A stretch of 64,000 nt of DNA, from positions 1,426,001 through 1,490,000 of the forward strand of contig NZ_JARRAG010000002.1 of the NCBI RefSeq assembly GCF_029589435.1. Reading direction: 5' to 3'. Positions 1 to 64,000 of this stretch are shown one piece after another. Numbering within the stretch: the first letter of the stretch is position 1; each line of letters starts with the position of its first letter. Origin of the DNA: Paludisphaera mucosa. Its GTDB lineage: Bacteria; Planctomycetota; Planctomycetia; Isosphaerales; Isosphaeraceae. The notes under the pieces were generated by a model. The model saw nothing but the letters and a program-made list of their open reading frames with translations. It had not been told where the DNA came from and did not search any database. Made by a program: the position numbers and the translations under genes.

Positions 1-1
1 C

Positions 2-1952
2 AACTTCGACAAGCAGCCGCTCGGCGAGGCCATGGCGTTCATCAGCAACTACACCGGCGTGAACATCACGCTCGACCCCAAGGCGCTCACCGACGAGGGC
101 CTCACGTCCTCGACCCCGGTGTCGCTGAACCTGTCGAACGTCTCGCTCAAGACCGTGCTGAAGCTGATGCTCAAGCCGCTGGGCATGAACTACACGATCG
201 AGGAAGACGTCCTCGTCATCACCGACAACCAGGCGACCAGCCAGGAGACCTTCACCCACCCCTACTACGTGGCCGACCTGGTCATGCCCAAGAGCAAGGA
301 CGCCCGGCAGACCCCCGGCGTGGCCCTGAACGCGAACACGACGACCCAGACCGACGTCCACGGCATGCCGATCAACGGCGGCCAGGGCGTGCCGCTCGGC
401 GTCGGCGGCTCCCCCGGCTCGGCCTCGTCGAGCCACGAGGAGCGGCCCCCGGTCGACATGACCCCGCTGATCCAGCTCATCACCACGTCGATCGCCCCGG
501 GCACCTGGCAGGTGCGCGACGGCGAGAACCAGGACGTCTCCTCGGCCTACGGCCTGGGCGGCGGCTTCGGCGGCGGCGGCGCGGGCGGCGACATCGACCA
601 GGGGCGGCCCCCCGGCTCGATCACGCCGTTCTTCCTCAGCATCAGCCTGATCATCCGCCACACGGCGGAGGTCCACGAGCAGATCGCCGACCTGCTCCGC
701 CAGCTCCGTAGGCTCCAGGACCTGCAGGTCTCGATCGAGGTCCGGTTCATCACGGTGACCGACTCGTTCTTCGAGCAGATCGGCGTCGACTTCGACTTCG
801 CCATCAACTCCAAGAGCGTGGGCAAGCAGAGCACCTGGGCCTACCCGAACAACACCGTCACCAACGTCATCACGGCGCCCGGCGGCGGCGGCACCGGCAC
901 GACCGGCGGCACCACCGGCGGCACCACCGGCGGCACGACCGGCGGCACCACCGGCGGCACCACCGGCGGCGGCGGCGGCGGCACGACCAGGCGGCACCCA
1001 GGGCGGCGGCGGCGGCACCGGCGGCATCGGCGGGGCGGGCATCGGCGGCGGCGGCGCCACCACGGCCGGCGGCGGCGGCACCGGCGGGGGGACCGGCACC
1101 CAGACGCCGGCCTACCTCATCAACCCGATCCGCGACTACTCCAACTACCTGCCCGGCGGCAAGTCGCCGGTGGTGGTGGGCACCCAGGGCGGCGGCCTCT
1201 ACAACTTCTCGCCGACCTTGCAGATCCCCTTCACCAACACCCAGGGGAGCCTGATCGCCCCGTTCAACACGGTGGCCGGCGCCGGCGCCTCGCTGGGCCT
1301 GGCGTTCCTGAGCGACCTGGAAGTCTACTTCTTCCTCACGGCCGCCCAGGGCGACACCCGCAACAACATCCTCCAGGCGCCCAAGGTGACCACCTTCAAC
1401 GGGGCCGCCGCGACCATCCAGAACGGCGACGTCCAGTACTACGTGGCGTCGCTCTTCCCGATCCTCGGCCCCGGCTCGGTGGCCTTCCAGCCCAACGTCC
1501 AGCAGCTGAACAACGGCGTCATCCTGCAGGTCACGCCGGTCGTCACGGCCGACCGCCGCTACGTGCGGCTCAGCCTCTCGCCGTTCTTCCAGGTCGTCAA
1601 CGGCTTCACGACCATCACCGTCCCCGCCGCGGTCGGCGGAGCCGGCCTGGGCGGCGCCTCGGCGGCCATCAACGGCACGATCCAGCTGCCCAACACGACG
1701 GTCACCACCGTCAACACGACCGTCACCGTCCCCGACGGCGGCACCGTGCTGCTCGGCGGCGTCAAGCAGCTCCAGGAGCAGCGCCTGGAGTACGGCGTCC
1801 CGGTGCTCTCCAAGGCCCCGTGGATCGACCGCCTGTTCCGCAACGTCGGCATCGGCCGGACGACCTCCAGCCTGATGCTGATGGTCACCCCGCGGATCAT
1901 CATCCTCGAGGAAGAGGAAGAGCGGCTCGGCATCCCCTCGGTCGCCTTCTGA
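2..1952 (+). CDS. Secretin-family outer-membrane protein (GspD/PilQ-like), 5' truncated by window edge, frameshifted
   Basis: The 3' part of a secretin-like gene, which would form an outer-membrane pore for a type II secretion or type IV pilus system. The reading frame is already open at base 2, so the true start lies upstream. The first ~80 residues look like an STN/N-type secretin domain (LGEAMAFISNYTGVNITLD). A Gly-rich linker follows, then a motif around nt 730-800 (SIEVRFITVTDSFFEQIGVD), and the classic secretin end near nt 1735-1900 (PDGGTVLLGG, then a VPVLSKAPWIDRLF segment and LMLMVTPRII). The frame breaks at about nt 989, inside a run of 12-nt units encoding Thr-Thr-Gly-Gly. Removing one A at 989 joins the N-terminal frame to the frame that carries the secretin core and ends at 1952. 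No pilus or GspE genes lie in view. Confidence 0.8.
890..1105 (+). repeat. Tandem Thr/Gly-coding repeat inside the secretin gene
   Basis: About six consecutive 12-nt units encode Thr-Thr-Gly-Gly. They are followed by degenerate GGC-rich sequence encoding poly-Gly/Thr. It forms a flexible linker between the N-terminal domains and the secretin core and contains the frameshift at 989. Confidence 0.8.
989..989 (+). other. Apparent 1-nt insertion (frameshift) in the secretin gene
   Basis: The repeated pattern ACC-GGC-GGC is broken to ACC-A-GGC-GGC. Upstream of this base the secretin frame is positions 2 mod 3. Downstream the conserved secretin core is in positions 0 mod 3. The shift sits in (ACC/ACG)(GGC)n repeats that favour slippage and sequencing error. 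Confidence 0.7.
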
Positions 1953-1986
1953 CCGAGGCCCGCGCCGAAGGCTCTGCGAACCCAGG

Positions 1987-2013
1987 GACCGCCGGGACGA
2001 ACTCCCGGCGGTC
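1987..2013 (+). terminator. Stem-loop after the secretin gene
   Basis: A perfect 11-bp inverted repeat (1987-1997 with 2003-2013) has a 5-nt loop and starts 35 nt after the secretin stop. It lacks a strong T tract, which is common in GC-rich genomes. It probably ends the secretin transcript. Confidence 0.55.
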
Positions 2014-2122
2014 TCGCATTTCGAACGCCCGCCGTCCGGCTTGCACCGGCGCCGTCGGCGGATCATGCTGGGGGGCGAAACGAGCGCGACCGAACCCCGA
2101 CGCGGCGACCGAGGAGCCACGC

Positions 2123-2830
2123 ATGAACACCCTGATCCTCTCCGCGACCTTCCTGGCGGCCCTGGGCTGGCAGGCCCCCGACGACGAGCCGGCCGAGGCC
2201 CCCCCCGCCTTCAAGCCCGAGCCGGGCTGGAAATCGCTGGGGCGCAGCCTCTGGTTCGACGCCGCGTCCAGCCCCAAGCGGCTGATCCTGCGGGGCCGCG
2301 TCGTCTTCCGCGAGGGCCCGCTCGAACACCTCGTCTGCCTCCGCGGCACCAAGGAGCACGAGGCGATCATCGCCACCGACGCCGCCCCCACCCAGATCCA
2401 CGCCGGCCTGCTCCTGACCGGCGTCGAGCCCGGCGGGCCCGTCCGGTTCAAGCCCGAGTTCCGCCCCCCCCACGGGCCCGCCATCGGCCTGACCGTCCGC
2501 TGGAAGCGGGGCGAGGCGATCGAGCAGGCCGACGCCCGGACCTGGGTCCAGGACGACAAGACCAAGAAGGACCTCGACGTCGACTGGGTCTTCGCAGGCA
2601 GCATCCTCTACGAAGACCCCGTCACCAAGAAGGCCGTCTACGCCGCCGAGGAGGGCGACCTGATCACCGTCGCCAACTTCGCCAGCGCGATCCTCGACCT
2701 CCCGGTCGTCAGCTCGGCCGACGACGCCGAACGAACCTTCGTCGCGCATACCTCGCGCATCCCCGCCGTCGGGACCGAAGTCCAGCTCATTATGAGCCCT
2801 CATCCCCCCAAAATACCGAAAACTCCCTGA
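2123..2830 (+). CDS. YdjY-like exported protein
   Basis: A 235-residue protein starting MNTLILSATFLAALGWQAP, a short hydrophobic leader that fits a Sec signal peptide. The body has the pattern of YdjY-domain proteins common in planctomycetes: GWKSLGRSLWFD, then LILRGRVVFREGPLEHLVC, a LLLTGVEPG segment, and near the end a W-x-F-x-GS-x-L-x-x-D-P segment. Its molecular role is unknown. The ATG at 2123 is chosen because the preceding in-frame sequence back to the secretin is non-coding in character and contains the 1987-2013 hairpin. It follows the secretin in the same direction with a 170-nt gap, so co-regulation is possible but not shown. Confidence 0.7.
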   Translation: MNTLILSATFLAALGWQAPDDEPAEAPPAFKPEPGWKSLGRSLWFDAASSPKRLILRGRVVFREGPLEHLVCLRGTKEHEAIIATDAAPTQIHAGLLLTGVEPGGPVRFKPEFRPPHGPAIGLTVRWKRGEAIEQADARTWVQDDKTKKDLDVDWVFAGSILYEDPVTKKAVYAAEEGDLITVANFASAILDLPVVSSADDAERTFVAHTSRIPAVGTEVQLIMSPHPPKIPKTP

Positions 2831-2842
2831 TTGCCTTGTTTG

Positions 2843-3037
2843 CTAATCCGTCAATCTGAGGGCGCACCAGACGCCGAAAGGATGGAACTGGGCGTCGATG
2901 GGACGCACTTCGAGATGCTCCCACTCCTCCAGCGACCAGATCAGCAGACGCGCCGGATGGCCGTTGATCCGCCATCCGGTGGCCGGCACCACGTGGTGCA
3001 TGGGTGCTTTATCGCGTGCAATCGCCAGCCCGCTCAT
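2843..3037 (-). CDS. Small hypothetical protein, possible gene remnant
   Basis: A 64-residue frame whose C-terminal half looks coding: WRINGHPARLLIWSLEEWE followed by RPIDAQFHPFGVWCALRL, rich in Trp and aromatic residues. I do not recognise a characterised family. The frame could extend upstream to about 3154, but that part is Arg/Pro-rich and unconvincing. It lies convergent to the YdjY-like gene with 12 nt between stops. It may be an intact small gene or the tail of a lost mobile-element gene. Confidence is low because there is no clear ribosome-binding site. Confidence 0.35.
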   Translation of the reverse strand: MSGLAIARDKAPMHHVVPATGWRINGHPARLLIWSLEEWEHLEVRPIDAQFHPFGVWCALRLTD

Positions 3038-3460
3038 CCGACCGTTATGATTCACTGCCGGGGCTCCTGTTGCATCCGGGGCCTCATAGCCGCACGGACG
3101 CCTGCGGGGTCGTTTTACCTCTTGGGAAGGATCAACATTGACCCGGGAGCGCAAGCCTCGTCGCTCGCACGCCGTTTTCCTGTATCGTCTCGAGGAGTTG
3201 AAATTGGACCCGCGACGCGACCGACCCCGAGGTCGCTTCGGGCGGAAGGGGGTCGGACGTCGCTGGTCCGAGATGAGCGGAAGACGAACCGCCTGAAGCT
3301 GGCTTGATTCTGCGCTTAATAAAACCCCGTTGCAAGAGGGTGCAGCCTGTCTACTGTGTTTTCATGGGCGCATGCGTGTTTTTGATCCCCGCTCGCGTCG
3401 TCAAAGAGCGTTGTTCTTCGAGGAAAACACATTTTTTGCAACCAATGAAGGTCGGATCCC
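3038..3460. other. Intergenic region upstream of the ABC transporter operon
   Basis: No convincing gene is seen. The part from about 3300 to 3450 is noticeably richer in A and T than its surroundings, including a TTTTTTG run near 3432, and probably holds the promoter of the downstream ABC transporter pair. I cannot place exact -35/-10 boxes. Confidence 0.4.
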
Positions 3461-4381
3461 ATGAAGCAACCGGCCCTGATCATGTCGGACGGACTGACGA
3501 AGGCCTACGGGCCGACTTATGCGCTGCGCGACCTAAGTCTCGACGTACGCCAGGGTGAGGTGTTCGGGCTGCTGGGCCCGAACGGCTCGGGCAAGACGAC
3601 GACGATCCGGCTTTGGTTAGGCCTGATGCGGCCGACTCGGGGCCGGGCGTCGATCTTCGGCCTCGACTGCTGGCGGGGCGGCCTGCAGGTGCGGCGGCTG
3701 GTCTCGTACCTGCCGGGCGAGCTGCGGATGCCGGGTTCGCTCTCGGGGCTGGGGGTCTTGAAGTTCCTCAGCGGCCTGCGCGACGGCGAGGGCCTCGACC
3801 GCGCCGCGGCGATCGCCGAGCGGGTGATGAAGCTGGACCTGAGTCGCAAGGTCCGGAAATACTCGACGGGCATGAAGCAGAAGCTGGCCCTGGCCCAGGC
3901 CTTCGCCGACCCGGTCGACGTCCTGATCCTCGACGAGCCGACCTCGGCCCTCGACCCCTCGGCGCGGCTCGACGTGATGAACCTGATCCGCGAGGCGAAG
4001 GCGCAAGGCCAGACGGTGATCTTCTCCGGCCACGTCCTCTCCGAGATCGAGTCGGTCTGCGACCGGGTGGCGATCCTCCGCCGGGGCCGCCTGGTCCATG
4101 TCGAGGACATGCACGCACGCCGTCGCCTGCGCATGGTCCTGGCTCGTTTCGCCGGCGAGCCCCCCCTCCCTTTCCCCGAGGAGCTGGATTTGAAGGTCCG
4201 GGGGACGGAGGGCGCGGCTCTCCTCTTGGAGCACGGCGGCGAGCTGGGCCCCCTGCTCCGCTGGCTGGCGACGGTCCCGGTCGAGGACCTGGCGATCGGG
4301 ACCGAGGACCTCCACACCCTGTACAACCAGTTTCACGGCCCCGACGTCGACGTCGCCGAGGATGAGGACTCCGCCCGATGA
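3461..4381 (+). CDS. ABC transporter ATP-binding protein
   Basis: A 306-residue ATPase subunit of an ABC-2 type exporter, acting at the inner face of the cytoplasmic membrane. The Walker A motif GPNGSGKT is at residues 39-46. A degenerate signature STGMKQK is near residue 139, Walker B (VLILDEPTSALDP) follows, and an H-loop is seen in FSGHVLSEIE. The last ~80 residues form the usual C-terminal extension of the CcmA/NatA-like class. The gene overlaps the permease gene by 4 nt (ATGA at 4378-4381), so the two are translationally coupled. The substrate is not predictable; antibiotic, lipid or Na+ export are typical for the class. Confidence 0.92.
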   Translation: MKQPALIMSDGLTKAYGPTYALRDLSLDVRQGEVFGLLGPNGSGKTTTIRLWLGLMRPTRGRASIFGLDCWRGGLQVRRLVSYLPGELRMPGSLSGLGVLKFLSGLRDGEGLDRAAAIAERVMKLDLSRKVRKYSTGMKQKLALAQAFADPVDVLILDEPTSALDPSARLDVMNLIREAKAQGQTVIFSGHVLSEIESVCDRVAILRRGRLVHVEDMHARRRLRMVLARFAGEPPLPFPEELDLKVRGTEGAALLLEHGGELGPLLRWLATVPVEDLAIGTEDLHTLYNQFHGPDVDVAEDEDSAR

Positions 4382-5205
4382 AGCCGTTCTGGACCCTGGT
4401 CCGCAAGAATCTGCACGACGTGCGCTGGTCGCTCTTCCTGTCGATCGTCTGCCTGTTCGCCCTGGGCTGGCTGCTGGTCTACGTGGCGTCGCTGCAGGAG
4501 ACGCGGATCCGCCAGGCCCTCAGCGACGGCAAGGGGTTCGAGTGGGTCCGCCAGCTCGGCCTGGAGGCGAATCCGCCGTCGATCGAGATCATGATGGCCT
4601 TCTGGAACCATCCGTTCATCATCCTGCTGGTGGCGATCTGGTCGATCGGCCGGGGGGCGAACGCGGTCGGCGCCGAGATCGAGCGCGGGACGCTCGACAT
4701 GGTGATGTCGCGCCCCGTCTCCCGGTCGGCGTACCTGGCGTCGCAGGTCCTGACGTCGACCCTGGGCCTGCTGGCCATCGCCGGGGCCCTGGCGGCGGGC
4801 GCGTACGCGGCGACCTTCTACAACTTCTTGAAGACGCCCCCGGCGTTCGGGCTGCTGATGCGGCCGGCGTTCAACCTCGCCGCGCTGGCCTTCCCGATGT
4901 ACGGCTACACGCTGCTCGTCTCGGCGATCGACATCGTCCGCTGGCGGGCGCTCATGGTGGGCTCGGTGCTGACGCTGGGCGGGTTCATCGCGCGGGTGAT
5001 CGCCGTGATCCCCGTGTTCAAGGACTCGGCCTGGCGGCCCTGGGCCGAACGTGCGTCGCTGTTCACCCTCTATAATCCCGTGGACGCGGTCTCCGACCGC
5101 TCCCACTACGATTACGACGTGGCGGTGCTGCTGGGCCTGGGTTCGGCGTGCATCGCCCTGGCCTTCCTGGCGTTCGCCGTCCGCGACCTGCCGGCCAACT
5201 CCTGA
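4378..5205 (+). CDS. ABC-2 family transporter permease
   Basis: A 275-residue integral membrane protein partnering the preceding ATPase. There is an N-terminal cytoplasmic segment and a first membrane span at about residues 18-38. A long loop follows, then further spans from about residue 78 (FIILLVAIWSIGRGANAVGAEIERGT), with the E-x-E-x-G-T-L-D-M-V-M-S-R-P-V-S-R motif typical of ABC-2 permeases. Later spans end with a hydrophobic helix just before the C terminus. The 4-nt overlap with the ATPase gene supports a two-gene operon; the next gene starts 30 nt downstream and may be read from the same transcript. Confidence 0.85.
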   Translation: MKPFWTLVRKNLHDVRWSLFLSIVCLFALGWLLVYVASLQETRIRQALSDGKGFEWVRQLGLEANPPSIEIMMAFWNHPFIILLVAIWSIGRGANAVGAEIERGTLDMVMSRPVSRSAYLASQVLTSTLGLLAIAGALAAGAYAATFYNFLKTPPAFGLLMRPAFNLAALAFPMYGYTLLVSAIDIVRWRALMVGSVLTLGGFIARVIAVIPVFKDSAWRPWAERASLFTLYNPVDAVSDRSHYDYDVAVLLGLGSACIALAFLAFAVRDLPANS

Positions 5206-5235
5206 CGCCCGGACCGACCCCGAGGGATCCCCGCC

Positions 5236-6069
5236 GTGAACCCCGCCCCCGCGCCCGCCATCACCACGGTCGACGCCTTCACGGATCGGCCCTTCGCCGG
5301 CAACCCGGCGGCCGTCTGCGTCCTCGACGCCCCCGCGCCCGAGGGCTGGATGCAGCTCGTCGCCCGCGAGATGAACCTGTCGGAGACCGCCTTCCTGCAC
5401 CCGATCGACGGCGGCCCGAGATACCGCCTGCGCTGGTTCACCCCGGCCGTCGAGGTCGACCTCTGCGGCCACGCGACGCTCGCCACGGCGCACGTCCTGT
5501 GGGAGGAAGGTCGGCTCGCGGCCGACGCGACCGCCGAGTTCGAAACCCGCAGCGGGCTCCTGACCGCCCGCCGGGTCGACGGCTGGATCGAACTCGACTT
5601 CCCCGCCAAGCCCGCCGATCGACGGGTCGAGGACCCGGCCGAGCTGGAGGCGATCGCCGCGGCCCTGCGCAGCGAGGTCGTCTCGGCCCATCGCAACGCG
5701 TTCGACCTGCTGGTCGAGCTGGCCGACGAGCGCGCCGTGCGTGAATTGGCCCCGGACTTCGGCCTGGTGAAGGGGATCACCCCGCGCGGGGCGATCGTCA
5801 CCGGCCGGTCGTCCGACCCGGCCTTCGACTTCGTCTCCCGCTTCTTCTGCCCCAACGTGGGCGTGGACGAGGACCCCGTCTGCGGCTCCGCCCATTGCTG
5901 CTCCGGCCCCTTCTGGGCCGCCCGCCTGGGCCGCGCCGACCTGCTCGCCCATCAGGTCTCCGCCCGAGGCGGCGTCCTCCGCCTCCGCATCGGCGCCGAA
6001 CGCGTCGCCCTCGCCGGCCAGGCCGTCACCACCTTCCGCGGCCGCCTGCAAGGCGCGGCGGGGCTCTGA
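5236..6069 (+). CDS. PhzF family isomerase/epimerase
   Basis: A 277-residue protein of the PhzF/diaminopimelate-epimerase-fold family. The N terminus has the family pattern VDAFTDRPFAGNPAAVCVL. The catalytic Glu is expected at residue 50 in NLSETAFL, followed by RWFTPAVEVDLCGHATLA. The C-terminal half has DEDPVCGSAHC. PhzF in phenazine makers isomerises dihydrohydroxyanthranilate, but no phenazine genes are nearby, so the true substrate is unknown. The start is a GTG at 5236. It follows the ABC permease by 30 nt on the same strand and may share its operon. Confidence 0.88.
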   Translation: MNPAPAPAITTVDAFTDRPFAGNPAAVCVLDAPAPEGWMQLVAREMNLSETAFLHPIDGGPRYRLRWFTPAVEVDLCGHATLATAHVLWEEGRLAADATAEFETRSGLLTARRVDGWIELDFPAKPADRRVEDPAELEAIAAALRSEVVSAHRNAFDLLVELADERAVRELAPDFGLVKGITPRGAIVTGRSSDPAFDFVSRFFCPNVGVDEDPVCGSAHCCSGPFWAARLGRADLLAHQVSARGGVLRLRIGAERVALAGQAVTTFRGRLQGAAGL

Positions 6070-6121
6070 AGGCGACGCTGCGGGTCGATCTTGATATGTT
6101 GCTCAGGAAGGAGGCTCTCGC

Positions 6122-6379
6122 ATGACGATCCATCTGTCCGACGACGGCGAGCAGTTCGTCCGTTCGCTCATCGACGCAGGGCGGTTCGCCTCGGAAGACG
6201 CCGTGGTCGAGGCGGCTCTGAGGCTGCTTCACGAACATGTCGAGGAAGCCAAGTCGGCGCTGCTTCGCCATGACGTCGGCGAGGCCGTCGCCCAGGCCGA
6301 TCGTGGCGAGCCGACGCCTTTCGACCCCCATGACACGATCGCCCGCGTCCGTTCCCGGCAGGCCGCCGGGCCCTCCTGA
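6122..6379 (+). CDS. ParD-like antitoxin (ribbon-helix-helix type)
   Basis: An 85-residue protein, MTIHLSDDGEQFVRSLIDAG then RFASEDAVVEAALRLL. This matches the N-terminal DNA-binding and dimerisation pattern of ParD/CopG antitoxins. The C-terminal half, which normally wraps the toxin, is present. A strong ribosome-binding site (AAGGAGG at 6109-6115) sits 6 nt before the ATG. The following toxin frame overlaps by one base but is only a stub, so this antitoxin is probably orphaned. Confidence 0.75.
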   Translation: MTIHLSDDGEQFVRSLIDAGRFASEDAVVEAALRLLHEHVEEAKSALLRHDVGEAVAQADRGEPTPFDPHDTIARVRSRQAAGPS

Positions 6380-6465
6380 TGGCCGAAGTTCTGCACGCCC
6401 CGCTGGCGGAAGCCGACCTCGCCGCAATCCTTGCCGACCTCATGGACGAGGAACCCGGCGATTGA
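6379..6465 (+). pseudogene. Truncated ParE/RelE-like toxin remnant
   Basis: A 28-codon frame starting MAEVLHAPLAEADLAAILAD. It overlaps the antitoxin stop by one base (TGATG), exactly where parE normally begins. The N-terminal pattern (a β-strand, then hydrophobic-x-A-E-x-D-L-x-x-I) is that of ParE/RelE toxins, which are usually 90-100 residues. The frame stops after MDEEPGD, so all catalytic or gyrase-binding parts are missing. It most likely records deletion of the toxin. Confidence 0.55.
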
Positions 6466-6508
6466 CCGGACGTTGCGGTCGTGTTCGTTTCTCGGCCTCG
6501 GCCGATCC

Positions 6509-7696
6509 TCACGCGAACTCGAGCGCCTGGGCGAAGTCGTTCCAGAGGTCCTCGACGTCTTCGAGGCCGACGGAGAGGCGGATCAGGCCCGGGGTGACCC
6601 CGAGGCGTTCGAGGACGGCCGGGTCCTGGCCGCGGTGGCTGGTGGAGCACGGGTGGCTGACGGTCGTCTGGGCGTCGCCCAGGCTGGGGGCGAAGGGGAT
6701 CGCGCGAAGGCCGCGGATGAGGCGGTCGGCCTGCTCGCGGCCGCCGACGTCGAAGGCGATCATCGCGCCGAAGCCGCCGGAGAAGAGCCGTTTCGCCAGG
6801 GCGTGGTCGGGGTGCGAGACCAGGCCGGGGTACATCGTCCGCTCGACCTTGGGGTGGGTTTCGAGCCGGCGGGCCAGCTCCAGGGCGGTGCGCGAGGTCC
6901 GCTCGACGCGGAGCGGCAGCGTGACGGCCCCGCGGATCGTCAGCCAGCAGTCGAACGGGTTGCCGGTTTGGCCGAACGTCGAGGCGACGGCGTGGATCCG
7001 GGCGATCAGGTCGCGCGGGCCGACCACCGCGCCCAGCGTCACGTCGCCGTGGCCGCCGATCAGCTTGGTCAGCGAGTGCGCCACCAGCGTCGTCCCGAGC
7101 GCGATCGGCTTGCACAGCAGGGGGGCGAACGTGTGGTCGATCATCAGCGGGACGCCGGCGTCGCGGGCGGCGGCGGCGACGCCTTCCAGGTCGCAGACGC
7201 GGAGCAAGGGGTTCGAGATCGTCTCGGCCACGACGAGGCGGGCGTCGGGGGCCTCGGCCAGGGCCCGTCGCAGCGTCTCGGGCCGCGACGGGTCGAACAG
7301 GGTGTGCGAGACGCCGAACCGGGCCAGCTCGCGGGCGATCAGCGTCGTGGTCTTGCCGTAAAGCCCCTCGGAGACGAGCACCCGGCCCCCCTGCTCCGTC
7401 AGGGTCAGCACCGACGCGGCGATCGCCCCCATGCCCGAGGCGCAGATCAGGCCGGCCTCGGCCCCTTCGAGCTTGGCGAGCTTGTCGGCGAGCTGGGCGG
7501 CGTTGGGGTGGCCGTCGCGGGCGTAGAAGAAGCCCTCGGCGCGGCCCTCGAACAGGGCGTCGACCTCGTCGAGGCCGGCGATCCGGTAGACCGAGGCGAG
7601 CTGGATCGGCGGGGCCAGCGGCTCGCTGATGGAGCGCGGGGGCTCGGGCGCGCGGGCGCATCGGGTCGCGTCGGAGGCGGGCTCGTCGTGGGGCAT
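6509..7696 (-). CDS. Cys/Met metabolism PLP-dependent enzyme (cystathionine γ-synthase/methionine γ-lyase type)
   Basis: A 395-residue fold-type I PLP enzyme. Supporting motifs are YARDGHPN near residue 58, the PLP-stacking region ICASGMGAIAASVL (84-97), the SEGLYGKT loop, LMIDHTF (Asp187 for the PLP nitrogen) and the Schiff-base Lys211 in AHSLTKLIGGHGD. The C terminus has the family's GLIRLSVGLEDVEDL. Members carry out trans-sulfuration, O-acylhomoserine sulfhydrylation or γ-elimination; the sequence alone does not choose. It is followed on the same strand by nothing related. The PP2C gene starts upstream, with its stop 34 nt before this gene's start, so the two may be cotranscribed. Confidence 0.88.
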   Translation of the reverse strand: MPHDEPASDATRCARAPEPPRSISEPLAPPIQLASVYRIAGLDEVDALFEGRAEGFFYARDGHPNAAQLADKLAKLEGAEAGLICASGMGAIAASVLTLTEQGGRVLVSEGLYGKTTTLIARELARFGVSHTLFDPSRPETLRRALAEAPDARLVVAETISNPLLRVCDLEGVAAAARDAGVPLMIDHTFAPLLCKPIALGTTLVAHSLTKLIGGHGDVTLGAVVGPRDLIARIHAVASTFGQTGNPFDCWLTIRGAVTLPLRVERTSRTALELARRLETHPKVERTMYPGLVSHPDHALAKRLFSGGFGAMIAFDVGGREQADRLIRGLRAIPFAPSLGDAQTTVSHPCSTSHRGQDPAVLERLGVTPGLIRLSVGLEDVEDLWNDFAQALEFA

Positions 7697-7730
7697 CGCG
7701 GGGTCCGTCCGTGGGAACGTACGGTGCGGG

Positions 7731-8891
7731 TCAGGTGGCGGCGTGCTTGCGATGGAACCGGCCGGCCTGGCCGAGCATCGAGGCGATCTCGCCGATCTCG
7801 CGGAGCGACACCCAGGCGTTGCGGGCGGCCTGGGCCTCGGCGAGCTTGCGGCGGTGCTCGGAGAGCTGGGTCCAGTCGACCGACCAGGCCTGCGAGATGG
7901 CCGCCTCGCGGACGTCCTCGACGAGCTGCGAAAGCTCCTCGACGAGCCGGTCGTCGATCGCGCATTCGGCCGTCCGGTAGCGGTGCTCGTCCTCGGGGGC
8001 CAGCGTCTGGAGCGGCTTGGGGCCGGTGAACCGCGCGACGAGCCGGTCCTTCCACGACTTCGTCGCGCCGTTGGTCGGCCGGCCCTTCTTGGCGTCGGGG
8101 TCGTGCGCGTCGGTCTCGCCCGACTCGGGGTCGACCCAGGGGCCGACGCGGACGATGAGCACGGTGATGTTGTCGAGCCCGCCCCGGAGGTTCGCCAGGT
8201 GGACGAGGTAGCGGCAGGCGTCGCGGGGGTGGAAGTGGCCGGCGAAGGCCCCCAGCTCGGGGTCGGTCACGAAGCCGGAGAGGCCGTCGGAGCAGAGCAG
8301 GAAGACGTCCCCCTCGTGGACGGCGAACGGGCCTTCCAGGTCGACGTCGACCTCGGCCGGGCCCAGGCTCCGGGTGATCACGTTCTTGGGGATCGAGACG
8401 TTCGCCTGCTCGGGCGTCAGGTGGTTGCGGCGCACCAGCTCCCAGACCAGGCTGTGGTCGAACGAGAGCTGGTCGATGCGGCGCTCGCGGACGCGGTAGA
8501 CCCGCGAGTCGCCGACGTGCGCGACCAGGGCCCCCTCGGGCATCAATAGGAGCGACGAGCAGGTGGTCCCCATGCCGTCGAAGTCGCGGTTGGCCGCGGC
8601 CCGGACGTGGATCTGCGCGCTGACGTCGCGGAAGGCCTTGGCGATGGCCTCGCCGGCCGCGCCCACCTTGGCCTTCATGTAGCTGTGCGGGATCAGGTCG
8701 CAGGCCATCTTGCTGGCCAGCTCGCCGGCGGCGTGCGCGCCCATGCCGTCGGCCACCATGAACAGGTGCCCGCGGCGCCGCCAGGTCTCGCGGTTGGCCG
8801 CGCGGACGGCCGCGAAGCTGTCCTGATTGTTCTGACGGCGCATCCCCGTGTCGGAGGCCGAGGCGTCGATGATGATGTCGTCCCAGTTCAC
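7731..8891 (-). CDS. PP2C-family Ser/Thr protein phosphatase
   Basis: A 386-residue metal-dependent phosphatase. Metal-binding motifs are RRQNNQDS (Asp24), MVADGMGAHAAGE (Asp48, Gly49), LLCSDGLSGFV in the middle and GGLDNITVLIV near residue 250. The ~130-residue C-terminal extension after the catalytic domain has no domain I recognise. It is predicted cytoplasmic, with no membrane span or signal. The start is a GTG at 8889-8891 preceded by an AGAAGG ribosome-binding site. It probably reverses Hanks-type kinase signalling; a kinase gene lies near the other end of the window but is not linked. Confidence 0.9.
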   Translation of the reverse strand: MNWDDIIIDASASDTGMRRQNNQDSFAAVRAANRETWRRRGHLFMVADGMGAHAAGELASKMACDLIPHSYMKAKVGAAGEAIAKAFRDVSAQIHVRAAANRDFDGMGTTCSSLLLMPEGALVAHVGDSRVYRVRERRIDQLSFDHSLVWELVRRNHLTPEQANVSIPKNVITRSLGPAEVDVDLEGPFAVHEGDVFLLCSDGLSGFVTDPELGAFAGHFHPRDACRYLVHLANLRGGLDNITVLIVRVGPWVDPESGETDAHDPDAKKGRPTNGATKSWKDRLVARFTGPKPLQTLAPEDEHRYRTAECAIDDRLVEELSQLVEDVREAAISQAWSVDWTQLSEHRRKLAEAQAARNAWVSLREIGEIASMLGQAGRFHRKHAAT

Positions 8892-9371
8892 AGGCCGACC
8901 TTCTGAAAGAACATCGGAAACGGCCCCCGCCCCCGGCGGCGGACCTCGCGGGGGCCGGACGACCTCGGGCCCGCCGAGGCCATGCCTGCGTGATTCGAGA
9001 CACCCGCGATGGCGACGACCCGCCCAATCTGCATTCTAACCCGTCGTCGCGACGGCCCCCAGCCGCCTCCCAATTTTCTCGGGTGCGCGCGGAGGCGGTC
9101 CTACGAGCTTAGGCGCGTGGGCCCGACGCCGGCAAGCCGATGATCCGTCGTCCTGATATTACTCGCCGCGCGCGCGACTTGTGACCGCCCCCCGCCCCGA
9201 GGAATCGGGACCGGGCCCCCGCGTCGCGAAGGGCCGTCGTTGGCCTGCCCGGGGACCGAGGAAGACGCTAAGCTGGAAGGTCCGAAGTTCCGGGACGGCC
9301 GAGGCCGCGCGACGTGGCGGCCGGCGGCGGCGTCCCCCGCGTCACGTCGAACCGAAGCGAGCCCTCCCGCG
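8892..9371. other. Divergent intergenic region
   Basis: It separates the PP2C gene (minus strand) from the M16 peptidase gene (plus strand) and should contain the promoters of both. I see no gene, RNA or clear repeat here. Open frames crossing it are low-complexity extensions. Confidence 0.4.
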
Positions 9372-12026
9372 ATGAGCGAGTTGACGACGCCCCCGCCGTT
9401 CGAGTTCCGGAAGCAGACGCTCGCCAACGGCCTCGACGTGATCGCCCGGCGTCGGCCCGGCATCCCGACGGCGGCGGTCAACCTCTGGTACCACGTCGGC
9501 TCCAAGGACGAAGAGCGCAACCAGCGGGGCTTCGCCCACCTGTTCGAGCACATCATGTTCGAGGGCTCCGAGCACTACCCCGGCGACTTCTTCAAGCACC
9601 TCCAGCCCCTGGGGGCGAGCATCAACGGCTCGACCTCGACCGACCGAACCAATTACTTCACCGACGTCCCCGCCGTGCACGTCGAGCGCGTCCTGGCGAT
9701 GGAGTCGGACCGGATGGGCTGGCTCGTCCCGGCCCTCGACGACAAGAAGCTCGACGTCCAGCGCGACGTGGTCAAGAACGAGTACCGCCAGACCCACGCC
9801 AACCGCCCCTACGGCCAGGCCTGGCGGATCCTCGCCGAGGCCATGTACCCTCCCCAGCACCCCTACAGCTGGCTCACGATCGGCGTGATGGAGGACCTCG
9901 ACTCGGCCTCGCGCGACGACGTGGCGGCCTTCTTCCGGCGCTACTACGTGCCGGCCAACGCCAGCCTGGCGATCGTCGGCGACATCCCCGAGGACGAGGC
10001 GTTCGCGATGGCCGAGCGCTACTTCGCCCCCATCCCCGGCGGCTCGCGGGCGATCCGGCCCTGGACGCCCCCGGTCGAGCTGGGCGAGGCCCGCGACCTG
10101 GAGCTGCTCGACCGCGTCGAGCTGGACCGCTGCTACCTCGTCTGGCACACCGTCCCCCAGTTCGACGGCGGCGACGCGACGCTCAGCCTGCTGGGCGACG
10201 TCCTGGGACGGGGCCGGTCCAGCCGGCTCTACAAGTCGCTTGTGCTGGAGCGGCAGTGGGCCCAGGACGTCGCGGCGTACCAGTCGGGCCGCGAGCTGGC
10301 CGGGACCTTCGGCCTGATCGCCACGATCCGCCCCGGGCGGTCGATGGCCGACGTCCGCAAGGTCCTGTTCGAGGAGGTCGCCGCGATCGCCCGCGACGGG
10401 GTCGCCGAGGAGGAGCTGGAACGCGTCAAGACGATGAAGGCGTCGGCCTTCCTGTTCGCCCTCGAACACGCCGGCGGATTCGGCGGCGTGGCCGACCGGC
10501 TCAACGCCTACAACATCTACTGCGGCGACCCGTCGCGGATCACGACCGACCTGGAGCGGTTCCTCCGCGTGACCCCCGACCACCTCCGCGCCGCGGCCGC
10601 GGCGTACCTCGACGGCAAGCCCTACGTGGGCCTGTCGATCTACGGCCGCAAGCCGGCGGCCGGCGTCGCGAAGGTCGATCGCGCCACCCCGCCCCCCGCG
10701 CGGACGCCGACGCCCTTCCGCGCCCCCGCGCCCGAGGTCCACTCGCTCTCCAACGGCCTCCCCGTCTGGATCCTCCCCAAGCGCGACCTGCCGACGGTCA
10801 CGATGTGCGTCGCGATGCGCGGCGGGGCGGCGCTCCAGCCCGTCGACCGCCCGGGGCTGGCGCAGCTCGCCGTGTCGATGCTCGACGAGGGGACGCGGAC
10901 GCGCTCGGCCGCCCGGATCGCCGCCGAGGTCGAGTCGATGGGCGCGTCGCTGTCGGCCTCGTGCGGCTGGGACGGCGCGTTCGTCTCGATCCGCTGCCTC
11001 AAGACGGTGCTCGACCGCACGCTCGACCTGGGCGTCGACGTCCTCCGCGAGCCGACCTTCCCGGTCGACGAGTGGGAACGGCTGCGGGGCCAGACCGTCG
11101 CCGCCCTCCGCGCCGAACGCGACGGGGCCGACTCCCGCTGCCACCGCGCCTTGATGAAGGCCCTCTACCCCGAGGGCCACGCCTACCGCCACCCGCTCGA
11201 CGGCGTGGAGGCGGTCGTCGCCGGCCTGGATCGCGACGAGGCCGTCGGCTTCTTCGGCCGCAACCTGGGCCCCGCGCAGGCCGGCGTGATCGTGGCCGGC
11301 GACGTCGACCCCGACGCGATCCTGTCGCTCCTGGAAGCCCGCCTCGGCGACTGGCGGGGCGGCGCCGTCACCCTGCCCAAAATCGCCGCTCCGGCCCGCG
11401 CCGAGCGGCCCCGGATCCTGCTGCTGAACCGGCCCGCCGCCCCCCAGGCCGTGGTGCGGTTCGGCCACGTCGGGATCGCCCGCGGCGACGACGACCACGA
11501 CCCCTTGCTGCTGTTCAACCAGGTCCTCGGCGGCCAGTTCACGTCCCGGCTCAACGAGAAGCTCCGCGAGGAGCGCGGGTTCACCTACGGCGTCCGCAGC
11601 AGCTTCGACGGCCGCCGGGGCGCGGGGCCGTTCGCGATCTCCGCCTCGCTGCAGGCCGACAAGCTGGCCGAGGCGTTCGAGGACGTCCGCCACGAGCTGG
11701 ACGAGGTGCTCGGCGACCGCCCCCCGACCCTTCGCGAGATCGACGACGCCCGCCGCTCGCTGGTCGAGGGCCAGGCCCGCCACTTCGAGACCCCCTCGGC
11801 CCTGGTCAACCGCTACGCGAACGTCTTCATCCACGACCTGCCGCTCGACTCGCTGGCGACCTTCCCCGAGCGGATCGCCGCCGTCGACCTGGACTCCGTC
11901 GCCGCCGCCACCCGCCGCAACCTCGACCCCCGGGCCCTCGTCGCCGTCGTCGTCGCCGACGCCGAACACGTCCGGACCCAGCTCGAATCGATCCCCTGGG
12001 CGGACCTGGAAATCATCGAGGACTGA
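9372..12026 (+). CDS. M16 family zinc metallopeptidase, two tandem domains
   Basis: An 884-residue pitrilysin/insulinase-family protease. The inverted zinc motif HLFEH gives His56, Glu59 and His60; the third ligand is probably Glu137 in KNEYRQ. The first half is the active domain. The second half, from about residue 450 (HSLSNGLPVWILPKRDLPTV), repeats the fold but lacks the zinc motif, as is usual. The R/Y pair near the C terminus (LREERGFTYGVRSSF) is present. I chose the ATG at 9372 because it gives the normal M16 beginning (FRKQTLANGLDVI) close to the N terminus; the open frame continues upstream to 9240 without family similarity. No signal peptide is evident from this start. Confidence 0.9.
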   Translation: MSELTTPPPFEFRKQTLANGLDVIARRRPGIPTAAVNLWYHVGSKDEERNQRGFAHLFEHIMFEGSEHYPGDFFKHLQPLGASINGSTSTDRTNYFTDVPAVHVERVLAMESDRMGWLVPALDDKKLDVQRDVVKNEYRQTHANRPYGQAWRILAEAMYPPQHPYSWLTIGVMEDLDSASRDDVAAFFRRYYVPANASLAIVGDIPEDEAFAMAERYFAPIPGGSRAIRPWTPPVELGEARDLELLDRVELDRCYLVWHTVPQFDGGDATLSLLGDVLGRGRSSRLYKSLVLERQWAQDVAAYQSGRELAGTFGLIATIRPGRSMADVRKVLFEEVAAIARDGVAEEELERVKTMKASAFLFALEHAGGFGGVADRLNAYNIYCGDPSRITTDLERFLRVTPDHLRAAAAAYLDGKPYVGLSIYGRKPAAGVAKVDRATPPPARTPTPFRAPAPEVHSLSNGLPVWILPKRDLPTVTMCVAMRGGAALQPVDRPGLAQLAVSMLDEGTRTRSAARIAAEVESMGASLSASCGWDGAFVSIRCLKTVLDRTLDLGVDVLREPTFPVDEWERLRGQTVAALRAERDGADSRCHRALMKALYPEGHAYRHPLDGVEAVVAGLDRDEAVGFFGRNLGPAQAGVIVAGDVDPDAILSLLEARLGDWRGGAVTLPKIAAPARAERPRILLLNRPAAPQAVVRFGHVGIARGDDDHDPLLLFNQVLGGQFTSRLNEKLREERGFTYGVRSSFDGRRGAGPFAISASLQADKLAEAFEDVRHELDEVLGDRPPTLREIDDARRSLVEGQARHFETPSALVNRYANVFIHDLPLDSLATFPERIAAVDLDSVAAATRRNLDPRALVAVVVADAEHVRTQLESIPWADLEIIED

Positions 12027-12059
12027 CGGCGGGACGGGACGGGGCCGGACCGACCCTGG

Positions 12060-13547
12060 CTACGAGGGGGTCTCGGCGGCCGTCGCGTCCCAGACGCCGG
12101 TGCTCAGGAACTCGTGGATCGACGCCGCGGCCTTGCGGCCGGCGCCCATGGCGAGGATCACGGTCGCGCCGCCGGTCACGATGTCGCCGCCGGCGAAGAC
12201 GCCCGGCTTCGACGTCCGGAGCGTCTCCGGGTCGGCGGCGATGTAGCCCTTGCGGGTCGTCTGCAGGTCGGGCGTGGTCGACTGGATGAGCGGGTTGGCC
12301 GACGTCCCGAGCGCGATCACGGCCACCTGGATCGGGATCTCGAACTCGGAGCCGGGGACCTCCTTCGGCGAGCGCCGGCCCGAGGCGTCGGGCTCGCCCA
12401 GCTCCATCCGCACGCAGCGCATGCCGCTGACGAAGCCGTCCTCGTCGCCGAGGAAGGCGACGGGGTTCGTCAGGCACATCAGCGAGATCCCCTCGTCCTT
12501 GGCGTGCTTCAGCTCCTCGGCGCGGGCGGGCATCTCGGCCTCGGAGCGGCGGTAGACGAGGTGGCTCGTCGCGGCGCCCAGCCGGCTGGCGGTGCGGACG
12601 GCGTCCATCGCCGTGTTGCCGCCGCCGACCACGGCCACGTCGCGATCGCGGCAGTCGTAGACCGGCTCGTCGCTCTCGGGGAAGGCGTCGGCGCGCATCA
12701 AGTTGACGCGGGTCAGGAACTCGTTCGCCGAGTAGACGCCGTTGAGGTGCTCGCCGGGGACGCCCAGGAACTTGGGCAGCCCCGCGCCGGTGGCGACGAA
12801 GACGGCGTCGTAGCCCTCCTCGCCCATCAGCTCGTCGATGGTCACCGTCTTGCCGATCACGACGTTGGTCTGGAAGTCGACGCCCATCTTCCGCATGGCG
12901 TCGACCTCGTGGCGGACGATCTCCTTGGGGAGCCGGAACTCGGGGATCCCGTAGACCAACACGCCGCCGATCTCGTGCAGGGCCTCGAAGACCGTCACCT
13001 CGTGCCCCATGCGGACGAGGTCGCCCGCGGCGCTCAGGCCGGCGGGCCCGCTGCCCACGATCGCGACCCTCCTGCCGGTGGCCGGGGCCCGCTCGGGGAG
13101 CCCGACCTGGCCGGTCTCGCGCTCGTAGTCGGCGACGAATCGTTCGAGGTAGCCGACGCCCAGGGGCTCGAACTTGTTGCCCAGGATGCAGCAGCCCTCG
13201 CACTGGGTCTCCTGCGGGCAGACGCGGCCGGTGATCGCCGGCAGGATGTTGTCCTCGCGGATCTTGGCCGCCGCGCCCAGGTAGTCGCCGGCGACGATCA
13301 GGTCGACGAAGTCCTTGACCTTCACCCCGACCGGGCAGCCGGCCGTGCACTTGGGGTTGGCGCACGAGAGGCAGCGCAGGGCCTCGGTCGCGGCCCCCAG
13401 GACGGTCAGGCCCTGGTTCACCTCTTCGAAGTTCCGCCGCCGCCGCGCGGGGTCCTGCTCGGGCATGTGCTGCCGGGGGATCTTCATCCGATCCTTCTTC
13501 GACGGCGGGACGGCCGGGGTGGCGGGGTCGGTGGTCTCGGCGCTCAT
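12060..13547 (-). CDS. NfnB-like/GltD-like NAD(P)-dependent FAD oxidoreductase (large subunit)
   Basis: A 495-residue flavoprotein of the glutamate-synthase-small-subunit class. The N-terminal Fe-S region has CLSCANPKCTAGCPVG and a second cluster CPQETQCEGCCI. Two Rossmann motifs follow: VAIVGSGPAGLSAAGDL for FAD and VAVVGGGNTAMDA for NAD(P)H. The C terminus has PGVFAGGDIVTGGATVILAMGAGRKAA. Its start ATG overlaps the stop of the preceding gene by 4 nt, and that gene encodes an NfnA-like subunit. This pairing, rather than a large GltB, suggests a ferredoxin-NAD(P)+ oxidoreductase (NfnAB) or sulfide-dehydrogenase-like complex. Automatic tools may label it glutamate synthase small subunit. Confidence 0.88.
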   Translation of the reverse strand: MSAETTDPATPAVPPSKKDRMKIPRQHMPEQDPARRRRNFEEVNQGLTVLGAATEALRCLSCANPKCTAGCPVGVKVKDFVDLIVAGDYLGAAAKIREDNILPAITGRVCPQETQCEGCCILGNKFEPLGVGYLERFVADYERETGQVGLPERAPATGRRVAIVGSGPAGLSAAGDLVRMGHEVTVFEALHEIGGVLVYGIPEFRLPKEIVRHEVDAMRKMGVDFQTNVVIGKTVTIDELMGEEGYDAVFVATGAGLPKFLGVPGEHLNGVYSANEFLTRVNLMRADAFPESDEPVYDCRDRDVAVVGGGNTAMDAVRTASRLGAATSHLVYRRSEAEMPARAEELKHAKDEGISLMCLTNPVAFLGDEDGFVSGMRCVRMELGEPDASGRRSPKEVPGSEFEIPIQVAVIALGTSANPLIQSTTPDLQTTRKGYIAADPETLRTSKPGVFAGGDIVTGGATVILAMGAGRKAAASIHEFLSTGVWDATAAETPS

Positions 13548-14452
13548 GATCGGCTGGCCTCGCGACGGACTTCCGGGTGTCTCTGTTCCAGGTGGCACGA
13601 CTCGCGGACCCGCTCCAGGTCGCGGGTCGGGTCTTCCAGGAACCGCTTGAGCGACTCGGACTCGTTCTGGAGATACGTCCGGTTGCGGCGGACGAGCATG
13701 TCGAAGTCGACCTCGTGGGCGTCGAACTCGGGGCCGTCGACGCAGGCGAACCGCGCCCCGGCGTTCGTCAGCACCCGGCAGCCTCCGCACATGCCGGTGC
13801 CGTCGACCATCAGCGAGTTCAGGCTCACGACCGTCTTGATCCCGCGCGGCCGGGTCGTCTCGGCGACCGCCTGCATCATCCGGGGCGGGCCGATCGCCAG
13901 CACGAGGTCGAGCCGGCGGCCCGACTCGATCAGCTCGGCGAGGACCCCGGTGACGAACCCTTTGCGGGCGTAGCTGCCGTCGTCGGTCGTGATCAGCAGC
14001 TCGTCGCTGATCGCGCCGATCTCGCGCTCCAGGATCACCAGCTCTTTCGTGCGGGCGCCGACGATCGAGACCACGTGGTTGCCGGCCTCTTTCATGGCCT
14101 TCGCCGTGGGGTAGGCGATCGCCGCGCCCAGGCCGCCGCCGATCACGACGACCGTGCCGAACGGCTCGACGTGCGACGGCGAGCCCAGCGGCCCGACCAG
14201 GTCGAGGATCGCGTCGCCGGCGCCGAGCATGTTCAAAAGCTTGGTCGTCTTGCCGACGCCCTGGACGATGATCGTCACGGTGCCGCGTTCGGGGTCGGAG
14301 TCGGCGATCGTCAGCGGGATCCGCTCGCCGTGGTCGTGGAGGCGGAGGATGAGGAACTGGCCGGCCCGCCGCTTCTTCGCGACGCGCGGGGCCTCGATGA
14401 CGAACCGCTTGACGTCGGGTGCGAGGAACTCGGCCTCGACGATTGGGAACAT
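13544..14452 (-). CDS. NfnA-like sulfide/dihydroorotate dehydrogenase-type FAD/NAD-binding subunit
   Basis: A 302-residue ferredoxin-NADP reductase-like subunit. It has an FAD-binding barrel (GQFLILRLHDHGERIPLTIAD, 31-51), an NAD-binding domain (VVVIGGGLGAAIAYP, 101-115) and a C-terminal [2Fe-2S] site. In that site Cys222, Cys225 and Cys237 lie in GTGMCGGCR and RFACVDGPEFD, with a nearby Asp, as in NfnA and PyrK relatives. It precedes and overlaps the NfnB-like gene by 4 nt, so the two subunits are translationally coupled. The pair would couple NADH, NADPH and ferredoxin. In aerobic planctomycetes the physiological direction is not established. Confidence 0.85.
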   Translation of the reverse strand: MFPIVEAEFLAPDVKRFVIEAPRVAKKRRAGQFLILRLHDHGERIPLTIADSDPERGTVTIIVQGVGKTTKLLNMLGAGDAILDLVGPLGSPSHVEPFGTVVVIGGGLGAAIAYPTAKAMKEAGNHVVSIVGARTKELVILEREIGAISDELLITTDDGSYARKGFVTGVLAELIESGRRLDLVLAIGPPRMMQAVAETTRPRGIKTVVSLNSLMVDGTGMCGGCRVLTNAGARFACVDGPEFDAHEVDFDMLVRRNRTYLQNESESLKRFLEDPTRDLERVRESCHLEQRHPEVRREASRS

Positions 14453-14510
14453 GGGATGGGCCTCGTCGATTGCATGGCGGGCTGGCGACGCCCGCGTCGG
14501 CCCCGGGTGG

Positions 14511-16241
14511 TCAGGTGGACGCCGGGGCGTCGTCGTCTCGGTCGTAGTCGGGGAACCAGATGAAGTCGTCGAGTTCCTTCTCGATGGCGTCGTCGCCGAG
14601 GTTCCGTCCCAGGTGCTGCGCGCGGGCCTCGCGGAAGACGGCCGCGGCGATCGTCCGCGAGACCTCGCGGAGGCGGTCGAGCCCGGGGTAGATCCGCCCC
14701 TTGGCGAGGTCGGCCGGGGACACGCACGACGCCAGGGTCTCGGCGGCGGTGAGGAACATGGGGTCGCTCACCTCGCGCGTCTCCGAGACGATCGCGCCCA
14801 GGCCGACGCCGGGGAAGATGTAGGCGTTGTTGGACTGGCCGATCGTCACGGTCTCGCCGCCGAACGCGACCGGGGGGAACGGGCTGCCGGTGGCGACCAC
14901 CGCGCGGCCGTCGGTCCACGTCAGGGCCTCCAGCGGCGTGCACTCGACCCGCGACGTGGGGTTGCTCAGGGGCAGGATCACCGGCCGATCGACGCCCGCC
15001 GCCATCGCGCGGACGACCTCCTCGCCGAAGACGCCGGGGTTGCCCGTGGTGCCGATCAGGACCGTCGGCTTGACGCGGCGGACGACCTCCAGCAGGCCGA
15101 ACGGGCCGTCGCCCTCGAAGCCGTAGCGGTCGAGGTCGTCGCGACCCCAGTGGAACTCGCTCTTGTACGGGTCCTTGGGGTCGTCGCTCGCGACGACCAG
15201 CCCCCGGCTGTCGAGCATGGCCTGCGCGCGGCGGGCCGTCACGAGGTCGGCCCCGGCCTTCACCAGGCCGCTCTTGACCAGCCGGGCGATCCCCACCCCG
15301 GCCGCGCCCGCGCCGAGATAGACGATCCGCTGGTCGGCGAGCCCGCCGCCGGTGATCCGCAGGGCCGAGAGGATCCCCGCCAGCGCGACGGCGGCCGTCC
15401 CCTGGATGTCGTCGTTGAAGCTGGGGCAGCGCTTGCGGTAGCGGTCCAGCAGCGACAGCGCGATGTTCTTGTGGAAGTCCTCCCACTGCAGCAGGGCGTG
15501 GGGGAAGACCTTGCGGACGCCGCCGACGAAGGCCTCGATGAACGCCTCGTACGGCGCCCCCCGCAGCCGGCGGCCGCGGTAGCCGCGGTAGAACGGGTCG
15601 GCCAGCAGCTCGGCGTTGTCGGTGCCGACGTCCAGCGAGATCGGCAGGCAGTGCGCGGGGTGGATGCCCGCGGCGGCCGAGTAGATCGACAGCTTGCCGA
15701 TCGGGATCCCCATCCCGCCGGCCCCCTGGTCGCCCAGGCCCAGGATCCGCTCGTTGTCCGTCGCCACGATCAGGCGGACGTCCTGGTTGGGCGCGTTCCG
15801 CAGGACGCCGGGGATGTCGTCGACGTCCTCGGGCGTGATCCAGAGCCCGCGCGGCTGGCGGACGATGTGGCTGTAGAGTTGGCACGCCTTGCCGACCGTG
15901 GGCGTGTAGATGATCGGCAGCAGCTCCTCCAGGTTCTCGACGACCACCCGGTAGAAGAGGGCCTCGTTGCGGTCCTGCAGGGCCGCCAGGCCGATGTACT
16001 TCTCCAGCGCGTCGGGCTTGGCCCGGACGTGCTCCAGCTCCAGCGCGACCTGCTGCTCGATCGTCAGGTGCGCGTGCGGCAGGAGCCCCCGCAGGCCCAG
16101 GCGGTCGCGCTCCGACTTCGAGTACGCCGCCCCCTTGTTCAGGAGCGGGTCACGAAGCAACCACCAACCGCGGGGGGCCGAGGCGTCCGCCTCCTCGCCC
16201 GTCCGGGGGTCGCGTTGGGGGCGAGGGCCGAAGCGAGACAT
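14511..16241 (-). CDS. maeA: NAD-dependent malic enzyme
   Basis: A 576-residue enzyme converting malate to pyruvate and CO2 with NAD(P)+ reduction. Family signatures seen are a leader-like [53 protein letters not shown] (malate and metal binding), [17 protein letters not shown] and [15 protein letters not shown] for the dinucleotide. Length matches the ~560-residue SfcA/MaeA class rather than the 750-residue MaeB class. The ATG at 16239-16241 has an AAAGGAAG ribosome-binding site. It lies upstream of the NfnAB-like pair on the same strand with a 58-nt gap, suggesting a shared role in redox-cofactor balance. Confidence 0.93.
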
Positions 16242-16362
16242 GCCGGGACTTCCTTTCCGACGCCGGGGCGTCGTCTCTCAACGATTATGCCGCGCGGAGC
16301 CCCTCGATCCCAGGGCGTTTCGTACAATCGGACCGATTCGTCGAAACGAACCGAAACGATCG

Positions 16363-17664
16363 TCAGGGCTCGCCCGGGAACTTGCCGCGCATGCGATAAA
16401 GTGCGATCAGGGCCCGGTCGAGCATGGCCTCTCCGGCCCCCAGGGCGATCGGCGACATCCTCGGGTCGGCTCCGTAGCCGCCTTCGGAGGCCGCCTCGAT
16501 CGTGGGGAAGTAGAGGTAATGGCCGTTACAGTACCCGAACACCAGGGCGTGCGGGAGGTCCGCCCGCTCGCGGAGCCGCGTCGCGTGGCCGTGGAAGGGC
16601 TCGCCGGGGAGGCCGACGATGCCGATCTGGTCGCCCAGCAGGGCCGTCGTGGTCTCGGGATTCGTGCCGCCGACGTAATCGGGGACGGTGCTTTCGATCA
16701 GCTCCGGGAAGAAGGCCCGGCCGTAGAGGACGCGATTGAGCGGGTTCGCGATGTCCAGCCTCATCCCGAAGTGATGCGACTCGGTCGCGACGGCGAGCGA
16801 CGGCTTCACCGCCGGCGCGGCCTTCGCCGCCTCGGCCGTCTCGATCGCGGCGCGGGCGAGGACCTCGCCGAAGGCGTCGGCGCCGTGGACCTCGGGCGGC
16901 GAGTTCGGGCTCATGTCGCCGCCGGCCCCCTGGAGGAAGACGGCGGGGGCCTTGAGCGCCGGCTCGACGACGGCGCGCATCGCGCCCGGGTAGTCGGCGG
17001 AGAATTCCAGGAGTTCCCCGGGCCGCATCACCGGGTGGGCGGCGAAGTGGACGAGGACCGTCAGGGGCGAGCCGTCGGCGCGGTCGAGCCGGATCAGGGT
17101 GAGGCGAGGGTCGACCGACTTCGGCTCCCGCTTCGAGTGCCGGTTGCGGTTGAGCGCGACGTCCTTCGACGCCGCCCGGATGGTGACCGGGACGAGTTGG
17201 TCGTCGGCCTCGGCGATGGCGCGGGCGAGCCGGACCGGGAGGTCGCGGGAATAGGCGACGGCGGCGTCGAACTTCCCTTTGCCGCGGCCGGGCTCGTCGG
17301 TCAGCTCGATGACGGGTCCGTGGTGGGTGTGGCTGCCGGAGATCAGCAGGCCGGCGAACTTGCGCGGGGCCAGGGCCTCGCGGATCGTCGCCATCATCGC
17401 GGCCGTCGGCCCCCGCCCCAGGTCCATGCCGACGACCGCCAGCTTGGTCCCGCCGGCCTCGATCACGACGACCTTGGCCAGCAGGCGGTCTCGAACCCCC
17501 TTCGAGAGCATGTCGTGCCGCGCCCCGTAGCCCCACATCGGCGTCGGCGCGTCGGGCGTGACGTCGCACGCGGCGACCCCCGCGCGGAACGTCGCCGCCG
17601 GCTCCGCGGCCCGCCCGAGCATGGGGACGAGGGCCACGAGCAGGATCCCAGGCTGCCATCGCAT
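16363..17664 (-). CDS. Neutral/alkaline ceramidase-like exported protein
   Basis: A 433-residue protein with an N-terminal signal peptide (MRWQPGILLVALVPMLGRAAE). It has the opening of the neutral-ceramidase family (FRAGVAACDVTPDAPTPMWGYGAR), then LLISGSHTHHGP and VHFAAHPVMRP, which provide zinc-binding His residues, and QGAGGDMSPN. It has only the catalytic-type domain and not the C-terminal Ig-like domain of true ceramidases, so the substrate may differ. Planctomycetes carry many such paralogues of unknown substrate. I chose the ATG at 17662-17664 because it gives a normal signal peptide; an in-frame extension to 18138 is low complexity. Confidence 0.82.
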   Translation of the reverse strand: MRWQPGILLVALVPMLGRAAEPAATFRAGVAACDVTPDAPTPMWGYGARHDMLSKGVRDRLLAKVVVIEAGGTKLAVVGMDLGRGPTAAMMATIREALAPRKFAGLLISGSHTHHGPVIELTDEPGRGKGKFDAAVAYSRDLPVRLARAIAEADDQLVPVTIRAASKDVALNRNRHSKREPKSVDPRLTLIRLDRADGSPLTVLVHFAAHPVMRPGELLEFSADYPGAMRAVVEPALKAPAVFLQGAGGDMSPNSPPEVHGADAFGEVLARAAIETAEAAKAAPAVKPSLAVATESHHFGMRLDIANPLNRVLYGRAFFPELIESTVPDYVGGTNPETTTALLGDQIGIVGLPGEPFHGHATRLRERADLPHALVFGYCNGHYLYFPTIEAASEGGYGADPRMSPIALGAGEAMLDRALIALYRMRGKFPGEP

Positions 17665-17939
17665 GCGGATTCCTCCGGGAGAGGCTCCATCCCTCCCCCG
17701 TGGTGGACCGCGACGGCGCGCCGGATGAAGGGAGATGAGCGAACGGCCCCCAGTTGTACGCCCTTCGCCGCTCGTGGCATAGACACTTGCGCGATGAGGA
17801 CTCGAAGAAGTCGGGGCGATCCACCCCGCCCTTCCGGCGAGCGTGCAGAATGAGGTGGTTCTCGCGTCGCGCGGGAGCTTCGGAGGGCATCGCCGCCTTG
17901 GCGGACTGGGTCCGCTGCACCGAACGTTCGGCGGCGCGC

Positions 17940-18299
17940 TCAGTCCCTTATATCGAGGTCGGATGGGCATCCGAGCATGACCTGTTCGAGCAACCCCTTG
18001 AGCCGCGCATAGGTCCCGTCGTCCGCCGTGAATTCGATCTCGACCGCGTCGCACTCCATCCACGGGAGTTCCCGCGTATTGACGATGAACGTGTTCCTGC
18101 TCAGGACGACGTCCCACGCCCCTCCTCGCCCGCCCCATTCCTGATCGTCCCGTTCCAGCCAGATCTCGTCCTTGGCGTTCGTCAGCTCGCCGGGTTGCAT
18201 CCAGAAATAATGCTCCCCTTCCCCATCCGAGAAGCCGACGAAGCCGACCTGGGGATCAAGTGAGACATCAGCCGCGGCGAATCGGACCATATTACTCAT
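17940..18299 (-). CDS. Hypothetical protein
   Basis: A 119-residue predicted cytoplasmic protein, starting MSNMVRFAAADVSLDPQVGF. It is acidic and Trp-rich in the middle (HYFWMQPGELTNAKDEIWLE), with IEIEFTADDGTYARLK-like text near the end. I recognise no family. The composition (balanced, aromatic residues, alternating strands) looks genuinely coding, and I prefer the ATG at 18297-18299 because upstream in-frame sequence is Arg/Pro-rich. It stands alone between the ceramidase-like gene and another small hypothetical on the same strand. Confidence 0.55.
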   Translation of the reverse strand: MSNMVRFAAADVSLDPQVGFVGFSDGEGEHYFWMQPGELTNAKDEIWLERDDQEWGGRGGAWDVVLSRNTFIVNTRELPWMECDAVEIEFTADDGTYARLKGLLEQVMLGCPSDLDIRD

Positions 18300-18684
18300 T
18301 AAAACCTGCCACCTCGGTCGGGCTCGTCGGCCCGGCGCAGGGGCGACTGTAGGCCACCTCGACATCCCGGCCGCTTGGAAGTTGGGGGGGCGAACCTCGG
18401 CGCGTGTCCGGCCGAACGGCTCGCGCATCATCCGCATGTCAGCCCTGGCGTCGCCGCGGGCCGTGGATATGAAGCCGGCGTCGTCTATTTCGCGATCGAG
18501 GCCGACTGTATCGACCTCACGCTGCGCGAGGGCGTCCACGTCGATCTTCGGCTCCGGGAGCCGCGTTCAGTGCGTGGCGAGGCCGCCGCGCCGGCCTACG
18601 GGGATGTCGGCGGCCCGGGCTCGCGAAGCGGATCCCATCACCAGAACTTGCCGATTCCGCGACGGGAAGCCCGTCGGGGTGGAT
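18300..18684. other. Intergenic region without recognisable feature
   Basis: I see no gene, RNA or repeat. An A/T-richer spot at 18288-18304, just upstream of the 119-residue gene, may be part of its promoter. Confidence 0.35.
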
Positions 18685-18990
18685 TCAGCTCGAGGCGACC
18701 GCGTAGTCCTGGAACAGCTCGACGCGCAGCCGCTGCATGATCGCGAGGAACGTTTCGCGCTCGTGCTCGGTGCGGAGTCGGGGCGTCATGCGGTCGGCGC
18801 GCTGGGCGATGACGCCCCAGGCGACGGTCAGCGGGACGCCGGCGGCCATCGCGGTGCGGGCGAGGCGGCGGCAATGGTTGATGAAGACCCGCTCGCGTTC
18901 GCTGGTCATCCCCGGGAGGCTCACGACGAACACGCGGGCCCGAATGTGATCGATGGGCCGTCGATCCTGCGCATGCCAAGACATCCGCAT
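18685..18990 (-). CDS. Small hypothetical protein
   Basis: A 101-residue frame, MRMSWHAQDRRPIDHIRARV and then ERERVFINHCRRLARTAMAA. It is rich in Arg and predicted helices, with no motif I can name. Coding character is moderate: the C-terminal segment (ERETFLAIMQRLRVELFQDY) reads like an amphipathic helix of a small regulatory or structural protein. Two adjacent ATGs (18988-18990 and 18982-18984) could serve as start and neither has a strong ribosome-binding site. Confidence 0.45.
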   Translation of the reverse strand: MRMSWHAQDRRPIDHIRARVFVVSLPGMTSERERVFINHCRRLARTAMAAGVPLTVAWGVIAQRADRMTPRLRTEHERETFLAIMQRLRVELFQDYAVASS

Positions 18991-19275
18991 CAATACGTCT
19001 CCAAGTCGGCGATTCCCTGCGCCGTGCCAGAATCCTTCGATTCGCGATCGGGATGATCGTGACGACGGACCCGAACGGTGGTTCCCGCAGGAACGCGCCC
19101 GGCCGGGGACGTCGAACCGTGGAGAGCTTGGAGATGCTCGGAGCGGCCGATTCGGGATCGGCCGCGAGCAGGGTGGATCCTGGAGTGCGAGGCTTCTAAC
19201 GGATTCGATCGCAGCGATGCGGCGGGTCGATCAAGAGGCGGAAAGGGTCGACGCGGTCATCGTCGATTCGAGGAG

Positions 19276-19349
<74 letters not shown>

Positions 19350-19459
19350 TACAAGAAAGCCTGAGATGTTTTGGGCAACATCGTTATCGGCTCTCGGTCG
19401 CACTGAACGAGAGTCATCTTACCGACCGTCGAAAACCAGTTCAACGTCGATTCCCCCGC

Positions 19460-19466
19460 TTTTTTT
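19460..19466. repeat. Left T7 direct repeat flanking the insertion sequence
   Basis: Seven T residues immediately left of the left inverted repeat. The same seven T residues directly follow the right inverted repeat at 21168-21174, in the same orientation. This is consistent with a 7-bp target-site duplication, although a homopolymer is weak proof. Confidence 0.5.
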
Positions 19467-19490
19467 CTAGGACGGTAGAGCCGGCTTGAT
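19467..19490. repeat. Left terminal inverted repeat of the IS
   Basis: 24 bp, the exact reverse complement of 21144-21167. It starts CTAGGACGGTAGAGCC. Confidence 0.9.
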
Positions 19491-19539
19491 CGGTAGTTTG
19501 CCATCGGTTCTCCTGGGGAAGCCCTCCAGGAGTCGACCG

Positions 19540-20568
19540 ATGCCCAAGCCCAAGCGGACGCCACGACCGGCCCCCACTCGCACCGTCGAGCTGACGACCG
19601 CCACCCGCGTCTGCCCCGGGTGCGACCGGCCCCTCTGGGCCGCCTACAAGGGCCGCCGCGTCGTCGCCACCCTCGAGGGGCTCACCCGATTCGCCGTCCA
19701 GGTCCGACGCTGCCGCGATGCCGACTGCCCCCGCCACAACGTCTCGCTCCGGGCCGAAGCCGAGGGGGCCATCGCCCTGCCGCAGCAGGAGTTCGGCCTG
19801 GATGTCATCGCCCTGGTCGGTCGCCTCCGCCATGTCGAGCACCGCGGCGTCGCCGAGATCCACGCCGAGCTGACCCGACGCGGGGTGGGCATCTGCGTGC
19901 GGAGCGTCTCCTGCCTGCTGGACCGCTACGACGAGCTGCTCGCCCTCTCGCTGTCCGACCCCGCCCGACTCCGCCGGGTCGTCGCCGAGGCCGGGCGGGT
20001 GATCCTGGCCATCGATGGGCTCCAGCCCGACGTCGGCCACGAGGTCCTCTGGGTCATCCGCGACGTCCTCTCCGGCGAGATCCTCCTGGCCCGGAGCCTT
20101 CTCTCCTCCTGCCGGGCCGACCTGGCCAAGCTGCTCGGCGAGGTGAGGTCCGCCCTCCAGCCCGAGGCCGAGGGGGCCGCCGGCGTGCCGATCGTCGGGG
20201 TGATCTCCGACGGCCAGCATTCCATCCGCGACGCCGTGGCCGAAGCCCTGCCCGGCGTGCCGCACCAGCTCTGCCAGTTCCATTACCTCCGCGAGGCGGC
20301 CCGGCCGATCTACGAGGCCGATCGCCACGCCAAGGTCACGCTCAAGAAGAAGGTCCGGGGCATCCGCCCGATCGAGCGGGCCGTCGAGGGCCGCGACGAC
20401 GACGAGGCGACGGCGATCCGGGGCTACTGCGCCGCGGTCCGCACGTCGCTGACCGACGACGGCCGGCCGCCGCTGGCGGCCTCGGGCCTGGTGCTGCGGG
20501 ACCGGCTGGCGAAGGTCGCCGAGGGCCTGGACGAGGTCGGCGCCAAAAGGGGCTCCCGAAAGAACTGA
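19540..20568 (+). CDS. Transposase, first frame (zinc ribbon and first two catalytic Asp)
   Basis: A 342-residue product starting MPKPKRTPRPAPTRTVELTT, with AGGAG at 19528-19532 seven nt before the ATG. It has a four-Cys zinc ribbon (Cys25, Cys28, Cys58, Cys63), then a helical region. The likely first catalytic Asp is 159 in VILAIDGLQPD and the second Asp is 224 in VGVISDGQHS. It stops at 20566-20568, before the third acidic residue. Alone it cannot form a complete DDE active site. The downstream frame supplies the rest if the ribosome slips back one base near 20544-20550 or if one base has been gained or lost there. Confidence 0.8.
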   Translation: MPKPKRTPRPAPTRTVELTTATRVCPGCDRPLWAAYKGRRVVATLEGLTRFAVQVRRCRDADCPRHNVSLRAEAEGAIALPQQEFGLDVIALVGRLRHVEHRGVAEIHAELTRRGVGICVRSVSCLLDRYDELLALSLSDPARLRRVVAEAGRVILAIDGLQPDVGHEVLWVIRDVLSGEILLARSLLSSCRADLAKLLGEVRSALQPEAEGAAGVPIVGVISDGQHSIRDAVAEALPGVPHQLCQFHYLREAARPIYEADRHAKVTLKKKVRGIRPIERAVEGRDDDEATAIRGYCAAVRTSLTDDGRPPLAASGLVLRDRLAKVAEGLDEVGAKRGSRKN

Positions 20569-21167
20569 CGCGGCTGCGTGCGATCCTGGCCGGGGGCCTG
20601 GAGGCGACCGATTCGGCGTGGCCCGAGGTGCGTGCGGCGTTCGGCCGGGTGCATCGCGCCGCGGCGATCCTGCGGAACAAGGCGGGGCTCGACGCCGCCG
20701 GGGTGCGGCGTCGGTTCGTCGGGCTGATGGGGGAGATAGGGCGGCATCGCGATGCCGCCGGGGGGCTGGACGACGCGGTCGGCCATTTCCTGAAGGTGAC
20801 GCGGAGCTACTGGCCCGGGCTGTTCGCCTGCTATGACACGGCCGGCCTGCCGCGGACCAACAACGACCTGGAGCAACTGTTCGGCTCGTATCGCCATCAC
20901 GAGCGGCGTTGCAGCGGCCGCAAGGTGGCGTCGCCGGGGATGGTGGTGCGGGGCTCGGTACGGCTGGTCTCGGCGACCGCGACCCGGCTCCGGCCGATCG
21001 AGAGGGCCGACCTGGTGCCATCGGACCTCGCGGCGTGGCGGGCGCTCCGCGGTGGGCTGGAGCGGAGGCAGGAGGTCAGGAAGATGGGCCACCGCTTCCG
21101 CCGCGATCCCGCGGCTTACCTGCTGTCGCTTAAGGAGATCATGATCAAGCCGGCTCTACCGTCCTAG
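20544..21167 (+). CDS. Transposase, second frame (catalytic Glu and C terminus)
   Basis: Continuation of the transposase in the -1 frame, beginning around the CCAAAAGGGG stretch (20543-20552), where frame one reads AAA-AGG and this frame reads CAA-AAG. It holds the GLPRTNNDLEQLFGSYRHHE segment, with the likely catalytic Glu at nt 20871-20873 (about residue 445 of a joined 542-residue protein). A basic C-terminal region follows. It has no good independent start codon, so it is probably made only as a frameshift fusion or is the tail of a broken gene. Confidence 0.7.
   Translation, partial: QKGLPKELTRLRAILAGGLEATDSAWPEVRAAFGRVHRAAAILRNKAGLDAAGVRRRFVGLMGEIGRHRDAAGGLDDAVGHFLKVTRSYWPGLFACYDTAGLPRTNNDLEQLFGSYRHHERRCSGRKVASPGMVVRGSVRLVSATATRLRPIERADLVPSDLAAWRALRGGLERRQEVRKMGHRFRRDPAAYLLSLKEIMIKPALPS
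21144..21167. repeat. Right terminal inverted repeat of the IS
   Basis: 24 bp, the exact reverse complement of 19467-19490. It encodes the last residues and the stop codon of the transposase. T7 follows at 21168-21174. Confidence 0.9.
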
Positions 21168-21174
21168 TTTTTTT
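21168..21174. repeat. Right T7 direct repeat flanking the insertion sequence
   Basis: Seven T residues directly after the right inverted repeat, matching 19460-19466 in orientation and length. Confidence 0.5.
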
Positions 21175-21185
21175 CGGAGGGGAGG

Positions 21186-21791
21186 TCAGCCCGGCGGGGC
21201 GACGTCGGGCCCCTGGACGGCGAAGACGCCGTCGTAGCCCCGGCTGGGGACGCCCGAGACTTCCTCGAAGATGACCTGGCAGATCCGCAGGCCCTTCACC
21301 AGGCGGACGGTCAGGGGGCCGGCGTTCCAGATCTCGAGCTGGATGGGGTTGCCCACGAAGCCGGGATCTTCGGCCCGGAAGCCGAAGCCGGCGTGGATCG
21401 TCGGCGCGGTGACGTGGACGCCCAGGCCGATCCGCGCCAGGCTGCTCTTGCCCTCGACCCGAGCGGCGATCCGCGAGGCGTGCGGGAGCTGGAGCTTCTC
21501 GATCGTCCAGCCCAGCAGGAACATGCCCGGCTCGATCTCGAAGCCGTCGCTGCAGTCCGCCTCGGCGGCGTGCGCCGAGGCCAGCTCGGTGGCGCTGAAG
21601 TTCAGGTCGCAGGGGTCGACCACCAGGCGGGCCCCCGGCGCGTCGGGCAGCCAGACCTGGAGCCGGGCGTCCAGGCGGAGGTCGAGGGCCGTCGAAGACC
21701 AGACGTCCGAGGCCAGGTCGTCGGGCGGGGGCGTGATCCGCACCTGGCCCCGCCGCAGGGCGGCCTCGATCTGCCGGTCCGAGAGGATCAT
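21186..21791 (-). CDS. dcd: dCTP deaminase
   Basis: A 201-residue enzyme that deaminates dCTP to dUTP for thymidylate synthesis. The N terminus MILSDRQIEAAL is the usual one. The core has RVEGKSSLARIGLGVHVTA (111-129) and the catalytic-type Glu153 in IQLEIWNAGP, as in the Dcd/DUT trimeric fold. Length fits the family (about 190 residues). Its ATG overlaps the stop of the upstream 96-residue gene by 4 nt, so translation is coupled. The insertion sequence ends 12 nt beyond this gene's stop and therefore does not disrupt it, but may have removed its terminator. Confidence 0.9.
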   Translation of the reverse strand: MILSDRQIEAALRRGQVRITPPPDDLASDVWSSTALDLRLDARLQVWLPDAPGARLVVDPCDLNFSATELASAHAAEADCSDGFEIEPGMFLLGWTIEKLQLPHASRIAARVEGKSSLARIGLGVHVTAPTIHAGFGFRAEDPGFVGNPIQLEIWNAGPLTVRLVKGLRICQVIFEEVSGVPSRGYDGVFAVQGPDVAPPG

Positions 21792-22078
21792 GAGGCGGCC
21801 GTCGCCGCGTCGGCCGCCGCGATCCGGTGCAGGTTGGCCTGCCAGACCCAGAGCCGGTTCGCGCCGCCGTCGGACTCGTGCGGCAGCTCGACCAGCGCCA
21901 GCTTCTTGGCCTCGTCGACGCCGATCATGCCGACGGGGATGTACGACTTCCCGCCGATCTCGGCGATGAAGCCCTCCTCCACCCGGAGGTGGTGGCGGTT
22001 GCCGTAGACGTCGGGGACGGCCACGGTCCGCTCGGTGGGGCGCAGGCCCGCGCTCACTTCACAGAGGACTTCCCACAT
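21788..22078 (-). CDS. Small hypothetical protein coupled to dcd
   Basis: A 96-residue predicted cytoplasmic protein, MWEVLCEVSAGLRPTERTVA, with a β-rich core (HHLRVEEGFIAEIGGKSYIP) and KKLALVELPHESDGGANRLW toward the end. I recognise no named family. It overlaps dcd by 4 nt (ATGA), implying they are made together, so a role near nucleotide metabolism is possible but unproven. Confidence 0.65.
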   Translation of the reverse strand: MWEVLCEVSAGLRPTERTVAVPDVYGNRHHLRVEEGFIAEIGGKSYIPVGMIGVDEAKKLALVELPHESDGGANRLWVWQANLHRIAAADAATAAS

Positions 22079-22106
22079 CGTCCGACTCCTGGCTGATCGA
22101 CGGGCT

Positions 22107-22135
22107 GGCGTGTATGTACGATCAGTCTACACGCC
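22107..22135. promoter_or_regulatory. Inverted repeat upstream of the dcd pair
   Basis: GGCGTGTA (22107-22114) and TACACGCC (22128-22135) are perfect inverted repeats around a 13-nt A/T-richer spacer. They lie 29 nt upstream of the 96-residue gene and 62 nt beyond the lpdA stop. It could be an operator in the promoter of the dcd pair or a weak terminator for lpdA. Confidence 0.35.
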
Positions 22136-22197
22136 CCGGCGCGGGTTGCAAGCGGCGGAGTCGGACCGGCCGCGCCGGGGGGTTCGGGATCTGCGGA

Positions 22198-23604
22198 TCA
22201 GCCGCTGATCGACCGCTTCTCGACGGCCATGGCGGCCTCGCGGACGACCTCGCTGAGGGTCGGGTGGGCGTGGCTGGTGCGGGCGACGTCCTCGGACGAG
22301 CCGCCGAACTCCATCACCGCGACCAGCTCGGCGATCATGTCGCTGGCCCGGGCGCCGACGATGTGCGCGCCCAGCAGGCGGTCGGTCTTGGCGTCGGCGA
22401 GGAGCTTCACGACCCCCTCGGTCTCGTCCATCGCCTTGGCCCGGCCGTTGGCGAGGAACATCGACTTGCCGACCTTGTACTCGACCCCCTGCTCCTTCAG
22501 CTGCTCCTCGGTCCGGCCCACGCTCGCCAGCTCGGGCCAGGTGTAGACGACGTTGGGGATCGTGTCGTAGTCGACGTGCCCCGCCTTGCCCGCCAGCAGC
22601 TCGGCGAAGGCCACCCCCTCGTCCTCGGCCTTGTGCGCGAGCATCGGCCCGGCGATCAGGTCGCCGATGGCGGAGATGGTCGGGACGTTGGTGCGGAAGT
22701 GGGCGTCGACGGGGACCTTGCCGGTCTTCGGGTCGGCCTGCACGCCGGCCTTCTCCAGGTCCAGCCCCGCGCTGTAGGCGCGACGGCCGACGGAGACGAG
22801 GATCTTGTCGCAGGTGAACGAGAGGGTCTCGCCGGCCTTGTTCTGCGCCGTGACGACCGCGCCGTCGGGCTTGACCTCCGCGCCGGTGACCTTGGTCTCC
22901 AGGTGGAATTCGAGCCCCTGCTTGACGAGGGCCTTGCGCAGCAGCTCGCCGATCTCGACGTCCGAGGACGGCACGATCCGGGGCAGGAACTCGATCACCG
23001 TGACCTTGGCCCCCAGGCGACGCCAGACCGAGCCCAGCTCCAGGCCGATGGCGCCGCCGCCGACGACGACCAGGTGCTTGGGCACCGCGTCGAAGGCGAG
23101 GGCCTCGGTCGAGCCGACGACCGTCTGGCCGTCGAACGGCAGGAACGGCAGGTTGATCGGCTCGGAGCCGGTGGCCAGCAGGATGTGTCCGGCCTCGAGG
23201 TCGACCGTCTTGCCGTCTTTCCCGGGGACCTGCACGGTCGTCGGCGAGGTCAGCTTCGCCGTCCCGAAGACGGGGGTGATCTTGTTCTTCTTGAAGAGGT
23301 AGGCGACGCCGTCGGTCAGGCCCTTGACGACCCCGTCCTTGCGCTTGTGCATCGCGACGAGGTCGACGCCCAGGTTGTCGAGCTTGATGCCGTGCTTGGC
23401 GAACTTGGACTCGGCCAGGTGGAACAGCTCGCTGGAGTCCAGGAGCGCCTTGCTGGGGATGCAGCCGATCCGCAGGCAGGTGCCGCCCAGGGCGTCGGCC
23501 TTCTCGACGCAGGCGACCTTCATGCCGAGCTGCGCCGCCCGGATCGCCGCCACGTAACCGCCGGGGCCCGCCCCGATCACCACCAGGTCGTACCGTTCCG
23601 CCAC
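22198..23604 (-). CDS. lpdA: Dihydrolipoyl dehydrogenase (E3)
   Basis: A 468-residue FAD disulfide oxidoreductase that reoxidises the dihydrolipoyl group of 2-oxoacid dehydrogenase E2 with NAD+. It has VVIGAGPGGYVAAI for FAD (8-21), the redox-active pair Cys43/Cys48 in GGTCLRIGCIPSK, VVVGGGAIGLELGSVW for NAD, and the C-terminal HAHPTLSE with the catalytic His/Glu. I chose the GTG at 23602-23604 because it has GAGGAA just upstream and gives the standard N terminus MAERYDLVVIG; an in-frame TTG at 23629-23631 would add nine residues. It lies about 1 kb from the sucB and sucA genes on the same strand. Confidence 0.93.
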   Translation of the reverse strand: MAERYDLVVIGAGPGGYVAAIRAAQLGMKVACVEKADALGGTCLRIGCIPSKALLDSSELFHLAESKFAKHGIKLDNLGVDLVAMHKRKDGVVKGLTDGVAYLFKKNKITPVFGTAKLTSPTTVQVPGKDGKTVDLEAGHILLATGSEPINLPFLPFDGQTVVGSTEALAFDAVPKHLVVVGGGAIGLELGSVWRRLGAKVTVIEFLPRIVPSSDVEIGELLRKALVKQGLEFHLETKVTGAEVKPDGAVVTAQNKAGETLSFTCDKILVSVGRRAYSAGLDLEKAGVQADPKTGKVPVDAHFRTNVPTISAIGDLIAGPMLAHKAEDEGVAFAELLAGKAGHVDYDTIPNVVYTWPELASVGRTEEQLKEQGVEYKVGKSMFLANGRAKAMDETEGVVKLLADAKTDRLLGAHIVGARASDMIAELVAVMEFGGSSEDVARTSHAHPTLSEVVREAAMAVEKRSISG

Positions 23605-23670
23605 CGCGGGTTCCTCGTTTCTCTCTAGCAACCAGGCTCGACGGACGTCCCGCCGAGGGAAACCATTGAT

Positions 23671-23928
23671 TCAACGGCCGAGCAAGCGATCGTACTCGGC
23701 GTGCGTGCCGATCCAGAACCAGATCAGATCGGAGCCGTCTTCGATCGCCAGGGCTCGATAGTGTAGACCGACCCGGACGGACCAGAGTCGATCGACCCTC
23801 TTGAAATGGAGGGAAGGATGCCGAGAGTCCTGGCGGAGCAGCTCATAACAGGAGTCGGCCAGCCGTCGGGCCTCGTCGGGCAGTCGACGATAGCAGGACC
23901 AGAACCTCGGGGTCGCGCGGTGGTTCAC
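23671..23928 (-). CDS. RelE/ParE-like toxin of a type II toxin-antitoxin pair
   Basis: An 85-residue protein. The text is RATPRFWSCYRRLPDEARRL, then DSRHPSLHFKRVD and LWSVRVGLHYRALAIEDG, ending in WFWIGTHAEYDRLL. This is the typical RelE/HigB-like fold pattern: two helices, then strands ending with a His/Tyr-containing segment. I chose the GTG at 23926-23928 because it overlaps the antitoxin stop by 4 nt (GTGA); a TTG at 23938-23940 would add four residues. It lies between lpdA and the sucBA genes. Confidence 0.72.
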   Translation of the reverse strand: MNHRATPRFWSCYRRLPDEARRLADSCYELLRQDSRHPSLHFKRVDRLWSVRVGLHYRALAIEDGSDLIWFWIGTHAEYDRLLGR

Positions 23929-24125
23929 AGGTCGGTGCAACGCCCCTCTCGCCAGTCGCGAAGGGCCTCGTCGGCCAGCGCATCCAGCCGACCTTCGGCG
24001 ACGTCCCTCTCCAACTGGCGGTCCCAGACCGCGGCGTCGAACTCGGCGAACCAGGCGCGAAGCGCGGCCAGGTCCTCATCCGGGAGCTTGCGGATGGCGT
24101 CTTCGATCTCATCGACGGTGCTCAT
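23925..24125 (-). CDS. Antitoxin of the adjacent RelE-like toxin
   Basis: A 66-residue acidic protein, MSTVDEIEDAIRKLPDEDLA, then LRAWFAEFDAAVWDRQLERD, ending in ADEALRDWREGRCTDL. The layout (short helix, LPxEDLxxLRxWFxEFD, then a C-terminal helix ending in a W-R-x-G stretch) is that of small antitoxins found just upstream of RelE/ParE-like toxins. It overlaps the toxin start by 4 nt. Confidence 0.72.
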   Translation of the reverse strand: MSTVDEIEDAIRKLPDEDLAALRAWFAEFDAAVWDRQLERDVAEGRLDALADEALRDWREGRCTDL

Positions 24126-24202
24126 GATGACGACGTACCGAGTGTCCTCGACTCGAAACCAGGCGTTACGCGACGACGCAAGGTCAGGCTGCCAGGGCTA
24201 TT

Positions 24203-24487
24203 CTATTCATAGATCTTGCCGTACCAAAGGAACTCGGCGAACATCCGCCAACTCGGTTCCGACTCGGGAGAGTGGTAGGGTTTCGGCTCGAAATAGACGA
24301 GCGACGCCAGGAGGAAATCGTCGATCCCGGCATTCTTCCAGCCGTGCGCCCCGTCCAGCACATAGGTCTGTGGGGCGGCCCGCTCGATCTCGGCGGCCTC
24401 GGCCCGTTCCGCCGCCAGCACTTTCACAAGTGCGATGAGGGAGTCGCGGTCCGCGACGAGATCCAGCAGTTCCGCAGGTGACGTCAC
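24203..24487 (-). CDS. Hypothetical protein, possibly DUF7660-like
   Basis: A 94-residue protein. The N-terminal part is a helix (LVADRDSLIALVKVLAAERA), followed by HGWKNAGIDDFLLASLVYFE and ending PSWRMFAEFLWYGKIYE. The W-K-N-x-x-I-D-x-F-L and SW-x-x-F-A-E-x-L-x-x-x-K-I-Y-E pattern recalls the DUF7660 family, whose role is unknown; that match is from memory. The start is GTG at 24485-24487. It lies just downstream of sucB on the same strand with a 98-nt gap. Confidence 0.6.
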   Translation of the reverse strand: MTSPAELLDLVADRDSLIALVKVLAAERAEAAEIERAAPQTYVLDGAHGWKNAGIDDFLLASLVYFEPKPYHSPESEPSWRMFAEFLWYGKIYE

Positions 24488-24585
24488 GAGGAGGCTTTCT
24501 ACCGCCTAACGAGGCCTGGGTTGAAAACAGGCCAGCCTCGGACGGGCCCGCGCGGGACCGGTCCGAGGCCGACTTTCGATTCTCG

Positions 24586-25845
24586 TCAGAGCGACAGGAG
24601 CATCCGCTCGGGGTCTTCGAGGCAGTCCTTGATGCGGACGAGCGAGCTGACGGCCTCGCGACCGTCGATGAGCCGGTGGTCGTACGACAGGGCCAGGTAC
24701 ATCATCGGCCGGATGACGATCTGGTCGTCGACGACGACGGGCCGCTTCTTGATCGCGTGCATCCCCAGGATGGCGCTCTGGGGCGGGTTGAGGATCGGCG
24801 TCGAGACGAGCGAGCCGAAGACGCCGCCGTTGGTGATCGTGAAGGTGCCGCCCTGCAGGTCGTCGACCCCGATGGTCCCCTTGCGGGCCTTGTCGGCGAA
24901 GACGCCGATCGCCTTCTCGATCTCTGCGAACGACAGGGCGTCGGCGTCGCGGATCACCGGGACCATCAGGCCCCGCTCGGTGCTGACGGCCACGCCGATG
25001 TTGTAGTAGTTCTGGTAGACGATCTCCAGCCCCTCGATCCGGGCGTTGACCGCCGGGAACGCCTTGAGGGCCTCGATCGTCGCCTTGACGAAGAACGACA
25101 TGAAGCCCAGCGAGGTCCCGTGGGCCTTCTGGAACGCCTCCTTGTACTTGGTCCGCGTCGCCATGACGCGGGTCAGGTCGACCTCGTTGAAGGTCGTCAG
25201 GATGGCGGCCGTGTGCTGGGCCTCGACCAGGCGCTGGGCGATCCGCTGGCGGAGGCCGCTCATGCGCTCGCGGGTCTCGCGACCGGCGCGGGCGGCGGGC
25301 TTCGGGGCGGCGACGGTCGGGGCCGGCGCCGGAGCGGGGGCCTTGGCCGCGGGGGCCGGGGCCGACGTCGGGGCCGGGGCGACGGGGCCCGACTCGACGC
25401 GGGCGAGGACGTCCCCCTTGGTGACGCGGCCCCCCTTGCCCGTCCCTTCGACCGAGGCCGGGTCGACGCCCTCCTCGGCGACGATCCGGCGTACGGCGGG
25501 CGACAGGTGCTCGGCCCCGTCGGCACCGGTCGCGGGCGCGGCGGGGGCGGCCGGGGCGGGTTTGGCCTCGGTTTTCTCGGGCGCGGCCTTGGCGGCGGCG
25601 GGGGCGCCGGACGGGTCGATGACGCCGACGGTGGCACCGATGGCGACGGTGTCGCCCTCGGCCGCCTGCACCTTGAGGACGCCCGACGCCGGCGCGGGGA
25701 CGACGTTGGTCGCCTTGTCCGTCTCCAGCTCGAAGAGCGGGTCGCCGGCCTTCACCGCCGAGCCGTCGGCGGCGAGCCACTTCGCCAGGATGCCTTCGGA
25801 GATCGATTCACCGACGCCGGGGACGCTGATCGGAACGGCGGACAT
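24586..25845 (-). CDS. odhB: 2-oxoglutarate dehydrogenase E2, dihydrolipoyl succinyltransferase
   Basis: A 419-residue E2 core enzyme. The N-terminal lipoyl domain has its modified Lys44 in [11 protein letters not shown]. It is followed by an Ala/Pro-rich linker, a peripheral-subunit-binding domain ([20 protein letters not shown]) and the catalytic domain. The active-site motif [13 protein letters not shown] gives His390 and Asp394. The domain order and pairing with sucA identify it as the succinyl-transferring form. It starts 3 nt after the sucA stop, with an AAGGAG ribosome-binding site inside sucA, so the two form an operon. Confidence 0.94.
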
Positions 25846-25848
25846 CGT

Positions 25849-28662
25849 TCAACGGACTCCTTGCCGCGACCCGGCGGCGGCCAGGGCGCGGGCGGGGGTG
25901 GCGGACACGAGGTGCGGGACCGCGGCGCCGACGGCCGCCTCGACCAGCTCGGCCTGCTCGCGGTCGTGCACCAGCTTCGATCCGGTGGCCGGGCTGGCGC
26001 TGGCGTCGCGGCCGACGTACTGGAAGGGGAAGCCCATCAGCTCCTCCAGCCTCGGGGCGACGAACGTCCAGGCGCCCATGTTCTGCGACTCTTCCTGGAC
26101 CCAGGCCCAGTCGCGGACGTCGGGGTAGCCGTCGAGGATCCGCTTCAGCTCCTCGGCCGGGAACGGGTAGGGCTGCTCCAGGCGGACGATCGCGACGTCG
26201 CCCCCCTTGCCGACCTCGGCCCGCTTGGCGGCCAGGTCGAAGTAGACCTTGCCCGAGCAGAGCAGGAGCCGACGGGCCGACTTGGGCGCGGTCGGGTCGT
26301 CGAGGACGTCGTGGAAGCCCCCCACGACGAGCTGGTCGACGGGCGAGACGCACTCCTTGCGGCGGAGCAGGCTCTTGGGGGTCATGACGATCAGCGGCTT
26401 GCGGAAGTTCCGCCGCACCTGCCGCCGCAGCATGTGGAAGTACTGCGCCGGGGTCGACGGCACGCAGACCTGGATGTTCTCCTCGGCGCAGAGCTGGAGG
26501 AAGCGTTCCAGGCGGGCGCTCGAGTGCTCGGGCCCCTGCCCCTCGTAGCCGTGCGGCAGGAGCATGACCAGGCCGCTGCCCCGGCCCCACTTCGACTCGG
26601 CCGAGGCGATGAACTGGTCGACGATCACCTGGGCGCCGTTGGCGAAGTCGCCGAACTGGGCCTCCCACATGATCAGCATGTTGGGCTCGTCGAGCGAGTA
26701 GCCGTAGTCGAAGCCGAGCACCGCGGCCTCGGAGAGCAGGCTGTCGTAGACGCAGAACTGGGCCTGGCCCGAGCCCAGGTTGTTGAGCGGGACCCAGGGC
26801 TGGGCGGTCATCTGGTCGATCAGGACGGCGTGCCGCTGGCTGAACGTGCCCCGGCGGCTGTCCTGGCCGCTGAGCCGCACCGGCGTCCCCTCCTTCAGGA
26901 GCGACCCGAAGGCCAGGGCCTCGGCGTGCGACCACTCGACGGCCCCGCGCTCCTCGACCGTCTTGACGCGGTTCTGGAAGATCCGGACGAGCTTGTGGTT
27001 GGGGGTGAAGCCCCCCGGCGGGTCGGCGTAGACGGCCGTGACCTCCTTGAGCGTCTCGTACGAGACGCCCGTCTCGACCGGCTCGAACGAGAACTTGGGC
27101 GTCAGCTCCGACCAGGGCCCCGAGGCGTAGCCGGGCGAGACCGTGCGGGGCTCGATCCCCTCGCGCTTGACCTCTTCGAGCACCTGGCCGAGCTTGTCGG
27201 CGAAGGTCTCGGCGATGGTCTCGGCCTCCTTGCTCGACAGCTCGCCCGACATCACGAGCTGCTCGGTGTAGAGCTCGCGGATGCTGATCCGGTTCTTGAT
27301 GTTGTCGTACATCAGGGGCTGGGTGAACCCCGGCTCGTCGCCCTCGTTGTGGCCGTGACGGCGATAGCAGACCATGTCGATCACGACGTCGCGGCCGAAC
27401 TGCTGGCGGAAGTCCATCGCCAGCTCGCCGACGTAGACGACGGCCTCGGGGTCCTCGCCGTTGACGTGGAAGATCGGCACCTCGATCATCTTGGCGACGT
27501 CGGTGCAGTAGCGCGTCGACCGACCCTCGCTGGGCGAGGTCGTGAAGCCGATCTGGTTGTTGACGACGACGTGGATCGTGCCGCCGGTCCGGTAGCCGGG
27601 GAGCTGCGACAGGTTGAGCGTCTCGGCGACCAGGCCCTGGCCGGCGAACGCGGCGTCGCCGTGGATCAGGATCGGCACGCCGGCCTTCCGCAGGGCGTCC
27701 TTCGACTGCCGCTGCTTGGCCCGCATCCGGCCCTCGACCACCGGGTCGACGGCCTCCAGGTGGCTGGGGTTGGGCGTCAGCGTCAGGTGGACCGTCTGGC
27801 GGTCCTGGGTGACGTGGTCGGCCGAGAAGCCCAGGTGGTACTTGACGTCGCCGTCGCCGGCGACCGTCTCGGGCATGTTCCCCTCGAACTCGCTGAAGAT
27901 CAGGCCGTAAGGCTTGTGCAGGATGTTCGCCAGCACGTTGAGCCGGCCGCGGTGGGGCATCCCCATCACGATCTCCTGCACCCCCCGCGAGCCGCCGCGC
28001 TCGATGATCGCGTCGAGCAGCGGGATCAGCATCTCGCCCCCTTCGAGCGAGAACCGCTTCTGGCCGACAAAGTTCTTGTGCAGGAAGGTCTCGAACAGCT
28101 CGGCTTCGTTCAGCTTGTAGATGATCCGCCGCTTCTGCTTGAGGTCGAAGCGGGGGTGGTTGCGCACCGGCTCCATCCGCTCGAAGAGCCAGCGGCGGAT
28201 CTCCAGGTCGCGGATGTGCATGAACTCGACGCCGATGGTGCGGCAGTACGTCTCGCGCAGGACCTTGAGGATCTCGCGCAGGGTGCCGTGGCTCTCGGCC
28301 CCGAGCTTGCTGTAGAAGTCGCGGTCGAGGTCGGCCTCCGAGAGGCCGAAGCTCGCCAGCTCGAGCTGCTCGTCGGACTGGCGGCGGGGGGTGAGCTTCA
28401 GGGGGTCGAGGTCGGCGAGGTTGTGGCCCATCTCGCGGTAGGCGTCGACCAGCCGGGTGACGGCCTTGACGGCCTGCTGGGCCGGGGGCGGCGACGAGCC
28501 GAAGGCCGCGGCCTCGGGGTTCAGGAGCGAGGCGCCGAGGTCGTAGCCCTCGAAGAAGTTCCGCCACGACTCGTCGACCGAGCCGGGGTCTTCGCGCCAG
28601 CGACGCTGGTAGTCCTCGACCAGTTCCAGGTTCGCCCGGCTCACGACCGACGTGGGTGTCAT
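25849..28662 (-). CDS. sucA: 2-oxoglutarate dehydrogenase E1
   Basis: A 937-residue thiamine-diphosphate enzyme that decarboxylates 2-oxoglutarate in the TCA cycle. It has the E1o N-terminal docking pattern (LELVEDYQRRWREDPGSVDE with WRNFFEGYDLG), IGMPHRGRLNVL-like text (VMGMPHRGRLNVLANIL), HGDAAFAGQG, the TPP site GLVAETLNLSQLPGY, and YRRHGHNEGDEP. The C-terminal transketolase domain has QDSRRGTFSQRHAVL and a final EEPQN-like EESQNMGAW segment. Length matches bacterial SucA (about 930). An AGGAG site lies 10 nt before the ATG at 28660-28662. It is the first gene of the sucA-odhB operon. Confidence 0.96.
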   Translation of the reverse strand: MTPTSVVSRANLELVEDYQRRWREDPGSVDESWRNFFEGYDLGASLLNPEAAAFGSSPPPAQQAVKAVTRLVDAYREMGHNLADLDPLKLTPRRQSDEQLELASFGLSEADLDRDFYSKLGAESHGTLREILKVLRETYCRTIGVEFMHIRDLEIRRWLFERMEPVRNHPRFDLKQKRRIIYKLNEAELFETFLHKNFVGQKRFSLEGGEMLIPLLDAIIERGGSRGVQEIVMGMPHRGRLNVLANILHKPYGLIFSEFEGNMPETVAGDGDVKYHLGFSADHVTQDRQTVHLTLTPNPSHLEAVDPVVEGRMRAKQRQSKDALRKAGVPILIHGDAAFAGQGLVAETLNLSQLPGYRTGGTIHVVVNNQIGFTTSPSEGRSTRYCTDVAKMIEVPIFHVNGEDPEAVVYVGELAMDFRQQFGRDVVIDMVCYRRHGHNEGDEPGFTQPLMYDNIKNRISIRELYTEQLVMSGELSSKEAETIAETFADKLGQVLEEVKREGIEPRTVSPGYASGPWSELTPKFSFEPVETGVSYETLKEVTAVYADPPGGFTPNHKLVRIFQNRVKTVEERGAVEWSHAEALAFGSLLKEGTPVRLSGQDSRRGTFSQRHAVLIDQMTAQPWVPLNNLGSGQAQFCVYDSLLSEAAVLGFDYGYSLDEPNMLIMWEAQFGDFANGAQVIVDQFIASAESKWGRGSGLVMLLPHGYEGQGPEHSSARLERFLQLCAEENIQVCVPSTPAQYFHMLRRQVRRNFRKPLIVMTPKSLLRRKECVSPVDQLVVGGFHDVLDDPTAPKSARRLLLCSGKVYFDLAAKRAEVGKGGDVAIVRLEQPYPFPAEELKRILDGYPDVRDWAWVQEESQNMGAWTFVAPRLEELMGFPFQYVGRDASASPATGSKLVHDREQAELVEAAVGAAVPHLVSATPARALAAAGSRQGVR

Positions 28663-28902
28663 CGAAATGGATCTCCTGGCCGGCCCGGCCGATTCGGCCT
28701 GGGGGCGAGCCGCGGACTAGACGGAGGTAGGCCGGATCCGGGGGCGCGGACCGTCCCGCGGGCGGGGCCGTCCGGCTGGATTCGGGGTTTCGATCGTGGG
28801 TTCCGGCGCGCGCGCGGGGGCGTTGCGGGCGTCGGGGACGCCCCCAAGACCATCGCGGCTCGACCTGGTCGCATCACCGCAGGCGACTCCATCGCCATGG
28901 CG

Positions 28903-29634
28903 TCATAGTCGCTCGATCCAAGATCGGTCGGAGAACTTCTCCGATCGCAGAGTTTCGAGGAGATCTTGTGGGACATCCGACGTCGTAGTGAGGAGATTGG
29001 AGGGGGACCACGCCGAGCGGATCGATTCGATTAAAATTCTACGCCCCAAGGCGAGATTCATCAAGAAGTCCTCGTGCGTCCGGCCCCCCCGATAATCGGG
29101 CTGACGCCCCGGGATCCGCAAATACCGGGCGATCCGCGCGATCGGAAAATCGTAAAGGATCGTCGCATGCACCATCAGCCGTCGCCGCAACCTGCGCTGG
29201 GCGCTGCCGGAGAATTTCCGGCCGGCGACGGTCAGGTCGCCCGACCCCCGGACCTCGACGGCGGGACCCCGCTCCCGGAGCGCGTCGGCGACCCGTCCCA
29301 GCACGTACGCCTGGGCCCCGTCGACCGTGACGAGCTCGGGAGCGTAATCCATCGGCAGGACGACCGTTGCATTAAGCGCGCCGGGGCCGATCAGGACGGT
29401 CCCCCCGCCGCTGGTCCGCCGCGCGACCGCAACCCCGTCCTCGCGGCAGCGCCCTATGTCGACCTCGTCGGCCAGCCGCCGCGAGGAGCCCAGCACCACG
29501 GCGAAGTCCGCCTGCTCCCAGAGCCGCATCGTCGGCGGCCCGTCGCGCTCGTCGGCGTCGACCAGCATGGCCTCGTCGAACGCCAGGTTCTCATGAACGG
29601 TCGGCAGCGTGAGCACGAAGGGATCGGGTGTCAC
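28903..29634 (-). CDS. Lipoate-protein ligase / octanoyltransferase-like protein
   Basis: A 243-residue member of the LplA/LipL/BPL acyltransferase superfamily. It has the family's NLAFDEAMLVDA near the N terminus, ARRTSGGGTVLIGPGALNAT in the substrate pocket, and GSGDLTVAGRKFSGSAQRR, whose Lys is expected to contact the acyl-adenylate. It is shorter than full LplA (about 330 residues), closer to octanoyl- or lipoyl-transferase paralogues. The start is a GTG at 29632-29634. It lies 240 nt upstream of sucA on the same strand, which suggests that it lipoylates the adjacent E2. Confidence 0.8.
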   Translation of the reverse strand: MTPDPFVLTLPTVHENLAFDEAMLVDADERDGPPTMRLWEQADFAVVLGSSRRLADEVDIGRCREDGVAVARRTSGGGTVLIGPGALNATVVLPMDYAPELVTVDGAQAYVLGRVADALRERGPAVEVRGSGDLTVAGRKFSGSAQRRLRRRLMVHATILYDFPIARIARYLRIPGRQPDYRGGRTHEDFLMNLALGRRILIESIRSAWSPSNLLTTTSDVPQDLLETLRSEKFSDRSWIERL

Positions 29635-29680
29635 GCCGCAGGGCCTTGTCGCAAGGTGAGGGGCGATTGGACTTTAAACC

Positions 29681-29722
29681 CTTCTCCCCCCCCGGGAGAA
29701 GGCGGCCGGGAGGGCCGGATGG
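29681..29722. repeat. REP-like intergenic palindromic repeat, copy 1
   Basis: Consists of a CTTCTCCC...GGGAGAAGG hairpin followed by a CGGCC...GGCCGGATG hairpin. The same core occurs at 37147-37193, 37236-37278, 41573-41620, 41699-41739 and, more degenerate, 63071-63105, always between genes. Confidence 0.6.
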
Positions 29723-29752
29723 CGACGAGCCAGGTCTCTCCCTGAGTCCGGG

Positions 29753-29791
29753 CCTCGACGGCCTTCCCCCCGCGAGGGAAGGCCGTCGAGG
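29753..29791 (-). terminator. Strong stem-loop downstream of the cytochrome gene
   Basis: A perfect 16-bp inverted repeat (29753-29768 with 29776-29791) has a 7-nt loop. It lies 36 nt beyond the stop of the minus-strand cytochrome gene, so it most likely terminates that transcript. It has no T tract. Confidence 0.6.
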
Positions 29792-29827
29792 GCGCGCTCG
29801 ACGATCCGGCGACTAGCGCCGTATGCC

Positions 29828-30292
29828 TCAGAACTTGTCGGCCTCGGCGTCGACGCGGAAGACCTGGTGGCATTCGGTGCAGGTCTTGTTGATGGTGTTG
29901 AGCTGGTCCTTGGCGTCCTTCTGGGTCGAGTCGGCCTTGGCGGCGAGCTCGGCGAGCTTGTCGGATTCCTTGCCCCACAGGTCCATCAGCTCGTCCCACT
30001 TCTTCTGGGGTTCGGGCTGGTTCTTGGCCGCCTTGACGGCGTCGTTGAGGGGCTTGGATTCCTTGGCGAGCTTGGACCATTCCTTGGCGGACTTCTCGAT
30101 GTCCTCCTGCGACTTCTTGTAGGAGGCGACGTTGCGGACGCCCTTGGTGATGGTCGCCTTGTGCTTCTGCACCTTCTCCATGATCTTGCCGAGCGGGGTC
30201 TCGTCGTCGTCGGCCGACCGGGAGACGGCCGTCACGCCCAGTCCGAGGCCGAGGGCCAGGCACGCGGCCAGGACAAACCAATTCCGCTTCAT
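29828..30292 (-). CDS. Exported c-type cytochrome (cytochrome c556/c'-like)
   Basis: A 154-residue protein with a signal peptide (MKRNWFVLAACLALGLGLGV, then TAVSRSADDDE) and a single C-terminal heme-binding motif CTECH near residue 140. The Lys-rich helical body and C-terminal CxxCH are the arrangement of cytochrome c'/c556, a four-helix bundle. It would act in the periplasm in electron transfer or gas binding. I chose the ATG at 30290-30292 because it yields the signal peptide. It is divergent from purM, and a 16-bp hairpin follows its stop. Confidence 0.8.
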   Translation of the reverse strand: MKRNWFVLAACLALGLGLGVTAVSRSADDDETPLGKIMEKVQKHKATITKGVRNVASYKKSQEDIEKSAKEWSKLAKESKPLNDAVKAAKNQPEPQKKWDELMDLWGKESDKLAELAAKADSTQKDAKDQLNTINKTCTECHQVFRVDAEADKF

Positions 30293-30544
30293 GTTGGTTC
30301 TCCTCCGGATCTCGGGACCGGGGTGGTCCGTCGGGACCGAAAAAAGGGGTGGGTGCGGTACGCCGGCCGAAACCTCGCCGTTCGGCCCGGGGAACCTTAA
30401 TCTATCCCGCGCGAGTGGATCGATCAAGCACGGGCGGCCGTCGCGAAGGCGCCTTGTCGCCGCCGCCGCCGCTCGGCGATGATTCTCCCTTCGGAGCATC
30501 GACTTCGGGCGGCGACCCACCTTGGTTCCAGCGACCGGACGGAC

Positions 30545-31612
30545 ATGAGCGAGCCACTGAATTATCGATCGGCGGGCGTGGACCTGACCACCTATGACGA
30601 GACGATGGCCCGCCTCCCCCCCCTGATGCGCCGGACGTTCACGCCCCGGGTGATGGAGTGGAAGGACGGGTTCGCCGGGCTCTTCCGGCTCGACGCCCGC
30701 ATCGGCCTGCTCTCGCGGACCTACCGCGACCCGGTCCTGGTGGCCTCGACCGACGGCGTCGGGACGAAGCTGAAGCTCGCGGTGGCGACCGGCCGGCACG
30801 ACACGGTGGGGATCGACCTGGTCGCGATGTCGGTCAACGACTGCCTCTGCGCCGGGGCCGAGCCGCTGATCTTCCTCGACTACGTGGCCATGAGCAAGGA
30901 CGACCCCGAGCTGACGACCCAGGTCGTCAAGGGGATCTCCGACGGCTGCATCGAGGCCGAATGCGCCCTGATCGGCGGCGAGACGGCCATCCTTCCCGAG
31001 TTCTACCAGCCCGGCGAATACGACCTCGCCGGCTTCTGCCTGGGGGTCGTCGAGCGCCGCTACCTGCTCAAGGGCGAGGAGATCCGCGTCGGCGACAAGG
31101 TGATCGGCCTGGCGTCGTCGGGGCTGCATTCCAACGGCTACAGCCTGGCCCGGAAGATCGTCCTGGACCACGCCGGGCTGAAGCTCGACGACCGCGTCGA
31201 GGAGCTGGGCCGGACCGTCGCCGACGAGCTGCTCCAGCCGACCCGGATCTACACCCGGGCGCTCAAGGAAGTCTACCGCCACTACCGGGTCAAGCGGATC
31301 ATCCACGGCATCGCCCACATCACGGGCGGCGGCCTGATCGACAACCCGCCGCGGATCCTCCCCGAGGGCTGCGGCATGCGGCTGAAGCGGGGCTCGTGGA
31401 CGGTCCCGCCGATCTTCCCCTGGCTCCAGCGGTTGGGCGGCGTGGCCGACGACGAGATGTTTCGCGTTTTCAACATGGGGATCGGCATGGTGGTCGTCGC
31501 GGCCGACTACTACGCCGAGTCGATCGTCCGCCACCTGGAGCAGAAGGCCGGCATCCCCGCGTGGATCATCGGCGAGGTCGTCCCCGGGGCCCGCGAGGTC
31601 GAGTGGGCCTGA
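30545..31612 (+). CDS. purM: Phosphoribosylformylglycinamidine cyclo-ligase (AIR synthase)
   Basis: A 355-residue enzyme for the fifth step of purine synthesis, forming aminoimidazole ribonucleotide. It has YRSAGVDL at the N terminus, VASTDGVGTKLKLA, GIDLVAMSVNDCLCAGAEPL, ALIGGETAILPEFY, ASSGLHSNGYSLARK, and HITGGGLIDNPPRILP. All are characteristic of PurM. The start ATG at 30545 is chosen because the extra in-frame residues upstream lack PurM similarity. It is followed 114 nt later by the large low-complexity protein on the same strand; no other pur gene is in view. Confidence 0.95.
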   Translation: MSEPLNYRSAGVDLTTYDETMARLPPLMRRTFTPRVMEWKDGFAGLFRLDARIGLLSRTYRDPVLVASTDGVGTKLKLAVATGRHDTVGIDLVAMSVNDCLCAGAEPLIFLDYVAMSKDDPELTTQVVKGISDGCIEAECALIGGETAILPEFYQPGEYDLAGFCLGVVERRYLLKGEEIRVGDKVIGLASSGLHSNGYSLARKIVLDHAGLKLDDRVEELGRTVADELLQPTRIYTRALKEVYRHYRVKRIIHGIAHITGGGLIDNPPRILPEGCGMRLKRGSWTVPPIFPWLQRLGGVADDEMFRVFNMGIGMVVVAADYYAESIVRHLEQKAGIPAWIIGEVVPGAREVEWA

Positions 31613-31679
31613 GCCCGGCCCCGAAAGGATTCGGGGGGAGGTGGCCGTTCTTTCCGGTCGTCGGCGACGTATAATGCAC

Positions 31680-31685
31680 GGACCT
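31680..31685 (+). promoter_or_regulatory. Candidate -10 box (TATAAT) before the large low-complexity gene
   Basis: A perfect TATAAT lies 41 nt upstream of the ATG at 31727, in otherwise very GC-rich DNA. No matching -35 box is clear. It suggests the large gene has its own promoter separate from purM. Confidence 0.45.
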
Positions 31686-31726
31686 TTCGCGGCGGATCCG
31701 GGTCGTCACATCCAGGGAGTACAGGC

Positions 31727-34700
31727 ATGACCGTCGGCGCCCAGACTCGGACGCAGGGCAAGCTCCTGGACTACAAGGAGTTCATCGAGCACCAGATCGC
31801 CCTGACGCGGCGGCGGATCAAGTACACCGACCTGGTCACCGCCTGCCTGGTCCTGGCGGTCGGCGTCGCGCTGACGCTCCTGATCGAGGTCGTGCTCGAC
31901 CACGCCTTCGGCCTGCCCGCCTTCGTGCGGCGGATCATCCTGATCGCCGGGACGGTCTCGGCCGCGGGGTTCGTGATGATGCGGATCCTCCGCCCGCTCC
32001 TGCTCTCGATCAACACGATCTACGCCGCGAAGACGATCGAGGGGGCCGACGGGGGGATCAAGAACAGCCTGATCAATTACCTGGAGATCCGCCGCGACCC
32101 GACGAAGGTCTCCAAGAACGTCATGGCCGCGCTCGAGTCCCGCGCGGTCGCCGACCTGACGCACGTCGAGCTGGACGACGTCGTCGACCAGCGGCGGGCC
32201 ATGCAGACGGCCTACGCGCTCTGCGGCGTCATCGTCGCCTTCTGCATCTACGCCGCGATCACGCCCAAGAGCATCCTCGACTCGACCAAGCGCGCGTTCC
32301 TCGCCGACGTGGTCCGGCCCACCAACACCAAGCTGGTGAACATCCGGCCGGGCGACGACGCCGCGCTGTCCGAGATCGTCGCCGGGTCGCACGTGGCGTT
32401 CTCGGTCGACGTCCAGGGCGTCCGGCCCGAGAAGGTCAAGCTCCACTACAGCGCCGACGGCGGCAAGTTCTACGCGGTCAAGGAGTTCGAGGCCGGCAAG
32501 AACTACTACGACCCCTGGTCGACGACCCTGACGAACCTCCAGCAGAGCCTGGACTACTACGTCACGGCCAACGACGCCGAGTCGCTCCACTACGAGCTGA
32601 AGGTCATCGCCGCGCCGATGGTCGACTCGGTCGCCGTCGACTACGAGTTCCCCCGCTACACCGGCGTCCCGCCCCGCACCCACGTCGAGGGCGGCCACGT
32701 CGAGGCCGTCGAGGGGACCATCGTCACGGTCCACGCCCGCACCAGCGAGCCGGCCAAGGCGGGCTCGCTGAACCTGACCACCGGCGCGTCGGCCGGGATG
32801 ACCGTCTCCGACGCCGACGCCCGCGAGCTGACCGGCAAGTTCAAGGTCGAGAAGATCGGCATGTACACGGTCAACTTCCGCACGACCGGCGGCCAGCTCA
32901 ACCCCAACCCGGTCGCCTACGACATCCAGGCGATCCCCGACCGTCAGCCGGCGGCCAAGTTCCTCAAGCCCGAGCGGTCCGCCGTCCGGGTCCCGGCGAA
33001 CGTCCCGGTCGACCTGGTGATGGCCGGCGACGACGACCACGGCGTCAAGGACGCCACGCTCCACGTCCTGCTGGGCGACGACCCGCTCGTCACCAAGAAC
33101 GTGCTCGAAGGCCGGCCCCCGCTCACCGCCTTCGAGGCGGCCGAGACCCTGAACCTGGAGCAGCTCAAGGTCCCCGCCGGCTCGACCCTGACTTACTGGC
33201 TGGCCGTCCGCGACAACCGCGAGCCGACCTCCAACCGCATCGAGACCCAGCGCCAGACCATCGAGGTCGGCGAGCCCGTCGCGGTCAAGGAGAAGCAGGA
33301 GATCGAGCGTCAGCAGGCCGAGGACCGCGAGCGCCGCGAGAAGGAAGCCCGCGAGGCCCAGCAGAACCAGCCCCCGCAGCCCGCCGATCCCACCCAGGGC
33401 GGCCAGCCGGGCGGCGCCGAGGGGCCCGAGCAGGAGCCCCCGCGCGACAGCGTCCCCGAGAGCGGCGCCGGTGGCGAAGACCATCCCGGACCCGCCGACC
33501 GCGGCGGGAACGCCCCCAACGAGCCGCCCCAGGATCCCGACCAGCCCCCGAAACCCGGCGATCCCCAGCCCGGCTCCGCCGACGACGACGCCGGGAACCC
33601 CGAGCAGGCCGCCGCCGACGCCAAGATGCGGAAATTCCAGGAGGCCTTCCAGAAGCAGGGCCTCCTGAAACCCGAACCCGGCAAGCCCGGCGAGAAGCCC
33701 TCGCCCGGCGGCCGTCGCGACGGCAAGCAGCCCAGCAACGACGATCCCCAGAACGCCCCGACCGGCGAGCGTCCCCGCATGGAGCAGCCCAACGGCGGCC
33801 AACCGGGCGCGAACCCGCCCCCGCGTCAGCCCCAGGGCGAGCCCGGCGCGAACAACCCCGGCGGCGAGGTCAAGGAGGGCGACCGCGAGCCGAACGCGAA
33901 GCCCTCGAACGACGGGAATCCGCCCCAGACCAAGCCCGGCGACCCCGGCCCGCGCCAGCCCGCCGGGAACCCGTCCAACCCCCAGGCCGCGACGAACCCG
34001 GGCGGTCGCAACGACCAGCCTCAGACCAAACCAGGCGACCGGCCCCCGGGGGGCAAGCCCGGCGATCCGGCCGACGCCAAGGAGCCTGGGAACGCGCCCA
34101 ACCAGCCGGCCGGCGCCGACGAGCCCGGCAAGCCCGACGCCCGGAACAACCCCGGAGATCCCAATCCGGCCGGCAAGCCCGGCGACAAGCCCAACCCCGG
34201 CGCGAATCCGGCCGGCAAGCCTGGCGATAAGCCGGCCGCCGGCGCGGACCCGACCGGGAAGCCGGGCGACCAGCCCAACGCCGGCGACGAGCAGGGCGGC
34301 CAGCGCGGCGACCAGAAGCCGACCGATCCGCAATCGGGCGGCAAGCCCGACGCGACCCAGGGCCGCAACCCGAACCAGGCCGGCGACCCGAAGCCGGCAG
34401 GCAAGCCCGGCGATCAGGACCCGTCCGGCAAGCCGAGCGATCCGAAGCCAGGCGGCAAGCCGGCGGGATCGACGCCGGCCGGCAAGCCCGGCGACCAAGA
34501 CCCCGGCGCGAATCCCGCAGCTCCGAAGCCGAGCGGCGAGCCCGGCGACCCGAAGCCGGGCGGCCAGTCTGGGAGCCAGGATCCCGCCGGCAAGCCGAGC
34601 GATCCGAAGCCCGGCGGCAACCCGGGGGACCAGAAACCGATGAGCGACCCGGGCGATTCGAAGCCCGGCGGTAAGCCCGGGGACCCGAAACCCAGCAGCC

Positions 34701-37089
34701 AACCCGGCGACCAACAGCCGGGTGGCAAGCCGACCGATTCGAAGCCGGACGGCACCGCTGATACTCAGAACCCGTCCGGGAAGCCGGGCGATCCGAAGCC
34801 CGGCGATCAGGCCCCGAAAGGCAAACCGGGGCCGACCGGCCGGCCCGGCGACAAGCCTTCCGGCGACAAGGAAAACGAGACGCCAGGCAAGCCCGGCGAT
34901 TCGTCGAATCCGGCCGATCCGGGCTCGGCCAAGCCGGGGTCGAAGCCGGGCGAGTCGAACCCGTCCGGCGCCCCGAAGGCCAACTCGACGCAGGCCAGGC
35001 CCGGCGACGATTCGGGCAAGCCCGACGCTTCCACGGATCCGGCCGACAAGCCCGGTACGCCTTCGGATCCGAAGACTCAGGCCCGCGGCGACCAGGGGAA
35101 ACCCGGCGAGCCCCGCCCCGACGGTCCCAAGAATCCCCAGGGCGGCCAGCCCGGCGATCCCAAGAACCCTCCCCAACCGGGGATGGAGAAATCGCCGACC
35201 GATGATCCCAGGGACCAGCCCAACGGCGCGAAGCCGTCCGAGGACGGTCGTCCCCAGCCCGACGGCGCGAAGCCGAAGGCCAATCAAGATCCGCGCGCCC
35301 AGGCGGCCGACGCCCAGAAGAAAGACGCGCAGACCAAGGACGGCGTCCGCAAAGACCAGACGAAGCCCGCGGGCGAGCCCGGCGCGATGAAGCCCGAGGA
35401 GGCTCCGAACGGAGCCAAGCCCGAAACGGCCGATCCCAAGGACGCCCAGCCCAGGAACGAGCCTGGCAAGCCCGACCCGGCGAATCCGGCCAAGGATGAC
35501 GCCGCGGCCCGGCCCGAGCAGGCCGATCCCAAGGCCCGCACCAATCCGCGGCCCCAGGATCCGAACGCCCCGCGCGACGCCGCCAAGGACGCCGCACGCC
35601 CCGAAGATCAGGCTCAGCCGGGCGATCAGGCCGCGCCGAAGGATGCTCCCAAGGATCCCCAGACGAAGGGGACCCCCAAAGACCAGCCCAAGCCGGCCCC
35701 CGGCGACAAGCCCGAGATTAAGAAGGCCGCGACCCAGGACGCCACGAAGAAAGACGCGACCAAGGACGCCGCCAAGAAGGACGAACAGAAGAAGTACCAG
35801 TCCCCCCAGCCCAAGGACCCGCAGAAGCCCGCCGAGAAGAAGGCGAAGCCCGAGGACGGCGCCGCCGAGGAGCCCTCGCCGCAGCCGGCCGACCCCAAGA
35901 ACCCTCAGCCCAAGGATGAATCGCCCCCGCAGCGGCCGTCCGACCCGTCCTCTTCACCTTCCGGCGAACAACAGCAGGGCGGCAAGGAAGGCGCTCAACA
36001 GGGCGCAAATGAGGGGTCGCAGCAAAGTCCCAAGGAGGGGGCTCAGCAGGGCAGTCAAGAAGGCGCTCAGCAAGGCGGCAAGGAAGGCGCTCAGCAGGGC
36101 GGCAAGGAAGGCGCTCAGCAGGGCGGCAAAGAGGGGGCGCAGGGCGGCAAGGAAGGCGCTCAGCAGGGCGGCAAAGAGGGGGCGCAGGGCGGCAAGGAAG
36201 GCGCTCAGCAGGGCGGCAAAGAGGGGGAGCAGGGCGGCAAGGAAGGCGCCAGCAGGGCGGCAAAGAGGGGGCGCAGGGCAGGGCGCTGCAAGGCGCTCAG
36301 CAGGGCGGCAAAGAGGGGGAGCAGGGCGGCAAGGAAGGCGCTCAGCAGGGCGGCAAAGAGGGGGCGCAGGGCGGCAAGGAAGGCGCTCATCAGGGCGGCA
36401 AAGAGGGGGAGCAAGGCGGCAAGGAAGGCGCTCAACAGGGCGGCAAAGAGGGGGCGCAGCCTGGTGGCCAACCGCAGGGCGGTGGCAAGCCAGGGGCCGG
36501 AGGGACGGGCGGGCAGCCGAACACAAGCTCGACCGGCGGTGGCAAGCCGGGCGGGGCGGCGGGTTCGGGGGCGCTTCCGCCTCAAGAGGACGAGCCTGTC
36601 GCCCCGGTCAAGGAGCGTGAGGACGCCAACGGCGAGACGATCGCTCCCCGCGACCAGCCCCAGTCGGAGCTGGTGCTCCGGACGATCCGCGACCTGCTCG
36701 ACAAGAAGACCGACACGTCCGAGCTGGAAGCCGAGACCGGCATGAGTCGGACCGAGATGGAGCAGTTCGTCAAGCAGTACGAGAAGCTCAAGTCGGAGCC
36801 CGCCGGCCCCGGCCGCGAGATCGAGATCAAGCCCGGCCAGTCCGGCGAGGGGGTCCGGGCCGAGCCCGGGCTCCCCGGCCTGGGCGACCGCGCCCGGTCG
36901 TCGAGCAAGACCATCAAGGAGCGAGGGGCGACGGCCCAGGACGAGATCCGCGACAACCAGGAGGGCATCCGCTTCGCGCCTCCCGCCGAGTTCCGCGGCA
37001 AGGTCGAAGGCTACAAGAACGCCCTCTCCCGCCGCCCCGGCTCGCCCGCGCGGCCGTCCCGGCCGGCCCCGAGCGGCGGCGCCCGCTGA
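31727..37089 (+). CDS. Very large membrane-anchored low-complexity protein (DUF4175-like N terminus), frameshifted
   Basis: If the frame is restored, this encodes about 1787 residues. Residues 1-500 are ordinary: membrane spans near 36-57, 70-88 and 162-178, then predicted Ig-like β domains, resembling DUF4175-type proteins. From about residue 520 the protein becomes Pro/Gly/Lys/Asp-rich, with dozens of G-K-P-G-D-x-x-P units. It then has GGKEGAQQ units (21-24 nt each) and a short conserved C-terminal domain (LVLRTIRDLLDKKTDTSELE, then METFV-like MEQFVKQYEKL). The frame is positions 2 mod 3 up to about 36249, where one base is missing from a repeat unit. It then continues in positions 1 mod 3 to the stop at 37087-37089. 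Without the shift the protein ends at 36745 with an Arg-rich tail. Function unknown. Confidence 0.7.
34050..35300 (+). repeat. Coding repeat array: G-K-P-G-D units
   Basis: Degenerate short coding units of about 10-15 residues, built on Gly-Lys-Pro-Gly-Asp-x-x-Pro, run through the middle of the large protein. They predict an extended, disordered, highly charged segment. Confidence 0.75.
35964..36460 (+). repeat. Coding tandem repeat: GGKEGAQQ units
   Basis: Alternating 24- and 21-nt units encode GGKEGAQQ and GGKEGAQ or GGKEGEQ. The repeats are nearly identical at DNA level. One unit has lost a T (GGCGCTCAG to GGCGCCAG) at about 36249-36250, causing the frameshift. Confidence 0.8.
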
Positions 37090-37146
37090 GCCCCTTCCCC
37101 TCGCCGGATGAGGGGAGGATCGATCAAGAAGCCGACGCCGAGCATC

Positions 37147-37193
37147 CTTCTCCCCTCGGGGGGAAAAGGTGCCCCGCAGGGGCGGATGAGGGG
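37147..37193. repeat. REP-like palindromic repeat, copy 2
   Basis: TTCTCCCC...GGGGAAAAGG and CCCCGCAGGGGCGGATGAGGG, just after the large low-complexity gene. It forms an inverted pair with copy 3 about 45 nt downstream. Confidence 0.55.
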
Positions 37194-37235
37194 GCGACGC
37201 ACCAGACGCCGTCGACGCCTCGTCCGCCTTGACGG

Positions 37236-37278
37236 CCTCCCTCATCCGGCCTTCGGCCACCTTCTCCCACCAGGGGAG
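37236..37278. repeat. REP-like palindromic repeat, copy 3 (inverted)
   Basis: CCTCATCCGGCCTTCGGCC followed by ACCTTCTCCCACCAGGGGAG. It is the same element as copy 2 in opposite orientation. Confidence 0.6.
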
Positions 37279-37365
37279 TGGGACGCGTCGCGACGGCGGG
37301 GCGCCGCTTACATCCCGCCCTCTCCCGATCCGAGCCATCCACTCCCGCCCAGGCGACCCTCAGCG

Positions 37366-39012
37366 ATGACCATCCCCCTGCCCTTGCCCCGGCGCTATCT
37401 CGTCGACTTCGACCCTCGCGAGCTGCCCCACCACTTCACCGACGTCGTGGTGGTCGGCGGCGGCATCGCCGGCCTCCGCGCGGCGCTCGGGGTCCCGGCC
37501 TCGGCGCGGGTGCTGGTGGTGACCAAGGACGAGGTCCGCGAGAGCAACAGCAGCTACGCCCAGGGGGGGATCGCCGGGGTGATGGACCCCGAGGATCGCG
37601 TCGAGGACCACATCGCCGACACCCTCTCCGCCGGCAAGGGGCTCTGCGACGCCCACGTCGTCGACGTCGTCGTCCGTGAGGCCCCCGATCGGATCCGCGA
37701 GCTGATGGACCTCGGCACCCACTTCGACACGGTCGACGGCCACGTCGCCCTCGGCCGCGAGGGGGGGCATTCCCACGCCCGGATCGTCCACGCCCTGGGC
37801 GACGAGACCGGCCGCGAAATCATGCGCGCGATCATCGGCCAGGCCCGGGCGCGCAAGAGCGTCCGCATCTGGCAGAATTGCACGACCGTCGACCTGCTGA
37901 CGCTCGACGGCCGCTGCCGCGGCGTGCTGGTCTGGGACAAGCGCCGGGGGTTCGCCCTGGTCTGGGCGCGGGCCGTCGTGCTGGCCACGGGGGGCGCGGG
38001 GCAGCTCTTCCGCGAGACCACGAACCCGTCGATCGCCACGGCCGACGGCCACGCGATGGCCTACCGCGCCGGGGTCGAGCTGCGCGACATGGAGTTCATG
38101 CAGTTCCACCCCACGGTGCTCTACCTCGCCGGCTCGGCGCGGCACCTGCTGACCGAGGCCCTTCGCGGCGAGGGCGCCTACCTGCGCGACTGCCACGGCC
38201 ACCGCTTCATGCCCGACTACGACCCCCGGGCCGAGCTGGCCCCGCGCGACGCGGTCTCGCAGGCCATCGCCGCCCAGATGGCCAAGACGCGGCACCCCAA
38301 CGTCTACCTCGACCTCTCGCACCTCGACGCCGACTTCATCCGCGGCCGGTTCCCCGGCATCGACCGCCTCTGCCGCGGCTTCGACCTGGACATCACCCGC
38401 GACCTCATCCCCGTCTGCCCCGGGGCGCACTACATGATCGGCGGCGTGACCGTCGACGACCGCGGCCGCAGCTCGCTCGACGGCCTCTGGGCGGCCGGAG
38501 AGGTCTCCAGCTCGGGCCTCCACGGCGCGAATCGGCTGGCCTCCAACAGCCTGCTCGAAGGCCTGGTCTTCGGCGCCCGCGTCGCCGAGGACGTCGCCGC
38601 CCACCTGGACGCGAGCGGTCCCTGGCAGCTCGAGGTCCCGCCGATCGCCATCGCCACGGCCCGCGAGCGCCGGCCGGCGATCGACCTGGACGACCTCCGC
38701 AAGTCGCTGCGGGCCCTGATGTGGCGGCGGATGGGCATCACCCGCGACGCCGAAGGGCTGGCCGACGCCGCCCGCCAGGTCGACCGCTGGTGCCGCTACA
38801 TCCTGCCCCACGACTTCGACGACCCCGCCGGCTGGGCCATCCAGAACATGCTCACCACCGCCCGCCTGATGATCGCCGCCGCCGCCGAGCGCACCGAGTC
38901 CCGCGGCGTCCACTCCCGCGCCGACTACCCCGCCGCCGACCCCGCCTGGCTCCGCCACATCACCCTGCGGGCCTCTGGGGCGAGCGAGGCCCCGACAGGC
39001 CGCTCCCGATGA
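37366..39012 (+). CDS. nadB: L-aspartate oxidase
   Basis: A 548-residue FAD enzyme that oxidises L-aspartate to iminoaspartate in NAD synthesis. The FAD motif VVGGGIAGLRAALG is at about 29-42. SSYAQGGIAGVM, GREGGHSHARIVHALGD, ATGGAGQLFRETTNPSIATADG and MQFHPTVLY follow, then CPGAHYMIGGVTVDDRGRSS and GLHGANRLASNSLLEGLVFG. These distinguish NadB from succinate dehydrogenase SdhA. The ATG at 37366 is chosen; sequence upstream is intergenic repeat. No nadA or nadC is in view. Confidence 0.93.
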   Translation: MTIPLPLPRRYLVDFDPRELPHHFTDVVVVGGGIAGLRAALGVPASARVLVVTKDEVRESNSSYAQGGIAGVMDPEDRVEDHIADTLSAGKGLCDAHVVDVVVREAPDRIRELMDLGTHFDTVDGHVALGREGGHSHARIVHALGDETGREIMRAIIGQARARKSVRIWQNCTTVDLLTLDGRCRGVLVWDKRRGFALVWARAVVLATGGAGQLFRETTNPSIATADGHAMAYRAGVELRDMEFMQFHPTVLYLAGSARHLLTEALRGEGAYLRDCHGHRFMPDYDPRAELAPRDAVSQAIAAQMAKTRHPNVYLDLSHLDADFIRGRFPGIDRLCRGFDLDITRDLIPVCPGAHYMIGGVTVDDRGRSSLDGLWAAGEVSSSGLHGANRLASNSLLEGLVFGARVAEDVAAHLDASGPWQLEVPPIAIATARERRPAIDLDDLRKSLRALMWRRMGITRDAEGLADAARQVDRWCRYILPHDFDDPAGWAIQNMLTTARLMIAAAAERTESRGVHSRADYPAADPAWLRHITLRASGASEAPTGRSR

Positions 39013-39040
39013 CCCGGGCCGGACGTGGCGGAGCGCCCGC

Positions 39041-39745
39041 TCAACCGGCCCGGAATCGCCGCCGGAACACCAGGCCCGCGCCCAGCAGGGCCGCGATGGT
39101 CCAGGTCGGCTCGGGGACGGGCGTGGCGGTCAGCGTGTCGATGGTCCCCATGTACATGAAGGAGCTGCCGTAGTCGAAGTCGCCGTACATGACTCCGGAC
39201 AGCGAGATTCCCGCACTCGCGAGGTCTGGGAGCTTCAGACCCGCCGGCAGTTTCCCATCCGCAAACAGCGACGGGTTCGTCGCCTGGAAGTCGATCGAGA
39301 GCCCCCGGTAACCGCCGGACGCTTCGAAGGGGTGGCTGTTGAACGACATGACTGCGGCCGGCTGGCCGTCGATGATTCGGGTGGTCAGGCCGCCGGTCAG
39401 CCCGGTTGAGATCGGCGCGACCGATCGGCCGGCGATCCGAATTTCGAGCCTCGTCCCGTCCGCGACCGGGGCCGAAGTCCGATGAGTCCCCGATTCGTAC
39501 CGGCGCACCGTGGCACCGAACACGTCGCGAGTCGCGGGCCCGAGCGGGACGGCGTCGTCGTAGATCAAGGTCCCGGTGAATCGCGGGTCGGCGGGCCACG
39601 GCCCCGACGCCGTCATCTCGGTGAAGGATCCCCCGAAGTCGTAGCGGATCAAGGCCCCGCGGGCGGAGGCCGCGGCGAGCAGGAGCAGGATGAGGAAGGT
39701 CGGCGCGAGCCGAACGAGCAGGGAGTTCTTCCTTGAACAGGTCAT
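39041..39745 (-). CDS. PEP-CTERM sorting-domain protein
   Basis: A 234-residue exported protein. It has an N-terminal signal peptide (APTFLILLLLAAASARGALI) and ends with a PEP-CTERM tripartite signal: VPEPTW, a hydrophobic helix TIAALLGAGLVF, and the basic tail RRRFRAG. The middle is β-rich with no identified domain. PEP-CTERM proteins are processed by an exosortase and usually reach the outer envelope or matrix. Two further PEP-CTERM frames lie at 52.7-54.2 kb. It is convergent to nadB with a 28-nt gap. Confidence 0.85.
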   Translation of the reverse strand: MTCSRKNSLLVRLAPTFLILLLLAAASARGALIRYDFGGSFTEMTASGPWPADPRFTGTLIYDDAVPLGPATRDVFGATVRRYESGTHRTSAPVADGTRLEIRIAGRSVAPISTGLTGGLTTRIIDGQPAAVMSFNSHPFEASGGYRGLSIDFQATNPSLFADGKLPAGLKLPDLASAGISLSGVMYGDFDYGSSFMYMGTIDTLTATPVPEPTWTIAALLGAGLVFRRRFRAG

Positions 39746-39884
39746 GGTGCATCTCCATGTCCAGGAGAGGTCGGCCGCGCTCCCATTCGTCGAGCGAGAC
39801 CGCTTTCAAAAGCTGAGAGTCGAGCTGCCGCGACGGACGCCGGTCGGCCCGACTCCGAAAAACTACGCTGAACCGCGTGATGCG

Positions 39885-40781
39885 TCAATGCAAGTGCGAC
39901 AGGCGCTGAAATCCTGATCCGACCTGCACCGGCGGGTCGATCCGGCGCTGCTTGGGGGCGATCCGGGGGGCGTAGTCCTCGGCCAAGGCGGGGTCGAATC
40001 GGCGGATCCGGGAGAGGACGGCGTCGACGGCCGGGATCCGCGCGGCGTCGAGCTTGGCGAGGACCTTGTCGTCCTCGCTGAGCAGGTCGTCCTCGGCGAG
40101 CGCGCCCTGGCGGAAGGCGATGCGGAGCGCGTCGGCGAACTCGTTGTAGATGTAGGCCTCGACGTCGCTGGCCCACCAGTCGCGGTTCATCACGTCGAAC
40201 AGGCCGGCCGCCAGCCGGGCGACGTCCGGGTCGGTGAAGACGATCGTCGAATCGACCACCGCCGCCGCCCCCAGGATTCGCGCGGCGTGGTCGGCATGCA
40301 CGGCCTGGCAGGCGATCCCGTCGCGGAGGAAGTAGTCGAGGCGGTCGGCGCAGAGCCACGGCAGCGGGCGTTCGAGCAGCGGGTAGCGGGAGTCGTCGAA
40401 GAAGTCCTCGGGAACGAACCCCAGGCGGTCGAGGGCCGCGACGACGTCGGGCCGGCGCAGCAGGATCGGCTTGAGGCTCTCGTGGTGGTCCTGCTCGGCC
40501 GAGGTCACCAGGAAGTCGACCGCGTGCGAGAAGGCCGTGTGCGAGACGTCGTGCAGCAGGCCCGCCACCTGCTCCTTGAGGGGCGCGCCCAGGCGGCGCA
40601 GCAGGATAAAGACGCCCAGGCTGTGCTCGAACCGGGTGACGTTCTTGAACGGGAAGGCGATCGCCGACGGCCCCGCCTGGCGGATCCCCCGGAGCCGCTG
40701 GAAGGTCGGCCCCTCGATCAGGTCCAGGATCTCCGGGTCGTCGACCTGGACGCGCCCGTAAACCCTGTCGTTCCACTGCAT
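39885..40781 (-). CDS. HD-domain phosphohydrolase
   Basis: A 298-residue HD superfamily enzyme. The first His is in RFEHSLGVFILLRRLG, the His-Asp pair in VAGLLHDVSHTAFSH, and a later Asp in WLCADRLDYFLRDG, giving the H...HD...D metal site. The start region VYGRVQVDDPEILDLIEGP then FQRLRGIRQAG is typical of YwfO-like and dGTPase-like family members, which act on nucleotides or ppGpp-like compounds. I chose the ATG at 40779-40781 because the family begins with an MQWNDRVYG-like segment; the frame stays open upstream without similarity. Confidence 0.85.
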   Translation of the reverse strand: MQWNDRVYGRVQVDDPEILDLIEGPTFQRLRGIRQAGPSAIAFPFKNVTRFEHSLGVFILLRRLGAPLKEQVAGLLHDVSHTAFSHAVDFLVTSAEQDHHESLKPILLRRPDVVAALDRLGFVPEDFFDDSRYPLLERPLPWLCADRLDYFLRDGIACQAVHADHAARILGAAAVVDSTIVFTDPDVARLAAGLFDVMNRDWWASDVEAYIYNEFADALRIAFRQGALAEDDLLSEDDKVLAKLDAARIPAVDAVLSRIRRFDPALAEDYAPRIAPKQRRIDPPVQVGSGFQRLSHLH

Positions 40782-41004
40782 CGGACGTCGAACCCCCCTG
40801 GCGTTTGCGGGCGTCGTCGCCCCGCCGAGAGCGCCCTCATCCCATGATCCGGGCCGGGGCCGAGATTGACAAGAGCGCGCGGGCCGGAGGGGGGGGCGGC
40901 CGGGGCCCCTGTTGTCTCGGCCCGCCGAGCTTGGCATGATCGGGGACGACGGCATTTCCCAAGATCGGCATCGAATCGCCCCGGATCCGGGGCTGGAGGA
41001 CGGC

Positions 41005-41532
41005 ATGTTTCGAAGGATCGCGCTGTTGGGCCTGGGGATCGCGGCGGCGTCGGCGACGTTCGCACGGGCGGGCGACCTCAAGGTGGGCGACCCCGCGCCG
41101 GCGTTCGCGCTGCAAGGCTCGGACGGAAAGACGCACGCCCTGGCCGACTACAAGGGCAAGAGCGGCGTCGTCCTGGCCTGGTATCCCAAGGCGTTCACGC
41201 CGGGCTGCACCAAGGAGTGCCAGTCGTTCGCCGGGGCGGGCGAGTCGCTGAAGGGCCTGAAGGTGGCCTACTTCACGGCGAGCGTCGACGAGGCCGACTA
41301 CAACAAGAAGTTCGCCGAGTCGCTCAACGCCGACTACCCGATCCTCAGCGACCCGAGCAAGGACGTCGCCAAGGCCTACGGCGTCGTCCACGAGGGCCGC
41401 GCCGTCCCCGAGCGCTGGACGTTCTACATCGACAAGCAGGGCGTCATCAAGGGGATCGACAAGAACATCAACGTCGCGAAGGCCGCCGAGGACGTCGCCG
41501 CCAAGGTCAAGGACCTGAAGCTGGCCGACTGA
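41005..41532 (+). CDS. Exported peroxiredoxin (AhpC/BCP type)
   Basis: A 175-residue thiol peroxidase. A signal peptide ([20 protein letters not shown]) is followed by [21 protein letters not shown] and the active site [12 protein letters not shown]. The likely peroxidatic Cys is 68 and the second Cys is 72, as in two-Cys BCP-type enzymes. A later [13 protein letters not shown] segment also fits. GGAGG at 40995-40999 lies 5 nt before the ATG at 41005, which decides the start; an upstream in-frame ATG at 40912 would bury the signal peptide. It would act in the periplasm against peroxides. Confidence 0.88.
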
Positions 41533-41572
41533 CGCCCCCGCGAAAACTCCGTCGCGGATGCGGGGCGATCCG

Positions 41573-41620
41573 CCTTCTCCCCTCGTGGGAGAAGGCGGCC
41601 CGAAGGGCCGGATGAGGGGG
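41573..41620. repeat. REP-like palindromic repeat, copy 4
   Basis: CCTTCTCCCCTCGTGGGAG, then AAGGCGGCCCGAAGGGCCGG and ATGAGGG, starting 40 nt after the peroxiredoxin stop. It pairs with an inverted copy at 41699-41739. Confidence 0.65.
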
Positions 41621-41698
41621 AACCCGATCGGATGCTCGCACTTCGAGGTCGGATGGGGACTCGAATCACAACCACCGGCGACGGGTGACGAGCCCCGC

Positions 41699-41739
41699 GT
41701 CCGGCCTCCGGCCACCTTCTCCCACGGAGGGGAGAAGGG
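41699..41739. repeat. REP-like palindromic repeat, copy 5 (inverted)
   Basis: GTCCGGCCTCCGGCC followed by ACCTTCTCCCACGGAGGGGA, in opposite orientation to copy 4, next to the stop of the acetolactate synthase-like gene. Confidence 0.6.
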
Positions 41740-41754
41740 CGCTTCGAGCCGGCC

Positions 41755-43359
41755 TCAGCGCGTCCGGTGGACGTATTCTTCGAGCGCCTGCCAGTCTTTC
41801 GTGGGGCTGACCCGGCATTCGATGAGGTGCGGCCCGCCGGCGGCGAGCGCGGCCTCGAACCGCTCGCGGAACTCCTCGGCCGTCGCCGCGCGGGTGGCCG
41901 ACACGCCGAGGCCCGTGGCGATCTCGACCCAGCCGATCGACGGGTCGTCGAGGTCGAGCATCGACTTCATCTTCGCGTTCTCCTCGCGCTCGCGGACGCG
42001 CTCCATCTCCAGGCCGAGGATCGCGTAGGCGTCGTTCTTGAGGACGACGACGACGACGTCGGCCTTTTCTCGGGCCATCGACCAGAGCGCCTGGACGGTA
42101 TACATGCCGCTCCCGTCCGCCTGGAGCAGGACGACCTTCCGGTCGGGGCAGGCGATCGCCGCGCCCAGGGCCATGGGCGGGCCGCCGCCGATCGCCCCGC
42201 CGTTGACGGGGTTGAGCAGGTCGTGCGCGCGGGCCCCCTTCGTCGCCGCGAGGATGGCCGGGCCGTTCGTGGCCGCCTCGTCGACGAGGATGGCGTCGGC
42301 CGGCAGCAGCGAGCAGAGGGTCTGGCCGATCGCCGCGGCCGTCAGCTCTCCGGAGGCCGGCGGCGGCTCGTTGCGAGGCTGCCGGACCGCCGGCGTGTGG
42401 GTCGCGCCGGTCGCCTCCGCGAGCGCGTGAAGCGCCGTGTCGAGATCCTGGTCGGCCGAGGCCATCGCGAACAGGTCGCATCCCGGCGGGCTCTTGAGGG
42501 TCGGCTTGTTCCGGTAGGCGAAGGTGGCGACGGGCAATCCGGCGCCGACGAAGACCAACTGTTCGTAGGGCTCCAGGAACTTGACGCCGATCTCGAATTC
42601 GTAAGGGATCGGCTCCACGGGCGGACGGCCCTCGCCGCGCGACAGGAATCGCGAGGGGAAGGTCTCGGCCAGCAGGGTTACGCCGGTTTTGGCGGCGATG
42701 CGGCCGGCGGACTCCAGCGCCTCGCCCTGGAGGGCCAGGCCGCCCAGCACCAGGCCGGTCTTCTTGCCGTTCGACAGCATCTCGGCGGCCCGCGCGATCG
42801 CCTCCCGGGCCGCCTGCGGCCGGGCCGACGGCGCGGGCGGGGAGGGCGGCGGGGTCGCGTCGCTCCAGTGATAATCGTTGGGCGCCACGATGGTGCAGAC
42901 CTTGCCGGTCTTCGCGAGCGCCGCGGCCTCCACGCCCAGCTCGCCGAGGTGCGACGCGCTGCGGGTCTCGCCGCACCAGTGCGAGACCGCGCGGGCGAGG
43001 TCTGACGCGCGGCCGTTGACCAGCTCGTGCTCCGGGTAGTTCGCCTGGTGGTACGACGCGTTCACGCCGACGACGTTGACGACCGGCGTGTTGGCCCGGG
43101 CGGCGTTGTGCAGCATGGCGACGCCGTTGGCGAACCCGCAGGCCACGTGCAGCAGGGTGAAGGCCGGCGCGCCCTTCATGCGGCCGTAGCCGTCGGCGGC
43201 GCCGGTGACGACGTCCTCCTGCAGGCAGAGGACCGGGCGCACGGCGTCGGTCATGCCGATCTCGTAGACCAGCTGCATCTCGGACGTGCCGGGGTTCGCG
43301 AAGCAGGTCGCGACCCCCGCGTCCACCAGCGACTTGAACAAGCTCTGGGCACCGTTCAT
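41755..43359 (-). CDS. Acetolactate synthase large subunit-like TPP enzyme
   Basis: A 534-residue thiamine-diphosphate enzyme of the IlvB/benzoylformate-decarboxylase superfamily. It has CFANPGTSEMQLVYEIG near residue 20, LCLQEDVVTGAADGYGRM with the catalytic Glu, and a C-terminal TPP motif LLQADGSGMYTVQALW followed by LKNDAYAIL. Databases often call this type acetolactate synthase large subunit or IlvX-like. No ilvN small subunit is adjacent, so a catabolic 2-oxoacid decarboxylase or lyase role is equally possible. The ATG at 43357-43359, with a GGGAG site 5 nt upstream, gives the standard MNGAQSLFKSLVDAGV start. Confidence 0.85.
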   Translation of the reverse strand: MNGAQSLFKSLVDAGVATCFANPGTSEMQLVYEIGMTDAVRPVLCLQEDVVTGAADGYGRMKGAPAFTLLHVACGFANGVAMLHNAARANTPVVNVVGVNASYHQANYPEHELVNGRASDLARAVSHWCGETRSASHLGELGVEAAALAKTGKVCTIVAPNDYHWSDATPPPSPPAPSARPQAAREAIARAAEMLSNGKKTGLVLGGLALQGEALESAGRIAAKTGVTLLAETFPSRFLSRGEGRPPVEPIPYEFEIGVKFLEPYEQLVFVGAGLPVATFAYRNKPTLKSPPGCDLFAMASADQDLDTALHALAEATGATHTPAVRQPRNEPPPASGELTAAAIGQTLCSLLPADAILVDEAATNGPAILAATKGARAHDLLNPVNGGAIGGGPPMALGAAIACPDRKVVLLQADGSGMYTVQALWSMAREKADVVVVVLKNDAYAILGLEMERVREREENAKMKSMLDLDDPSIGWVEIATGLGVSATRAATAEEFRERFEAALAAGGPHLIECRVSPTKDWQALEEYVHRTR

Positions 43360-44239
43360 GGGGGTCTCCCGACTTCGAAACCTGAGGAACGAGCCGATCG
43401 TTTCCACGCTTGAACAAACCTCGGTGGATCGACGGCTCGGCCTCGCCGTCGCACCGCCCCGGGCCGGCGTGGTCGTCGCCCGCACATCCCGCGTCGCGAG
43501 GGGGCGAAACCCTTCATCAACCCGCGGCGCGTCGAGGCGGGTCGGCCCCGTCTGCGTCGCGAGCGGCGGCCGCATCAACCATCCACGTTCTTGAATCCCA
43601 GGCTCGGCGGAGGGGGTCGGCGGAATTCCCCGGGAAAGCTGATGGCGGGCGGGGGAAATCGCCGATAACTGACCTGGAACTCCTGATCCACCTCTAGTAA
43701 AAGGGGCTCACCGCGGTGAACGCGATCCCCTCCGATCGTCGTATCCCATGGGCGGGACGCCCAGGGTTGTCGAGCATCAGGGAGGACGCGTACGCAGCGG
43801 GACCGTCGGTCGGCCTGTCAGGGTCGTCGGCCGCGTCCCCCCAGCGATGGGACGGCGGGGCCTTGTTCGACCGCAGCAGACGGACCGACGGGACGCGGGC
43901 GGCCATGAGGGTCGACCGCGGGGCCGATTTCGCAAGGCCCGCCGCCCAAGGAAGGTCCGGGGGAGTCCCCCGGCACATCGCGCTCCACCTCGAACGTCAT
44001 CCGCTTCTTTCGGCCCCCAAGCCCGCTGCCGCGGGCCTGGCTCGTACGCGCCGGCCGCCGCCCCACGCATTGGGGACGCGACCGGGACGGACGATGCGGC
44101 GGATCCCCTCGCGAGACCCGGCCCAGCCGCCGATCTCGGCCCCGGCCGAGGCGTTCGGCACGATGCTGGTCCCGGAACCGGCCCGCGCCCGAGCGGACCG
44201 GGCGGACGGACGCCCCCGAGGGAAAGGAGTCCTTGCGGC
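43360..44239. other. Long intergenic region without a supported gene
   Basis: 880 nt between two divergent genes. Frames of up to about 175 codons cross it on both strands but are Arg/Pro/Gly-rich and show no motif, start signal or ordinary codon pattern. It should hold promoters for both flanking genes and is unusually long for this window. Confidence 0.4.
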
Positions 44240-45859
44240 ATGAAACTCGCACCTGCGCTGCTCCTGCTCGTCAGCGTCGCCCAGGCCGCGGCGGGAGAGT
44301 CCCAGCCGGTCCTGCTCGACTTCCACGCCGACTGGTGCGGCCCCTGCCGCCAGATGCGCCCGGCCGTCCAGGCCCTGGCCGATAAAGGCTATCCGGTCAA
44401 GTCGATCGACATCGATAAATCGCCCAAGCTGGCGGCCAAGTACGAGGTCGAGGCGGTCCCCACCTTCATCGTGGTGGACGCCGAAGGCCGCGAGCTGGAC
44501 CGCTCCTCCGGCGCCCAGCCGGCCGCCCAGCTCGCCAAGCTCTACCTCGACGCCCGCACCAAGGCCGCGGCCCAGGCGCCCGACCAGGACGAGCCGGCCG
44601 AACGCGACGACGGGGCCGCCCAGGCCGCCGACGACCCGCCGGCCGACGCCGCCGACGCCGAGTCGCTCACCGAAGAGGAGATCGCCCGCCGCGCCCGTCC
44701 CAAGGCGGTCAATCCCAAGCCCTGGGAGACCGTCGTCCGGATCAAGGTCTACAACGGCGGCTCGATCGGCTTCGGCTCCGGGACGATCATCTCCAGCACG
44801 CCCGAGGAGTCGATCATCCTGACCTGCGCGCACATCTTCAAGCTCGACGGCCGCAAGCAGGCGACGCCCGACAAGTTCCCCAACAAGATCGCCATCGACC
44901 TGTTCGATGGCCGGCTCAAGGGGCAGCAGCAGCTCACGTGCGTCGAGGAGGGGATCCCCGGCAAGGCCGTCGACTACGACTTCGGGACCGACGTCGGCCT
45001 GATCCGGATCCGCCCCGGCCGCCGCCTCCCCTTCGCCCGGGTCGTCCCCGCCCACTGGCAGCCGCAAGAGCGGATGCACATGTATACGGTGGGATGCTCC
45101 GAGGGCCACGACGCCACCGCCTGGAGCACGCTCATCACCAAGGCCCCGACCCGGATGCTCCGGGGCAACGACCAGCACCTGGCGATCGAGTGCACCCACG
45201 CCCCGAAGCAGGGCCGGTCCGGCGGCGGGCTGTACACCGACAACGGCTACGTCGCGGGCGTCTGCAACTTCGCCGAGCCCCAGGGCGACCGCGGCCTCTA
45301 CGCCGCGCCCGAGTCGATCTACAAGCTCCTCGACCGCAACAAGCTCGCCGCGCTCTACGCCCCGGCGTCGCTCGCCGGGCCCGACACGCTCCTGGCCGAC
45401 CGCGGCGGGGCGAGCCGCAGCGTCCGCGGCCAGTCGCCCGATCGCGAGGAGCGGCCCCGCTCCGCCCGCCCCGGCGACGTGACGCTCCCCGAGCCCGAGA
45501 TCGTGGGCATCGAGCCCATCTCGCCGACCGACCGCCGCTCGGCCCAGGTGCAGCCCGCCAGCAACAAGACGGGCGACCGCCGCGTCGCCTGGTCGCCGAC
45601 CCCCTCGCCCAAGCGGGTCTCGCGGCCGACGGACGAGGAGACCGAGTCGACCGACCTGGACCTCGACGCCCACGTCGACAACAGCCACTTCCCGCCCCCG
45701 GCCTTCGTCGAGGACGAGCAGGACGAGGAGGAGCGTCGCATCAACGGCGAAGACGTCGACGTCGCCCCCCGCAACGAGTCCCGCAAGCCCGCGGCCCCGG
45801 CACCGGCCGGGACCTCCTCCGGCTGGCGCCCCGTGAAGACCTCGGCCGTCGGCCGCTGA
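44240..45859 (+). CDS. Thioredoxin-trypsin-like protease fusion, exported
   Basis: A 539-residue protein. A signal peptide (MKLAPALLLLVSVAQAAAG) is followed by a thioredoxin domain with CGPC (Cys33 and Cys36, FHADWCGPCRQM) and the cis-Pro in EAVPTFIVVD. An Ala/Asp linker (about 105-150) leads to a chymotrypsin-fold protease domain with a full triad: His198 in LTCAHIF, Asp251 in GTDVGLIRI, Ser327 in QGRSGGGLY. The last ~170 residues are charged and disordered. AAAGGAG at 44223-44229 supports the ATG at 44240. The two domains could act together in periplasmic protein quality control. A strong terminator hairpin follows. Confidence 0.85.
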   Translation: MKLAPALLLLVSVAQAAAGESQPVLLDFHADWCGPCRQMRPAVQALADKGYPVKSIDIDKSPKLAAKYEVEAVPTFIVVDAEGRELDRSSGAQPAAQLAKLYLDARTKAAAQAPDQDEPAERDDGAAQAADDPPADAADAESLTEEEIARRARPKAVNPKPWETVVRIKVYNGGSIGFGSGTIISSTPEESIILTCAHIFKLDGRKQATPDKFPNKIAIDLFDGRLKGQQQLTCVEEGIPGKAVDYDFGTDVGLIRIRPGRRLPFARVVPAHWQPQERMHMYTVGCSEGHDATAWSTLITKAPTRMLRGNDQHLAIECTHAPKQGRSGGGLYTDNGYVAGVCNFAEPQGDRGLYAAPESIYKLLDRNKLAALYAPASLAGPDTLLADRGGASRSVRGQSPDREERPRSARPGDVTLPEPEIVGIEPISPTDRRSAQVQPASNKTGDRRVAWSPTPSPKRVSRPTDEETESTDLDLDAHVDNSHFPPPAFVEDEQDEEERRINGEDVDVAPRNESRKPAAPAPAGTSSGWRPVKTSAVGR

Positions 45860-45885
45860 GCCGACGCCCGAGACCGACTCTCAAG

Positions 45886-45926
45886 ACGACGAGGCCGGCC
45901 CCTTTCCCGGGCGCCGGCCTCGTCGT
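45886..45926 (+). terminator. Rho-independent-type terminator after the thioredoxin-protease gene
   Basis: A perfect 14-bp inverted repeat (45886-45899 with 45913-45926) has a 13-nt loop and is followed by TT. It starts 27 nt after the stop codon. Confidence 0.7.
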
Positions 45927-46059
45927 TTCGCGTGCGCGGCGGGCGCGAAAGGTCTCCGCGGCGATCCCGCGCCCGGGTTGACGCCGCCGCCTGTCGCACC
46001 GAATATGGATGCCGGTCCCATCCACCGAGATCGAGGCCTCCCCGCCGAGTACGCCCGCC

Positions 46060-46530
46060 ATGTTCCTTCGAGTCCGAAAGCCAGGATCGATCGTCGTGCG
46101 CCGGCTCTTGCCGGCGCTCGCGTTCGCCCTCGTCCTCGGCTCGAACGCGGCCGCCTCCTCGGTCTCCGCCGCCTCCGCTTCGGCCGCCGAGGACGACCAC
46201 GCCCGATATTGCAAGTGCCGGACCTGCAGCCGCGAATCCTGTTGCTGCGCCCCTCGCAAGGCCGGGAAGATCCTCGCCCCCCCCGCCCCGGCAGTCCCGG
46301 CTTTCCCGGCCTCTGCCAGCCCTTGCATGAGATCCGCCCCCTGCGGCGATCCGGGGCTTCCGGGCTCCCCGTCCGTCGGCCCGATCGGGAAGACCGCGGC
46401 CCTCGCCGAGCGAGGCGGGGCCTTCGTCCTCGCGGTCGGCCGCCTCTTCCCCGCCCCCCCGCATCCGTCGCTCCCGGCCCGGCGGGCCTCCCGCCTCGAA
46501 GAGCCTCCGGAACCTCCGGCCGTCGCCTGA
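46060..46530 (+). CDS. Exported Cys-rich small protein
   Basis: A 156-residue predicted secreted protein. The signal peptide is basic then hydrophobic (VVRRLLPALAFALVLGSNAA). Immediately after comes a cluster of seven Cys in YCKCRTCSRESCCCAPRK (C-x-C-x-x-C and CCC), then a Pro/Ala/Ser-rich C-terminal part. The spacing suggests metal or cluster binding. I recognise no named family, though the pattern reads like planctomycete proteins of unknown function. I chose the ATG at 46060 because it directly precedes the signal peptide. It leads a co-directional set with the DUF1559, PepSY and redoxin genes. Confidence 0.65.
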   Translation: MFLRVRKPGSIVVRRLLPALAFALVLGSNAAASSVSAASASAAEDDHARYCKCRTCSRESCCCAPRKAGKILAPPAPAVPAFPASASPCMRSAPCGDPGLPGSPSVGPIGKTAALAERGGAFVLAVGRLFPAPPHPSLPARRASRLEEPPEPPAVA

Positions 46531-46725
46531 GCCCAGTCCCGCGCCGCCGATCCCGCATGCCCGGCCTCGTACGCGAGGCCCCGGCCCCCCGCCCGCGCGC
46601 GGTCGGGGCGGGTTCGCCGTCCGTCGCCTGATCGTCCTCGTCGACACCCCGTCCGCCGGCCTTCCGCGCCGTCGGCGGCACGCCGGTCCACGTTCCGAGC
46701 CCGCTCAACTTCCGGGAGACGTCAG

Positions 46726-47733
46726 ATGTCCGAACGTCGGGGATTCACCCTCATCGAACTCCTGGTCGTCATCGCGATCATCGCGGTGCTGATCGCCCTC
46801 CTCCTGCCCGCCGTCCAGGCCGCCCGCGAGGCGGCGCGGCGGATGCAATGCAACAACAACCTCAAGCAGCTGGGGATCGCCCTGCACAACTACGAGGGCG
46901 CGCACGGCGTCCTGCCGGCGGGCCGATTCGGCTACCCGTACCTCTGGTCGTCGCTGGCGTCGATGCTGAGCTACATCGAGGCGGCGAACATGTACGACGC
47001 GATCAACTTCTCGTTCCCCTCGCTGGTGAGCCAGGCCCCCCATCCGGCCAACGCCACGGCGCAGGCGGTCGTCGTCCAGGCGTTCCTCTGCCCCAGCGAC
47101 GGCCGGCGACGGGTGGCCGCGACGGCCTTCGGCGCCACCAACTACGCGTCGAATTCCGGGACCGGGACGGTGAACAACGGCAGCTTCAACGTGCTGTCGG
47201 GCAAGCCCCTGCCCGACGGCCCGTTCTACAACACCAGCGCCGTCCGCTTCGCGGCGGTGGCCGACGGGCTCAGCGGCACGGCCGGCTTCAGCGAGACGAT
47301 CCTGGGGAACGACGTCGTCTCCTCCCCGGGGACCTCCCCGCCCGCCGACGCCCGGAGGCAGCTCGCCGTCTTCAACGCGTCGGGCTATCTGGGGACGCTC
47401 CCGGCCTCCCTGTTCCTGCCGCCGAGCACCTCCCTCCCCGCCTGCGGCTCGCCCGACCAGTGGGCCGGGGACCGCGGCCGCGAGTGGTCGCGCGGGAGCT
47501 TCGTCATGACCTCTTACAACCACTTCTACACGCCGAACAGCGGCTTCCCGGACTGCACCGACGCCGGCCGCGCCGCCGCCGTCACCGCGCCGCGGAGCTT
47601 CCACACCGGCGGGGTGAACATGCTCTTCCTCGACGGCCACGTCCAGTTCGTGAAGGACTCCGTGGATCAGCCCACCTTCCGGGCGATCTCCACCCGCGCC
47701 GGGGGAGAGGTCGTCTCCTCGGACGCCCTCTGA
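46726..47733 (+). CDS. DUF1559 (type IV pilin-like) protein
   Basis: A 335-residue pseudopilin-like protein. It has a prepilin leader and N-methylation motif, [20 protein letters not shown], followed by [20 protein letters not shown] and [15 protein letters not shown], the standard DUF1559 start. The C terminus has the family's [19 protein letters not shown]. These proteins are hugely expanded in planctomycetes and processed by a prepilin peptidase; their function is unsettled. It sits 24 nt upstream of the PepSY gene on the same strand. Confidence 0.93.
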
Positions 47734-47757
47734 CCCGACCCACCCCGGAGACCCACC

Positions 47758-49167
47758 ATGACCGAGTCGAAGTCGAACGGCCCCGGCGAAGCCGCGGGCT
47801 GGCCCGATTACCGCGCCGTCTGGCGCTGGCACTTCTACGCCGGCCTCTTCTGCGTCCCGTTCGTCGTCGTGCTCTCGATCAGCGGCTCGATCTACCTGTT
47901 CAAGCAGGAGATCGAGTCCTGGATCGACCGCCCGTACGACGGCCTGAGCGTGCGAGGCCGCCCCGAGCCGCCGTCGAAACAGGTCGCCGCGGCGCTCGCG
48001 GCGTTCCCGGGGGCCTCGTTCCATGCGTACGAGCTTCCCCAGGCCGACGACGAGTCGACGCGGGTGATCGTCCGACGAGGCGGCGAGGCGTTGCGGGTGT
48101 ACGTCCATCCCGAGAGCCTCCGGGTCCTCCACGCGGTCGTCGAGGAGGACCGGCTCATGCGCCGGCTCTTCCGGCTCCACGGCGAGCTGCTGATGGGGGA
48201 CCGGGGGTCGGCGATCGTCGAGCTGGCGTCGTCGTGGGCGATCGTCATGATCGTCACGGGCCTTTTCCTGTGGTGGCCGCGCGGGGCCCGGCGGCTCGGC
48301 GGCGTCCTCTACCCTCGCTTGGGTCGGGGATCACGGATCTTCTGGCGTGACCTCCACGCCGCGACCGGGCTGTGGGTCTCGGGATTCGCGCTGGTCCTGC
48401 TGCTGACCGGCCTGCCTTGGGCGAAGTTCTGGGGCGACTACTTCCGGGGCGCCAGGCGGCTCACCGGCACGGCCGTCGCCCGGCAGGACTGGACGAACGG
48501 CGCGGTCCCCCGGGCGATGACGGAGCCCGACGGGGGCCACGCCGGGCACGGCGGCGCGCGAGGGGGGCGCGGGTCCGGCTCCAGACCGACGGCCGACCTC
48601 GCCGCGCTCGACCGGATCGCGGCGACGGTCGGCCCGCTCCGTCTGCCCCCCCCGGTCGTGATCGCGCCTCCCGAGGCCCCGTCGACCGGCGGACCGGCGG
48701 CGGGCTCCCTGGCGGATTGGACCGCCCGGTCGATGACGGCCAACCGACCCTACCGGGTGGACCTCGTCATGGACGGCGCGACGGGGGCCATCAAGGGCCG
48801 CAAGGGATTCGGCGACCGCCACCCGATCGACCGGATCGTCGGCGTGGGGATCGCGCTCCACGAGGGGCGGCTCTTCGGCCCGCCCAACCAGCTACTCGGC
48901 CTCGCGACCGCCGCCGGCCTGGTCCTGCTGAGCGTCAGCTCCGTGGTGCTCTGGCTCCGACGCCGCGACCCGGGGACCCTGGGGGCGCCGAGGCCCCTGG
49001 CCCGGCCCGCCTTCGCGCCGGGGCTGCTGCTGACGATCTTCGCCCTGGGGGTCTACCTGCCGCTCTTCGGCGCCTCGCTGCTCGCCGTGCTGGCGGCCGA
49101 GAAGCTCATCCTCGGCCGGATCCCGTCCGTGAGCCACTGGCTCGGACTCCAGACCTCCCGCGCCTGA
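47758..49167 (+). CDS. PepSY-domain membrane protein
   Basis: A 469-residue iron-regulated-type membrane protein. The first span is in WRWHFYAGLFCVPFVVVLSI with SGSIYLFK, the PepSY_TM hallmark. Further spans are near 165-185 (SWAIVMIVTGLFLWW), 205-225 and two near the C terminus. A periplasmic loop has a His/Gly-rich patch (GGHAGHGGARGGRG). Relatives sit with TonB receptors and ferric reductases in iron or copper systems. A GGAG site precedes the ATG by 8 nt, and it is 24 nt after the DUF1559 gene and 40 nt before the redoxin gene, so an operon is likely. Confidence 0.85.
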   Translation: MTESKSNGPGEAAGWPDYRAVWRWHFYAGLFCVPFVVVLSISGSIYLFKQEIESWIDRPYDGLSVRGRPEPPSKQVAAALAAFPGASFHAYELPQADDESTRVIVRRGGEALRVYVHPESLRVLHAVVEEDRLMRRLFRLHGELLMGDRGSAIVELASSWAIVMIVTGLFLWWPRGARRLGGVLYPRLGRGSRIFWRDLHAATGLWVSGFALVLLLTGLPWAKFWGDYFRGARRLTGTAVARQDWTNGAVPRAMTEPDGGHAGHGGARGGRGSGSRPTADLAALDRIAATVGPLRLPPPVVIAPPEAPSTGGPAAGSLADWTARSMTANRPYRVDLVMDGATGAIKGRKGFGDRHPIDRIVGVGIALHEGRLFGPPNQLLGLATAAGLVLLSVSSVVLWLRRRDPGTLGAPRPLARPAFAPGLLLTIFALGVYLPLFGASLLAVLAAEKLILGRIPSVSHWLGLQTSRA

Positions 49168-49207
49168 CGAAGCGCCGGGCCCCCTCCCCTCGAACGAAAG
49201 GCGGACC

Positions 49208-49861
49208 ATGAAGAAATCCACCCTCGCCCTGCCGGCGCTGCTGGCGTCGCTGCTGGGCCTGGCTTACGCCGTCTCGAAGCACCGGGCCGAGGTCGAGAGC
49301 CCGCCCGGGCGCCCCGTCGTCCTCGTCTCCGAGCCGGAGCACGCCGCCACCCCCGCGATGATCGCGGCCGCCGGCTCGATGGAGCGCAGGGCGGCGCCCG
49401 CGTTCCGCGCCGTCGCCGACGACGGCGAGACCTACACGCTGCGGGACCTCGCCGAGCAAGGCCCGCTCGCCCTGGTCTTCATCAAGGTCGGCTGCCCGTG
49501 CAGCGTCGCCGCCCGGCCGTTCTACGACCGCCTCCATCAGGCCTACGGCTCGCGCGTCCGGTTCTTCGGCGTCATCGACGGCGACGCCGACGTGGCGCGC
49601 GAGTGGTCGAGGGCCAATCGCCTCTCCTTTCCGATCCTCTGCGATCCCGGACTCCAGATCGTCCGCGAGTACAGGGCCGAGAATTCGGCGTACTTCGCGA
49701 TCATCTCGAAGGGCGGCGCGATCGAGAGGTACTGGCCCGGATACTCGGTGGGCATGCTCAACGAGGCGAACGAGCGCCTCGCCCGGCTGGCCGGGGTCGA
49801 GGCGATGCCCTTCGACGCGACGGACGCCCCTGTCGAGATCTACTCCGGCTGTCCGTTCTGA
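49208..49861 (+). CDS. Membrane-anchored redoxin (thioredoxin-fold) with CPC motif
   Basis: A 217-residue protein with an N-terminal hydrophobic signal/anchor (LALPALLASLLGLAYAV). The thioredoxin-fold redoxin domain begins near residue 60 (RAAPAFRAVADDGETYTLRD) and has the motif VGCPCSVAARPFYDRL, a Cys-Pro-Cys instead of CxxC. The protein ends SGCPF, with a further Cys near the C terminus. It would face the periplasm. AAAGG precedes the ATG. It is the last gene of the Cys-rich/DUF1559/PepSY/redoxin set. The CPC motif suggests peroxiredoxin-like or metal-binding chemistry rather than disulfide exchange. Confidence 0.82.
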   Translation: MKKSTLALPALLASLLGLAYAVSKHRAEVESPPGRPVVLVSEPEHAATPAMIAAAGSMERRAAPAFRAVADDGETYTLRDLAEQGPLALVFIKVGCPCSVAARPFYDRLHQAYGSRVRFFGVIDGDADVAREWSRANRLSFPILCDPGLQIVREYRAENSAYFAIISKGGAIERYWPGYSVGMLNEANERLARLAGVEAMPFDATDAPVEIYSGCPF

Positions 49862-50068
49862 CCTCCTCGCCGCCCGGAGCCTCGCCCGCCCCGCGGCGGG
49901 CCGGACGCCCCCCCCGCACCGGCGTCCGGGCCGCCGCGCGCCCGGCCCTCGGGGCTTGTTTTTTCGCTCTCGGCCTGATCGAGTGGGAACCGTTGGATTC
50001 CTCGTCAGGTCCCATCGGCGGACGGGCTCGGCTCGCGCGTGCGCAGGGGGACGCAAGGCCGACTCGTC

Positions 50069-51019
50069 ATGAAACACCCGTCGCTCGTCGTCGCCATCCT
50101 GGCCTTCGCCCCGGCCGCGTTCGCGGAGGAGCCGATCGTCCCGGAAGGCTCGGCGCTCGTCTTCACGTCGTTCCGCGGCGACGGCGACGACGGCCTCCAC
50201 CTGGCCGCCAGCCGCGACGGCTACACCTGGACGCCGCTCCGCGACGATAAGCCGATTTTCCAGCCCAAAGTCGGCGGCGGCCTGGTGCGCGACCCGAACA
50301 TCGTCGCGGGCCCCGACGGCGTCTACCACATGACCTGGACCACGGGCTGGACCCATTCGTCGGTCGGCTACGCGCATTCCCGCGACCTGATCCACTGGTC
50401 CGAGGCCCGCCAGGTCGACGTCATGACGGCCGAGCCCAGGGCCCGCAACGTCTGGGCGCCCGAACTCTTCTTCGACGACAAGCAGGACCGCTTCCTGATC
50501 TTCTGGGCCTCGACGATCCCCGGCCGGTTCCCCGCGACCGAGGCGACGGGCGACGACGGCTACAACCACCGCACCTACATGACGGCGACGAAGGATTTCC
50601 AGACGTTCACGCCGACGAGGCTGCTCTACGACCCCGGCTTCAACTCGATCGACTCGACGATCGTCCGCGACGGCGACCGCTACGCGATGTTCATCAAGGA
50701 CGAGACCCGGACCCCGCCGGCCAAGAACATCCGGGTCGCCTTCGCCCCCGCGCCCGCCGGCCCGTATGGGCCGCCGTCGTCGCCGATCACCGGGAATTAC
50801 TGGGCGGAGGGGCCGTCGGCGATCAAGCTCGGCGGCCGCTGGTACGTCTACTTCGACCGCTACACCGAGGGCCGCTACGGCCTGGTCACCTCCACCGACC
50901 TCGTCCGCTGGCGCGACGAGTCCGACCGCGTGCATTTCCCGAAGGACTTCCGCCACGGCAGCGTCCTGCTCGTCCCCGCGTCGATCCTCGCCGGCCTGGA
51001 ATCGGCCGGCCGCGAGTGA
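50069..51019 (+). CDS. Exported glycoside hydrolase, GH43-like β-propeller
   Basis: A 316-residue exported protein. A signal peptide (MKHPSLVVAILAFAPAAFAE) is followed by five-bladed β-propeller repeats. VRDPNIVAGPDGVYHMTWT holds the likely catalytic Asp, RNVWAPELFFDDKQDRFLIF the propeller Glu, and IDSTIVRDGDRYAMFIKDE and YWAEGPSAIKLGGRWYVYFD later blades. GH43 and related arabinosidase-like families share this pattern. I chose the ATG at 50069 for its signal peptide; an in-frame GTG at 50039 would add ten residues. Substrate cannot be named. Confidence 0.8.
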   Translation: MKHPSLVVAILAFAPAAFAEEPIVPEGSALVFTSFRGDGDDGLHLAASRDGYTWTPLRDDKPIFQPKVGGGLVRDPNIVAGPDGVYHMTWTTGWTHSSVGYAHSRDLIHWSEARQVDVMTAEPRARNVWAPELFFDDKQDRFLIFWASTIPGRFPATEATGDDGYNHRTYMTATKDFQTFTPTRLLYDPGFNSIDSTIVRDGDRYAMFIKDETRTPPAKNIRVAFAPAPAGPYGPPSSPITGNYWAEGPSAIKLGGRWYVYFDRYTEGRYGLVTSTDLVRWRDESDRVHFPKDFRHGSVLLVPASILAGLESAGRE

Positions 51020-51053
51020 CGGATCTCCGACTTCCTGGATTCAAGGACCGTTC

Positions 51054-52646
51054 ATGAAACGCGCTCTCATCCCGCCCCTGACCTTGCTCTTCCCGACCGT
51101 CGCCCTCGCCCAGGCCCCCGTCGCCGACACCGCGGTCGAGCCGCCGCCGGCCGCGGTGCAGTCGATCACCGGCCCCGAGATCGGCGGCCACCTGCGGTTC
51201 CTGGCCTCCGACCTGATGCGCGGCCGCGAGGCCGGCTCGCCCGAGGCCCGGCTCACGGCCGAGTACCTGGCCTCGCACCTGACCGCGATCTCCGCCGAGC
51301 CCCTCGGCGACCCCGGCCGCGGCGGCCGGACCTACCTCCAGCGCTTCATGCTCGAATCCTCCACGCCCCTCTCGGCCGGCTCGGAGCTGACGCTGACCCT
51401 CGCCCCCGACCGCTCGAAGCGCGTCATCGAATGCAAGCTGGGCGTCGATTACATCTACGGCCCGCAGGGCGTCGCGGGGGGCGAGGTCGAGGCCGACGTC
51501 GTCTTCGCCGGCTACGGCCGCCACAAGCCCGATCAGAACATCAACGACTACGAGGGATTGCACGTCCGGAACAAGTTCGTCCTCGTGTATCAGGGCGAGC
51601 CGGGCGACGGCGGCGCCGGCGCGGGCCGTCGCGGCGCGGGCGACAAGTTGAAGACCGCCGTCGAGCATGGGGCGTTGGGCCTGCTGATCATCGCCCCGCC
51701 CGGCGTGGCGGGCGAACCGCTGCCGCCCTCTCCTGCGGCCATGTTCGGCTTCGACCGCCCCCGCGTCTCGCTCGGCTCCCCTCCCGCGACCATCCCGGCG
51801 ATCGCCCTGACCCCCGCGATCCGCGACCTCCTCGTACCGGCCCTCAACCTGCCGAAGATCGACACGGCCGCCGACCAACCGAGGATGAGGCCGTTCCCGC
51901 CGGCGGGCGCCCTCCGCGTCCATTTCACCCACGCCGTCAAGCGCGAGCCCCGCGAGGACCGCAACGTCGTCGGCTTCCTGCCCGGGGCCGACCCCCAGAA
52001 GAAGAACGAGATCGTCGTCTTCAGCGCCCACTACGACCATGAAGGCGTCGACGACAAGGGCCAGATCTACAACGGCTCGGACGACAACGCCAGCGGCACC
52101 AGCGGCGTGCTCGAGGTCGCCCAGGCGTTCGGCGCGGCCCCCCGGCCGGCGCGGAGCGTGGCCTTTTTGTGGGTCTCGGGCGAGGAGAAGGGCCTGCTCG
52201 GCAGCCAGTGGTTCGCCGATCACCAGGCCCTGCCCGAGGGCATGAAGATCGTCGCCGACATCAATCTCGACATGATCAGCCGCAACGACGGCACCAAGAT
52301 CGGCGCGACGCCCTCGCCCAGCCACCCCGACTACAACACCCTCGTCGCCGACGCCGCGGTCGCCACCAAGGCCGAGGGCCTGGAGATGCTGTTCGACTCC
52401 GACCCCTACTACGCCCGGACCGACAGCTACAACTTCGCCGCCAAGGGCGTCCCCGTCATCTTCTTCTTCGCCGGCCTGCACGAGGACTACCACAAGCCGA
52501 CCGACGACTTCGAAAAGGCCGACCTCGAAAAAGCCGCCCGCGTCGCCCGCGCCGCGTTCCGCCTGGGATGGAAGACCGCCCAGGCCGCCGAGGCCCCGAA
52601 GAAGATCCAGGCCCAGCCGGCCGCCCAACCGGCCGCGCAGCCCTGA
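51054..52646 (+). CDS. Exported M28 family zinc aminopeptidase
   Basis: A 530-residue exported peptidase. The signal peptide is MKRALIPPLTLLFPTVALAQ. A PA-domain-like insertion (GLHVRNKFVLVYQGEPGDGG, then LKTAVEHGALGLLII) precedes the M28 core. Zinc ligands are seen in VVFSAHYDHEGV, GSDDNASGTSGVLE (bridging Asp), VSGEEKGLLGS (catalytic Glu), INLDMISRND and HEDYHKPTDD. The C terminus is Ala/Pro/Gln-rich. It starts 34 nt after the GH43-like gene, so both may be cotranscribed. It would degrade peptides in the periplasm or outside. Confidence 0.9.
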   Translation: MKRALIPPLTLLFPTVALAQAPVADTAVEPPPAAVQSITGPEIGGHLRFLASDLMRGREAGSPEARLTAEYLASHLTAISAEPLGDPGRGGRTYLQRFMLESSTPLSAGSELTLTLAPDRSKRVIECKLGVDYIYGPQGVAGGEVEADVVFAGYGRHKPDQNINDYEGLHVRNKFVLVYQGEPGDGGAGAGRRGAGDKLKTAVEHGALGLLIIAPPGVAGEPLPPSPAAMFGFDRPRVSLGSPPATIPAIALTPAIRDLLVPALNLPKIDTAADQPRMRPFPPAGALRVHFTHAVKREPREDRNVVGFLPGADPQKKNEIVVFSAHYDHEGVDDKGQIYNGSDDNASGTSGVLEVAQAFGAAPRPARSVAFLWVSGEEKGLLGSQWFADHQALPEGMKIVADINLDMISRNDGTKIGATPSPSHPDYNTLVADAAVATKAEGLEMLFDSDPYYARTDSYNFAAKGVPVIFFFAGLHEDYHKPTDDFEKADLEKAARVARAAFRLGWKTAQAAEAPKKIQAQPAAQPAAQP

Positions 52647-52682
52647 CGTCCGGCCGCCGACCGTGCGGGGCGTTCACGCGGT

Positions 52683-53357
52683 TCAGGCCCGTGATCGCCC
52701 CGCGCGGGTTCGAGTCGCCCGCCAGGCCCCCACCGCGCCGAGCGCGAAGACGACCCATGTGGCCGGCTCGGGGACGGGGGCGCCTTCGAGCCGGGCGTAG
52801 ACGTCGACCGCAACGACTTCCTGGTCAGGCCTTTGGTCCCAGTTCGGAGGGACCGCGATCGGCTTCAACGACAGACTGATCGGCCCGACCTGAACCGGGT
52901 CGTACTTGCCTCCGTCGAGCGGATCCATACGAATAAACATCTCCATGTTGCCGACGACCGTCCCATCGGTTCGGATGTAATGATTGATGAAGTTGTCGAT
53001 TTGGATGCTCGCACCGCCCGCGGGGAGGGGAGCTTCCCCGAACTTCGTGACCCGGAATTCGATCGGGAAGGGTATGCCGAGTACGGGCATATACTGGCCC
53101 GCTTCCTGGCGATGGACGAGGATCATCCCCAACTTCAGTTCCGAGCCCACGGTCGCCAAGCCATCCGTCACCGGGTGAAATTCGTAAGGGCCCAGGGTGG
53201 GTAACGCATGCGACGCTTCAGGCCCGGACGTGCTGTAGGTGATCTGCGTCGGGATCGGCACGGCCCGAGCCTCGCGGCCGGCGGCGGCCAGGACGACGAG
53301 GCCCGTCAGGATCGTGGATAGGGCGCGGGTGTGGGCGAATTCGCGGGGCGAGAGCAT
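52683..53357 (-). CDS. PEP-CTERM sorting-domain protein (downstream member of a fused pair)
   Basis: A 224-residue exported protein with its own strong ribosome-binding site (AGGAGG before the ATG at 53355-53357) and signal peptide (LSTILTGLVVLAAAGREARA). It ends with VPEPATW, a hydrophobic helix VVFALGAVGAW and a basic tail RATRTRAGRSRA. The middle is β-rich. It lies in the same frame as the upstream PEP-CTERM gene, which lacks a stop, so it may also be made as the C-terminal half of a longer protein. Confidence 0.82.
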   Translation of the reverse strand: MLSPREFAHTRALSTILTGLVVLAAAGREARAVPIPTQITYSTSGPEASHALPTLGPYEFHPVTDGLATVGSELKLGMILVHRQEAGQYMPVLGIPFPIEFRVTKFGEAPLPAGGASIQIDNFINHYIRTDGTVVGNMEMFIRMDPLDGGKYDPVQVGPISLSLKPIAVPPNWDQRPDQEVVAVDVYARLEGAPVPEPATWVVFALGAVGAWRATRTRAGRSRA

Positions 53358-54224
53358 ATTTCCCTCCTGGATGTCATCGAGTGGGATCGTCCTATGCCGA
53401 GCGGGGGCTGGTGGCTGGACGGCATTCTTAAGTATGCGATCCGGACCAGCAGCATCGCTACGGAATGAAGACTTCGATCGCCTCATTCGTCGCAAGCCGA
53501 ATGCAGCGACAGTCCCAGCGAAGACGAGCCAGGTCGACGGCTCGGGGACGGGGACGCCGCCGACCTGCGCCGTGACCAGCTTCGCATCCAGGGCGAGGAC
53601 ACCGTCGGCGGAGACCGGGATGGTCTGCCAGGAGGGGGGGGCGAGCACGAGGTGGGTGAATCCATCCTGGGCGAGGACCCCCGCGATGGATCCGGGGGGG
53701 CCGATCGGGGGCGGGGAGTCGAACACGAAGAACCCGTACGACAGCTTGAGGCCTCCCGAGGGCCCGGTGGGCTCGATGAGGCTCATGTTGAGCATGAGCT
53801 GCGCCGACATCGTCTCCGAAGATCCGGCGGCGTCGGTCGCCCAGACCGTCAGTCGGATCCGGAACATCTCGCCGTCCTCCGGGCTCGCGTCCGACGGGAT
53901 ATGGACGTCCAACGTCCCCAGGGGGAGGTCGACGACCGAGCCGCCGGGCAGCGCCTGGGGGAAGGAACCGACCTGGAACGGCGCGGGGGAGAGGATCGTC
54001 CGGTCCTGCACCCCCTGGAACGTGACGCCCGGGAGGCCGTCGCCCGACGACGTATTGAGGTTGCGGCCGATCAGGCTCGTGCTGTACGTGAGCGTGAATC
54101 GCGGCCCGTCGGGCTGCCAGGGCGAGATTGGCGCGGCCCAGGCCTCATGAGGGGCGACGACGGCGAGGGCCGTCAGGACGACGGGGACCAGCCAGGCGCG
54201 CGGGGCGCGGAGAGGCGAGGGCAT
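52683..54224 (-). CDS. PEP-CTERM protein without its own stop, reading into the next PEP-CTERM gene
   Basis: The gene starts at the ATG 54222-54224 with AGGAGG upstream and a signal peptide (WLVPVVLTALAVVAPHEAWA). It reaches a complete PEP-CTERM signal (VPEPSTWLVFAGTVAAFGLR, then RMRRSK) near 53480. No stop follows. The frame runs on for about 45 residues (ending PLDDIQEGN) and straight into the Met of the next PEP-CTERM gene, giving a 513-residue product. The short linker includes the next gene's ribosome-binding site, so two separate genes with a lost stop is more likely than a true fusion protein. Confidence 0.65.
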   Translation of the reverse strand: MPSPLRAPRAWLVPVVLTALAVVAPHEAWAAPISPWQPDGPRFTLTYSTSLIGRNLNTSSGDGLPGVTFQGVQDRTILSPAPFQVGSFPQALPGGSVVDLPLGTLDVHIPSDASPEDGEMFRIRLTVWATDAAGSSETMSAQLMLNMSLIEPTGPSGGLKLSYGFFVFDSPPPIGPPGSIAGVLAQDGFTHLVLAPPSWQTIPVSADGVLALDAKLVTAQVGGVPVPEPSTWLVFAGTVAAFGLRRMRRSKSSFRSDAAGPDRILKNAVQPPAPARHRTIPLDDIQEGNMLSPREFAHTRALSTILTGLVVLAAAGREARAVPIPTQITYSTSGPEASHALPTLGPYEFHPVTDGLATVGSELKLGMILVHRQEAGQYMPVLGIPFPIEFRVTKFGEAPLPAGGASIQIDNFINHYIRTDGTVVGNMEMFIRMDPLDGGKYDPVQVGPISLSLKPIAVPPNWDQRPDQEVVAVDVYARLEGAPVPEPATWVVFALGAVGAWRATRTRAGRSRA

Positions 54225-54401
54225 GGCTTCCTCCTTGTTGCGATCGAGGGACGTCCATCCCCCGCGTCGGACGCCGAGGCGCAGCCTCGCAGGCCGACGC
54301 CCGGAAGCGTAGCCATGTGGTTTCCATGAGTCAATGCGAGGAGTTGCGGCCCGCCTCTTCTCAGCCCCCCGGTCGGGGCGTGAACCGGCGGCCGGGGGGC
54401 G

Positions 54402-54407
54402 TATAAT
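54402..54407 (+). promoter_or_regulatory. Candidate -10 box (TATAAT)
   Basis: A perfect TATAAT in GC-rich DNA, 82 nt upstream of the 80-residue gene at 54490. No clear -35 box. Confidence 0.35.
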
Positions 54408-54489
54408 AATCCTGCGTCTGGATCCTGAACGACGACCGCGATCGGAAGGGTCGGCCGGCCGACGGCGGCGGCGACCCGGGAGGTGGAGC

Positions 54490-54732
54490 ATGTCGCATCA
54501 TCATCGGCCTGAGCAGTATCGCCTGATCGACGCCGAGGGCCAGGAGCTGGCCTACGGGGATACGATCCCGTATTTCAAGGGCGTGGTGGCCGACCTCAGG
54601 CCCGGTCGCTACACGATCCAGGAGGTCGTCGCCGACGCCCTCGGGCACGCCCACGAGCAACGGCGGTGGGGCTCGATCACCCACCTCGAAGACGGCACGA
54701 TCGTCCTCCATCCGGACGAGCCGAACGCCTGA
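54490..54732 (+). CDS. Small hypothetical protein
   Basis: An 80-residue protein, MSHHHRPEQYRLIDAEGQEL, with DTIPYFKGVVADLRPGRYTI and a C-terminal segment containing HAHEQRRWGSITHLEDGTIV. It is His-rich and predicted β-rich and soluble. GGAGG (54479-54483) precedes the ATG by 6 nt. I recognise no family. It stands alone between a divergent PEP-CTERM gene and the GH99-like gene. Confidence 0.6.
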   Translation: MSHHHRPEQYRLIDAEGQELAYGDTIPYFKGVVADLRPGRYTIQEVVADALGHAHEQRRWGSITHLEDGTIVLHPDEPNA

Positions 54733-54832
54733 CCGCCCCGCGCCCGACCCGCCGCGCCCGCGCGCCGACCCCCACGGCCCCGGGCGCGGCGAGCTTCCTC
54801 ACTCCCTGCCCCTCCACCACGGAACCGCCCCC

Positions 54833-56971
54833 ATGAAGACGCGACTCGCGCTCTGGTCCCTGATCGTCCTCGGGGGCGTCGCGATCCCGGGCCGGGCCGC
54901 CCGCGCCGAGGACGGCTCGCGCGACCTGGCCAGCGACACCTGGGTCGCCGTCGACGGTTTGGGTCGGCGCTTGCCGACCGCCGCGGAGGTCGGGCCGCCG
55001 AAGCCGGACCGGACGGTCGCGATCTTCTACTTCCTCTGGCTGGGGCGCAGCGGCGAGCTGGGGCCGTTCGACATCACCCGGATCCTGCAGGCCGCGCCCA
55101 ACGCCATGAGCGAGCCCAAGAACCCGCTCTGGGGGCCGCTGCACTACCCCCACCACTGGGGCGAGTCGATCTTCGGCTACTACCGCAACGACGACCCGGG
55201 CGTGCTCCGCAAGCACGCCCAGATGCTGGCCGACGCCGGGGTCGACGCGGTCTTCTTCGACGTCACCAACCAGCTCACCTACCCCGAGAGCTGGAAGGCC
55301 CTGGGGACGGCCTTCGACGCGATGCGCCGGCAGGGGCTGAAGGTCCCCAAGATGGCCTTCCTCACCCCGTTCTGGTCGCCCCGGAAGGTCGTCCGCGAGC
55401 TGTATACGCAGCTCTACGAGCCCGGCCTGCACCCCGACCTCTGGTTCCGCTGGAAGGGCAAGCCCCTCATCCTGGCCGACCCCGACCTGCTGCGCGACGA
55501 CGTCCTGAAGCGTGAGAAGCACACGACCTCGGTCCCGCTCGCGGCCGGCGACAAGCTGGGCGCGGGGTTCAAGGTCGACGTCTCGTTCGACTCCGCCGCG
55601 CTGGCCACGCCGACCTGGGGCGAGCGGGGCGCGTCGGCGACGCTGACCCTCCGTCGCGGCGACGCGACGGGCGAGGTCGTCGCTACCAAGCGCGTCGAGG
55701 ACGTCCGCGACAACGCCTGGCAGACGATCGCGCTCGACGCCCCCGCGCCGGCGGGCGCGTACCACCTGGAGATCTCGGATCCGAAAGGCCGCATCGGCGT
55801 CTGGAAGGACGGCGAGGGGGAGCTGAACCTCAAGGTCGGCCGGATCGACGAGGCCGACCGCCGCATGATGTCGTTCTTCACGTTCCGCCGGCCCCAGCCC
55901 GACTACTTCCAGGGCCCGACCGCCCGGGCCCAGTGGAGCTGGCTCGAAGTCCATCCCCAGCACCCCTTCCCGGACGAGGACGGCAAGCCCGAACAGGTCT
56001 CCGCCGGCGTGGGGCAGAACGCGGTCGACGGCAAGCTCGGCGTGCTGAGCCACCCGCGGGCCCACGGCCGGAGCTTCTCGAACGGCGTCCAGCCCGGCCC
56101 GGAGGGGGTCGACTTCACGGGCAGGAACTTCGCCGAGCAGTGGAAGCGGGCCCGCGAGATCGACCCGCCGCTGGTCTTCGTCACCGGCTGGAACGAGTGG
56201 ATCGCCGGCCGCTTCGACGAGACCTTCCCGCTCGCCGGCGCGGGGCCCGTCACGTTCGTCGACCAGTTCGACCGCGAGCACAGCCGCGACATCGAGCCGA
56301 TGAAGGGGGGCCACGGCGACGCCTTCTATTACCAGCTCGTCTCCGAGGTGCGACGGTACAAGGGCGTGCGGCCGGTCCCGGAGATCGTCTCGCGGCCCAT
56401 CCAGGTCGACGGCCGCTTCGACGACTGGGAGGGCGTCGCCCCCGAGTTCCGCGACACGATCGGGGACCCGATGAAGCGCGACTTCCCGGGCTGGGGCAAG
56501 ACGCTCCACTACGTCAACGCGACCGGCCGCAACGACCTGATCGCCGCGAAGGCGAGCCGGGACGCCGACCACGTCGCCTTCCTCCTCCAGTGCGGCGGCC
56601 CGATCCTGGCGACGCCCGAGATGGGCGGCCCGATGCTCTTCCTCGACGTCGACTCGGATCCCAAAACCGGCTGGCTGGGCTACGACTTCGTCGTCGGCCG
56701 CAACCCGGGCCGGCCGACGCTGGAGCGGAACGTCGGCGGCAAGTACGAATGGACCGACCCGAAGCCGGTCCCCTCATCGACCGCCGGCGACCGCCTGGAG
56801 CTGGCCGTGCCGACCGCCGACCTGGGCCTCAGGCCCGGCTGGGCCGCGATCGACTTCAAGTGGGCCGACGCCCTCGCCGAGACCGGCGACTGGTCGGACT
56901 TCACCCTCAACGGCGACGCCGCCCCCAACGACCGGTTCAACTACCGGGCGACGTTCCCGAAAGCCGATTGA
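54833..56971 (+). CDS. Exported GH99-like/GH71-like protein with C-terminal β-sandwich
   Basis: A 712-residue exported protein. The signal peptide is LALWSLIVLGGVAIPGRAAR. A catalytic-type α/β barrel follows, with VAIFYFLWLGRSGELGPFDI near residue 62, GVDAVFFDVTNQLTYPE and later VFVTGWNEWIAGRFDE, the GWNEW motif of GH99/GH71-like enzymes. An inserted β domain lies around residues 240-340. The C terminus (about 520-712, IQVDGRFDDWEGV onward) looks like a CBM9/DOMON-type β-sandwich that often binds carbohydrate. Substrate unknown; endo-mannosidase-like action is a guess. It is monocistronic. Confidence 0.75.
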   Translation: MKTRLALWSLIVLGGVAIPGRAARAEDGSRDLASDTWVAVDGLGRRLPTAAEVGPPKPDRTVAIFYFLWLGRSGELGPFDITRILQAAPNAMSEPKNPLWGPLHYPHHWGESIFGYYRNDDPGVLRKHAQMLADAGVDAVFFDVTNQLTYPESWKALGTAFDAMRRQGLKVPKMAFLTPFWSPRKVVRELYTQLYEPGLHPDLWFRWKGKPLILADPDLLRDDVLKREKHTTSVPLAAGDKLGAGFKVDVSFDSAALATPTWGERGASATLTLRRGDATGEVVATKRVEDVRDNAWQTIALDAPAPAGAYHLEISDPKGRIGVWKDGEGELNLKVGRIDEADRRMMSFFTFRRPQPDYFQGPTARAQWSWLEVHPQHPFPDEDGKPEQVSAGVGQNAVDGKLGVLSHPRAHGRSFSNGVQPGPEGVDFTGRNFAEQWKRAREIDPPLVFVTGWNEWIAGRFDETFPLAGAGPVTFVDQFDREHSRDIEPMKGGHGDAFYYQLVSEVRRYKGVRPVPEIVSRPIQVDGRFDDWEGVAPEFRDTIGDPMKRDFPGWGKTLHYVNATGRNDLIAAKASRDADHVAFLLQCGGPILATPEMGGPMLFLDVDSDPKTGWLGYDFVVGRNPGRPTLERNVGGKYEWTDPKPVPSSTAGDRLELAVPTADLGLRPGWAAIDFKWADALAETGDWSDFTLNGDAAPNDRFNYRATFPKAD

Positions 56972-57373
56972 GCCCCGACGGGGACGCGATCCTCGGCCTC
57001 CGCGTCTCGGTGCAAGCCGACTCCCGGGACCGGCTTGAGACGGCCGTCAAAAGCCCCGCGGACGGGTTGGTCACTTGCAAGGGCGGGCGGGTCTCGTAAA
57101 ATAGTCGGACCGCGTCGCGCGGAACGCACGTCTCGGCCGCCGCAGGGCCAGGAGCCGTCGGGCATCCGGCCTGCGTTTGTTTATGGACTTGTCCGGGCGG
57201 ATCGTCGCCCCGTCTTTCCAATACGAATTTCATACGAAGAGTCGAAAATCGCCGCGTGCGTCGACCCGGGCCTTCGCGGATCCCCGCGACGGCGCCGGCC
57301 GCAGCCCGCGGCCGCGGAACTCCCCGAGGATCGAGGGGCGTCGCATCATCTCTGATTGGCGGAGGCCTTGTTC
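56972..57373. other. Intergenic region without recognisable gene
   Basis: I see no supported gene, RNA or repeat. A slightly A/T-rich stretch (about 57176-57250) may contain the promoter of the Phd-like antitoxin gene. Confidence 0.35.
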
Positions 57374-57670
57374 ATGGCGGAAAAGACCTCGGACTCTCCC
57401 GTGCGGATCATCGGCAGTCGGGAGTTGCACCAGAACCTGCCGGGGATCCTGCGGGAGCTCGAGAATGACAAGGTCCGCTACGTCCTCACCGTCCACGGCA
57501 AGCCCCGCGCGGTCCTGGTCGGGGCCGAACCCTACCTCAGCATGATCCTCGACGGCCGCAAGTCGAGCGAGGCCCTCGTCGGCCTCCAGCTCACCGCGCT
57601 CCTGGGCGGCGACCTGGGCGCGGTGCCGCTCGACGACCTGGAGCGGGCCCTCGACCAGCGCGGCGACTGA
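57374..57670 (+). CDS. Phd/YefM-like antitoxin, apparently orphan
   Basis: A 98-residue protein, with VRIIGSRELHQNLPGILREL and KVRYVLTVHGKPRAVLVGAE. This is the conserved Phd/YefM N-terminal DNA-binding and dimer pattern (hydrophobic-S-R-E-L, then T-x-x-G-K-P-x-A-V-L-V). GGAGG at 57361-57365 lies 8 nt before the ATG at 57374; an in-frame TTG at 57356 would add six residues. The next plus-strand gene is far away and no toxin follows, so it may act alone as a repressor. Confidence 0.78.
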   Translation: MAEKTSDSPVRIIGSRELHQNLPGILRELENDKVRYVLTVHGKPRAVLVGAEPYLSMILDGRKSSEALVGLQLTALLGGDLGAVPLDDLERALDQRGD

Positions 57671-57722
57671 CGCTCTCACGCCGTCGCCCACGCCAGTACT
57701 CCCGCCGAGGCCCCTCTCCCGC

Positions 57723-58412
57723 TCACTCGGCGAGGTCTAGCTCGGCCGCCGTCGGCTCGGGCTTCTTCTTCATCTTCGCCCGGACGATCTCGAAGACCGC
57801 CGGCAGCACCGAGATGACGACGATCGCCACGACCACGATCTTGAAGTTCTCCTGGACGACCTTGCTGCCGGCGAACCACTTCCCGCCCACCAGGAACATC
57901 GTCACCCAGGCGACGCCGCCGGTCACGTTGTAGAGCGCGAACTTGCCGTAGTTCATCCGGCCGATCCCGGCCACGAACGGGGCGAAGGTCCGCACGATCG
58001 GGATGAACCGGGCCAGGATGATCGTCTTCGCGCCGTACTTCTCGTAGAACGCGTGCGCCTGCATCAGGTGGTTGCGGTTCAGCAGCCGGGAGTCCTCCCG
58101 CGAGAAGACCTTGGGCCCCAGGTACCAGCCGACGGCGTAGTTCACGGCGTCGCCCAGGATCGCCGCGACGATCAGGAGCGCCGTCAGCGGGACGATCTGG
58201 ATCGGCGAATTCGGGTGGGCCGCCACGGCCCCCGCCGCGAAGAGCAGCGAGTCGCCCGGCAGGAAGGGCGTCACCACCAGCCCCGTCTCGGCGAAGATGA
58301 TCGCGAAGAGGATCACGTAGAGCCAGGGCCCGACCGCCTGGGCGAGGGTGTTGAGCGACTCCGGGCTGAAGTGGACCACGAACTCGAAAAGCTGGCGGGC
58401 AAGCTCCATCAT
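57723..58412 (-). CDS. DedA family membrane protein
   Basis: A 229-residue membrane protein with 4-6 spans. It has the DedA/VTT-domain pattern: FLPGDSLLFAAGAVAAH, YAVGWYLGPKVFSRED, AHAFYEKYGAKTIILARFIP and the conserved VRTFAPFVAGIGRMNYGKFA. DedA proteins flip lipids such as undecaprenyl phosphate or maintain proton motive force. Two adjacent ATGs (58410-58412 and 58407-58409) are possible; the GGAG site fits the second better. It is on the same strand as ExbD, 57 nt downstream of it. Confidence 0.92.
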   Translation of the reverse strand: MMELARQLFEFVVHFSPESLNTLAQAVGPWLYVILFAIIFAETGLVVTPFLPGDSLLFAAGAVAAHPNSPIQIVPLTALLIVAAILGDAVNYAVGWYLGPKVFSREDSRLLNRNHLMQAHAFYEKYGAKTIILARFIPIVRTFAPFVAGIGRMNYGKFALYNVTGGVAWVTMFLVGGKWFAGSKVVQENFKIVVVAIVVISVLPAVFEIVRAKMKKKPEPTAAELDLAE

Positions 58413-58469
58413 CGACTCCGAAGGGGTGGAAACGGGCGGGACGCGGCGGGGGAGGGCGACGATCCCTCG

Positions 58470-58922
58470 TCAGGGGGCTTCCCGGCCCCCGGCCTTCTTC
58501 GACTCGTCGCGCGAGCGGACGGGGAGGCGGACGTTGCGGATCCCGGCCGCGTCGCAGGCCGACAGCACGTCGGCCAGGTCCTGGTAGGCCAGCGCGGCCC
58601 CGCCGCGGATCATCACGCCCTGGTTGGCGTAGCGGTCGCGGGCCCGGCGGAGCAGGACGGTCAGGCCGTCGAGGTCGTGGACCGTCTCCCCCACGGCGAC
58701 CTTGCCGGGCTCGACCACGGTCAGCACCAGGTCGTCGGGCGCGGCGGTCAGGGGGGCGGCGTCGGCCACTTCGGGGACCTTGACCGCGAACTCGCTCTCG
58801 TCCCAATCATACAGGCGGGTGGCCGCCATGAAGAACACCAATAGGCAAAGGATCACGTCGACCATCGGCGTCATGTTGATGACGGGCGCTTCGTCCTGGG
58901 CCTGGAGGCGGCTGGAGAGCAT
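58470..58922 (-). CDS. ExbD/TolR-type biopolymer transport protein
   Basis: A 150-residue proton-channel partner with one N-terminal membrane span (INMTPMVDVILCLLVFFMAA) whose Asp (D in MVDVIL) is the conserved proton-binding residue. A periplasmic domain ends near ACDAAGIRNVRLPV. It pairs with the upstream ExbB/TolQ-like gene (35-nt gap) to energise an outer-membrane process, either TonB-type uptake or Tol-Pal. A GAGG site precedes its ATG. Confidence 0.9.
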   Translation of the reverse strand: MLSSRLQAQDEAPVINMTPMVDVILCLLVFFMAATRLYDWDESEFAVKVPEVADAAPLTAAPDDLVLTVVEPGKVAVGETVHDLDGLTVLLRRARDRYANQGVMIRGGAALAYQDLADVLSACDAAGIRNVRLPVRSRDESKKAGGREAP

Positions 58923-58957
58923 GGCGGGGCCTCGGGCGGGACGGGGCTCGACCCGCG

Positions 58958-59875
58958 TCAGACGACGCGCGTCTCCTGGGGCCGGGGGAGGTCGTTGGGG
59001 AGGCCGGGGGGGATGCGGCGGTCGACGCCCGAGGGCCGGACGGAGTCGCCGGCGACCATGTCGACCACCTGCCGGGCGTAGTCGTCCAGCTCGCGGGTCA
59101 GGACGTCCAGGCGGTTGAGCAGGTAGTAATACATCGAGACCGCCAGGATCGCGATCCCCAGCCCGAAGGCCGTGGCGATCAGGGCCAGGCTGATCCCCTG
59201 CGCCAGCATCTCGCCCCGCGCCGGGCCGGCCTTGCCGCCCAGGGCGTCGAACGACTGGATGATGCCGACCACGGTCCCCAGCAGGCCGAGCAAGGGCCCG
59301 AGCGTCGCCATGGCGCTCAGGACGCGCAGGTTCCGCTTCAGCTCGATGATCTCGCCCGCCGAGTCGAACGCGACCGTCTGGCGGATCTCGGCCCCCGGCC
59401 GGCCCCAGGCCCGGACGACGTGGCCGAACACCCGGCCGGCGACGCTGTCATGCGCCTTGCACAGCTCCAGCGCCCGGTCGCGGTCGAGCTTCCCCGAGGC
59501 CAGCCGCTCCAAAAAGCGGTCGACGAACTCGGGCGGGACGACCCGCTTGCGGCGCAGGGCCAGGAATCGCTCGAGCGCGAAGCCCATCGTCAGGATCGAG
59601 CAGGCGGCCAGCGGCCAGAGCATCGGGTTCGCGGTCAGCAGCAGCCGCCGCACCGCGTTGCGGTCGATCCCGGGCCTGGGCTCGGCCCCGGCCGTCGGCG
59701 ACGCGCCGGAGGGCGCGGCCCCCACGCTCGGGGCCGGGGCGTCCGCGGCCTTTTTCGCCTCGGCCGCCGGCGGCGGCGGGACCTCCTGCCCCCGGATCGA
59801 GCCGGGCGCGACGCCCCAAGCGAGGGCGGTCGCCGCGAGGATCGGGCCGAAGGTCGAGCGAAGGCGGAGTTTCAA
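58958..59875 (-). CDS. MotA/TolQ/ExbB proton-channel family protein
   Basis: A 305-residue protein with a signal-like N terminus and an Ala/Pro-rich insert (about 30-70). The first main span is PMLWPLAACSILTMGFALER (about 90-110), then the long cytoplasmic region and the two conserved C-terminal spans LSAMATLGPLLGLLGTVVGI and GISLALIATAFGLGIAILAV. The Ala/Pro-rich N-terminal extension is common in planctomycete ExbB. The annotated start is TTG at 59873-59875 with a weak ribosome-binding site, so the exact N terminus is unsure. It forms an operon with the downstream ExbD gene. Confidence 0.88.
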   Translation of the reverse strand: MKLRLRSTFGPILAATALAWGVAPGSIRGQEVPPPPAAEAKKAADAPAPSVGAAPSGASPTAGAEPRPGIDRNAVRRLLLTANPMLWPLAACSILTMGFALERFLALRRKRVVPPEFVDRFLERLASGKLDRDRALELCKAHDSVAGRVFGHVVRAWGRPGAEIRQTVAFDSAGEIIELKRNLRVLSAMATLGPLLGLLGTVVGIIQSFDALGGKAGPARGEMLAQGISLALIATAFGLGIAILAVSMYYYLLNRLDVLTRELDDYARQVVDMVAGDSVRPSGVDRRIPPGLPNDLPRPQETRVV

Positions 59876-60069
59876 GGATCAGGATTCCCGGCCGCTCGGG
59901 CCCGGCCCCTCGCCGGAAGGCCCGTCCCCGATTGATGCTTCTCATGATGTTCGACGACGATCGCGCGGGACGTCGTCGCGCGCACGACGGCCCGGCGTGA
60001 ATGTAAACAGCCCCGCCGACGCTGTCAATCGAACCGATCGCCCGGCCTAGGTTCCCCAGCCGAAGTGAG

Positions 60070-60660
60070 TCAGGCCCGACCTCCGGTCCACTTGATGCAA
60101 TACTCGACGTCGCGAAGGGCTCGCCGCGCCTCCCGACATTCCGGGTTTAGGCGGATCGCTTCGCGGAAGCAATCGGCGGCTTCGTGAAAACGCTCGCGAG
60201 CCCGCAGCACCAATCCCAGGTTGAGATAGGCCTCCCAGATGCATCCCTTCGGGCAGCCGACGGCCGCCCGATGAACCTCCTCGGCCTCGTGCAGCCGTCC
60301 TTGCTTGGCCAGCACGGCACCCAGGTAGATTCGGCCGGACGCAACGCCAGGATCGGCCGCGATGGCTTTTCGATACCACGCCGCCGCCTGGTCGTAATCG
60401 CCGGCCTGGTCGAAGAGGTGGCCCATGTTTGAAAGGGGGATCCGGCGCTTCTCGGGCGGGGAGAGGTCGATGGACTTCGCGATCGCCTGCTCGGCCTCCT
60501 CGTAGCGGGACACCTGGACGAGTGCCATCCCGAGCAGCAACCAGCTCAGGCCATGATCTGGGAAGTCGATCAGGTAACGCCGCGCGACGCGGATCGTCAG
60601 GGCTGGGAAACGCCCGTTCGAAATCCGCCGCAGCCGCTTGAACCGCTCTCTTTGGCCCAT
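60070..60660 (-). CDS. Tetratricopeptide repeat protein
   Basis: A 196-residue soluble protein made of four to five TPR units. The text shows DHGLSWLLLGMALVQVSRYE, IPLSNMGHLFDQAGDYDQAA with AWYRKAIAADP, GAVLAKQGRLHEAEEVHRAA, NLGLVLRARERFHEAADCFR with EAIRLNPE, and RRALRDVEYCIKWTG at the end. TPR domains mediate protein-protein contacts. GGAGG precedes the ATG at 60658-60660 by 5 nt; a GTG one codon upstream is also possible. It is divergent from the DUF1501 gene. Confidence 0.85.
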   Translation of the reverse strand: MGQRERFKRLRRISNGRFPALTIRVARRYLIDFPDHGLSWLLLGMALVQVSRYEEAEQAIAKSIDLSPPEKRRIPLSNMGHLFDQAGDYDQAAAWYRKAIAADPGVASGRIYLGAVLAKQGRLHEAEEVHRAAVGCPKGCIWEAYLNLGLVLRARERFHEAADCFREAIRLNPECREARRALRDVEYCIKWTGGRA

Positions 60661-60850
60661 CACGTCCTCCGCCGCTGGTCGCCCCTGGCGCAGGCCGACC
60701 AGAACTCATGTCAACCCACGGGGACCCGAGCGTCAACGTGGCGGTCGGATCCTGATCGCAACGCCAGGCAGACACATGGCTTTCCAAAAGGTATCCTGGA
60801 AATCCCCGAAACGAATCGGGGAGGGCCGCCGGACCTCGGAGGACGCGATC

Positions 60851-62317
60851 TTGAGTGGACCGGGACGAAGCCAGTCGGGGCACGACCACGCCCACCCGTT
60901 CGGCGGCCTGCATGCGCGGGAGCGCGAGGGGCTGGTGGTCGCCGGTCGGCGGGGGATGCTCAAGGCGAGCCTGGCGGGGCTCGCCGGGCTGACGCTGCCC
61001 GACCTGCTGCGGCTGAGGTCGACCGCCTCGGCCTCGGGGGCGAGGCCGCCGGGGGGGAAGGCCGTCATCCTGCTCTGGATGGCGGGCGGGCCCAGCCAAA
61101 TCGACACCTGGGACCCCAAGCCGGGCCGGCCGCTGGAGAACCGCGGGCCCTTCGGCTCGATCGAGACGAGCCTGCCGGGCGTCCGGCTCTGCGAGCACCT
61201 GCCGAAGCAGGCGGCGATGCTCGACAAGTTCACGATCATCCGGTCGGTCGACGCCCGCCACAGCAACCACGAGCCGAACAAGGTCTTCCAGACCGCCAAC
61301 CTCGACGCCGAGCCCCGCCTGGGGCCGAGCAAGGACCTCTATCCGGCCATCGGCTCGATCGTCGCGAGGCATCACGGGGCCAATAACCCGGGGATCCCGC
61401 CCTACGTCGCGTTCCAGACCTCGCGGACGCACGTCGCCTACGGCGGCCACCTGGGCAAGCAGTTCGACCCGTTCATCGCCAACCAGGCCTGCCGACTGCC
61501 GGTCTACGACCTCGTCGGCGTCGACTCGGGCCGGACCTCGGCCGCCGGCTTCTTCAAGCTCCCCGGGGGCATGTCGCACGAGCGGCTGAAGGGCCGCCAG
61601 GCGCTTCTCGACGACCTGGACGGGCTCCGCCGCGCGCTCGACCACTCGCCCGACGTCGCCGCGATGGACCGCTACGGCCGCGAGGCCGTCGACCTGCTCG
61701 TCGGCCGCCGCGCGCAGCGGGCGTTCGACCTGGACGACGAGCCGGAAGCCGTCCGCGACCGCTACGGCAAGCACCTCTGGTGTCAGCAGGCGTTGCTGGC
61801 CCGCCGGCTCGTCGAGGCCGGCGCGGCGTTCGTCACGCTCGACCTGAGCTACCACACGGCCTCGGGCACGTGGGACAACCACGGCGACAACATCCCCCCC
61901 TACGGCGGCATCAGCAAGGGGTTGAAGCCGCTCCTGCCGCTGTTCGACCACCTGATCACCACTCTGGTCACCGACCTCGATCAGCGCGGGCTGCTCGACG
62001 ACGTGCTGGTGATCGCCATGGGCGAGTTCGGCCGCACCCCGAGGATGGGCACGCAGGGGAGCAGCGACGGCCGCGACCACTGGAACGCCGTCATGTCGAT
62101 GTGCCTCGCCGGCGGCGGCCTGCGGCACGGTCAGGTCATCGGCTCCAGCGAGGCCGACGGCGGCCACATCAAGGACCGGCCCGTCACCCCCGGCGACCTC
62201 GCCGCCACCATCTACCAGCACATGGGCGTCCCCCTCGACGCCGTCTACCACGACGCCAACCGGCGCCCCCACTTCATCGTCGCCGACGGCGGCCGGCCCA
62301 TCGCCGAGCTGTTCTGA
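60851..62317 (+). CDS. DUF1501 protein, Tat-exported
   Basis: A 488-residue member of the DUF1501 family (alkaline-phosphatase/sulfatase-like fold), very common in planctomycetes beside DUF1549/DUF1553 genes, which are absent here. It starts with a Tat-type leader (AGRRGMLKASLAGLAG) and has ILLWMAGGPSQIDTWDPKPG, SVDARHSNHE, LDLSYHTASGTWDNHGDN, VIAMGEFGRTPRMG and GRDHWNAV. I chose the TTG at 60851 because GGAGG at 60838-60842 lies 8 nt upstream; an ATG at 60776 would add 25 residues. Its function is unknown. Confidence 0.85.
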   Translation: MSGPGRSQSGHDHAHPFGGLHAREREGLVVAGRRGMLKASLAGLAGLTLPDLLRLRSTASASGARPPGGKAVILLWMAGGPSQIDTWDPKPGRPLENRGPFGSIETSLPGVRLCEHLPKQAAMLDKFTIIRSVDARHSNHEPNKVFQTANLDAEPRLGPSKDLYPAIGSIVARHHGANNPGIPPYVAFQTSRTHVAYGGHLGKQFDPFIANQACRLPVYDLVGVDSGRTSAAGFFKLPGGMSHERLKGRQALLDDLDGLRRALDHSPDVAAMDRYGREAVDLLVGRRAQRAFDLDDEPEAVRDRYGKHLWCQQALLARRLVEAGAAFVTLDLSYHTASGTWDNHGDNIPPYGGISKGLKPLLPLFDHLITTLVTDLDQRGLLDDVLVIAMGEFGRTPRMGTQGSSDGRDHWNAVMSMCLAGGGLRHGQVIGSSEADGGHIKDRPVTPGDLAATIYQHMGVPLDAVYHDANRRPHFIVADGGRPIAELF

Positions 62318-62332
62318 CCCGGAGGGCCCGCG

Positions 62333-62758
62333 ATGAGCGCCTCGTTCACGCAGACGACCGAGGGCCTCCCGTCGCCGCGTGCGACCCGCCTCGGCCCCCT
62401 GGCCATCTGCCTGCTCTGCGGCACGTGCGGGGCGTGGGTGGGGGCGACCGTGGGTTGGCAGGGTCGGGCCGTCCCCGCCGGATGGGTCGCCCCCGGACTG
62501 CCGGGCCTGCTCGTCGGCGGTCTCCTCGGCTTCATCCTGGGGATGGCTCCTCCAACCACCGTCCTCGTGGTCTCGCGAACTCCCTGGGGACTGGCCGTCG
62601 TCTACGGAGGGGGGCTCGTTTGGTTGGCTTATCGGAGCTGGACCACGGCCGGCGCGACGGGCCTGTGCTTCTTCCTCGCCGGCCCGATCGCGGGCGCGAT
62701 CCTCTACGTCCGGAGGAAGCGACGCGAGTCCCGGGCCCTCGGCGAGCCGCCCGCCTGA
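62333..62758 (+). CDS. Small membrane protein of unknown function
   Basis: A 141-residue protein with about four predicted spans: LGPLAICLLCGTCGAWVGAT, LPGLLVGGLLGFILGM, PWGLAVVYGGGLVWLAY and GLCFFLAGPIAGAILYV, ending in a basic tail RRKRRESRALGE. No family recognised. It starts 15 nt after the DUF1501 stop with a GGAGG site, so it is probably cotranscribed with it. Confidence 0.65.
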   Translation: MSASFTQTTEGLPSPRATRLGPLAICLLCGTCGAWVGATVGWQGRAVPAGWVAPGLPGLLVGGLLGFILGMAPPTTVLVVSRTPWGLAVVYGGGLVWLAYRSWTTAGATGLCFFLAGPIAGAILYVRRKRRESRALGEPPA

Positions 62759-62808
62759 GCCGCGAGGCCGCTGGACACGGCCCGGCGTGCGCAATCGGCG
62801 ATCGCGCC

Positions 62809-62960
62809 TATAATCCAGTGAGAGGCCGCCCCGCGTGGGGGCGGCTTACGGAACGGCGGGAAAGGCCCGAAAAATCACGCGAAAATCGACGAGCGAAGCC
62901 AATTTTCCGAGGCCGAATCGTGATCTTAAATCAATATAGAATAGGGATTTAAGTCAAAAA
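62809..62960 (+). ncRNA. Candidate non-coding RNA with TATAAT promoter
   Basis: A perfect TATAAT (62809-62814) is followed by an 8-bp GC hairpin (62825-62832 with 62838-62845, loop of 5). After an A-rich stretch comes a second 8-bp inverted repeat, CTTAAATC (62925-62932) with GATTTAAG (62946-62953), and then AAAAA. The region lies between two convergent genes and is far richer in A/T than its neighbours. No convincing protein frame is seen. An RNA gene or a mobile-element footprint are the two readings I can support. Confidence 0.35.
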
Positions 62961-63070
62961 GATTCGCGAAGCGGGCCGAGCCAACGAACCCCGAGGGAAG
63001 CCGAATCCAAGCCAGTCGCCGTCCCGGGGCTGGATGCGACGCGCAGCGGGCCGCGTCCTCGGACCACGGC

Positions 63071-63105
63071 CTTCCCCCCTCGCGGGGGAAGGTGGCCGGA
63101 ACGGC
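63071..63105 (-). terminator. REP-like hairpin downstream of the kinase gene
   Basis: CTTCCCCC (63071-63078) pairs with GGGGGAAG (63084-63091), followed by GTGGCCGGAACGGCCG. It starts 31 nt beyond the kinase stop (minus strand) and resembles the REP-like family seen at 29.7, 37.2 and 41.6 kb. Confidence 0.5.
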
Positions 63106-63135
63106 CGCCGTCCTGACATCTTGAGGAACAGCCGC

Positions 63136-63990
63136 TCACTCCTCCTCGTCGGCGCCCTTCAGCTCGACCTCTTCGAGGCCCATCTCCTTGATGACGGCGG
63201 AGATGGTCTCGCGGATCTCGAACATGCCGGCGGGGCGCTTCTCGGGGTTGAGGTCGAGGCAGGCGAGCACGAGGTTGTTGAGCTTCGAGAGGACGCGGGG
63301 GTTGATCTTGTTCACGGCCGGCAGCTTGCGCTCGGAGCCCGCCTTGGGGATGTCGGGCTGGGCGAATCGGCCGGTGAACATGCGGTACATCGTCGCGCCC
63401 AGGTTGTAGACGTCGGTCCGCTCGTTGACGACCTTCTCGGCGGCCTGCTCGGGGGCGATGTACTGGGGCGTCCCCTGGACGCGGTTCTTGTCCTGGCCGC
63501 GGACCCAGGCGGTGCCGAAGTCGATCAGCTTCACCTGGCCGGCCTTGGTCAGCATGATGTTCGACGGCTTGAGGTCGCCGTGGTAGACGCCGCGGCGGTG
63601 CATGTGCGCCAGCGCCGAGGCCACCTGCGAGAACATCAGGACGAGCTGGCTCAGCTCGGGGGCCTCGATCTCGTCGAGCGTCTTGCCGTCGACGTACTCC
63701 AGCAGGAGGTCGGCGCCGACGACCTTGAACCACGACTTCTTGAGCTTCAGGTCGTAGACCTTGGCGATGGCCGGGTGGTTGAGCTTCTGGGCGGCCGCGT
63801 ATTCCGTCTTGGCCTGGTCGATGTAGATCTCGTCCTCGGGCTCGTGCTTGCTGACGACCTTCAGGGCGTACCGCTTGCCGCCGTTCTTGTCGGCGATCTG
63901 CAAGATCGTGCTGCCCGCCCCGCTGCCCAGCGGGCTGACCACGCGGTACTTCATCGTCGACAGTTTGGGCGTGACCGACGCGCTTGCCAT
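63136..63990 (-). CDS. Hanks-type Ser/Thr protein kinase, soluble
   Basis: A 284-residue kinase. It has a glycine-rich loop (LGSGAGST, 21-28), Lys44 in YALKVVS, catalytic Asp139 in YHGDLKPSN (His-Gly-Asp rather than His-Arg-Asp, hence a non-RD kinase), DFG at 157-159 and GTPQYIAPEQA in the activation segment. It ends with an acidic tail (EEVELKGADEEE). No membrane span or extracellular sensor is present, unlike many planctomycete PknB-like kinases. An RDVYNLG-like R-T-D-V-Y-N-L-G motif confirms the C-lobe. Confidence 0.92.
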   Translation of the reverse strand: MASASVTPKLSTMKYRVVSPLGSGAGSTILQIADKNGGKRYALKVVSKHEPEDEIYIDQAKTEYAAAQKLNHPAIAKVYDLKLKKSWFKVVGADLLLEYVDGKTLDEIEAPELSQLVLMFSQVASALAHMHRRGVYHGDLKPSNIMLTKAGQVKLIDFGTAWVRGQDKNRVQGTPQYIAPEQAAEKVVNERTDVYNLGATMYRMFTGRFAQPDIPKAGSERKLPAVNKINPRVLSKLNNLVLACLDLNPEKRPAGMFEIRETISAVIKEMGLEEVELKGADEEE

Positions 63991-64000
63991 TCTCTGCCTC

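Follow-up and report, generated by a model that had tools for sequence, protein, structure and literature searches.

Proteins of the DUF4175 family typically begin with membrane spans and go on into a long stretch of low complexity, and in the TIGR02302 proteins of Alphaproteobacteria the N-terminal membrane spans precede a long low-complexity region rich in Gln and Gly. Exopolysaccharide is overproduced in an Azorhizobium mutant lacking a TIGR02302-type gene, to go by the title of a paper cited in PMC6842974, and one TIGR02302-type protein appears in a table of CenR binding sites (PMC9275681, table entry). An excerpt of PMC7481262 presents AdvA of Acinetobacter baumannii as a critical cell division protein in which a DUF4175 domain occurs along with two predicted membrane helices. 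The gene considered here lies, as do all features given below by window coordinates, on the forward strand (+) of a 64,000-nt stretch of Paludisphaera mucosa DNA (NZ_JARRAG010000002.1; hereafter the window, its genome being labelled G000), where it extends from its start at 31727 to the stop codon of its C-terminal domain at 37089, with a change of reading frame inside. Its product shares the DUF4175 layout, with spans at the N-terminus and a long low-complexity region thereafter, and is a divergent DUF4175-like, membrane-anchored envelope protein of the Isosphaeraceae, new and divergent within a kind that is already known. Its likeness to AdvA is one of description (DUF4175, membrane helices) and is offered as a lead.

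DUF4175 (Pfam PF13779) is matched at E ≤ 0.001 by 13 of 28 orthologue N-domains (best E 1.9e-12), and its gathering score is passed by two distant G000 paralogues of the window N-domain, which match the latter at E 2.6e-17 and 8.2e-12, whereas the window's own N-domain does not reach that score. Compared with Pfam directly, the window N-domain gave no match up to E 10, a search in which few matches above about 0.1 survive the HMMER filters. Likewise, Pfam and NCBIfam searches with the window's own N- and C-domains returned nothing significant, no member of the C-domain alignment had a Pfam match better than E 0.03, and sequence profiles of PDB entries gave only weak matches (E 0.28 or worse). 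TIGR02302 was found at E ≤ 1 in none of the 28 N-domains and in neither of the two paralogues, the library searched being one that may lack this model.

The N-domain (31727–33400) had been predicted to contain three membrane spans, and hydrophobicity peaks at residues 31–60 (two overlapping peaks, 31–49 and 42–60), 66–84 and 161–179 fit this number. Modest evidence suggests that the third span is followed by an Ig-like region: the model of residues 405–521 is a beta-sandwich (pLDDT 75) with modest matches to Ig/FnIII-like as well as other beta-sandwich folds (Foldseek E 4.2e-4 for the best of them; most TM values, by query length, 0.4–0.6), and Pfam Big_7 is matched at E ≤ 0.001 in two of the 28 orthologue N-domains. 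For the N-domain as a whole, AlphaFold gave a poor model from three sequences (pLDDT 48.5). A low-complexity linker in frame 2 follows (33401–36249; 949 residues from residue 559 to the frame break; 20% Pro, 16% Gly, 11% Ala, 11% Lys, 10% Asp), holding tandem arrays at 34125–34731 and 35720–35783 and, towards its end, a 45-nt tandem array (36046–36459) of 21- and 24-nt units that encode GGKEGAQ and GGKEGAQQ. The C-terminal domain (36451–37089, stop codon 37087–37089) is read in frame 1, with 96% G+C at third codon positions of this frame in 36600–37086. A cluster of Arg/Lys before the first span, together with the odd number of spans, would place the N-terminus in the cytoplasm and the Ig-like region, linker and C-domain in the periplasm. 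As the linker is hydrophilic, built from repeats and usually of similar length, it may act as a flexible tether that keeps the C-domain at some distance from the inner membrane; judged by its architecture, the protein is probably a membrane-anchored periplasmic tether. The papers on AdvA and on TIGR02302 proteins offer leads towards a role in the envelope.

Both ends of the gene are conserved, and the repeats of the linker vary by species (e.g., GQQGQ, GSKADGSKQAE, NQAGDAQQKPGAP and QPGDQKSG). The N-domain finds a match in all 45 family genomes, in three of them (G013, G019, G043) merely at the level of distant paralogues, and the C-domain in 41 of 45, G000 included; the view that the latter is clean, conserved coding sequence is supported. 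The relatives include Paludisphaera soli JC670 and a Planctomycetales MAG. In a phylum sample of 199 genomes including G000, the C-domain profile matches nine others, six of them within open frames of 1,196–1,408 residues; eight of these nine matches extend beyond a stop codon, so that their ends are loosely set. Among ten genomes examined for gene neighbourhood, nadB lies downstream within about 3.7 kb in nine (the exception being G032) and purM upstream within about 3.2 kb in six. Measured between fixed points, 20 of 25 loci have a stretch of 911–1443 residues, and the other five have one of 312–645.

The frame is lost within the 45-nt array. Searching for the first 8 bases of the unit located 16 unit starts at 36074–36439, the first eight of which (to 36233) are in frame 2 and the remaining eight (from 36256) in frame 1, in which the C-domain is also read. 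Thirteen of the 15 intervals between them measure 21 or 24 nt, one (36233–36255) measures 23 nt and one (36256–36303) 48 nt. The short interval confirms the loss of frame in a repeat unit at about 36249 and leaves the C-domain, in the sequence as it stands, out of frame with the N-terminal part (frame 1 vs frame 2). The open reading frame as written (31727–36745) encodes 1672 residues, the last of them an out-of-frame Arg/Ala-rich tail (36250–36745, stop codon 36743–36745), and the frame of the C-domain stays open up to 37089. The 48-nt interval adjoining the break, frame-neutral and with a unit 3 nt over the usual length, is an irregularity that the original prediction did not mention.

We give a probability of roughly two in three to the reading that the break would be a consensus error of sequencing or assembly, in a GC-rich repeat of an assembly with few contigs. 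The main rival is a real, fixed and recent frameshift, by which the strain would make the 1672-residue protein with its Arg/Ala-rich tail and without the C-domain; we regard this as unlikely, although several observations speak for it. The break is clear and lies outside a homopolymer, in which it differs from the classic long-read error and counts against a consensus error; the odd unit next to it could stem from a genuine local rearrangement, the out-of-frame reading is open as far as 36743, and the gene is also broken, elsewhere, in two relatives.

It had further been proposed that slippage between near-identical units could vary both length and frame from cell to cell, and for the frame this was not supported. 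Intact units of the array are 21 or 24 nt long, i.e., multiples of 3, so that slippage by whole units alters the length of the linker and keeps its frame. The window array (36046–36459) received Tandem Repeats Finder (TRF) scores of 653 and 693, where the threshold is 50, and the period was divisible by 3 in 66 of 67 non-overlapping arrays of the gene and its orthologues (26 genes, one of them without arrays). The single other period belongs to the window array itself (best period 182 nt; 45 nt fits as well) and is due to the break. Array periods are divisible by 3 in the broken gene of G031 too, and all that the period shows is therefore that the frame survives when whole units are gained or lost. 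The frame could be restored only by recombination that deletes the defective unit itself, an event of which there is no sign here. We consider it improbable that the gene is a contingency locus, in which recombination in the array would lose or copy a defective unit, cells of one population would differ in whether the C-domain sits on the tether, and G000 and G031 would represent two independent snapshots. Near-identical units do flank the defect and might recombine it away, and G000 and G031 are each broken within the repeat array of the gene, at different places; yet units of 21 and 24 nt with periods divisible by 3 are the opposite of a frame-switching repeat, and none of 14 copies in many-contig assemblies is broken. 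A literature search for planctomycete low-complexity tandem repeats with a frameshift found nothing.

The comparison with orthologues that the original prediction had proposed favours an error of sequencing or assembly. Both ends of the gene lie on one contig in 25 orthologue loci, and 22 of these have a single frame, that of G032 among them even with its run of N. Of the other three, the locus of G042 holds a run of N and is not informative for this reason, and those of G031 and G038 are broken at other places than G000: in G031 the frame changes twice, first ahead of its 24-nt array and then within it, and in G038 once, where eight G follow one another. Together with the one in G000, these make four frame changes in the gene, all of them in the same direction, which counts against a consensus error and would suit programmed ribosomal or transcriptional frameshifting that puts the frame right, as would the conserved coding sequence in the downstream frame. 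We nevertheless hold such recoding to be very improbable: the shift is not needed in 22 of 25 orthologue loci and is not conserved, the breaks in the three genomes lie at different places without a common sequence, and inspection by eye of the surroundings of the break in G000 revealed no long run of A or T.

Other genes of G000 are broken in a comparable manner. A secretin gene at the start of the window (32–1952, beginning upstream of the window) has its STN half (Pfam match just under the cut-off, E 1.6e-6) and its Secretin domain (E 6.3e-29) in different frames, with the change near 985–990 in a Gly/Thr repeat. We read 38 secretin loci, of which four are cut short, lack the N half and stand outside the frame counts; both halves are present in 34, and these are in one frame in 32 and split in two, G000 and G028, the latter likewise within the repeat. 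A run of G splits a carbonic-anhydrase-like gene of G000 that has a single frame in all four orthologues. An FHA-domain gene of G000 changes frame in low-complexity sequence and is in one frame in three of five relatives; it is split in G032 with a run of N nearby, and in G031 without one, the latter counting against a consensus error. Since most relatives keep the gene at 31727–37089 whole and other genes of this genome break in a similar way, we favour a sequencing error over a switch.

A coding-frame finder proposed five breaks for G000 (394,355 coding nt, the window among them), seven for G031 (349,980 nt), four for G038 (291,526 nt) and one for G028 (331,985 nt); the first three thus exceed G028, though G028 is a few-contig assembly as well. 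Of these 17 candidates, those checked by homology are the secretin, carbonic-anhydrase-like and FHA-domain genes. The finder missed the known breaks of the gene in all three broken genomes and is accordingly insensitive in repeats. One of its candidates is a putative transposase, whose two pieces match Pfam DUF772 and DDE_Tnp_1 and of which the genome has no second full copy.

Breaks in both of the genes compared across assemblies are confined to those with few contigs, which counts against a real frameshift. Taking contig number as a proxy for sequencing method and nine or fewer contigs as few, a cut-off picked after the data had been seen, we found the gene at 31727–37089 broken in 3 of 10 few-contig assemblies (G000 included) versus 0 of 14 others (Fisher test, p = 0.059; G032 and G042 excluded for their runs of N), and the secretin gene split in 2 of 10 versus 0 of 24 (Fisher test, p = 0.080), so neither gene alone reaches 0.05. 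With both genes pooled, 5 of 20 few-contig copies are broken versus 0 of 38 others (p = 0.003), a comparison in which copies from the same genome are non-independent and G000 had been chosen for being broken; once G000 is removed, three broken copies are left among 18, against none among the 38 others (p = 0.029). Regarding the sequencing background, G028 is presumably P. borealis PX4. The genome of P. borealis PX4 was sequenced by PacBio RSII, as given in part of PMC5352709. In a benchmark described in an excerpt of PMC8442456, the errors remaining after short-read polishing were mostly found in genomic repeats, which may differ from short tandem arrays.

Selection on the sequence downstream of the break was assessed from 155 codons of the C-domain in six genomes (15 pairs). 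dN/dS was 0.31–0.60 in the five pairs with G000 and 0.25–0.47 in the 10 others; for instance, it was 0.31 for G000–G030, 0.39 for G000–G031 and 0.31 for G030–G031. The value of 0.60 for G000–G028 is the highest of the 15 pairs and counts against a consensus error. For the C half of the secretin (277 codons), the corresponding ranges were 0.14–0.42 with G000 and 0.24–0.41 without. The C-domain of G000 shows no clear relaxation of dN/dS, which, like its presence in 41 of 45 family genomes and the frame it shares with the N-domain at 22 of 25 orthologue loci, argues against a real frameshift; such a result is, however, to be expected of an error or of a very recent mutation. Overall, of what the original prediction had held, the clean C-domain and a loss that is either recent or an error are upheld, with the relatives pointing to an error of sequencing or assembly; switching of the frame by unit slippage is not.

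With a consensus error as the most probable cause of the break, the protein is most likely made at full length in the living cell. Were the gene a switch, it would add a new system of surface variation to those of planctomycetes, but this is not where the evidence points. A caution follows for the group, in that conserved genes with GC-rich repeats may look broken in few-contig planctomycete assemblies. The useful remainder is a DUF4175-like protein of the Isosphaeraceae that has conserved ends and a linker made from repeats that vary by species.

The long gene for the DUF4175-like membrane-anchored protein (31727-37089 of the window) is also broken in two relatives, G038 (locus L070) and G031 (locus L062), both of which are represented, like the genome of the window, by assemblies of 9 contigs or fewer, and the positions of the breaks in these two genomes differ from that in the window.

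A second split gene lies within the window itself, where a Gly/Thr tandem repeat holds the frame split of a secretin gene (32-1952); among the 34 secretin loci carrying both halves, a count that takes in the window's own split gene, 32 have them in a single frame. Elsewhere in the same genome, a run of G splits a carbonic-anhydrase-like gene (L109:12168-12918), in contrast to all four of the four orthologues read. A split transposase gene (L113:18413-19803) is shared between two frames, its pieces corresponding to DUF772 and DDE_Tnp_1, and a search of the genome for a second full copy found none. In an FHA-domain gene (L124:7325-10106), low-complexity sequence is the site of the frame change, and the G031 orthologue of this gene is likewise split.
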